Below, piece after piece: positions 1-34,408 of a stretch of DNA of 34,408 nt; within the stretch, counting starts at the first letter, position 1; each line of letters begins with the position of its first letter. This DNA comes from Enterovirga sp. GTDB lineage: Bacteria > Pseudomonadota > Alphaproteobacteria > Rhizobiales > Beijerinckiaceae. The stretch is from the NCBI RefSeq assembly GCF_028290205.1, contig NZ_JAQGKF010000242.1, forward strand, positions 1-34,408. The letters are read 5' to 3'. A program made the translations under genes and the position numbers. The notes below the pieces were generated by a model, which was not told the DNA's origin, made no database searches, and saw only the letters and a program-made list of their open reading frames with translations.

Positions 1-96
1 GCCGAACTGGTCGCGGAATCGCCAGAGCTTGCCTCCCGCCGGCGTCCCGAGAAGGTGAAGCCCGCTAACGTCGCTGGGCCCGGCACTGGAGGCCAC
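1..96 (-). pseudogene. Tyrosine integrase N-terminal (DUF4102-type) fragment, cut by window edge
   Basis: Read on the minus strand, the frame from about position 75 down to 1 encodes a segment containing GLHLLGTPAGGKLWRFR and then an aspartate-glutamine-phenylalanine-glycine end. This closely resembles the N-terminal arm-binding domain (DUF4102) of P4-like tyrosine integrases. The catalytic domain would lie to the left, outside the window. These proteins normally have roughly 20-25 residues of characteristic sequence before this motif. Here the upstream frame is open back to a stop at 229-231 but does not resemble that part, and it has no ATG; the nearest possible start is a GTG at 94-96. I therefore treat it as a probably N-terminally damaged copy. 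An intact gene with a divergent start cannot be excluded without the sequence to the left. It faces away from the 3' end of tRNA-Ser at 982. Confidence 0.45.
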
Positions 97-552
97 GGCG
101 CCCAGTGGGATGGCATCCGGTGTGGCGGCAATTCGCCGTTCACCGGCCAGCTTGCGACGAGTCTCTCCCCGGGGTTGGCAACCGATGAAGCATTGATACC
201 TCCTCGCAATCTGCTGGCGAATGTCATGTCAGGTATTTGGCAGGACGCCCTCAAGCTTTGTCGTCAGACAAGCAGAACTCACCGCGTCCGCGGGCCTTGC
301 CAACGGAGCTTCACGTCTCTGCCGACTCCATGGGAACAGACGCTCCGTCTTCAGAGCAACTGAAGATTGAAGCAATGATCACGAATTCGACATGTGGACA
401 CGCCATCAAGGAGCTGCGGCCGGGGCTCGTGCGCCACATCGTTCCGCTGCACCGTCCAGGGTGCCGAGGCCGCAGGACCCTATCAGAACACGAGTGTTGC
501 CCAACCGAGACTCGACTTAGCGTTGCCGTCCGTATCTCCTGCCCCACGGGCC
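97..552. other. Gene-poor stretch left of the small secreted protein
   Basis: No reading frame here has a convincing protein-like composition. The open frames on both strands are rich in Arg, Pro, Ser and Cys, as expected for noise in GC-rich DNA. The one local feature is a good Shine-Dalgarno (AGGAGG, 199-204) five bases before an ATG at 191-193 on the minus strand, which opens only 17 codons. The stretch lies between an integrase fragment and a tRNA gene and may be decayed mobile DNA; that reading is inference. Confidence 0.4.
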
Positions 553-568
553 ACACAGGGAGAAACGC

Positions 569-832
569 ATGCTCAGGATTGCACTCGCCGCCGCAATGAT
601 CGCGGGTACGGTCTCGGTCGCCGCGGCTCAGAACAGGGGCAACAGCGGCGGCTACGGCTGGGGATCGAATTCCCACAGCAACTCTGTCGGCGGCCACTTC
701 AACTCGAACGGTTCCTACACCCAGCCGCACCAGCGCTCGAACCCGAACAACACCGATCTCGACAACTACAGCACGCGCGGCAACGTCAATCCTTACACGG
801 GTGCGGTCGGCACGCGCTCGCCTCGCTGGTAG
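569..832 (+). CDS. Small secreted Asn/Gly/Ser-rich protein of unknown function
   Basis: The 87-residue product begins with a typical Sec signal peptide: MLR, a hydrophobic core, then VAAA ending near residue 20 before Gln21. The predicted mature part of about 67 residues is rich in Asn, Gly, Ser and Tyr, has no cysteine and no membrane segment, and looks intrinsically disordered. A clear ribosome binding site (AGGGAGA) sits seven bases before the ATG, which supports both the gene and the start. I do not recognise a named family. Short exported proteins of this composition are common in Methylobacteriaceae genomes and are usually annotated as hypothetical. It is the only well-supported gene left of the tRNA. 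Confidence 0.6.
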   Translation: MLRIALAAAMIAGTVSVAAAQNRGNSGGYGWGSNSHSNSVGGHFNSNGSYTQPHQRSNPNNTDLDNYSTRGNVNPYTGAVGTRSPRW

Positions 833-981
833 CCAGAACGGGAGGCCCACGGCTGCCATCTGACACGGGAGCGATGGCGGGGGAGCCGAGGCGGCATGGG
901 AAGTGAGGGGTGGCCCGAGCCGGGCCAGCCGCGGGACCGAGGTCCGACCTCACCGGCCGAGAGACACCCAAGGCGCAGAAC

Positions 982-1071
982 TGGCGGAGAGGGAGGGATT
1001 CGAACCCCCGATGCCCTTGCAGGCATGCCGCATTTCGAGTGCGGTGCATTCAACCACTCTGCCACCTCTCC
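982..1071 (-). tRNA. tRNA-Ser (anticodon CGA)
   Basis: On the minus strand the gene starts GGAGAGG at 1071 and ends CCTCTCC plus discriminator G plus an encoded CCA at 982-984. It is 90 nt long with the extended variable arm typical of class II serine tRNAs. The anticodon loop is CTCGAAA, so the anticodon CGA lies at 1035-1037 and reads UCG codons. The T arm contains GGTTCGAATCC and the D arm contains TGGTTGAATGC. All seven acceptor-stem pairs match. Serine tRNA 3' ends are frequent attachment sites for tyrosine integrases, which is relevant to the integrase fragment on the 3' side at the left end of the window. Confidence 0.97.
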
Positions 1072-1094
1072 AACAGGTCGCGTGGTCGCCGCGG

Positions 1095-1123
1095 TCGGTA
1101 TCACGGGCCGGTGGGGGCCACAA
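1095..1123 (-). promoter_or_regulatory. Candidate sigma70-type promoter for tRNA-Ser
   Basis: On the minus strand TTGTGG (1118-1123) and TACCGA (1095-1100) are separated by exactly 17 bases. They lie 24 bases upstream of the tRNA 5' end. The -35 box is a reasonable match and the -10 box a weaker one. The spacing and position fit a tRNA promoter, but this is based on pattern alone. Confidence 0.35.
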
Positions 1124-1141
1124 GGGAATAGCGGCTCCGGC

Positions 1142-1585
1142 TCAGTAGGTCGGCCACAGCCCCGGGGTGGCGAGTTCGACGAGGTGGCCGTCCGGGTCGC
1201 GGACATAGAGGCTGCGCCCGCCGCGCGGCCAGGCTGTGCGGCCCTCGACCGCGATCCCGGCCTCCCCGAAGACCTCGGTGGCCTCCGCCAGGGCCGTCTC
1301 CGAGACCGCGAAGGCCACGTGGACGGGGCCGTGGCCATCGTGGGGCGGAATGGTGCCGCCCGGCATGCGGACGGTCTCGAGGGTGGTGCCGCGTCGAAAC
1401 AGGAGCAGCACGCTGCCGGGGCGGCCGGCGTCGAGCGCGACGAGTCGGTCGTCGCCAAACAGGCGGCCGAGCCCGAGCACGCCCTGGTAGAAGGCCGTGG
1501 CCCGGTCGAGATCGGCCACGTAGAGCGCCGTCTCGAGAACGCCCTCGATCCGGGCGGTGCGTCGCGGGGCCTCGGTCGTCGTCAC
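1142..1585 (-). CDS. VOC-fold (glyoxalase/bleomycin-resistance type) protein
   Basis: This 147-residue single-domain protein has the vicinal-oxygen-chelate pattern of two beta-alpha-beta-beta-beta units: LETALYVADLDRATAFYQGVLG at residues 17-38, and PVHVAFAV plus SLYVRDPDGHLVELATPG in the second half. His89 and Glu137 sit where two of the usual metal ligands are found. The first ligand position, normally His, is Glu18, and the second-strand ligand is not obvious. This suggests a divergent subgroup rather than true glyoxalase I. The family includes lyases, extradiol dioxygenases and resistance proteins that bind a drug without turnover, so the substrate cannot be assigned. The gene is transcribed divergently from the neighbouring dioxygenase gene and towards the tRNA. 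Confidence 0.85.
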   Translation of the reverse strand: MTTTEAPRRTARIEGVLETALYVADLDRATAFYQGVLGLGRLFGDDRLVALDAGRPGSVLLLFRRGTTLETVRMPGGTIPPHDGHGPVHVAFAVSETALAEATEVFGEAGIAVEGRTAWPRGGRSLYVRDPDGHLVELATPGLWPTY

Positions 1586-1686
1586 AGCTTGCGCGTGCTA
1601 AGCGTCATGCTGCCGATCCTGGCGTTGCCGCGCTGTCGTGGCAAGCCGGACGCATCGCGTGTCCCCTGTCCAGGAGGCCCTGCACG

Positions 1687-2763
1687 ATGCCCCACCGCCT
1701 CCCCCTCCATCGGGCCGGTTCCGTCGCCCGTCAGGCGCTGTCCTGGCTGCAGGCCCCGCTCTGGCTGGCCGGCGTGGCCGGGGCCGAGAAGTCGTTCTCC
1801 CGCAATCCCATCATCGGCAACCCGACGCTCAACAGGTGGGGACTGCACGCGTCGCGCATCCGGCTCGCGGCCGATATGGCCGCGCGGCGCCGGGCCCGGC
1901 TCGGGCGGGCCCTCGACGCGGCGGACAGGGCCGCCTTCGACCGCGACGGCATCGTCATCAAACGGGACTTCCTGCCGGCCGAAACCTTTGCGGCTCTGAA
2001 GGAGGAGGTCTTCGGACAGGATTTCGAGGCGCGCGAGATCCGCCAGGGCGTCGCGGTCCAGCGCATGGTGCCGCTCGGGCAGGAGAGGATGGCCACGCTG
2101 CCGCGCCTCTCGGCCCTTGTTCACCACCCTGCCCTGCGCAACCTCAGCTTCTACGCGGCCTCCTACCGGGGTCAGCCCGTGTTCTACATCCAGACCGTGG
2201 TGGCCCAGGCCGACGGGCCGGCGCCCGATCCGCAGACCGCGCTCCACGCCGACACCTTCCACCCGACGGCGAAAGGCTGGTTCTTCCTGCACGACGTGGC
2301 GGAGGAGGACGGCCCCTTTGTCTACGTGCCGGGGTCGCACCGGGTGACGCCGGCGCGGCTGGCCTGGGAATACGCGCAAAGCCTGGGGGCAGCGGGAAGC
2401 AGCAATCCGCACCATGCCGCCGGCTCGTTCCGGGTCAGCGAGGAAGAGGTCGCGGCCATGGGCTACCGGCCGCCCATGAAGGTCGCGGTTCCGGCCAACA
2501 CGCTCGTCATTGCCGACACGTTCGGGTTCCACGCCCGGGCCAGAAGCGAGCGCGCGAGCACGCGGGTCACGCTGCACACCTATATCCGCCGCAACCCCTT
2601 CATCCCCTGGACGGGACTGGATCCGAAATCGCTGCCGGGGCTGCGCGGCAACGAGCTCGACCTCTACCTCTGGATCCAGGATCTCAGCCGAAAGCTGACG
2701 GGGCGCGGGGCGCCCTGGGTCGCGGTGGGCCCGGTCAGGGTCGATTCAGGCCCGCATATCTGA
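1687..2763 (+). CDS. Phytanoyl-CoA dioxygenase (PhyH) family protein
   Basis: The 358-residue protein is a predicted Fe(II)/2-oxoglutarate-dependent oxygenase of the PhyH family. The facial triad is visible as His187-Ala-Asp189 (in ALHADTFHP) and His282 (in GFHARA). Arg293 lies at the distance expected for the residue that binds the 2-oxoglutarate carboxylate. The double-stranded beta-helix core runs from about residue 85 to 300. A non-catalytic N-terminal part of about 75 residues precedes it and contains a short hydrophobic stretch (WLQAPLWLAGVAG, 20-32) that is probably too short to span a membrane. Substrates in this family range from acyl-CoAs to ectoine and small metabolites, so none is proposed. 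The ATG lies eight bases after AGGAGG. The gene converges on sufT. Confidence 0.85.
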   Translation: MPHRLPLHRAGSVARQALSWLQAPLWLAGVAGAEKSFSRNPIIGNPTLNRWGLHASRIRLAADMAARRRARLGRALDAADRAAFDRDGIVIKRDFLPAETFAALKEEVFGQDFEAREIRQGVAVQRMVPLGQERMATLPRLSALVHHPALRNLSFYAASYRGQPVFYIQTVVAQADGPAPDPQTALHADTFHPTAKGWFFLHDVAEEDGPFVYVPGSHRVTPARLAWEYAQSLGAAGSSNPHHAAGSFRVSEEEVAAMGYRPPMKVAVPANTLVIADTFGFHARARSERASTRVTLHTYIRRNPFIPWTGLDPKSLPGLRGNELDLYLWIQDLSRKLTGRGAPWVAVGPVRVDSGPHI

Positions 2764-2774
2764 GCGGGCGGCCT

Positions 2775-2790
2775 GGCCCGAGCCCGGGCC
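2775..2790. terminator. GC-rich hairpin between convergent dioxygenase gene and sufT
   Basis: GGCCCG (2775-2780) and CGGGCC (2785-2790) form a perfect six-pair stem with an AGCC loop, extendable by a wobble and one further pair. It fills the 32-base gap between two convergent genes and could end transcription from both sides. There is no T-run on either side, so it is only a candidate. Confidence 0.4.
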
Positions 2791-2795
2791 GGCTC

Positions 2796-3197
2796 TCACC
2801 ACATATCGAGGGCGATGCGGGCCTCGTCCGACATCCGGCTCTGGTCCCAGGGCGGATCGAAGGTCATGTTGACCGTCACGTCCTTGACCCCGGGCACGGA
2901 GGTGACCGCGTTCTCCACCCAGATCGGCATCTCGCCGGCCACCGGACATCCGGGCGCGGTCAAGGTCATGTCGATGGCGACATGGCGGTCGTCGGCGATG
3001 TCGACGCGGTAGATCAGGCCGAGCTCGTAGATGTCGGCCGGGATCTCGGGGTCGTAGACGGTCTTCAGGGCCGCCACGATCGCGTCCGTCATCCGGTCGA
3101 TCTCCTCGGGCGGCAGGCCGGAGGACGCGGCGGGCGTGTCGGCCACGGGTGCGAGGGCTTCGCTCATCGGGGTCATCTCATCGGCGGGCACGGTCAC
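2796..3197 (-). CDS. sufT: SufT, DUF59/MIP18-type Fe-S assembly factor
   Basis: This small protein (133 residues from the GTG) has the DUF59 fold used in iron-sulfur cluster maturation. The DPE motif is at residues 49-51, DIYELGLIYRVDI at 55-67, the conserved cysteine at 84 in TAPGCPVAGEM, and the DPPW motif at 114-117 near the C terminus. SufT is thought to help deliver or mature Fe-S clusters on client proteins. The first 25 residues are low in conservation. The GTG start overlaps the sufS stop as GTGA, which implies translational coupling. Internal ATG codons at residues 8 and 11 are alternative starts. It is the last gene of the suf operon in this window; the sufA/HesB-type carrier gene often found next in related genomes is absent. 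Confidence 0.93.
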   Translation of the reverse strand: MTVPADEMTPMSEALAPVADTPAASSGLPPEEIDRMTDAIVAALKTVYDPEIPADIYELGLIYRVDIADDRHVAIDMTLTAPGCPVAGEMPIWVENAVTSVPGVKDVTVNMTFDPPWDQSRMSDEARIALDMW

Positions 3198-4438
3198 GAG
3201 AACAGCGTCTCGGCGCGGCCCAGGGCTTCGGCCAGCTTATCGACTTCGGCCATGGTGTTGTAGAGGCCGAACGACGCGCGGCAGGTCGAGGTGGCGCCGA
3301 AGCGGTCGAGCAGCGGCATGGCGCAATGGGTGCCGGCCCGGACGGCGACGCCCTGGCGGTCAATCACGGTCGCGACGTCATGGGCATGTGCGCCCTTCAT
3401 CTCGAAGGACAGGATCGGCCCCTTGCCGGGAGCCCGGCCGATGATCCGGACCGAGTTCATGGCGCCGAGCCGCTCATGCGCATAGGCCGAAACGGCCTCC
3501 TCATGCGCCCGGATGTTCGGCCGCCCGATCCGGTCCATGAAGCGCACCGCGGCGCCGAGCCCGATCGCCTCGACGATGGGCGGCGTGCCGGCCTCGAACC
3601 GATGCGGCGGCTCGCCATAGGTGACCTCGTGGCAGGCCACGACCTTGATCATCTCGCCGCCGCCCTGGTAGGGCGGCAGCCGTTCCAGCCACTCCCGCTT
3701 GCCGTACAGGACCCCAATCCCGGTCGGCCCATAGACCTTGTGGCCCGTGAAGACGTAGAAATCGGCGTCGAGGGCCTGCACGTCGATGTCGAGATGCACG
3801 GCACCCTGGCTGCCGTCCACCATGACGGGCACGCCGTGCGCATGGGCGATGCGGATCACGTCGGCGATCGGCGTCACCGTGCCGAGCACGTTCGACATGT
3901 GCGTCATGGCCACCATTTTGGTGCGCGGCCCGATCAGCTTCTCGAACTCGTCCAGCAGGAAGTTGCCGTCGTCGTCCACCGGCACGAAGCGCAGCACGGC
4001 GCCCTTGCGCTCGCGCAGGAAGTGCCAGGGCACGATGTTGGAATGGTGCTCCATGATGGAGAGGATGATCTCGTCCCCCTCCCCGATCGCCAGCCGGCCG
4101 TAGCTGTCGGCCACGAGGTTGATGGCCTCGGTGGCCGAGCGGGTGAAGACGATCTCGTCCGTGGAGCCGGCGTTGAGAAAGCTCCTCACGCTCTCCCGCG
4201 CCGCCTCGAAGGCATCGGTCGCGGCGTTGGCCATGTAGTGCAGGCCGCGATGCACGTTGCCGTAGCCGCCCGTCATCGTCGCCACCATGGCGTCAATGAC
4301 CTCCCGGGGCTTCTGGGCCGAAGCCGCGTTGTCCAGATAGACCAGCGGCTTGCCGTAGACCTGCGCGGACAGGATCGGGAACTCGGCCCGGAGCGCCTCG
4401 ACGTCATAGGCCGGCTTCGGGCTGAAGGGTGCGTTCAT
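3194..4438 (-). CDS. sufS: SufS, class II cysteine desulfurase
   Basis: This 414-residue PLP enzyme takes sulfur from cysteine as a persulfide for Fe-S cluster assembly, normally handing it to SufE and then SufBCD. The PLP lysine is Lys234 in TGHKVYGPTG and the persulfide cysteine is Cys372 in the class II motif RAGTHCAMP. An N-terminal segment with YLDNAAS (34-40) and the FTRSATEAINLVA block (98-110) are also typical. The frame is open about 300 bases further upstream, but that part is Arg/Ser-rich noise. The ATG at 4438 follows GCAGG and begins MNAPFSPKPAYDVEALRAEFP, as expected for the family. It lies 106 bases after sufD, and that gap contains two strong hairpins. No sufE gene is in the window. 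Confidence 0.96.
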   Translation of the reverse strand: MNAPFSPKPAYDVEALRAEFPILSAQVYGKPLVYLDNAASAQKPREVIDAMVATMTGGYGNVHRGLHYMANAATDAFEAARESVRSFLNAGSTDEIVFTRSATEAINLVADSYGRLAIGEGDEIILSIMEHHSNIVPWHFLRERKGAVLRFVPVDDDGNFLLDEFEKLIGPRTKMVAMTHMSNVLGTVTPIADVIRIAHAHGVPVMVDGSQGAVHLDIDVQALDADFYVFTGHKVYGPTGIGVLYGKREWLERLPPYQGGGEMIKVVACHEVTYGEPPHRFEAGTPPIVEAIGLGAAVRFMDRIGRPNIRAHEEAVSAYAHERLGAMNSVRIIGRAPGKGPILSFEMKGAHAHDVATVIDRQGVAVRAGTHCAMPLLDRFGATSTCRASFGLYNTMAEVDKLAEALGRAETLFS

Positions 4439-4449
4439 GTGCCTGCTAT

Positions 4450-4522
4450 GGCTGGGCCTGCCCAGCCACCCCGATGAGAGATGTCGCGCCCCGAGCCGCC
4501 CTGGCCGGGACGAGCCCGGCCA
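4450..4522 (-). promoter_or_regulatory. Two perfect hairpins in the sufD-sufS gap
   Basis: This is the only sizeable gap inside the sufB-sufT block. It contains TGGCCGGG/CCCGGCCA (4502-4509 with 4515-4522, five-base loop) and GGCTGGGC/GCCCAGCC (4450-4457 with 4460-4467, two-base centre). Both eight-base stems are perfect. The second ends 11 bases before the sufS start codon, next to its ribosome binding site. They could act as an attenuator, a processing or stability element, or a translational brake. Which of these applies is inference. Confidence 0.4.
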
Positions 4523-4544
4523 CGACGTCGGACAGCCATGTGCC

Positions 4545-5867
4545 TCAGGCCCGGTTGGCGAGCCAACCCTCGACCCTCGCCACCAGCCCGTCGCGCACCG
4601 CGTCGTTCTCCAGCGCCTCGAGCGGGGGGCCGACAAAGGCCTGCAGCAGCAGGCTCTCCGCCTCCCGGGCCGGCAGACCGCGGCTGCGGAGGTAGAACAG
4701 CAGGTCCTCGTCGAGGGCCCCGCAGGTCGCGCCGTGCCCACAGACCACGTCGTCGGCGAAGATCTCCAGCTCCGGCTTATTGTTCATGCTGGCGCCGTCC
4801 GACAGCAGCAGCGTGTCCGACTTCATGCCGCCGTCGGTCTTCTGGGCGTGCGGCCGGACAATGATCTTGCCCTGGAACACGCCTTTGGCGTCGCCGTCGA
4901 GAATGGTCTTGAAGGTCTCACGGCTGGTGCAGTGCGGCACCGCGTGATCCACGACCAGGGTCGAGTCGGCGTGCTGGCTGCCCTTGAGCAGGGTCACGCC
5001 GTCGACCGCCGCGCGGCTGTTCTCCCCGGCGAACATCAGGAACACCTGGTGGCGCGCCGATTGCGAGCCCGTGACCGTGTTCAGCGTGTCGAACGAGGCC
5101 TCGGCGCCGAGCTTCACGGTGAGCGTCGAGAGCGCGAGCGCGTCCGAGCCCTCGGCGTTCAGCCGCACATGCTTCACCTGGGCCCGGTCGCCGACCACGA
5201 ACTCGACCACGCCGTTGGGCTGGTAGCCGATGCCGTCCGGCCCCTCATGGCTTTCCAGGACCGTGACCGAGGCGCCCTCCTCCACCAGCACGAGCACGCG
5301 GCTCGCCGTCGAGAAGGCGGACGCTCCCGTGTTGACGAAGCGCAGCGCCAGCGGCTGGGCCGGCGCAAGGCCGGCCGGGATCCGGATCACCGCGCCATCC
5401 CGCAGGAAGGCGGTGTTGAGCTGGTAGACCGGGTTCGTGGCCGCCGTCGCGACGGCGCCGAGCTCGGCCAGGCGCGGATCGCCGGACGCCAGCGCGTCGG
5501 CGAGGGAAATGGCCTCGATCCCGGCCGGCAGGGCCGAGATCTCGGACAATTCGCCGGCCAGATGACCGTTGACGAAGGTCAGCCGCGCCGCCGGGACATC
5601 CGCGAAGGCGCTGGCCTGGTTGAAGGCGAGCGCCAGCTCGGTCGGGCCGGGCCGCCCGGCCGGGGGCGCCGCCTCGCGCATCAGCGCGCGGAGGTCGAAA
5701 TACTTGAACTCCTCGACCCGCCGGTGCGGCAGGCCGCGCTCGCGGAAGCCGGACAGGGCCTGCTCACGCACCGCGACGTCACCGGGGAGACCGCCCTTGA
5801 GGCGATCAAACAGCTCGGAGAGCCCCGTCTCCGCTGCCGTTCGGATCACGCTTACCTGCGCGGCCAT
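4545..5867 (-). CDS. sufD: SufD, Fe-S assembly scaffold subunit
   Basis: This 440-residue protein is the SufB paralogue that forms the SufB-SufC2-SufD scaffold on which clusters are built. The C-terminal SufBD core is evident from about residue 150, ending with the hallmark CGHGATCGALDEDLLFYLRSRG; His378 in this motif corresponds to the functional histidine of the SufB-SufD interface in E. coli SufD. The N-terminal helical part includes GFRERGLPHRRVEEFKYFDLR, typical of SufD. The open frame extends 16 codons further, but the ATG at 5867 lies one base after the sufC stop (TGA-C-ATG) and gives the expected MAAQVSV start. This tight spacing indicates coupling with sufC. Confidence 0.96.
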   Translation of the reverse strand: MAAQVSVIRTAAETGLSELFDRLKGGLPGDVAVREQALSGFRERGLPHRRVEEFKYFDLRALMREAAPPAGRPGPTELALAFNQASAFADVPAARLTFVNGHLAGELSEISALPAGIEAISLADALASGDPRLAELGAVATAATNPVYQLNTAFLRDGAVIRIPAGLAPAQPLALRFVNTGASAFSTASRVLVLVEEGASVTVLESHEGPDGIGYQPNGVVEFVVGDRAQVKHVRLNAEGSDALALSTLTVKLGAEASFDTLNTVTGSQSARHQVFLMFAGENSRAAVDGVTLLKGSQHADSTLVVDHAVPHCTSRETFKTILDGDAKGVFQGKIIVRPHAQKTDGGMKSDTLLLSDGASMNNKPELEIFADDVVCGHGATCGALDEDLLFYLRSRGLPAREAESLLLQAFVGPPLEALENDAVRDGLVARVEGWLANRA

Positions 5868-5868
5868 G

Positions 5869-6636
5869 TCAGGCTGCCTCGGCCGAAGCAGCGGCCGGCT
5901 GGCGGTAATCGGCATAGCCGTTCTTCTCGAGCTCGAGCGCCAGCTCCTTGCCGCCCGTCTTCACGATGCGGCCATCCGCCATGACGTGCACGGTGTCCGG
6001 CACGATGTGGTTCAGGAGGCGCTGATAGTGGGTGATCACCAGGAACGAGCGATCGGCCGAGCGCAGCGCGTTCACGCCCTCGGACACGATGCGGAGCGCG
6101 TCGATATCGAGGCCGGAATCGGTCTCGTCCAGGATGCAGAACTTCGGCTCCAGCAGGGCCATCTGCAGGATCTCCATCCGCTTCTTCTCGCCGCCGGAGA
6201 ACCCGACATTGAGCGCGCGCTTCAGGAAGTCCCGGTTGATCTCGAGCTTGGCGCCGGCCGCGTTGACCCGCTTGATCAGCTCGGGCGTGGTGAGCTCCGG
6301 CTCGCCGCGGGCGCGCCGCTGCGCGTTCAGCGCCGCCTTCAGGAAGGTCATGGTGCCGACGCCCGGAATCTCGAGCGGGTACTGGAAGGCCAGGAACACG
6401 CCCGCTGCGGCGCGCTGATCGGGCTCCATCTCGAGCAGGTTCCGGCCGTCGAGCAGGATTTCCCCGTCCAGGACCTCGTAATCCTGCCGCCCGGCAATGA
6501 CGTAGGACAGGGTCGATTTGCCCGAGCCGTTCGGCCCCATGATGGCCGCGACCTCACCGTCCGCGACCTTCAGGTTCAGGCCATTCAGAATGCGGTTGTC
6601 CTCGATCTGGACGACCAGGTTGTTGATCTCGATCAT
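5869..6636 (-). CDS. sufC: SufC, Fe-S assembly ATPase
   Basis: This 255-residue ABC-type ATPase powers conformational changes of the SufBCD scaffold in the cytoplasm. Walker A is GPNGSGKST at residues 34-42, the ABC signature is [11 protein letters not shown] at 146-156, Walker B is [12 protein letters not shown] at 166-177 with Asp170 and Glu171, and the switch histidine is His203 (ITHYQ). The length is normal for the family. The C-terminal tail, after NGYADYR, is Ala-rich and short. The gene starts 23 bases after the small unnamed gene and runs almost directly into sufD. Confidence 0.97.
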
Positions 6637-6659
6637 GAAAAGCAGTGTCCGTTGATAGG

Positions 6660-6974
6660 TCAGGAGTTCGCGAAGGTCGCGATCTCGCGAATCAGGCCGT
6701 CGAGGTCGCGCTCGGCCTCGCCGCCCGCGTCGAGCATGTTGGTGGAGGCGCTGGCCGAGGCGACCTCGCCGGTGACGAAGCGGTTCTCACCCACGCGCCG
6801 CACGAGAAGGCGCCGGCTCTCGCCCGCGACCAGGATGAGATCCTCGGCCTCGCGAAAGGCCTGGAGGCGCGGAAAAGCCGCCGCGACGGCGGCCTCGAGA
6901 TGGGCAGCGGAGGCGCCGGACCGGAGGGCGGCCTCGAAGGCCGCCCGTGTCGCCTGCTGGCCCGGGGTCGTCAC
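6660..6974 (-). CDS. Unnamed 104-residue protein between sufB and sufC
   Basis: This frame begins with a GTG at 6974 that overlaps the sufB stop codon as GTGA, and it ends 23 bases before sufC. Translation is therefore probably coupled to sufB. The product is Ala- and Glu-rich, with predicted helices at the N terminus (about residues 8-45), a short beta-like stretch ([25 protein letters not shown] cut into two strands, 45-69) and a C-terminal helix (88-101). It has no cysteine, no signal peptide and no membrane segment, so it is unlikely to ligate a cluster by thiols. I do not recognise a named family. Canonical suf operons go directly from sufB to sufC. Its position suggests an accessory subunit or regulator of the SufBCD scaffold, but nothing in the sequence proves it. 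Confidence 0.75.
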
Positions 6975-8443
6975 CCGACGCTCCCCTCGAGCGAGATCGC
7001 GATGAGCTTCTGCGCTTCCACCGCGAACTCCATGGGCAGCTTCTGCAGCACCTCCTTGACGAAGCCGTTGACGATCAGCGCCACCGCCTCCTCGTCCGAC
7101 AGACCGCGGCTCTGGCAATAGAACATCTGGTCTTCGGAGATCTTGGACGTGGTGGCCTCGTGCTCGAACACCGCCGAGGCGTTGTTGGATTCGAGATACG
7201 GCACGGTGTGGGCACCGCACTGGTCGCCAATGAGCAGCGAGTCGCAATTCGTGAAATTGCGGGCGCCCGTGGCCCGGCGATGTGCCGAGATCAGGCCCCG
7301 ATACGTGTTGTCGGAGCGCCCCGCCGCGATGCCCTTCGAGATCACCTTGGAGGTGGTGTTCTTCCCGAGATGGATCATCTTGGTGCCGGAATCGACCTGC
7401 TGCTTTCCGTTCGAGATGGCGATCGAATAGAATTCGCCGCGCGAACCGTCGCCGCGGAGGATGCAGGAAGGGTACTTCCAGGTGATGGCGGAGCCCGTCT
7501 CGACCTGGGTCCAGGTGATGATCGAGTTCTTGCCGCGGCAATCGCCCCGCTTGGTGACGAAGTTGTAGATGCCGCCCTTGCCCTCGCTGTCGCCCGGATA
7601 CCAGTTCTGGACGGTCGAGTACTTGATCTCGGCATCGTCGAGCGTGACCAGTTCGACCACGGCCGCGTGGAGCTGGTTCTCGTCCCGGCGCGGCGCGGTG
7701 CAGCCCTCGAGATAGGACACGTACGAGCCCTTGTCGGCGATGATCAGCGTGCGCTCGAACTGCCCCGTGTTCCGCTCGTTGATGCGGAAATAGGTCGACA
7801 GCTCCATCGGGCAGCGCACCCCCGGAGGGATGTATACGAAGGAGCCGTCCGAGAAGACGGCCGAGTTGAGGGTCGCGAAATAGTTGTCGGTAACCGGCAC
7901 GACCGTCCCGAGATATTGACGCACCAGGTCGGGGTGCTCCCGGATCGCCTCCGAGATGGGCATGAAGATCACGCCGGCCTTGGCCAGCTCGGCCTTGAAG
8001 GTGGTTGCGACCGACACGGAGTCGAACACTGCGTCCACGGCCACGTTGGAGCCCGGGATGCCCTCGAGCATCGCGACCTCGCGCAGCGGAATGCCGAGCT
8101 TCTTGTAGGTCTCGAGGATCGCCGGATCGAGGTCGTCGAGGGAGGCGGGCCCTTCCTTGAAGCCCTTTGGCGCGGCGTAATAATACAGATCGTCGTAATC
8201 GATCTTCGGATAGTCGACGCGCGCCCAATCGGGCTCGCGCATGGTGCGCCAGCGCCGGTAGGCATCGAGCCGCCACTCCAGCATCCAGGCCGGTTCGTTT
8301 TTCTTGGCCGAGATGAAGCGGACAGTCTCCTCCGATAGGCCCCGCGGGGCCTTCTCCATCTCGATCTCGGTCTCGAACCCGTATTTGTACTGATCAACGT
8401 CGATCAGCTTTACGCGCTCGATGGTCTCCTGCACGGCAGGCAT
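6971..8443 (-). CDS. sufB: SufB, Fe-S assembly scaffold protein
   Basis: This 490-residue protein is the main scaffold of the SUF system. The sequence shows the standard SufB blocks: [10 protein letters not shown] (19-28), [17 protein letters not shown] (206-222), YLEGCTAP with Cys248, the [17 protein letters not shown] block with Cys400 at the position of the E. coli scaffold cysteine 405, and [21 protein letters not shown] (428-446). Length and domain order are normal. The ATG at 8443 is preceded by AGGAG seven bases upstream. The gene lies 71 bases after the upstream cysteine desulfurase in the same direction, and its stop overlaps the start of the small 104-residue gene. Confidence 0.97.
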
Positions 8444-8514
8444 CAGCTACTCCTCGGATCGGCGACCCTCGCCGTCGTCATGGTCTCGTCACCTGGATTC
8501 AGGCCGGGCGGCCG

Positions 8515-9681
8515 TCACGCGGCCCGCGCCCGTTCCCGTTCATATAGGCGCTGCAACACGTTTTCGTAGGCCGCCAGGAAACGGCCCACATCCTCTTCGC
8601 CGCTGGACCAGCCGAAGCTCAGCCGCAATGCGCCGCGCGCCATCTCGTCGCGGACCCCCATGGCGGCCAGCACATGGGAGCGCCCGACCTTGCCGGACGA
8701 ACAGGCGGACCCCGACGATGCCGCCACCCCGGCGAGATCGAGACCGATCAGGACCGTCTCGGCCGCCACGCCGGGCACGCCGAACAGCAGCGTGTTCGGC
8801 AGCCGCGGGGCGGCGGCGCCGAAGACGGTCAGGTCGGGCGCCAGCCTGCGCAGGCCGGCCTCGGCCGCGTCCCGCAAAGCCCCGAGCCGGCTCGCCGCCG
8901 CCCCGAGTTCGGCCGCCGCCAGCCGCGCTGCAACCCCGAAGCCGACACAACCGGCCACGTTCTCGGTGCCGCCGCGCCGCCCGCGCTCCTGCCCGCCGCC
9001 GCGGATAAAGGATGGGGCTGCGCCCGACCGGACGGGCCTGAGGACCAGCGCCCCGATCCCCATCGGCCCACCGAGCTTGTGCGCGGACAGGCTCAGCGCG
9101 TCCACCCCCAGAGCCTCCATCCCGAGCGGGACGCGGCCGGCCGCCTGAACGGCGTCGGCATGGAGCACCGCGCCGGCGGCCCTCACCTGTTCGGCGATCG
9201 CCGCGAGCGGCTGCAGGGCGCCGGTCTCTGAATTCGCGACCTGCACTGAAACCAGCGCCGGCGGTCCGACATGCAGCCTGCGGGCGAGATCTTCGAGATC
9301 GAGGAGCCCGGCCCCGTCCACAGCCAGCACCTCCACGGCCTCCGGCGGAAAGCCGTGGCCGGACAGCACCGACGGGTGTTCGGTCGGGCTCACGAGGAGG
9401 CGGTCGACCGGCGCGCCGGCCTCAGTCCGCAAAGCGCCCGGCCGCAGCGCGGCGTTGTTGGCTTCCGTGCCGCCGCTCGTGAACACGACGTCCTCGGCCC
9501 GGGCTCCGACCAAGGCGGCGACCTCTCGTCGCGCGGCCTCCACCAGGGCCCGCCCCCGGCGGCCCTCCGCGTGCACGGATGACGGGTTGCCGGCCCCGGC
9601 GGCAGCGGCGCACGCCTCCGCTACCTCGGGCCGCAGCGGCGAGGTCGCGTTATGGTCGAGATAGAGGCGCGTCCCCTTCAT
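8515..9681 (-). CDS. Class I (IscS/NifS-type) cysteine desulfurase heading the suf operon
   Basis: This 388-residue PLP-dependent enzyme removes sulfur from cysteine. It opens with the family motif YLDHNATSPLRPEV (7-20). Glu101-His102 lie in the cofactor-stacking motif, the PLP lysine is Lys202 in SAHKLGGPMGIGAL, and the mobile-loop catalytic cysteine is Cys327 in ASSGSACSSGKVGRSHVL, which is the class I arrangement. The open frame continues 22 codons upstream, but the ATG at 9681 gives the expected N terminus. It is the first gene of the operon, so one transcript would encode both a class I enzyme and SufS. It may supply sulfur directly to SufB or to other acceptors such as tRNA thiolation enzymes; this cannot be decided here. 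The gene product is alanine-rich but carries all key residues. Confidence 0.93.
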   Translation of the reverse strand: MKGTRLYLDHNATSPLRPEVAEACAAAAGAGNPSSVHAEGRRGRALVEAARREVAALVGARAEDVVFTSGGTEANNAALRPGALRTEAGAPVDRLLVSPTEHPSVLSGHGFPPEAVEVLAVDGAGLLDLEDLARRLHVGPPALVSVQVANSETGALQPLAAIAEQVRAAGAVLHADAVQAAGRVPLGMEALGVDALSLSAHKLGGPMGIGALVLRPVRSGAAPSFIRGGGQERGRRGGTENVAGCVGFGVAARLAAAELGAAASRLGALRDAAEAGLRRLAPDLTVFGAAAPRLPNTLLFGVPGVAAETVLIGLDLAGVAASSGSACSSGKVGRSHVLAAMGVRDEMARGALRLSFGWSSGEEDVGRFLAAYENVLQRLYERERARAA

Positions 9682-9837
9682 CTCGCGGCAGCGGCTCCGG
9701 CAACGCGTCACCCTGCCTGGCCGGGCGACGGAGGAAAAACCTTGCAATCACGGGACCGCAGCGTGATATCCACGGCTCCCATTCGACGCCTGCCAGCCAG
9801 CTTTGCCCAGGGCGCGGCGGGGAGACGGTCACTCAGA

Positions 9838-9871
9838 TTAGAACAGTTCTAACTCGTTAGAATGGTTCTAA
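9838..9871. promoter_or_regulatory. Tandem Irr-type iron control boxes upstream of the suf operon
   Basis: TTAGAACAGTTCTAA at 9838-9852 is a perfect palindrome with seven-base arms around a central A. TTAGAATGGTTCTAA at 9857-9871 is the same motif with one arm mismatch. Their centres are 19 bases apart, so they lie on nearly the same helix face. The sequence matches the TTAGAA-N3-TTCTAA core of the iron control element bound by Irr in Hyphomicrobiales, and suf operons are known members of that regulon. The boxes lie about 157 bases before the cysteine desulfurase start and 118 before the hydrolase start, so they could govern both. Core promoter elements were not clear. Confidence 0.75.
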
Positions 9872-9988
9872 GGTGTTCTGTCCCCTCGCTGCCGCGGAGT
9901 CAAGGCAATGCGGCTGGGAGGGCCTGTGCGCGGCCTCGACGGCGGGTGTTCGCCCGTCGGGTCCGCTGTTCATCGGAGACGCAAGACA

Positions 9989-10648
9989 ATGCCAGAGGTG
10001 GTGTTCACCGGCCCAGCCGGTCGCATCGAGGGCCGTTACCAGCCTGCCAAGCAGAAGGGCGCGCCGATCGGCATCGTGCTTCATCCGCATCCGCAATTCG
10101 GCGGCACGATGAACAACCAGATCGTCTATAACCTGTTCTACGGCTTCCTGAACCGCGGCTTCTCGGCGCTGCGCTTCAATTTCCGGGGCGTGGGCCGCAG
10201 CCAGGGCTCCTTCGACCACGGCGCCGGCGAGCTCTCCGACGCCGCCGCGGCGCTCGACTGGGCCCAGTCGATCAATCCCGACGCCCGCACCTGCTGGATC
10301 GCCGGGGTCTCCTTCGGCGCCTGGATCGGCATGCAGCTCCTGATGCGGCGGCCGGAGATCGAGGGCTTCATCTCGATCGCAGCGCCAGCCAACCGCTTCG
10401 ATTTCACCTTCCTGGCCCCCTGCCCGTCCTCCGGGCTGTTCGTGCACGGGGCGGAGGACCGCGTCGCGCCGCACCGGGAGGTCATGGCCGTGATCGAGAA
10501 GGTGAAGACCCAGAAGGGCATCCAGATCGAGCACCAGCTGGTTGAGGGCGCCAATCACTTCTTCGACGGCAAGGTCGACGATTTGATGGTGACTGTGGAC
10601 ACCTATCTAGACAAGCGCCTCGGCAAGCGCGAGGACGCAGCCGCCTGA
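9989..10648 (+). CDS. Alpha/beta hydrolase (COG2945-like)
   Basis: This 219-residue cytoplasmic protein has the alpha/beta hydrolase fold without a lid domain. The nucleophile is Ser108 in GVSFGA, the acid is Asp157 in HGAEDRVAP, and the histidine is His190 in EGANHFFDGK. An oxyanion-region motif HPHPQFGGTMNN (32-43) is typical of this group of small predicted hydrolases. The frame is open to 9908, but the ATG at 9989 follows GGAGAC and gives the normal start. The natural substrate of this group is unknown. It is divergent from the suf operon across a shared 307-base region containing the two Irr-type boxes, so an iron-linked expression pattern is possible. Confidence 0.88.
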   Translation: MPEVVFTGPAGRIEGRYQPAKQKGAPIGIVLHPHPQFGGTMNNQIVYNLFYGFLNRGFSALRFNFRGVGRSQGSFDHGAGELSDAAAALDWAQSINPDARTCWIAGVSFGAWIGMQLLMRRPEIEGFISIAAPANRFDFTFLAPCPSSGLFVHGAEDRVAPHREVMAVIEKVKTQKGIQIEHQLVEGANHFFDGKVDDLMVTVDTYLDKRLGKREDAAA

Positions 10649-10697
10649 GTTGTCGCACCGGCGGCTCGGGCCGGGGTGCACCCGAATTGCCGCCCAC

Positions 10698-10718
10698 GGA
10701 GGACCACCCGCGTCCTCC
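10698..10718 (+). terminator. Hairpin downstream of the hydrolase gene
   Basis: GGAGGAC (10698-10704) and GTCCTCC (10712-10718) form a perfect seven-pair stem with a seven-base loop, 49 bases after the hydrolase stop. The following bases are pyrimidine-rich (TCCC) but there is no T-run, so this is a weak terminator candidate. Confidence 0.35.
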
Positions 10719-10783
10719 TCCCACGCTGCTGATCCGGTCCGCGCAACGGTCCGGCGCGTAGCGTGTCAGAACTAGGTTGACCC

Positions 10784-11029
10784 GTGAGAACTCTCCTTGT
10801 GACGGCCGGAATCTTCGCTCTGACGACGGCCGCGGCGGTCGCCCAGACTGACAGCTGCGCCGATTTCCTGAAGGCCGACGCGCAGATGCAGGCCGCGATG
10901 AGCCCGGCCGACAGGGCCGCCTTGAGCTCGGACCCGGCCGCCGCCGCGCTGGACCGGAAGCTGCGCGACTATTGCACCAAGAACCCCAAGGCGCCTCTGT
11001 CCGAGGCCATGACCAAGGCCATCCAGTAA
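10784..11029 (+). CDS. Small periplasmic two-cysteine protein, HdeA/HdeB-like
   Basis: The 81-residue product starts with a Sec signal peptide ending at about Ala20 (AVA before Gln21). The mature part of about 60 residues is helical with two cysteines, Cys25 and Cys64, placed to form one disulfide. The layout (SCADFLKAD near the start, then LRDYCTKNP and a short terminal helix) resembles the HdeA/HdeB acid-stress chaperones, but the similarity is one of pattern rather than strong identity. The start is a GTG with a weak AGG about eight bases upstream; a second GTG five codons later is possible. It could instead be an unrelated small exported protein. Confidence 0.6.
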   Translation: MRTLLVTAGIFALTTAAAVAQTDSCADFLKADAQMQAAMSPADRAALSSDPAAAALDRKLRDYCTKNPKAPLSEAMTKAIQ

Positions 11030-11175
11030 GCCGCACTCCCCGTGGCGCGGCCGCAGGGTCGCGCCGCCCGGACGGGCGACATCCGCCCGCGGCTGACCTA
11101 GCCTGCCGCTCCGCCGCATCATGGCGCATGATGGCGCATCGCCCCGAACGGCCGAGAGAGGCGCCGACTGAGATC

Positions 11176-11619
11176 ATGACCGCCGGCATCCTGGCCCTCG
11201 TCGCCGCGGCGCTGTTCACCGGCGCGGCCCTTCAGGTCACCCTGGCCGAGCAGCCGGCCCGACTGGCGCTCGACGAGGGTGCGCTGCTGCGCCACTGGAG
11301 CCGATCCCACGAGTGGGGCCTCGCCCTGCAGCTCTCGATCGCGGGTGCGGGCTCCGCGCTCGCCGCCCTCGCCTGGTGGCTCACCGGCCGGCCCGGCTTC
11401 CTGGTCGGCGGCCTCGCGCTTCTGGCCACCGGGCCGTTCACCCTCAGGGCCATGATGCCGCTAAGCCGCAAGCTGCGAGCGATCGAGGCCGGTCGGGACG
11501 CCGCGCCGGTTCACCCGCTCGTGCGGCGGTGGGGCACGCTTCAGGCCACCTGTGGTCTCCTGGGCGCGGTCGCCACCGCGCTCCTGGCCGCGACGATCGC
11601 CCGTTCAGCGGTGGCGTGA
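11176..11619 (+). CDS. DUF1772 (anthrone oxygenase-like) membrane protein
   Basis: This 147-residue inner-membrane protein has four predicted helices: at about residues 3-22, 48-66, 72-92 and 121-143. Conserved-looking features are the polar segment EQPARLALDEGALLRHWSRSH between helices 1 and 2, and FTLRAMMPLSRKLRAIE after helix 3. These match the DUF1772 family. Related eukaryotic proteins are called anthrone oxygenases, but bacterial members mostly have no proven activity. The ATG at 11176 places the first helix at the N terminus; an upstream ATG at 11149 would add nine mostly charged residues. Its stop overlaps the 3' end of anmK by 15 bases on the opposite strand. Confidence 0.75.
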   Translation: MTAGILALVAAALFTGAALQVTLAEQPARLALDEGALLRHWSRSHEWGLALQLSIAGAGSALAALAWWLTGRPGFLVGGLALLATGPFTLRAMMPLSRKLRAIEAGRDAAPVHPLVRRWGTLQATCGLLGAVATALLAATIARSAVA

Positions 11620-12780
11620 GCCCGGCAGGGCAACCCGCCCTCCGGTCAGGGCACGCGGCGTCCCGGTCGTACCCGGAAAGGTGATGGGCCGGCCCGCCAA
11701 CCGGCGCGCGGCCAGATAGGCAAAGGCCTGCGCCTCCAGGAAATCGGTCGACCAGCCGATCTCGTCGGCGGCCGCCACCTCGACCCGCAGCACATCGCGC
11801 AGACCGGCCATCAGGTGGGGATTGCGGGCGCCACCTCCGCCCACGATCCAGCGGCGCGGCGGCGCCGCGGTCCAGGCCAGTGCCGCCTGGCCCACGGCCC
11901 CGACCGTGAACGCCGCCAGCGTGGCGGCCGCGTCCTCGGTCGCGAGCGTCGCAACCATCCGGTGCGAGAAGGCGTCCCGATCGAGGGATTTCGGGGGTCG
12001 GCGCGCGAAATAGGGGTGCAGCAACATCCAGCGCACGAGTTCGTCGTCGGGCCGGCCGGCCGCCGCGACACGCCCGTCCAGATCGAGGTCGCGCCCGCAG
12101 CGCTCCTTCATCAGGTCGTTCAAAAGAGCGTTGCCCGGGCCGGTGTCGAAGCCGATGAGGTCGTCCTCCTCCTCGCCGATCAGCGTGACGTTGGCGACGC
12201 CGCCGATGTTCAGGACCGCGATGGGCGGTTCGAAGCCGCTCGCCTGGGCCAGCGCGCGGTGGAACACCGGGACCAGCGGCGCTCCCTGCCCGCCCGCCGC
12301 GACGTCGTCGGCCCGGAAATCGAACACCACCGGAATTCCGAGCAGATTCGCGAGTGCCTCACCGTCCCCGATCTGCACCGTGAGGCCGGCTTCGGGCCGG
12401 TGCAGGACGGTGTGGCCGTGAAAGCCCACCGCCGCGATGTCGCGGGCCGAGAGCCCTTCGCGGAGCATCAGCTCGCGCACGGCCCGGGCATGCACCTCCG
12501 TGACGAAGAGTTCGGCGGCCGCAAGCGAGCCGGGCCGGTCACGCCGGTCGAGCAGCCCCGCCCTCGCCTCCTCCTTGGCGCGGGCCAGCAACGCCCGCTC
12601 CGCCGGGGCATAGGCCAGCCCATGCGTGGCGCCCGCGACGGACGGCAATCCGTTGCCGCTCCGCGCCACCGCCACTCCTCGTCCATCCGTCTCGATCAGC
12701 GCGGCATCGACGCCGTCCATCGAGGTCCCGCTCATCAGCCCGATGAAGCGTTGCACCGCGCACCCCGCCGTCGAAATCAC
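11605..12780 (-). CDS. anmK: AnmK, anhydro-N-acetylmuramic acid kinase
   Basis: This 391-residue kinase opens and phosphorylates 1,6-anhydro-N-acetylmuramic acid to give N-acetylmuramate 6-phosphate during cell-wall recycling. Key motifs are GLMSGTSMDGVDAAL (14-28), GFHGHTV (119-125), DFRADDVAAGGQGAPLVP (154-171), NIGGVANV (191-198), DTGPGN (212-217) and VGGGGARNPHL near the C terminus. The start shown is a GTG without a strong ribosome binding site; a second GTG at 12756, eight codons in, is equally plausible and closer to the usual N terminus. It is divergent from tyrS with 46 bases between the two starts, so their promoters must overlap or lie partly in the coding sequence. Confidence 0.95.
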   Translation of the reverse strand: MISTAGCAVQRFIGLMSGTSMDGVDAALIETDGRGVAVARSGNGLPSVAGATHGLAYAPAERALLARAKEEARAGLLDRRDRPGSLAAAELFVTEVHARAVRELMLREGLSARDIAAVGFHGHTVLHRPEAGLTVQIGDGEALANLLGIPVVFDFRADDVAAGGQGAPLVPVFHRALAQASGFEPPIAVLNIGGVANVTLIGEEEDDLIGFDTGPGNALLNDLMKERCGRDLDLDGRVAAAGRPDDELVRWMLLHPYFARRPPKSLDRDAFSHRMVATLATEDAAATLAAFTVGAVGQAALAWTAAPPRRWIVGGGGARNPHLMAGLRDVLRVEVAAADEIGWSTDFLEAQAFAYLAARRLAGRPITFPGTTGTPRALTGGRVALPGSRHR

Positions 12781-12826
12781 CGGCTAGAGCTGTTACACGC
12801 GCCACCTCCTGCCGAGAACCGAGCCG

Positions 12827-14083
12827 ATGTCCGCCCCGACCTCTGATTTCCTGCGCGTGCTCACAGAACGCGGCTTTATCCACCAGCTCTCGGACCTGGC
12901 CGGGATTGATGCGCTGGCCCACGAGGGCCGGCTCACGACCTATGTCGGCTACGATTGCACGGCGCCGTCGCTGCATGTGGGCCACCTGCTGTCCATCATG
13001 ATGCTGCACTGGCTCCAGGAGACGGGGGCCGGCAAGCCGATCGTGCTGATGGGCGGCGGCACCACGCGGGTCGGCGATCCGTCCGGCCGCGACGAGACAC
13101 GCCGCATCCTCAGCCTCGACGATATCGAGGCGAATAAGCAGGGGATCCGGCAGGTCTTCGCCCGCTTCCTGCGCTTCGGCGACGCCGGCCGCGACGCCCT
13201 GATGGCCGACAACGCCGAGTGGCTCGCTCCCTTGAACTACATCGAGTTCCTGCGGGACGTCGGCCGCCACTTCTCGGTCAACCGCATGATGTCGATGGAC
13301 TCGGTCAAGCTCCGGCTCGACCGCGAACACGAGCTCAGCTTCATCGAGTTCAACTACATGCTGCTGCAGAGCTACGATTTCGTCGAGCTGCACCGCCGCT
13401 ACGGCGTCCGCATGCAGATGGGCGGCTCGGACCAGTGGGGCAACATCGTCAACGGCATCGACCTCGGCCGCCGCATGGGCACCGGGCAGCTCTACGGCCT
13501 GACCGCGCCCCTCATGACGACCGCCTCCGGGGCCAAGATGGGCAAGACCGCCGCCGGGGCCCTGTGGCTCAATGCGGACCAGCTCGCGCCCTACGGCTAT
13601 TGGCAGTTCTGGCGCAATGTCGACGACGCCGATGTGGGCCGCTTCCTGAAGCTGTTCACCCGCCTGCCCATGGACGAGATCCGCCGGCTCGAGGCCCTGT
13701 CGGGCCAGGAGATCAACGAGGCCAAGAAGGCTCTCGCCTCCGCAGCCACGATGCTTCTGCACGGCGAGGAGGCGGCCCGGCTCGCCGCCCGCACGGCCGA
13801 GCAGACCTTTGAACAGGGCGTGATCGCGGCCGACCTGCCGTCCGTCGACTGCCCCCGGGCCGACCTCGAGGCCGGCCTCGCCATCGGCCCGGCCATCATC
13901 CTGGCGGGCCTCGCGGCCTCGAACGGCGAGGTTCGCCGCGCCATCTCGAACGGGGCCATCTCGGTCAACGACGAGCGCGTGGCGGACGACAAGCGGGTGC
14001 TCGGAACGGGCGACCTGTCCGAAGGCGGGGTCGTCAAACTGTCCTTCGGCAAGAAGCGCCACGTCCTGCTGCGGGCCGTCTGA
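12827..14083 (+). CDS. tyrS: Tyrosyl-tRNA synthetase
   Basis: This 418-residue class I synthetase charges tRNA-Tyr. The HIGH-type motif is HVGH at residues 50-53 after [11 protein letters not shown], and the KMSKS-type loop is KMGKT at 237-241. The tyrosine-binding region [34 protein letters not shown] is present, broken across 177-210. A C-terminal S4 RNA-binding domain covers about 350-410 ([14 protein letters not shown]...). Length and domain order are those of the bacterial TyrRS with the KFGKT/KMGKT loop. The ATG is at the expected place, with a purine-rich stretch upstream. Confidence 0.97.
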
Positions 14084-14120
14084 CGGCCGGGCGCAGCCGG
14101 GCGGCCCCCTTGCTGCGCCG

Positions 14121-17100
14121 CTAGCGGGCCGGCCGAGGCCGCGCCGGGGGAGCCCGGCTGGTGCGGGGCGGCGCCGGGGTCTCCTCCGCGGTGTCGGGCA
14201 GCATCCAGCCGAACAGTTTTCGGAGGATCCCGGGCGTCACCACGGTCAGCGGGTTGACGCTCAGGGTCGGCCCGCTGATCGGCCCGGTCACCCGGAAATC
14301 CACCGCGATCAGGCCCTCGGTGGCGCCCCCGCCGAGCAGGATCCCGACCAGCGGCAGCTGGCTGAACGCATTGTTGAGCAGGTAGGCCGGCACGAAGGTG
14401 CCGCCCATGTCGAGCCGCTCGCGCCCGTAATCGACGAAGCCCGACAGGTTGAACCCGACCTGCGCGCCGTAAATCACGACATCGGCGAGGTCGATCCGTG
14501 AGCCGGACCGCTTGAACTCGGCGCTGAGCCGGTTGAACAGCACCTGGTCGAGATCCGAGCGGGCCACCGGGGCACCGCGCTGGTCGCCGCCCGTGGTGGC
14601 CGGATTTTCGGCCCGGGCCACGATGCTGCGCAAGGCGGGCTCGTCGCGCAGCCCGAACTCCTCGATCCACACGTTGCCGGATTGCGCGCCGTCTCCCGAG
14701 CGGCCCTCGATGGAGAGGCGGCCGCCCACCATGCGGCGGTAGACGTCGAGAAAGCGCAGGGTCGCGCCGGCATCGCCGGACCGGACGGACAGCACCGGGG
14801 CGCCGGCGTCGCGCTTGGCGAGCTGGGCTTCGACCAGGGCGCTGCGGAAGCGGCCGGTGAATTGCAGCGCGCGCAGGTCCCCGCCCCTGATCGTCGCCTT
14901 TCCGGCGACGCCGGTCATGGCCTCGTCGTTGTGGCCGGTCAGGATGTTCACGGCGAGGTCGAGTTCCACATCGTCGCGGCCCCCGGCCTTGCCGGAGCTG
15001 GACGTGACCCAGCGCAGAACGGGGCGCGCATCGCCGACATTGCCTTTGATGCCGACCCGATACGGCCCGTTCGGCGCGCGCTCGAACTGGGCCCGGAGGT
15101 CGTCCCCCGGCGAGAGCTTGAAGGTCTGCAAGTCGGCGCTTTCGAGCGCGCCTGCCGCGGCGAATCGGGCCTGGCCCTTGATCTGCACGGAGCCGGCCTC
15201 GAGGGAGACGTCCCGAATCTCCGTCGCGCCCCCTTCGCCCTCACTGGCCGTGAAGGTGAGCCGGCCCGGACGATTGGCCGCCTTGGTCCAGCCCGGGATC
15301 AGGCCGTCGATCGCGGCCCGGCCGAGATCCGCCTCGACGCGGGCCCCGGTGCGCCGGCCGCCGAGCGGAACGGCGATGCGGACCGGGACCGGCCCGGCGA
15401 GCTGAGGCCCGACCGGCAGCGACCGGCGCGCCCGCGCCGCCTCGTCGAGCACGAGCCCGATGGCGAGTTCCCCGGGGCGCCCCGGCGCGGCGGCGAGATC
15501 GAAGGTGGCGGGCACCCCGCCGAGCTTGCCCTCGCCGCGCCCTGTCAGCGCGCCCGCCTCGTAGCTCAGTGTGAAGGCCCCGTTCTCCAGCCGCTCCCGG
15601 CCGGGCAGCCGATCCGCGGCGATGTCGGACAGCGTCGCCCGCACGGACAGCGGCATGTTCGCGAGGGTGGGGACCCGGCTCGGCACGAGCGGCAGGCGCA
15701 CCCGGATGTCGACCCGTCCACGGACGGAATCCGGATCGAAGTCGATGGCGATCGCCTCCCGGAGAGCGGGAGATTTGAGCAGCGACACGAGCGCGTCGGC
15801 GCCGCCCGTGACCGCGAAGCCGACCTGGGCCTGGCTGTCCGGCTTGTCCATGCCGTCATGGACGTAGGAGCCCTCGGAGAAGGCAAGGCTGCGCTGGTCC
15901 GGGGTCTCGATGCGGCCGCTGGCCGCCCTGAGGGCGGTCCGAGTCCCGCTCGCCGTGCCGTCGATCGCCACACCCCGCAGCGGCGGCAGCCCGTCCACGA
16001 CGTCGAGCTCCACGTCCCGCGCCGCAAAGGCAAGGTCCACGGCGCCGTCGCTGAGCGGCGCGTCGGTCAGGATCTGGGCGAATTCGCGCGCGTCTAGCCG
16101 TGAGCGGAGGCGCAGGCGCTCGAGCCGGCCCGCGCCGACCCGTTCGGCGAGATAGCGCCGGAGATTAGGGTTCAGGCGGTCGGGCCAGAGCCGGACCAGC
16201 CGACGCAGTTCGGTCTGCTGCGCCTCAAGCACGCCCTCGAACTGGTGGCCCTCCGGGCCGGGCAGGATCTTGCCGGAGGCCTGGATGTCGACCTCCTGGC
16301 CCCGCAGCACCGCCCGGTCCAGGCTCACGGCGCCCTCCCGGATGGTGGCTTCGGCCGCGATCTCCTGGACCGCAAAGGCCTTGTCCGTCGGCTTGATCCC
16401 GGCAAAGCGGGCATCGCGCCCGCCGAGCGTGACCCGCCAGCCGCCCTCGGGCGCGGGCCCCATCTCGCCGGACAGCCTCACCTCGGTTCCCTCGCTCGAG
16501 ATCTCGAGCGAGGACAGGTTGAGGCGCCGCGCCTCCTCGTTCCAGCTCGCCCGGCCGGCCAGGCGGTCCAGGCGGATCGGCGGCCCGAAGCCGCGTTGCA
16601 CCGAGCCGGCGGAGGATTCGAAGCCGCCCTCGATGGCGATCAGCCGGGTGCCCAGGAAGCCGGCCGTCATGCCGCCACTGAACAGGACGTCCGAGCCGCC
16701 GGCTCCGGCGGCGAGCCCTGCCAGGAGCGCAATGTCGGCCGCAGGCACCTGACGGAAGCGGAGATCGACGCCCCGGAACTTGCCGCCCGTGACGCGCCCG
16801 CTCACGCCCCATGGGCCGTGCGGTCCGACCAGCTCCAACGCGAGCTGCCGCTCCCCGGTCGCGGCCCGCTCCAGCGACAGATCGAGCCGCCGGAACACGG
16901 CCCGCTCGCGGCCGTCCGGGCCGACCAGCGTGAGCTGCGCCCCCCGCACGCTGGCGCGGTCCAGCGCCCCGACCACGCCGGACGGATCGACCACCGGCGC
17001 GAGAAGCGAGGCGAGGATCACGGCGAGCGGCGATCCCGCCGGAGCGGAGGGGGCCGCGACCGCGGCTGGCGCCGCGCCGTCCCCCTCGCCCGTCAGGAAG

Positions 17101-17555
17101 GTCAGGCTGCCGTCCGCGCTCACCACGGCCCGGAGCTGGAGGTCGCGCAATTCCACCTCGCGGGCGGAGATGGCGCCCCGGAGCAGCGACCAGGGGTCGA
17201 GGCTCACCACGGCGTGGGGCGCCCGCAACACGGGGACGCCGCCCGGATCGCGGATCTCGAAGCCGGCGGCCCGCACGGCCGGCCGGAGGCCATGCAGTTC
17301 CAGCGCCGCGTCGCCCAGCGTCACCGACCAGCCCGGGCCGATGCGGGTGCGGAGCGCCTCGCTGACCCGGCTGGTCTGCCCGTTGAGCTGGACCGGGCCG
17401 GCAAGCAGCCGCAGGTAGCCGACCCCGGCAACCATCGCCACCAGCGCGACGAGCCCGGCCCCGACATAGAGGATCCCACGCAGCAGGCGGGCGACGCGCT
17501 CGCGCCGGGACGGCCGCACTGGCGCTCCCGAATCGGGCCTGGCGAGAGTTTCCAT
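14121..17555 (-). CDS. Large AsmA/YhdP-like protein (DUF3971 and AsmA C-terminal region)
   Basis: This 1144-residue protein has a short basic cytoplasmic N terminus, one membrane helix at about residues 25-48, and a long periplasmic part of repeated amphipathic beta strands. This is the layout of the AsmA/YhdP/TamB group, whose members are thought to form hydrophobic-groove bridges that move phospholipids towards the outer membrane. The C-terminal region (LDMGGTFVPAYLLNNAFSQLPLVGILLGG, split around 1070-1095, then GLIAVDFRVTGPISGPTLSVNPLTVVTPG) is the typical AsmA-like C-terminal block. The extreme C terminus is Pro/Arg/Ala-rich. The exact substrate is unknown. It is divergent from bcp with 127 bases between them and converges on tyrS. 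Confidence 0.88.
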   Translation of the reverse strand: METLARPDSGAPVRPSRRERVARLLRGILYVGAGLVALVAMVAGVGYLRLLAGPVQLNGQTSRVSEALRTRIGPGWSVTLGDAALELHGLRPAVRAAGFEIRDPGGVPVLRAPHAVVSLDPWSLLRGAISAREVELRDLQLRAVVSADGSLTFLTGEGDGAAPAAVAAPSAPAGSPLAVILASLLAPVVDPSGVVGALDRASVRGAQLTLVGPDGRERAVFRRLDLSLERAATGERQLALELVGPHGPWGVSGRVTGGKFRGVDLRFRQVPAADIALLAGLAAGAGGSDVLFSGGMTAGFLGTRLIAIEGGFESSAGSVQRGFGPPIRLDRLAGRASWNEEARRLNLSSLEISSEGTEVRLSGEMGPAPEGGWRVTLGGRDARFAGIKPTDKAFAVQEIAAEATIREGAVSLDRAVLRGQEVDIQASGKILPGPEGHQFEGVLEAQQTELRRLVRLWPDRLNPNLRRYLAERVGAGRLERLRLRSRLDAREFAQILTDAPLSDGAVDLAFAARDVELDVVDGLPPLRGVAIDGTASGTRTALRAASGRIETPDQRSLAFSEGSYVHDGMDKPDSQAQVGFAVTGGADALVSLLKSPALREAIAIDFDPDSVRGRVDIRVRLPLVPSRVPTLANMPLSVRATLSDIAADRLPGRERLENGAFTLSYEAGALTGRGEGKLGGVPATFDLAAAPGRPGELAIGLVLDEAARARRSLPVGPQLAGPVPVRIAVPLGGRRTGARVEADLGRAAIDGLIPGWTKAANRPGRLTFTASEGEGGATEIRDVSLEAGSVQIKGQARFAAAGALESADLQTFKLSPGDDLRAQFERAPNGPYRVGIKGNVGDARPVLRWVTSSSGKAGGRDDVELDLAVNILTGHNDEAMTGVAGKATIRGGDLRALQFTGRFRSALVEAQLAKRDAGAPVLSVRSGDAGATLRFLDVYRRMVGGRLSIEGRSGDGAQSGNVWIEEFGLRDEPALRSIVARAENPATTGGDQRGAPVARSDLDQVLFNRLSAEFKRSGSRIDLADVVIYGAQVGFNLSGFVDYGRERLDMGGTFVPAYLLNNAFSQLPLVGILLGGGATEGLIAVDFRVTGPISGPTLSVNPLTVVTPGILRKLFGWMLPDTAEETPAPPRTSRAPPARPRPAR

Positions 17556-17682
17556 CCAGCTCGCGAGAGGTTGTGCGGACTGCCGATCCGCCCTGGGCTA
17601 TAGACGCAGTCGAAGGTGCGGGCGAGCGGAAGCGTTCGGCCGACAGACCTACACTCCCCCAATCAGACGAAAGGAAGGCGTT

Positions 17683-18147
17683 ATGGCACTCGAGGTCGGG
17701 CAGGCGGCGCCACCCTTCACGCTGCCGGGAACCGCCGGGCGCGAGATCTCGCTTGGCGCACTGAAGGGCCGCAAGGTGGTGGTCTATTTCTACCCCAAGG
17801 ACGACACGAGCGGCTGCACCCGGCAGGCGCAGGATTTCAACGCGCTCAGGGCAGATTTCGCCGCGGCCGACACCGACATCGTTGGCATCTCGCCCGACAG
17901 CCCGGCCAGCAAGGCGAAGTTCGCGGGAAAATACGGGCTCGATCTCGCTCTCGCAGCGGACGAGCAGCGCGCAACGGTCGAGGCGTACGGCGTGTGGGTC
18001 GAGAAGAGCATGTACGGCCGCAAATACATGGGCGTCGAGCGCACGACCTTGCTGATCGACCGCGAGGGCCGCATCGCCCGCATCTGGCCGAAGGTGAAGG
18101 TGCCCGGGCATGCGGAGGAGGTTCTGGCTGCCGCGCGCGCCCTCTGA
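17683..18147 (+). CDS. bcp: Bcp/PrxQ-type thioredoxin-dependent peroxiredoxin
   Basis: This 154-residue cytoplasmic peroxiredoxin reduces hydrogen peroxide and organic hydroperoxides. The peroxidatic cysteine is Cys45 in PKDDTSGCTRQAQDF. It is the only cysteine in the protein: the nearby resolving cysteine found five residues later in many PrxQ proteins is glutamine here, so it should work as a 1-Cys type needing an external thiol. Other family features are YFYPKD (35-40), GISPDSPASKAKFAGKY and the GVERTTLLIDREG strand. A strong AAAGGAAGG ribosome binding site precedes the ATG. It is followed in the same direction by the M23 peptidase gene after 64 bases. Confidence 0.95.
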   Translation: MALEVGQAAPPFTLPGTAGREISLGALKGRKVVVYFYPKDDTSGCTRQAQDFNALRADFAAADTDIVGISPDSPASKAKFAGKYGLDLALAADEQRATVEAYGVWVEKSMYGRKYMGVERTTLLIDREGRIARIWPKVKVPGHAEEVLAAARAL

Positions 18148-18211
18148 GCGCCGCCCGTTCGGGCTTCCTTAACGCTAACAGGGTGTGATCGGGCCTCCCC
18201 AGGACGGCCCC

Positions 18212-19465
18212 ATGCCGCAGCACCTCACTCCGCCCCGCCTCGGCCGCCAGTCAGACCGCATCGTGCTGCGCCGGCGGACGCTGCTCTGCACCGGCGCGCT
18301 GGCCGGGCTGGCCTTCGCCTGGGCCGGTGCCGCCACCTGGTACATCGCCTCCCGCGACGAGATCGCAACCCGGTTCTTCGCCCGACAGACCGAGCTGCGC
18401 TACGGCTACGAGGACCGGATCGCCAATCTCAAGGCGCGGCTCGAGCGCGAGATCACGCACGGGCTCGTCGAGCGGAACGGCTTCGCGGCCCGGGCGGAGG
18501 CGCTGGCCCGTCGCCAGAGCGAGATCGAGGCGCGCCAGATCTGGCTTGCGGGCGTGGCCGAACGGCTGCTCGGCCGCGACGCAACGCTGCAGGCCCGTTC
18601 GGCGCCGCTGCCTGCCCCGGCCGAGCCGGCACCGACGCCGCTTCCGAGCGCCGGCGGCAAACCCGTGCCGCTGATGGAGCCGGTGCAGCTGCGTGGCACC
18701 GGTGAGGTGCCGGGCCAGGCCACCCTCGACCGTCCGGCGGACCGTTTGACCGCGGTTGCACGCTCGCTGGAGCGCGGCTCCGAGGCGGCGGTGCGCCTCG
18801 CCGACCTGTTCCGCCGCGCCGCAGAGGGCCGAGCGGAGCAGATCCGAGCCGCCCTCGACGGCACCGGCCTCGAAACGAGCCGCCGGGTGGCCGGGCCCGA
18901 CGAGCCCGGCACGGGCGGGCCTTTGGTGGCCCCGCCCTCGGGCTTCGACGGGCCGCTCTTTGCCGGGGTGATGACGTCGACGCTCGACAGCTTTGCGGAG
19001 CTGCGGCGGCTCCAGGCCGCCGTGCGCTCGCTGCCCCTCGGCCTGCCTGTGCCGGGCAGCGATGCGACGAGCGGGTTCGGCTACCGGGTCGATCCATTCA
19101 CCCGCATGCCGGCCCTTCATACGGGGCTCGATTTCCGGGCCGAGACCGGCGACCCCGTCCGGGTGACCGCGCCCGGGACGGTGGTGGTCTCGGATTGGGC
19201 GACCGGCTACGGCAACCTCGTGGAAGTGGATCACGGCCGCGGGGTGACCACTCGCTACGGCCATCTCTCCTCGATCGCCGTGCAGACCGGGACCGCCGTG
19301 GAGGCCGGGCAGGTCGTGGGCCGGGTCGGCTCGACCGGACGCTCGACCGGGCCTCACCTGCATTACGAGGTCCGGATCGGGGGTGAACCGGTCGACCCGT
19401 CGCGCTTTCTCCGGGCGGGCCGCCTCGTCGGGGCGACCGCCAGAGAGGGCGTCGTGAGCCGCTGA
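18212..19465 (+). CDS. Membrane-anchored M23 (LytM-type) peptidase
   Basis: This 417-residue protein has an N-terminal membrane helix (about 24-45), a charged coiled-coil region (about 58-120), a variable Pro/Ala linker, and a C-terminal LytM domain (about 285-405). The zinc ligands are visible as His303 and Asp307 (HTGLD) and His384 in the HLH motif at 382-384 (GPHLHYEV). All catalytic residues are present, so it is probably an active peptidoglycan endopeptidase in the periplasm rather than an EnvC/NlpD-type activator, although the coiled coil is reminiscent of activators. The ATG at 18212 follows AGGACGG; a GTG nine codons upstream is an alternative. The gene converges on prfB. Confidence 0.9.
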   Translation: MPQHLTPPRLGRQSDRIVLRRRTLLCTGALAGLAFAWAGAATWYIASRDEIATRFFARQTELRYGYEDRIANLKARLEREITHGLVERNGFAARAEALARRQSEIEARQIWLAGVAERLLGRDATLQARSAPLPAPAEPAPTPLPSAGGKPVPLMEPVQLRGTGEVPGQATLDRPADRLTAVARSLERGSEAAVRLADLFRRAAEGRAEQIRAALDGTGLETSRRVAGPDEPGTGGPLVAPPSGFDGPLFAGVMTSTLDSFAELRRLQAAVRSLPLGLPVPGSDATSGFGYRVDPFTRMPALHTGLDFRAETGDPVRVTAPGTVVVSDWATGYGNLVEVDHGRGVTTRYGHLSSIAVQTGTAVEAGQVVGRVGSTGRSTGPHLHYEVRIGGEPVDPSRFLRAGRLVGATAREGVVSR

Positions 19466-19495
19466 GAGCGGCGGGGTCCGGCTGCCGCCGGAGGG

Positions 19496-20624
19496 CTAGT
19501 CGATGTCCTCGACGCCCTCGGCGCCGCCATAGACGCGCTGCGCGAGCGCCGCCTCCATGAACGGGTCCAGCTCTCCGTCCAGCACGTCGCCGGGGCTGGT
19601 CGAGGTGGTGCCGGTCCGGAGGTCCTTCACGAGCTGATACGGCTGCAGGACGTAGGAGCGGATCTGGTGGCCCCAGCCGATATCGGTCTTGGCAGCCTGT
19701 TCCGCGCTGGCCTTCTCCTCGCGCCGCTTCAGCTCGGCCTCGTAGAGGCGGGCGCGCAGCATGTTCCAGGCGGTCGCCCTGTTCTTGTGCTGCGAGCGCT
19801 CCTGCTGGCAGGCGACCACGATGCCCGAGGGGATATGCGTGATCCGGACAGCGGAATCGGTGGTGTTGACGTGCTGACCGCCGGCGCCTGACGACCGGTA
19901 GGTGTCGATCCGGCAGTCGCTCTCCTTGACGTCGATCTGGATGCGGTCGTCGACGACCGGGTAAACCCAGACGGAGGCGAAGCTGGTGTGCCGGCGCGCG
20001 TTCGAATCGAACGGCGAGATCCGGACCAGGCGGTGCACGCCGGATTCGGTCTTGGCCCAGCCATAGGCGTTGTGCCCCTTCAGAAGCAGGGTGGCGCCCT
20101 TGATGCCGGCCTCCTCCCCGTCCTGCTGCTCGATCAGTTCGACCTTGAAGCCGCGCCGCTCGCCCCAGCGGGCGTACATGCGGGCGAGCATCTGCGCCCA
20201 GTCCTGACTTTCCGTGCCGCCGGCACCGGAATGGACCTCGAGATAGGTGTCGTTGGAATCGGCCTCGCCGGCGAGCAGCGTCTCCACCTGGCGGCGCGCC
20301 GCCTCGGCCTGAGCGCGGCGGATCGACTCCTCGCCCTCAGTCACGCTGTCCTGGTCGCCCTCGGCCTCGCCGAGCTCGATCAACGTGATGCCGTCCTCGA
20401 TCTCGCGCTCGATCTGCCGGATGGCGGCGACCTGCTCGTCGAGCCCGTTGCGCTCCCGCATCACTTTCTGGGCGGCCTCCGGGTCGTTCCAGAGGTCAGG
20501 ATCCTCAGACCGGGCCGTCAGCTCGCCGAGGCGTCGCTCTACCGTTTCCCAGTCAAAGATGCCTCCTCAGCAATCCCAAGGATTGCTTGGCGGCTTCGAG
20601 CAGCGACGTGATTTCGGCGCGCAT
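19496..20624 (-). CDS. prfB: Peptide chain release factor 2, with programmed +1 frameshift
   Basis: RF2 recognises UAA and UGA stops and releases the peptide. Translation starts at the ATG at 20622-20624 and reads 23 codons to an in-frame TGA at 20553-20555. A +1 shift there enters the main frame at GAC (20552-20554) and yields a product of about 375 residues. The tryptophan after the shift, DWETVERRLGEL, matches RF2 proteins. The peptidyl-hydrolysis motif GGQ is in SSGAGGQHVNTTDSAV, and the region RISPFDSNARRHTSFASVWVYP precedes it. An SPF-type stop-recognition tripeptide is visible as SPF in that block. An uninterrupted frame beginning at 20464 would miss the N terminus. The gene lies 93 bases after mrcA transcription would end at a strong hairpin. 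Confidence 0.96.
20552..20567 (-). promoter_or_regulatory. prfB: RF2 autoregulatory +1 frameshift site
   Basis: The minus strand reads AGGAGGCATCTTTGAC. This is an internal Shine-Dalgarno (20562-20567), three bases, then the slippery CTT followed by the UGA stop and C. The spacing is identical to the E. coli site, and the SD hexamer is even closer to consensus. When RF2 is scarce the ribosome pauses at UGA and slips +1, so RF2 controls its own synthesis. Confidence 0.95.
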
Positions 20625-20681
20625 GATTCGCGGTTCAGTGGAGGGAGGGCGTGAGATAGGGGGCGGCGGGCACCCTGTAAA

Positions 20682-20707
20682 CCGGCGGCCCCGGGCTGGG
20701 CCGCCGG
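20682..20707 (-). terminator. Strong hairpin between mrcA and prfB
   Basis: CCGGCGGCCC (20682-20691) and GGGCCGCCGG (20698-20707) pair perfectly over ten bases with a six-base loop. It lies only ten bases downstream... on the mrcA side its far arm begins 11 bases after the mrcA stop, and on the minus strand it is followed by TTTACA. The position and short T-run suggest an intrinsic terminator for mrcA, although the lack of a longer T-run leaves doubt. prfB starts upstream on the same strand, so this hairpin lies beyond the prfB start and would act on transcripts coming from mrcA. Confidence 0.6.
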
Positions 20708-20717
20708 GAGTGGGCGC

Positions 20718-23126
20718 CTACCAGAGGCCTCCGCCCGCTCCCACCGCGCGCTCGGCCTCGGGCGAGGCGCCGCCGGTCGAGACGACCGAATAGCTGTCGG
20801 GAGGCGCCGTGCCCGGCTTGAAGGCCTCCAGGATCGTGCCCCCGCCCTCGCCGCTCGCGCGCATTCCGCTGGCCAGCGAGACCCGGATCAGCTTGATGCC
20901 CGGCGGCACGCGGAAGGGCGTCGGCGGCTTGTCGGCGAGCGCCTGCTTCATGAACTCGCCGAAGATCGGAGCCGCGTAGGTTCCGGCCTGCGCGTTGGCG
21001 CCGAGCGAGCGCGGCTTGTCGTAGCCGAGATAGAGGCCGACCGCGAGATCGGGCGAAAAGCCCACGAACCAGAGGTCCTTGGCGTCATTGGTCGTCCCGG
21101 TCTTGCCGGCCATCGGCTTGTTGTCGACCATGGGCCGGATCCGGGCCGCCGTCCCGCGCAGCACCACGCCTTCCAGGATGGAGACCATCTGGTAGGCGGT
21201 GAGCGGGTCCAGCACCTGCTCGCGCTTGTCGATCAGGTTTGGCTCGTCCTGGCCGGTCCAGGCCTCGGCCGCGCAGCCGATGCATTCGCGATCGTCGTGC
21301 CGGTACACGGTGACGCCGGTCCGGTCCTGGATGCGGTCGATCAGCGTCGGCCGGATGCGGCGGCCGCCATTGGCCAGCATCGAATAGGCCGCCACCATGC
21401 GCATCACCGTGGTCTCGCCGGCGCCGAGCGACATCGGCAGCAGCGGCAGCAGCTCGTCGTAGACGCCGAAGCGGCGCGCGTATTCGGCGACCAGCGGCAT
21501 CCCGAGCTCGCGGGCCAGCCGCACCGTCATGAGGTTCTTGGAATACTGGATGCCGTAGCGCAGCGTATGCGGGCCGGTGGCCTCCCCGCCGAAGTTTTTA
21601 GGGGTCCAGAGTTCCTGCCCGCCGCCCGGATCGACCGTGATCGGCATGTCCTCGATGATCGAGGACGGGGTGTAGCCGTTGTCGAGCGCAGCCGCGTAGA
21701 CGATCGGCTTGAAGGAGGATCCCGGCTGGCGCATCGCCTGCGTGGCCCGGTTGAACTCGCTCTGGTCGTAGGAGAACCCGCCGACCATGGCGTGCACGCG
21801 GCCCGTATGGGGATCCATCGCCACAAGACCGCCCGACACCTCCGGAAGCTGGCGCAGCCGGAACATGCCGGGCTTGCCGGCCAGCGGCTCGACATAGATC
21901 ACGTCGCCCGTCTGCAGCGTGCCGGCCGCGCGGCCCAGGCCCTCGGGCGCGATCTGGCCGAGTTCCCGCTCGCGCACCACGACGCCGCTCGCCTCGCGCT
22001 TCGGCTGGAGGCCGATCCGCACGGCGCCTCCCGAACGTTCGAGTGCGACCGCGAGCCGCCACGGCTGGACGTCGGCGAGGGCCGGCACTTCGGCCAACGC
22101 CAGGCCCCATTCGCGGCCGGCGAGGTTGAGATTGCCCTGCGGGCCGCGCCAGCCGGTCGCCTCGTCGAACCGAATCAGCCCGTCGACCAGCGCCTTGCGG
22201 GCGATCGCCTGAAGCTTGGGGTCGAGCGTCGCCCGCACCGACAGGCCGCCCTCGTACAGCGCCTTTTCGCCGTAGCGGTCGCCGAGCTCGCGCCTGACCT
22301 CTTCGGCGAAGAAGCCGGACGCGATCATGTTGGGCGAGTGCATGCGCGAGTTGATGCCGAGGGGCTGCGCCCTCGCCTTCTCGCCCTCCTCCTTGGAGAT
22401 GATGCCGTTTGCGACCATCAGGGTCAGGATTTCGTTGCGGCGGCTGATCGCCTCGGCCGTCTTCCGGAAGGGGTGGTAGTTGTTCGGCCCCTTCGGCAGC
22501 GCGGCCAGATAGGCCGCCTCGGCCGGCGTCAGCTCGTGCACGGACTTGTTGAAATATTCCAAGGCCGCCGCTGCCACGCCGTGCACATTGCGGCCGGGCA
22601 CCAGCGTGCCGAGGAAGATCTCGTTCAGATAGAGCTCGAGGATGCGGTCCTTGGAGAAGGCCGCCTCGATGCGCAGCGCGAGCAGGGCCTCCTTGGCCTT
22701 CCGCTCGAGCGTCTGCTCGTTGGACAGAAGGAAGTTCTTGGCGACCTGCTGGGTGATGGTGGACGCGCCTTGGCGGCGGCCGGACCGGAAGTTGTTCAGC
22801 GCCGCCCGCACGATCCCTTCCGGATCGATGCCGCTATGCCGGTAGAAGTTCTTGTCCTCGGCGGACAGGAAGGCACCCGTGACCAGCTTCGGCACGGCCT
22901 GGATGGGCAGGTAGAGCCGCCGCTCGCGCGCATATTCGGCCAGCAGGCTGCCGTCGGCCGCGTGCACGCGCGTCGTGACCGGCGGCTCGTAGTTGGACAG
23001 GGCCGCGTGGTCCGGCAGACCCTGGCTGAACTTCCAGAAATAGTAGCCGCCCGCCGCGCCGGCGAGCAGGAACGCGATCGCGCCAACCGAGAACAGGAAG
23101 CCGAAGAACCGAAGGATGAACCGCAT
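20718..23126 (-). CDS. mrcA: Penicillin-binding protein 1A (bifunctional)
   Basis: This 802-residue class A PBP polymerises glycan chains and cross-links peptides. It has an N-terminal membrane helix (about 10-32), a GT51 glycosyltransferase domain (about 55-230) with catalytic Glu90 in SAEDKNFYRHSG and the QQVAKNFLLS and LELYLNEIFLG motifs, an inserted OB-like region (about 300-430), and a transpeptidase domain. The active-site motifs are SSFK with Ser470 and Lys473, SKN at 529-531 and KTGT at 675-678. The C terminus is a short disordered Gly/Ser/Pro-rich tail. A CIGC pair (Cys615, Cys618) lies in a surface loop of the transpeptidase part. The ATG at 23126 was preferred over a GTG five codons upstream. 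It follows the amidase gene in the same direction. Confidence 0.96.
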   Translation of the reverse strand: MRFILRFFGFLFSVGAIAFLLAGAAGGYYFWKFSQGLPDHAALSNYEPPVTTRVHAADGSLLAEYARERRLYLPIQAVPKLVTGAFLSAEDKNFYRHSGIDPEGIVRAALNNFRSGRRQGASTITQQVAKNFLLSNEQTLERKAKEALLALRIEAAFSKDRILELYLNEIFLGTLVPGRNVHGVAAAALEYFNKSVHELTPAEAAYLAALPKGPNNYHPFRKTAEAISRRNEILTLMVANGIISKEEGEKARAQPLGINSRMHSPNMIASGFFAEEVRRELGDRYGEKALYEGGLSVRATLDPKLQAIARKALVDGLIRFDEATGWRGPQGNLNLAGREWGLALAEVPALADVQPWRLAVALERSGGAVRIGLQPKREASGVVVRERELGQIAPEGLGRAAGTLQTGDVIYVEPLAGKPGMFRLRQLPEVSGGLVAMDPHTGRVHAMVGGFSYDQSEFNRATQAMRQPGSSFKPIVYAAALDNGYTPSSIIEDMPITVDPGGGQELWTPKNFGGEATGPHTLRYGIQYSKNLMTVRLARELGMPLVAEYARRFGVYDELLPLLPMSLGAGETTVMRMVAAYSMLANGGRRIRPTLIDRIQDRTGVTVYRHDDRECIGCAAEAWTGQDEPNLIDKREQVLDPLTAYQMVSILEGVVLRGTAARIRPMVDNKPMAGKTGTTNDAKDLWFVGFSPDLAVGLYLGYDKPRSLGANAQAGTYAAPIFGEFMKQALADKPPTPFRVPPGIKLIRVSLASGMRASGEGGGTILEAFKPGTAPPDSYSVVSTGGASPEAERAVGAGGGLW

Positions 23127-23241
23127 CCGCTCCACTTCCACCTGATCAGCCGGTCAGGCCGACTCGCCCGGCGCCCAGCTCCGAGAGCGGGCAGGCGCAC
23201 TTCCCGGCCCCTTGGCCCGGCCGGGCTCATGAGCACGGTTT

Positions 23242-24465
23242 CTATGGTAAGATTGCGGCGGCAGCCCCCCGAAGCCGGGCGCCGAAGAACCGTTCCACCG
23301 CTCCCGCCATAGCGGCCGCGGTGTGCCGGCGCCAGTCATCCGACAGCAACAGGTTGGCGTCCTTGGCGTTGGACAGGTAGCCGAGTTCGACCAGCACGGA
23401 GGTCATGTCGGGGGCGCGCAGCACGCGAAAGCCGGCCTCGCGATGGGGGTGGGCGCTGAAGCCCAGCACAGGGCGGAGCTCGCCGTGAAGCAGGTTGGCA
23501 AAGCGGTGGGACAGGCCGCGCGTCTCCCGCAGCGTGAGTTGGTGGAGGATGTCAGCGATCCCCGCCTGGACCTCCGGCGGCGCGACCCCGCCGGCCAGGT
23601 CGGCCGCGTTCTCGCGCTCGGCGAGCCGGGCCGATTCGAGGTCGGTCGCCTGTTCGGCGCCCGTATAAATCGTGGCCCCGCGGATCGCGGCACTTCCGAT
23701 CGAATCCCCGTGGATGGAGACGAAGAGGTCCGCGCCAGCATTGCGGGCGAGGCGCACGCGCTCGTCCAGCGGCACGAAGCTGTCGCCGTCGCGGGTCATC
23801 ATCACCCGGAAGCGCCCGGACGCGAGCAGGCGATCCCGCAGCGTCAGGGCGAAGGCGAGCACGATGTCCTTCTCCAGGGCCCCGGTCGTCGCGACGGCGC
23901 CCGAATCAGTGCCGCCGTGGCCGGGGTCGAGGGCGACCAGAGGGCGGCTGTCCCCGCCCGGGCCGTCTCCCAGCGATCCTGTCGTGAGAGGATCGCGGTC
24001 GTCGCGGCCGAGGGCGACCGTTTGGCGGAAGCTCGGCCGATCGATCTTCACCAGTTCGACCACGAGCCGGTGCAGCCCCGCCTCCGGTTCGCCGACTGTC
24101 TCGATTCGGGCGATGCGGGCGGGCTCGGCGAGGTCGAGGACGATTCGGGCGCGGCCCGGCGCGATCACGCCGGCTCTGAGCCCCGACACCACGCCCAGCC
24201 GCTCGCTGGCCGGTCTGACCTGCACGTTGACGTCGCCGAGGTCGATGATGGCCCGGTCGGGCCTCTCGAGCACGAAGCCTCGGGCCTGAACGGCGCGCGA
24301 GAGCTTCACGGTCAGGCGTGTCCGGCCGTCCTCGACGGAGAGGGCGACCCCGACCGCGACGGCCGGCGGCTCCGGCGGAATCGCAGCCGGGCTGGGCCGC
24401 GCGAAACAGGCCAGCGCGAGAAAAAGGGTTGCGAGTCTCAGCATCTCGAGCCGAAGCGACCCCAT
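23242..24465 (-). CDS. amiC: AmiC-type N-acetylmuramoyl-L-alanine amidase
   Basis: This 407-residue zinc amidase cleaves the bond between MurNAc and the stem peptide, usually for daughter-cell separation. It has a signal peptide (hydrophobic core about 8-22), an AMIN domain (about 36-140) that directs such enzymes to the septum or peptidoglycan, a short linker, and an Amidase_3 domain from about 175. Zinc and catalytic residues are His183 (DPGHGG), Glu198 (ALEKD), His252 (SIHGDS) and Glu360 (VELGYLSN). The start shown is the first ATG; the ATG eight codons in (24444) would also leave a good signal peptide. It lies 115 bases upstream of mrcA on the same strand, which suggests a two-gene peptidoglycan unit. 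Confidence 0.94.
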   Translation of the reverse strand: MGSLRLEMLRLATLFLALACFARPSPAAIPPEPPAVAVGVALSVEDGRTRLTVKLSRAVQARGFVLERPDRAIIDLGDVNVQVRPASERLGVVSGLRAGVIAPGRARIVLDLAEPARIARIETVGEPEAGLHRLVVELVKIDRPSFRQTVALGRDDRDPLTTGSLGDGPGGDSRPLVALDPGHGGTDSGAVATTGALEKDIVLAFALTLRDRLLASGRFRVMMTRDGDSFVPLDERVRLARNAGADLFVSIHGDSIGSAAIRGATIYTGAEQATDLESARLAERENAADLAGGVAPPEVQAGIADILHQLTLRETRGLSHRFANLLHGELRPVLGFSAHPHREAGFRVLRAPDMTSVLVELGYLSNAKDANLLLSDDWRRHTAAAMAGAVERFFGARLRGAAAAILP

Positions 24466-25102
24466 CCTGCCCGCGAGCCGAGCGGCCCGACGGTCCGAAG
24501 CTGACTAGGCGGCCCATGGTTAACGGGCGCTTGCAGACCGGGGCGGCCGCCCACCGCGCCCCGGGCCGAACCGGCCCCTCGCGCGGCTCTTTCACGAGGG
24601 CGGGCCGCACGATTTGCGCCACGGCGACGCTTTCTCTTGTCAAAGCCTGCATCCCGGCCTTAATGAGCTTGACTTCGTTTCGGCCACGGCCGTGTTCCTC
24701 GCGTCGGCGCCCACCTCCCGGAGGTGTTGCGCGCCCGCTCGACGCTTATCCGACCGACCCGAAGTCGCGGCGGGCACCCTGCCGTTCAGCCGACTGGCGG
24801 CTTCGCCGCCCGTCTTCCGGAAGGACGTCCATGGACGCAGTCACGGGATCGGCATTGCTGACCGTTGCGGCGCCCCCGTGCCGTCCCGCACTCATGCCCT
24901 GCACGGAACGCCGATACCTTCCGATCCGGATCGGTTCTGCCACGCCCGTGCGTGACATCACCCGCGTCTTGCGGCGCTCCCCTCACATTCGCCGGTTCCA
25001 GCCACCACGGCCCAAGGCCGCTCCCAGCCCGGCTCCGCCGGGCCGTTCGGCATGCGCCAGCCCCGAGCCGGGCACCGGCGGGCTCACTCTCGAGAGTTCT
25101 CC
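24466..25102. promoter_or_regulatory. Long intergenic region: amidase promoter side and rne leader
   Basis: These 637 bases separate the divergent amidase gene and rne and hold no convincing gene. A promoter-like pair is present at 24637-24665. Between it and the rne start are two adjacent stem-loops: GGCGGC/GCCGCC at 24796-24810, and CGTCTT/AGGACG around 24811-24827. rne genes in other bacteria often have long structured leaders through which RNase E limits its own mRNA. The length and hairpins here would fit such a leader, but the sequence is not similar to a leader I know. Confidence 0.4.
24637..24665 (+). promoter_or_regulatory. Candidate rne promoter
   Basis: TTGTCA (24637-24642) and TTAATG (24660-24665) are separated by 17 bases on the plus strand, in a locally less GC-rich stretch. 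Starting here would give a leader of about 430 nt before rne. This is pattern evidence only. Confidence 0.4.
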
Positions 25103-27847
25103 ATGGCCAACAAGATGCTCATCGACGCCTCCCACCCGGAGGAAACCCGTGTTGTCGTAACGCGGGGCAATAAGATCGAGGAATTCGATTTCGAATCGGC
25201 GAGCCGCCGCCAGCTCCGCGGCAACATTTATCTCGCCAAGGTCACCCGGGTCGAACCGTCGCTCCAGGCCGCTTTCATCGAGTACGGCGGCAATCGGCAC
25301 GGCTTCCTGGCGTTCAGCGAGATCCACCCCGACTACTATCAAATTCCCGTTGCCGACCGGCAGGCGCTGATCGAGGACGAGGCGCGGCAGGATCGCGAGG
25401 ACGAGGAGCGCGAGGAGCGCCGCACGCGCGGTGGCAGCGGCAGCGGCAGCGGCCGCAGGCGCCGGGGTTCGCAGCGCCGCAACCGTCAGGATGGCGCAAC
25501 CGTCTCGGCGCCTGTCGAGAACGGGCATGGCGAGGGCGAGGAATCGACGGCTCAGCGCGCTTTCGGCGGCGAGGACGGGGAACTTGCCGCCGATTCGGCG
25601 GGCCACGACCGGTCCATGGACGACGAGGCCGACGGGCATGCCGCCCAGACCGGGGAGCAGGAGGCCTCGGCCGCCCCCCAACTGCCTCTCCCTGCCGCTG
25701 ACGATCGCGACGACTCGGCTCCGGCCGAGGGCCACGAACCCGAGATGTCGGACGCTGGCGAGCCGGCGGCCGAAGGCCGATTCGAGACCCAGGAGCCCGT
25801 GGAAGCCCGCGCCGAGTCGGAGCCCCAGGACGAGCAGCCCTCCGACGGCGAGCATGACGACGAGGACGAGGACGAGCACGACGAGGACGACGAGGAGCAC
25901 GACGGCGAGCACGACGAGGACGAGCTCGAGGAGCACGAAGTCGTGGAAGCCGTCGGCGGCGCCGACGCGCTGGAAGAGGTGCCGGAGCGGCGGCGCACGC
26001 CGCGGCGGCACTACAAGATCCAGGAAGTCATCAAGCGCCGCCAGGTGCTGCTGGTCCAGGTGGTCAAGGAGGAGCGCGGCAACAAGGGCGCGGCGCTGAC
26101 GACCTACCTGTCGCTCGCCGGCCGCTACGCCGTGCTCATGCCCAACACCGGCAAGGGCGGCGGCATTTCGCGCAAGATCACGTCCGCCGAGGATCGCAAG
26201 CGCCTGAAGGAGATCGTGCAGGACCTCGAGGTGCCGGATGGCATGGGGATCATCCTGCGCACCGCCGGCGCGTCCCGCACGAAGCCGGAGATCAAGCGCG
26301 ACTTCGAGTACCTGATGCGGCTGTGGGAGAGCGTGCGCGAGCTCACGCTCGAGAGCTCGGCCCCGACCCTCGTCTATGAGGAGGGTTCGCTCATCAAGCG
26401 GGCCATCCGCGACCTCTACAACAAGGACATCGACGACGTCGTGGTGGCCGGTGAGGAGGGCTATCGCGAGGCCAAGGACTTCATGCGGCTGATCATGCCG
26501 GCGCAGACCAAGGCCGTCCGGTTCTATCAGGAGCCGCAGGGGCTGTTCGCCCAGCACGGAGTCGAGGCGCAACTCGACGCCATGTTCTCGAACCATGTGA
26601 CGCTGAAATCGGGTGGCTATCTGGTCATCAACCCGACCGAGGCGCTGGTCTCGATCGACGTGAACTCGGGCCGCGCGACGCGCGAGCACAACATCGAGGA
26701 CACGGCGGTCAAGACCAACCTCGAAGCGTCCGAGGAAATCGCCCGCCAGCTCCGGCTGCGGGATCTGGCCGGTCTCATCGTGATCGACTTCATCGACATG
26801 GAGGAGCGGCGCAACGACCGCGCGGTCGAGAAGAAGCTCAAGGACTGCCTCAAGAACGACCGCGCCCGCATCCAGGTCGGCCGCATCTCGCCCTTCGGCC
26901 TGCTCGAGATGTCGCGCCAGCGCATCCGCACGGGCGTGCTCGAATCGTCCTCTGTGGTGTGCCGGCATTGCGCCGGGACGGGCTTCGTCCGCTCCGTCCC
27001 GTCGGTCGCGCTGCAGGTGCTGCGCTCTGTCGAGGAGACGCTGCTCCGCAGCAGCAGCCACAACCTCACGGTCAGGACCCGGACCGAGGTGGCCATCTAC
27101 ATCCTCAACCAGAAGCGGCCCCACCTCACCGAGATCGAGTCCCGCTTCGGCGCGGCCGTCGCGGTGACGCTCGACGACTCGCTCAGCGGCACCATCACCT
27201 TCGCCATCGACAAGGGCTCGCCGGTGGCGGCCTCGATCCGGCCCGCGCCGTCGACGGGCGTCAGGGTGGATTCGATCACCCCGGTGGACGAGCCGATCGA
27301 GATCGAGCCCACGGCCGAGTACGAGCGGGAAGAGGAAGAGCGTTTCGAAGAGCGGACCGAGGAACGGGCCGGGCCGAGCGCTGAACCCGTCGGTGACGAT
27401 GGCGGCCGGCGCAAGCGTCGGCGTCGCCGTCGGCGCGGCAGAGGTCCGGCCGAGGGCGCTGTGAATGGCGAGGGCGCGCATCTCGACGAGAGCGACGACG
27501 AGGAGGATGAGGCCGACGACCGGCTGGCCAACGCCTCGCCCGCATCGTCGGACGACTCGGGCGAGTTCGACGGCCGCCGTGGCGAGCCCGTCCGGTCCGT
27601 GCGCGAGGAGGAGCCGGCCCCGGCGGCGTCCGAGGCCGACAGCCGGCCGAGCCACGCCGACACCGTGATCGACCTCGGGCCTGAGGCGACCCATAGCCCG
27701 GCGCAGCCGGTCGGCGAAGCCCCGCCTCCGCCGCCCCCCGAGCCTGAGCCGGAGCCCGTCGCGGTGGTTCTCACGCCGCCGGATCCGAACCGCCCCAAGC
27801 GCGGGGGCTGGTGGTCAAAGGCCAAGTCGGCCCTGAGCGGGTCCTGA
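25103..27847 (+). CDS. rne: Ribonuclease E
   Basis: This 914-residue endoribonuclease cuts single-stranded RNA and organises the RNA degradosome. The N-terminal part (1-95) starts the catalytic domain with half of the S1 domain (NIYLAKVTRVEPSLQAAFIEYG). A hydrophilic, strongly acidic insert then occupies about 95-300 before the S1 domain resumes (QVLLVQVVKEERGNKGAAL). The metal-binding aspartates are Asp519 (SIDVNSG) and Asp562 (VIDFID), and the Zn-link cysteines are Cys620 and Cys623 (CRHCAGTG). After about residue 735 comes a disordered scaffold with an Arg-rich RNA-binding stretch. The tail has GWW at 902-904, like the PNPase-binding GWW motif of Caulobacter RNase E. The ATG at 25103 is the usual MANKMLIDASHPEETR start; upstream codons are noise. 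Confidence 0.96.
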   Translation: MANKMLIDASHPEETRVVVTRGNKIEEFDFESASRRQLRGNIYLAKVTRVEPSLQAAFIEYGGNRHGFLAFSEIHPDYYQIPVADRQALIEDEARQDREDEEREERRTRGGSGSGSGRRRRGSQRRNRQDGATVSAPVENGHGEGEESTAQRAFGGEDGELAADSAGHDRSMDDEADGHAAQTGEQEASAAPQLPLPAADDRDDSAPAEGHEPEMSDAGEPAAEGRFETQEPVEARAESEPQDEQPSDGEHDDEDEDEHDEDDEEHDGEHDEDELEEHEVVEAVGGADALEEVPERRRTPRRHYKIQEVIKRRQVLLVQVVKEERGNKGAALTTYLSLAGRYAVLMPNTGKGGGISRKITSAEDRKRLKEIVQDLEVPDGMGIILRTAGASRTKPEIKRDFEYLMRLWESVRELTLESSAPTLVYEEGSLIKRAIRDLYNKDIDDVVVAGEEGYREAKDFMRLIMPAQTKAVRFYQEPQGLFAQHGVEAQLDAMFSNHVTLKSGGYLVINPTEALVSIDVNSGRATREHNIEDTAVKTNLEASEEIARQLRLRDLAGLIVIDFIDMEERRNDRAVEKKLKDCLKNDRARIQVGRISPFGLLEMSRQRIRTGVLESSSVVCRHCAGTGFVRSVPSVALQVLRSVEETLLRSSSHNLTVRTRTEVAIYILNQKRPHLTEIESRFGAAVAVTLDDSLSGTITFAIDKGSPVAASIRPAPSTGVRVDSITPVDEPIEIEPTAEYEREEEERFEERTEERAGPSAEPVGDDGGRRKRRRRRRRGRGPAEGAVNGEGAHLDESDDEEDEADDRLANASPASSDDSGEFDGRRGEPVRSVREEEPAPAASEADSRPSHADTVIDLGPEATHSPAQPVGEAPPPPPPEPEPEPVAVVLTPPDPNRPKRGGWWSKAKSALSGS

Positions 27848-27864
27848 CCGGACCCGAAGGACAG

Positions 27865-27912
27865 GAGGGTCGCTCCTCGGGAGCACCCTCTGGGGCGGGC
27901 CTGGCCCGCCCC
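27865..27912. terminator. Two adjacent hairpins between convergent rne and aminotransferase
   Basis: The first stem is GAGGGT plus GCTCC pairing with GGAGC plus ACCCTC (27865-27890, one bulged C, TCG loop). The second is a perfect GGGGCGGGCC/GGCCCGCCCC repeat around a single T (27892-27912). They start 18 bases after the rne stop and lie between convergent genes, so they may act as a bidirectional terminator. Neither is followed by a T-run on the plus strand. Confidence 0.5.
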
Positions 27913-27973
27913 AGCACGACCGTATCCGGAAGGTGCTAGGGCGAACCCGGTTCAGCCCGGCTGCGGCCGCGCT

Positions 27974-29179
27974 TCAGCCCAGCCAGCCACGCAGCCGCCT
28001 GACGGCTTCCCGGCAGACGGCCTCGCCCCCCGCGAAGGACAGGCGGAGGTGGTGCCCGCCCTCGTCCGGATCGAAATCGAGCCCGGGCGTGGTCGCGACG
28101 CCGGCCTCTTCCAGCATGCGCCGGCAGAACGCGACCGAGTCGTTCGTCAGCCGCGCCACGTCCGCGTAGACGTAGAAGGCGCCGTCGGCCGGGTGCATCT
28201 CGCCGATGCCGAGGCCCGGCAGTTCCGAGAGAAGAATGTCCCGCGCGCGGGCGTATTCGGCCTTCACGCCTTCCAGTTCCGCGGTGGCGTCGAAGGCGGC
28301 CAGCGCCGCCACCTGCGACAGGTAGGGCGGCGAGATGTACAGGTTCTGGGCCAGACGCTCGAGCGGCCGAACCAGGCGCTCGGGCACCACCGCCCAGCCG
28401 ATGCGCCAGCCGGTCATGCAGTAGTACTTGGAGAACGAGTTGATCACGACGGCGTCGTCGTCGTGCCGCAACGCCGTCTCGGCCGCCTCCCCGTAGGTCA
28501 GGCCGTGGTAGATCTCGTCCGACACGAACCAGAGCCCGCGCTGCCGGCAGAACGCACCGAGGCTCGCCAAGGCCTCGCGGCCGATCATGGTCCCTGACGG
28601 ATTGGCCGGGCTCATGGCCAGGATCCCGGCGAGCGGACGGTCCTCGTGCAGCGCCGCCAGCGAGGACGCCGTGAGCTGCCAGCCCTCCTCGGCCCGCAGC
28701 CGCACCGGCACGGGCTCGAGATCCAGCGCCTCCAGGATGTTGCGGTAGGCGGGATAGCCCGGCGCCGAGATGGCAACCCGCGCGCCCGGATCGAACAACG
28801 CGAGAAAGGAGAGCACGAATCCGGCCGAGGAGCCGGTGGTCACGACCACGCGCTCGGGCGTGACGGTGACGCCGTAGCTGTCGCGGTAATGGCGGGCGAT
28901 GCGCTCGCGCAGGGGGCGGAGGCCCAGCGCCTCCGTGTAACCGATGCGGCCATCCTCGAGCGCGGCCCGGGCGGCCTCCCGGACGAGCCGCGGCGCGGGC
29001 GCCGAGGGCTGGCCGACTTCCATGTGAATGATGTCGTGACCGGCGCGCTCGCGCTCGGCCGCCGCCGCCAGCACGTCCATGGCGAGAAACGGCTGCACAC
29101 GGGCCAGCCGCCGCGCCGCGCCCGGCCCCCTCGCGTCCCCAGAAAGGATCGAGCCTTCGTATTCCGCCACTCGCCTCAT
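27974..29179 (-). CDS. Class I/II PLP-dependent aminotransferase
   Basis: This 401-residue fold-type I aminotransferase has the PLP lysine Lys251 in INSFSKYYCMTGWRIGW, Asp221 and Tyr224 in SDEIYHGL for the cofactor ring and phosphate, MSPANPSGT as the usual Asn-containing motif, and an Arg in LRLSFA near the C terminus for the substrate carboxylate. The sequence fits the aspartate/alanine/aromatic aminotransferase superfamily, but the substrate cannot be read from it. The ATG at 29179 overlaps the stop of the upstream M13 peptidase gene by one base (TGATG), so translation is probably coupled. A GTG one codon earlier is possible. Pairing with a peptidase hints at amino acid use after peptide breakdown, which is inference. 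Confidence 0.92.
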   Translation of the reverse strand: MRRVAEYEGSILSGDARGPGAARRLARVQPFLAMDVLAAAAERERAGHDIIHMEVGQPSAPAPRLVREAARAALEDGRIGYTEALGLRPLRERIARHYRDSYGVTVTPERVVVTTGSSAGFVLSFLALFDPGARVAISAPGYPAYRNILEALDLEPVPVRLRAEEGWQLTASSLAALHEDRPLAGILAMSPANPSGTMIGREALASLGAFCRQRGLWFVSDEIYHGLTYGEAAETALRHDDDAVVINSFSKYYCMTGWRIGWAVVPERLVRPLERLAQNLYISPPYLSQVAALAAFDATAELEGVKAEYARARDILLSELPGLGIGEMHPADGAFYVYADVARLTNDSVAFCRRMLEEAGVATTPGLDFDPDEGGHHLRLSFAGGEAVCREAVRRLRGWLG

Positions 29180-31218
29180 CACCAGATCCGGACCCTCTTG
29201 TCGGGGGGCAGGTACAGCTTGTCGCCGGGCCGGACCCCGAACGCCTCGTACCAGGCGTCCACGTTGCGGACAGAACCGTTCACCCGGCTAGCCTCGGGGG
29301 CGTGCGGGTCGGACACAAGCAGCCGCCGCTGCGCGTCCTCGCGCGTCTTGCCGCGCCAGGCTTGGGCAAAGCCCAGGAAGAAGCGTTGGTCGCCGGTGAG
29401 CCCGTCCAGCACCGCGGCGGGCCGGCCGCCGAGCGAGCGCCGATAAGCATCGTGGGCGACCAGGAGGCCGCCGAGATCGGCGATGTTCTCACCCATGGTC
29501 AGGTCGCCGTTGACGAAGGCGCCGGGGAAGATCTCGAATCGCCCGTATTGCCGGCCGAGCTCGGCCGCCCGCTCCTTGAAGGCGCGCACCTCCGCCTCGC
29601 CCCACCAGCTCGCCAGCACGCCGCCGCCGTCGAAGCGGCGCCCGTCATCGTCGAAGCCGTGGATGAATTCGTGGCCGATGATGGCGCCGACGCCGCCGTA
29701 ATTCACAGCCGGGTCGGCGGCCGGATCGAAATAGGGCGGCTGCAGCTCGGCCGCCGGCAACGTCATGGCGTTCTGGTTGCTGTCGTAGAAGGCGTTCACC
29801 GTCTGGGGCGGCGCGGTCCACTCGTCGCGATCCACCGGCTCGTCCAGCCTGCGCACGCTGCGCTGCTGCTCGAAGATCATGGCGGCACTGATGTTGTCGA
29901 GAAGCGCGTCCGGCCGCACCGCGAGGGCCCCATAGTCGCGCCAAGCCTTGGGGTAGCCGATCTTCATCGACAGCCGGTCGAGCTTGTCGACCGCTTTCGC
30001 GCGCGTGGTCGGACTCATCCAGGGAATGTGTTCGAGCCGCTCCCGGAGCGCGACCTTCAGGTCCGACACCATGCCCTCGACCTGGCGCCGCGCGCTCTCC
30101 GGGAAGTGCCGCTCGACATAGAGGCGGCCGAGCGCCTCGCCCATATGGCCGTTGAGCGCCGTGATCGCCCGGCGCCACCGGTCCGGCAGCGCGCCGACCC
30201 CGTCGAGCTCCTGCGACCGGAACCGGAACTGCGCCTCCACAAAGGCCCGCGGCAGGTAGGGCGCGGCCCCGTCGACCTGATGAAACACCTGCCAGGCCCT
30301 AAGCGTGTCGAGCGGGGTGGCGGCATAGAGGGCCGCGATCCGCGGCAGGGCAGTGTTCTCGCGGGCAATGAAGCGGGGCCGGCCCTCGAGCCCGCCCGGC
30401 CGCAGCCAGGCCCGCCAGGGGAACGGGGCCACCGCCTCCAGCTCGGCCAGGGAGGTCGGGTTGTAGGCCCGCTCGCTGTCGCGGCGCTCCACCGCGCTCC
30501 AGCTCGCCTCCGCGATGGCGGTCTCGAAAGCGAGGATGCCGGCAGACGCCTCGCCCGGCGACGGCCAGCCGGCCAGCGCCAGCATCTCGGCAACATAGGC
30601 CCGGTACGCCTCCTTCTTCCCGGCAAAGCCGGGCAGCAGGTAATAGTCGCGGTCGGGCAGGCCGAGCCCGCTCTGGCCGAGATACACGGCGTAGCGGTCG
30701 GGCGCCTTGTCGTCCGGGTAGATGTCGACCCGGAAGGGACCGATGTTGAAGGTTCCCGGGCGGCCGATCACCTCGGCCAGCTCCTCGTGCGAGCGGGCGT
30801 CCCGGATCTCGGCCAGGTAGGCGGCCGTGGGCGCGAGGCCGAGCGCCTCGACCCGGCGCTCGTCCATGAAGGAGCCGTAGACAGCGCGCAGCTTGCGGGC
30901 GAGTTCGTCTGCGCCGGGCTCCCCGCCCTCCAGAATGGCCCGGAGCCGCCCCTCGACAAGCTGCACCAGAACCACATCCACCCCGGTCCAGCTCCGGTCG
31001 GGCGGGATGGCGGTCCGGTCGAACCAGGCTCCGTTGCCATGCCGGAAGAAGTCGTCGCCCGGGCGCACGCTGCGGTCCTGGCCCAAGAGGTCGAACCCCC
31101 ACGCGCCATAGGCCGGAGGCCGCGCGACCTCTTCGGATCCGGGCGCGGGGGCGGCCCCGATCACCATGCCGAGGAGGCAGGAGAGGAGCAGGACGGGCCT
31201 GATCTGGAACACGGGCAT
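29179..31218 (-). CDS. M13 (neprilysin/PepO-type) zinc metallopeptidase
   Basis: The 679-residue protein starts with a signal peptide (MPVFQIRPVLLLSCLLGMVIGAA); an LLSC stretch inside it is a weak lipobox. The mature protein is the usual M13 arrangement: an N-terminal helical domain (about 45-430) with DDFFRHGNGAW, and a C-terminal catalytic domain. The zinc site is HEFIH at 516-520 with the third ligand Glu577 in GENIADLGG, and NAFYDSNQN supplies the substrate-backbone motif. Such enzymes cut oligopeptides in the periplasm or at the cell surface. The open frame extends 34 codons upstream, but the ATG at 31218 follows GGAGAG and begins the signal peptide. The next gene is a translationally coupled aminotransferase. 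Confidence 0.93.
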   Translation of the reverse strand: MPVFQIRPVLLLSCLLGMVIGAAPAPGSEEVARPPAYGAWGFDLLGQDRSVRPGDDFFRHGNGAWFDRTAIPPDRSWTGVDVVLVQLVEGRLRAILEGGEPGADELARKLRAVYGSFMDERRVEALGLAPTAAYLAEIRDARSHEELAEVIGRPGTFNIGPFRVDIYPDDKAPDRYAVYLGQSGLGLPDRDYYLLPGFAGKKEAYRAYVAEMLALAGWPSPGEASAGILAFETAIAEASWSAVERRDSERAYNPTSLAELEAVAPFPWRAWLRPGGLEGRPRFIARENTALPRIAALYAATPLDTLRAWQVFHQVDGAAPYLPRAFVEAQFRFRSQELDGVGALPDRWRRAITALNGHMGEALGRLYVERHFPESARRQVEGMVSDLKVALRERLEHIPWMSPTTRAKAVDKLDRLSMKIGYPKAWRDYGALAVRPDALLDNISAAMIFEQQRSVRRLDEPVDRDEWTAPPQTVNAFYDSNQNAMTLPAAELQPPYFDPAADPAVNYGGVGAIIGHEFIHGFDDDGRRFDGGGVLASWWGEAEVRAFKERAAELGRQYGRFEIFPGAFVNGDLTMGENIADLGGLLVAHDAYRRSLGGRPAAVLDGLTGDQRFFLGFAQAWRGKTREDAQRRLLVSDPHAPEASRVNGSVRNVDAWYEAFGVRPGDKLYLPPDKRVRIW

Positions 31219-31421
31219 CTCTCCGGGGATGGGCGACCATGCGTCGAAGCGATCCGGAAGCCAAGGTTCTGGACGCAACCCTCGCCGCCGCCATGCTTTC
31301 GCCGCTCGGCCGGCCCACATAGCGCGTCATCCTGGCGAACGTTGACGGCCCGGGAGCGTCGCTTTACTCGGCCCCGGCACGAGGCCGCAGCGACAGCTCG
31401 CGTCGCCGCCGTCCCCGTCCA

Positions 31422-32189
31422 ATGAAAGCTTTCACCATGGCAAGCCTGTTCAGAGGCCTGATTCCCGCCGCGGCGGCGGTGGCGCTGTGCTCCGCCCCCG
31501 CAGCGGCCCAGGCGCCCGGGTTCGATCCGGCGCAGCGCGAGGCGATCGAAGGGATCGTCCGCGACTTTCTCCTGCGCAAGCCCGAAGTGCTGCAGGAGGC
31601 CATCGCCGAACTCGAGAAGCGGCAGCAGGAGGCGCAGCGCAGCGCCCAGCAGGCCACGCTCGCGAGTGCGGGCGAGAAGCTGTTCAATTCGCCGCACGGC
31701 TACCTGGTCGGCAACCCGGCCGGCGACGTCACGCTGGTCGAGTTCTTCGATTACAATTGCAGCTACTGCAAACGCGCCCTCTCGGACGTGCGCGAGCTGA
31801 TCAAGAGCGATCCCAAGCTCAAGGTGGTGCTCAAGGACTTGCCGGTGCTCGGGCCCGAATCGGTGGAGGCCGCCCGCGTCGCCCTGGCCGCCAAGCAGCA
31901 GCTCTCCGGCGCCAAGCTGTTCGAATATCACTCCCGGCTGATCGAGACGCGCGGCCGCGTCGGTGCCGAGCGTGCCACGGCACTGGCCAAGGAGATGGGC
32001 CTCGACATGGCGCGGCTCCAGCGCGACATGGCCGGGCCGGAGGTCAAGGAGGCCCTGGCCGAAAGCGCCGACCTCGCCGAAAAGCTCGCCTTGACCGGAA
32101 CGCCGGCCTTCGTGGTCGGCCAGGAGGTCATTTCCGGCGCGGTCGGGCTCGAAGCCCTGCGCCAGTCCATCGCAGCGGTCCGCAAGTGA
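31422..32189 (+). CDS. DsbA-family thiol:disulfide oxidoreductase, ScsC/BdbD-like
   Basis: The 255-residue protein has a signal peptide ending near residue 30 (APAAAQ). A helical, heptad-like N-terminal segment (about 38-80, [18 protein letters not shown] then [18 protein letters not shown], cut here) resembles the stalk that trimerises ScsC-type proteins. A thioredoxin-fold domain with inserted helices follows. The active site is CSYC (Cys113, Cys116) after EFFDYN, and the cis-proline is Pro228 in TGTPAF. It probably acts in the periplasm to form or reshuffle disulfides. The start is uncertain by five codons (a second ATG at 31437). It shares a 203-base divergent region with the M13 peptidase gene, and its stop overlaps a possible upstream GTG start of accB. 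Confidence 0.92.
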
Positions 32190-32203
32190 CGGAGCCAGGT
32201 TCC

Positions 32204-32695
32204 ATGCAGGCGCAGCCCCCCGCCGCTGGCGACGAGCCAATCGAGGCCGCCGCCACCCACCCGTTCGACCCCGATCTCGTGCGGCAGCTCGCCGGGCTGC
32301 TGGCCGAGACCGACCTCACCGAGATCGAGGTGGAGAAGGGAGACCTGCGCATCCGGGTGGCCCGCAACCACCCGGCCCCGGTGGTCGCGGCCGTGGCCGC
32401 CCCCGTGGCGGCGCCCGCCTCCGCCCGCGCGGCCGCTCCGGCCGAGCCCCCGGCCAAGCATCCGGACGCCCTCACCTCACCGATGGTCGGCACCGCCTAT
32501 CGGCGGCCCGCCCCGGGCGCCAAGAGCTTCGTCGAGGTCGGGTCCGAGGTCCGGGTCGGCGAAAAGCTCCTGCTGATCGAGGCCATGAAGACCTTCAACG
32601 ACATCGTGGCGACACGCGCCGGCACGGTCCGGGCCATCTATGTCGAGGACGGACAACCCGTCGAGTTCGGCGAACCCCTCGTCCTGATCGACTGA
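32204..32695 (+). CDS. accB: AccB, biotin carboxyl carrier protein of acetyl-CoA carboxylase
   Basis: This 163-residue protein carries biotin between the two half-reactions of acetyl-CoA carboxylase, the first step of fatty-acid synthesis. It has a helical N-terminal segment ([29 protein letters not shown] split across 24-52), an Ala/Pro-rich hinge (58-85) and the biotinyl domain (about 88-163). The biotinylated lysine is Lys129 in IEAMKTF, and the thumb region is present as [18 protein letters not shown]. The ATG at 32204 has an AGG-type site upstream; a GTG at 32187 overlapping the dsbA stop (GTGA) would add six residues. accC follows after nine bases, so the two are one unit. Confidence 0.96.
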
Positions 32696-32704
32696 GCGCA
32701 GCAG

Positions 32705-34054
32705 GTGTTCGACAAGATCCTCATCGCCAATCGGGGCGAAATCGCCCTTCGCATCCTGCGCGCCTGCAAGGAGCTCGGCATCGCCACGGTCGCGGTCCAC
32801 TCGACGGCGGATTCCGACGCCATGCACGTGCGGCTGGCCGACGAAAGCGTGTGCATCGGGCCGCCGCCGGCCCGGGACAGCTACCTCAACATCCCGGCTC
32901 TGATCGCGGCCTGTGAGATCACGGGCGCCGATGCCGTCCATCCGGGCTACGGCTTCCTGTCGGAGAACGCCCGCTTCGCCGAGGTGCTCGGCCACCATGG
33001 CATCGCCGTTGTGGGGCCCCGGGCGGAACATATCCGCATGATGGGCGACAAGATCGAGGCGAAGCGCACGGCCAAGCGCCTCGGCATCCCGTGCGTGCCC
33101 GGCTCCGAGGGCGGCGTGTCCGATGACGTCGAGGCCAAGCGCGTCGCCGCCGAGATCGGCTACCCGGTGTTGATCAAGGCCGCCTCGGGCGGCGGCGGCC
33201 GTGGCATGAAGGTGGCCCGCACCGAGGACGACCTGTCGGACGCGCTCGCGACCGCCCGGGCCGAGGCGCTGGCCGCCTTCGGCGACGCCTCGGTGTACCT
33301 CGAGAAGTATCTCGAGAAGCCCCGCCACATCGAGATCCAGGTGCTGGGTGACGGCCGCGGCCGCGCGATTCACCTCGGCGAGCGCGACTGCTCGCTGCAG
33401 CGCCGCCACCAGAAGGTCTGGGAAGAGGGCCCCTCCCCGGCGCTGAACGAGGCCGAGCGCGAGGAGATCGGCAACACGGTCGCGCGCGCCATGCAGGAGC
33501 TGCGCTATGCCGGCGCCGGCACGGTCGAGTTCCTGTACGAGGACGGCCGCTTCTACTTCATCGAGATGAACACCCGCGTGCAGGTGGAGCATCCGGTGAC
33601 GGAGATGATCACCGGCATCGACATCGTCAACGAGCAGATCCGCGTCGCGGCCGGGGCGGAGCTTTCCGTCACGCAGGACGAGGTCAAGCTGACGGGCCAC
33701 GCCATCGAGTGCCGCATCAACGCAGAGCACCCGGCCACCTTCCGGCCCTCGCCCGGACTGATCACCTATTTCCACCCGCCGGGCGGGCTCGGCGTCCGGG
33801 TCGATTCCGCCGCCTACCAGGGCTACCGGATCCCGCCGAACTACGATTCCCTGGTCGGCAAGCTGATCGTGCACGGCCGCACCCGCAACGAGTGCCTGAT
33901 GCGCCTGCGCCGCGCGCTCGACGAGTTCATCGTCGACGGCATCGACACCACGCTGCCGCTGTTCCGCTCCCTGGTCCGCAACCCGGACGTCCAGAACGGC
34001 CTCTACGACATCCACTGGCTGGAGCGGTTCCTGGCCGCCGAGGCCGCCGCTTAG
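32705..34054 (+). CDS. accC: AccC, biotin carboxylase
   Basis: The 449-residue ATP-grasp enzyme carboxylates biotin on AccB using bicarbonate and ATP. It starts with the family N terminus [16 protein letters not shown] from a GTG codon, nine bases after accB. Motifs include [15 protein letters not shown] (78-92), the ATP-binding glycine loop SGGGGRGMK (162-170), [15 protein letters not shown] with the catalytic Glu and Arg residues, and [11 protein letters not shown] near the C-terminal domain. Length is normal and no key motif is missing. The alternative downstream ATG would remove the conserved N terminus, which supports the GTG. The region downstream is a repeat block. Confidence 0.97.
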
Positions 34055-34074
34055 GGCGCGGCCTCCACCCGGCC

Positions 34075-34199
34075 CGTCATGCTGAGGAGGGCCGGAGGCC
34101 CGTCTCGAAGCACGCGCGCCGGCTGAGCCTGGGTGCCCCGCACAAACCGATGGTGCGTGCTTCGAGACGCGCTGCCCTGCAGCGCTCCTCAGCATGACG
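34075..34199. repeat. Composite palindromic repeat, copy 1 (intact)
   Basis: The 125-bp unit begins CGTCATGCTGAGGAG and ends with its exact inverse CTCCTCAGCATGACG. Inside it is a second perfect 15-base inverted pair, CGTCTCGAAGCACGC (34101-34115) with GCGTGCTTCGAGACG (34155-34169). As RNA it would fold into a long two-part stem. Elements with these GTCATGCTGAGGAG ends are scattered in many Hyphomicrobiales genomes and are often miscalled as genes. It starts 20 bases after accC and could also end its transcript. Confidence 0.85.
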
Positions 34200-34263
34200 A
34201 GGTTCGGTGGGTGTAGCTCGCGGCGAGCGCCGCCACCGCAACGGCTCTCCCGTCCACAACGCT

Positions 34264-34377
34264 CGTCATGCTGAGGAGGGCCGAAGGCCCGTCTCGAAGC
34301 ACGCGCGCCGGATGAGCCTGGGTGCCCCTCACACACCGACGGTGCGCGCTCTAGACGCGCCGCTCCTCAGCTTGACG
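34264..34377. repeat. Composite palindromic repeat, copy 2 (right half degenerate)
   Basis: This is a second copy of the same element, in the same orientation and 64 bases after the first. Its left half is nearly identical to copy 1 over about 65 bases. The right half is decayed: the outer arm has one change (CTTGACG for CATGACG), and the inner arm has lost bases (GCGCTCTAGACG), so the inner stem no longer pairs fully. Two copies side by side suggest local duplication or double insertion. Confidence 0.8.
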
Positions 34378-34408
34378 AGGGTGGGTGGCGGGCCCGGGGA
34401 CGAGCGGC

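Follow-up and report, generated by a model that had tools for sequence, protein, structure and literature searches.

A small orphan gene, here termed X, lies between sufB and sufC in Enterovirga sp., and its homologues and selection tests indicate that it is a genuine coding gene under purifying selection. The junction that it occupies is a variable one: in this order, extra genes between sufB and sufC are common, mostly unrelated and different from genus to genus. We lean, with modest confidence, towards X being a dispensable passenger of the suf transcript, which would be produced by translational restart at the sufB stop codon and would be useful when the SUF system is induced.

In the 34,408-nucleotide stretch of DNA analysed here (the window), X occupies positions 6660..6974 (-) and was recognized as an orphan ORF of 104 codons, with a GTG start and a TGA stop, on the basis of the reading frame, its homologues and selection tests. 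Direct reading of the sequence places the GTG at 6974-6972 and the TGA of sufB at 6973-6971, so that start and stop overlap in the tetranucleotide GTGA (6971..6974, (-)). The stop codon of X ends at 6660 and the ATG of sufC begins at 6636, which leaves a spacing of 23 bases. The product has 104 residues, no cysteine, a computed mass of 10.9 kDa and a computed pI of 5.1. Coordinates and translation therefore confirm what an earlier note, made from the sequence alone, had described as a cysteine-free 104-residue ORF with a GTGA overlap 23 bases ahead of sufC.

The neighbouring genes sufB (6971..8443), sufC (5869..6636), sufD (4545..5915) and sufS (3194..4741), all on the minus strand, pass their NCBIfam cut-offs. 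The sufS frame is a mechanically called ORF in which the SufS match begins at about residue 112-116, so that sufS itself probably starts at a lower coordinate. A FeS_assembly_P (PF01883) gene (2796..3197, (-)) is located downstream of sufS, and a NifS/IscS-like cysteine desulfurase gene (8515..9747, (-)), which stays below the curated NCBIfam cut-offs shown, is located upstream of sufB. By position, X belongs to the class of same-strand genes that occupy the sufB-sufC junction, and its overlap with sufB suggests that it is co-transcribed with suf. A scan of positions 6500-7200 for sigma-70 promoters and terminators, which was expected to return almost none, found none, and the only two Rfam matches in positions 6000-7600 were far below gathering scores and were taken as chance. 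The GC3 value of X (0.895) lies within the range of sufB, sufC and sufD (0.886-0.921).

Since the GC content is 70% and two antisense frames over X are likewise free of stops in the window copy, the open frame by itself is little proof of a gene. Homologues of X were found in Enterovirga aerilata (G008; order Hyphomicrobiales in the NCBI taxonomy) and in a member of another genus of the same family (G097), with identities to the window copy of 56% and 54%, respectively. The three copies are about equidistant (pairwise identities of 53-56%), which could fit fast change or separate arrival alike. In all three carriers, representing two genera, X is located at the sufB-sufC junction; in G097, however, it starts about 120 bases past the sufB stop, so that the start/stop overlap is not conserved there. 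The three-way alignment contains 43 invariant columns, 36 of which fall in residues 35-102. In the first pair of copies, codons differ at 0.50 of third positions as compared to 0.34 and 0.28 at the other two, and the NG86 dN/dS values of the three pairs (0.42/0.84, 0.47/0.77 and 0.44/1.08) correspond to ratios of 0.4-0.6. A Ka/Ks near 1, which the earlier note had named as evidence against a functional gene, is not what is seen: next to the third-position excess, a codon model rejects omega = 1 (2dlnL of 95). In this maximum likelihood fit the branch lengths were at or near their upper bound, and because of this saturation only the likelihood ratio, and not the fitted omega, was used.

Strong matches to X are present in 3 of the 397 genomes of the family sample and absent from the other 394, which agrees with the earlier description of the gene as lineage-specific. 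In the order sample (397 genomes) and in the class sample (289 genomes), X was found in its own genome only. Nine further, weak matches were detected in the family sample (E values of 2.6e-4 to 0.009); two of these (L052 and L057) are antisense to an ORF that by eye resembles an electron-transfer-flavoprotein oxidoreductase and were discarded as chance matches. The profile search that the earlier note had proposed returned no family above cut-off: the window copy had no NCBIfam family above cut-off and no Pfam match up to an E value of 10, PF01491 and PF08818 included, the G097 copy had no Pfam match, and the G008 copy had a single Pfam match below cut-off (ArsA_HSP20, E 0.045). A PDB sequence search gave no match. 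A viral origin was rejected, as viral contigs contained no relative and two copies of X had no PHROG family, and so was a role as an anti-phage defence gene, since the three copies matched 0 PADLOC-DB families up to an E value of 1.

Within the genus, the junction could be read in six of nine genomes including the window (unreadable in G001, G003 and G004). X is absent from four of the five other readable junctions: G007 has only a coiled-coil-like ORF termed Y, G005 has two other ORFs of 174 and 73 aa, and G006 and G002 have 65 and 109 bases, respectively, with no gene. The fifth, G008, carries Y followed by X. A core SUF component would be expected wherever the suf operon is present, which is not the case for X. 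The earlier note had suggested checking whether relatives retain the gene at the same place and would have counted absence from close relatives against its proposal; retention is borne out by G008 and G097, whereas the four junctions mentioned lack the gene.

ORF Y, of 82-83 aa, directly follows sufB in its two genomes (L004:1235-1486 and L008:2963-3214). The two copies are 59% identical, have no Pfam match above cut-off and have one weak PHROG match of unknown function (E 5e-4).

A tree of SufB and SufC from the genus and 11 outgroup loci, in which the SufB of G002 is partial, holds the genus together (support of 98) with G097 beside it (100). G006, G002 and G007 form a group (99) next to G008 (83), G005 falls with the window with no support value shown, and the outgroup backbone is weak (23-39 at deep nodes). 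On this tree, one gain of X followed by two losses requires as many steps as three independent gains. One gain is preferred because under three gains one and the same rare gene would have had to arrive at this site each time, yet the equal parsimony makes vertical descent an inference. The history of X would thus involve either a single gain with two losses or repeated gains, and in view of the coding evidence gain and loss account for the patchy occurrence of the gene better than a spurious ORF does.

The variability of the junction extends far beyond the genus. Junctions were read in 29 family-sample genomes, each of another genus (a thirtieth was unreadable), and in 29 order-sample genomes, which were, beside the window, the top-scoring ones among 60 genomes with a match and are a non-random choice; L047, which has no sufB C-terminus, is outside the count. 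Including the window, 22 of the 58 readable junctions measure at least 240 bp or have no sufC in reach, and the remaining 36 measure 192 bp or less. In three of the four junctions with no sufC in reach, longer stretches revealed sufC further downstream. The contig of L025 ends before sufC, which leaves the placement of its insert between the two genes unproven; the 357-bp gap of L044 contains no same-strand ORF of 60 aa. When a profile of X was compared with the 37 ORFs of this slot, only the two known copies were recovered, the next match having an E value of 0.069. According to Pfam, Cupin_2 proteins are encoded in six junctions, pairs of a nucleotidyltransferase and a HEPN protein in two and DUF4440/SnoaL-like proteins in two, and AAA_21, GIY-YIG, Uma2, ABM, YbjQ, chlorite-dismutase-like and DUF4267 proteins in one each; other inserts, such as those of L027, L031, L099 and L116, match nothing in Pfam.

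The Cupin_2 ORFs (165-201 aa) belong to six genomes of different genera (L035:1004-1501, L041:1004-1501, L048:986-1501, L097:3092-3619, L105:2975-3484 and L120:3752-4357), and the Cupin_2 protein may, unlike X, really be a recurring neighbour of SUF. The nucleotidyltransferase and HEPN pairs, which are toxin-antitoxin-like, occur in two genera (L040:3214-4202 and L114:2975-3762). Two genera also share 73-aa slot ORFs that are alike by eye (L006:3542-3763 and L113:909-1130), and another two encode small membrane-like slot proteins with a common start, YWFRP...GYGA...W by eye (L031:1196-1447 and L116:1223-1501).

An occupied sufB-sufC junction is also found in Muricauda olearia, which we take to belong to a distant phylum. 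In that species, momL is reported to lie between sufB and sufC and to be co-transcribed with suf (PMC5484670); in contrast to X, momL encodes a secreted lactonase. Closer examples come from Alphaproteobacteria. In Rhodobacter sphaeroides, the isc-suf operon is co-transcribed and carries RSP_0439, annotated as a hypothetical protein, between SufB and SufC. The arrangement of this operon is reported to be highly conserved in the Rhodobacteraceae, apart from some variation in non-annotated ORFs (PMC6956336, PMC4618611). RSP_0439 is likened to X by position, and X for its part has no relative beyond its own genome among the 289 class genomes. Another example is Caulobacter crescentus, where a small ORF is located between sufB and sufC of the isc-suf operon (PMC11475020). 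It shares with X the junction and an alphaproteobacterial isc-suf operon, but it is annotated there to another family, whereas X has no Pfam match. Together with the 22 of 58 junctions of at least 240 bp or with no sufC in reach, these published genes contradict for this order the premise of the earlier note that canonical suf operons have no gene at this place (PMC6956336, PMC4618611, PMC11475020). The statement that suf clusters had earlier always been seen without unrelated genes (PMC5484670) does not agree with the junction census in this order.

A feature of the sufB end itself may be the reason why genes settle at this junction. The C-terminal SLEGSVG of SufB hardly varies, and it is encoded by purine-rich, Shine-Dalgarno-like codons. 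In the window, the Shine-Dalgarno-like sequence GAGGGGAG (6981..6988, (-)) lies within the LEGSVG codons of sufB, with GAGGGG ending 8 nt before the GTG of X, and has a duplex energy of -8.6 kcal/mol. Duplexes were calculated for 20 bases ending 5 bases before the end of the stop codon, against what we take to be the 16S rRNA tail sequence, at 64 sufB loci (the 58 census junctions, G097 and five genus genomes). The sufB ends have a median of -8.9 kcal/mol (n = 64), as compared to an average of -4.0 for internal sufB windows (n = 1215), 4.8% of which reach the median of the ends, and to a median of -4.3 for the sufC ends of 57 of the same loci. The general strength of a Shine-Dalgarno-like site at the end of sufB is well supported by these values. 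The site is stronger at junctions with an insert than at those without one (medians of -9.55, n = 26, and -6.85, n = 38; p 0.0009). In the former, the sufB stop is also overlapped more often by a start codon (11/26 versus 4/38; p 0.006), which some inserts do not use. When nearest neighbours on a SufB tree were paired greedily, the insert side had the stronger site in 15 pairs and the weaker one in 9, with 2 ties (p 0.012). Codon choice for Glu-Gly in LEGSVG was not significantly associated with inserts (10/26 versus 6/38; p 0.076). Because the loci are related, the support for a link between the site and inserts is moderate. Among the literature matches listed, no title concerned such a site, although absence from print is not claimed, and in PMC6956336 the sole Shine-Dalgarno mention concerns iscS.

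Under the passenger reading, ribosomes finishing sufB would restart at the overlapping GTG with the help of the Shine-Dalgarno-like sequence, so that the transcript of the suf operon itself would yield X alongside SufB. Its product, a predicted soluble and acidic alpha-beta sandwich of 10.9 kDa, would do a dispensable job that is useful under SUF induction and would not be a fixed part of SufBCD. Against this reading stands that all three carriers have X at the same junction and that it was found nowhere else, as would also be the case for a SUF partner. Furthermore, the matched-pair test is weaker than the group test, the window is among the weaker cases (-8.6 as compared to -9.2 kcal/mol for its paired locus), and coupling through the overlap is not conserved in G097.

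The position between sufB and sufC in every carrier, the overlap with the sufB stop and the purifying selection would also suit the proposal of the earlier note, a SUF accessory protein acting, for example, on SufBCD assembly or SufC ATPase activity; such a protein would bind SufB, SufC or SufD and modulate the assembly of clusters. We consider this possible but doubtful, as four of the five other readable genus junctions do without X despite the presence of sufB and sufC, and as X has diverged much more rapidly than SufB and SufC (dN of 0.42-0.47 versus 0.05-0.13). In addition, the same slot also holds cupins, nucleotidyltransferase-HEPN pairs, and GIY-YIG and Uma2 nucleases, and because so many unrelated genes occupy the junction, a SUF role of X cannot be inferred from its place.

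Structure prediction, which the earlier note had recommended, gave a consistent fold. AlphaFold2 models of the window and G097 copies, both built from one three-sequence alignment set, have mean pLDDT values of 81 and 85 and pTM values of 0.74 and 0.78. They predict N-terminal helices, four long and one short antiparallel-looking strands, and a C-terminal helix, that is, a putative small alpha-beta sandwich that is weakly frataxin-like with no sequence support. Frataxin/CyaY and the Bacillus subtilis Fra protein (YdhG, DUF1801) are likewise small acidic alpha-beta sandwiches, but no sequence similarity to X was found and the fold score is within background. Foldseek returned nothing at an E value of 0.001 from the PDB and viral models. 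In VIA-align, whose own documentation warns that a Z score under 8 may reflect merely a common arrangement, the top row for both models was Rv3902c (Z of 5.8 and 5.7). Frataxin-family chains, with Z scores of at most 4.8, accounted for 5 of 50 rows with the first model; with the second they accounted for 13 of 50, next to two YdhG/Fra rows. The alignments with 4lp1_A (Z of 4.8 and 4.7, 75 and 76 residues, rmsd of 3.2 and 3.8) were tied by unrelated rows.

That X might be a frataxin-like modulator of iron or sulfur transfer to SUF, in a lineage that lacks CyaY, would fit the helices, antiparallel sheet and C-terminal helix of both models, the frataxin rows in VIA-align, and the failure to find CyaY in its own genome or DUF1801 in G000 or G008. 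This modelled resemblance is nevertheless improbable as an explanation. All Z scores are below 8, Rv3902c (both models) and a Mediator subunit (first model) score higher than the frataxins, OspA and Csm1 score close to them, and frataxin has many PDB entries. Comparison by hhalign of X (a three-sequence profile and hence a weak test) with 18 CyaY sequences gave a probability of 0.2 over one aligned column, in line with the Foldseek result. X also lacks the invariants of the CyaY alignment A6 (F5, W59, S62, P63, S65 and W79), which was made without L083 and L090 (wrong frame): tryptophan, kept in CyaY, is absent from the window and G008 copies and occurs once in the G097 copy. With neither a Pfam match nor an hhalign signal nor these invariants, X was rejected as a frataxin by sequence, and the predicted resemblance is treated as a lead only, X not being classed as a frataxin. 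DUF1801 proteins are present in two of the nine genus genomes (G003 and G007), both of which have no X, but this exclusion means little since there are only nine genomes, partly incomplete. We give very little credence to the combined proposal that X is a diverged frataxin fold replacing CyaY/Fra as SUF modulator in one Hyphomicrobiales lineage and that the junction is a general acquisition site through a ribosome-binding site in the constrained SufB C-terminus. Finally, the view that X is a frame left open by chance in GC-rich DNA, for which the other open frames across X and its lack of a family match above cut-off could be cited, can be dismissed in the face of homologues in the same place, the codon-position pattern and the selection test.

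The results correct an inference from neighbourhood, as in this order a role in the assembly of Fe-S clusters can hardly be read from a place between sufB and sufC alone. X represents an orphan family, and the small fold predicted for it is reasonably confident. The novelty claimed for the finding is lessened by the variability of the site. If the idea of a Shine-Dalgarno-like sequence within sufB is true, the suf operon would offer incoming genes both a promoter and a ready start site, which would explain in concrete and testable terms why genes land there. The more general point would then be that a junction at which genes land may carry its ribosome-binding site inside the conserved tail of a protein.
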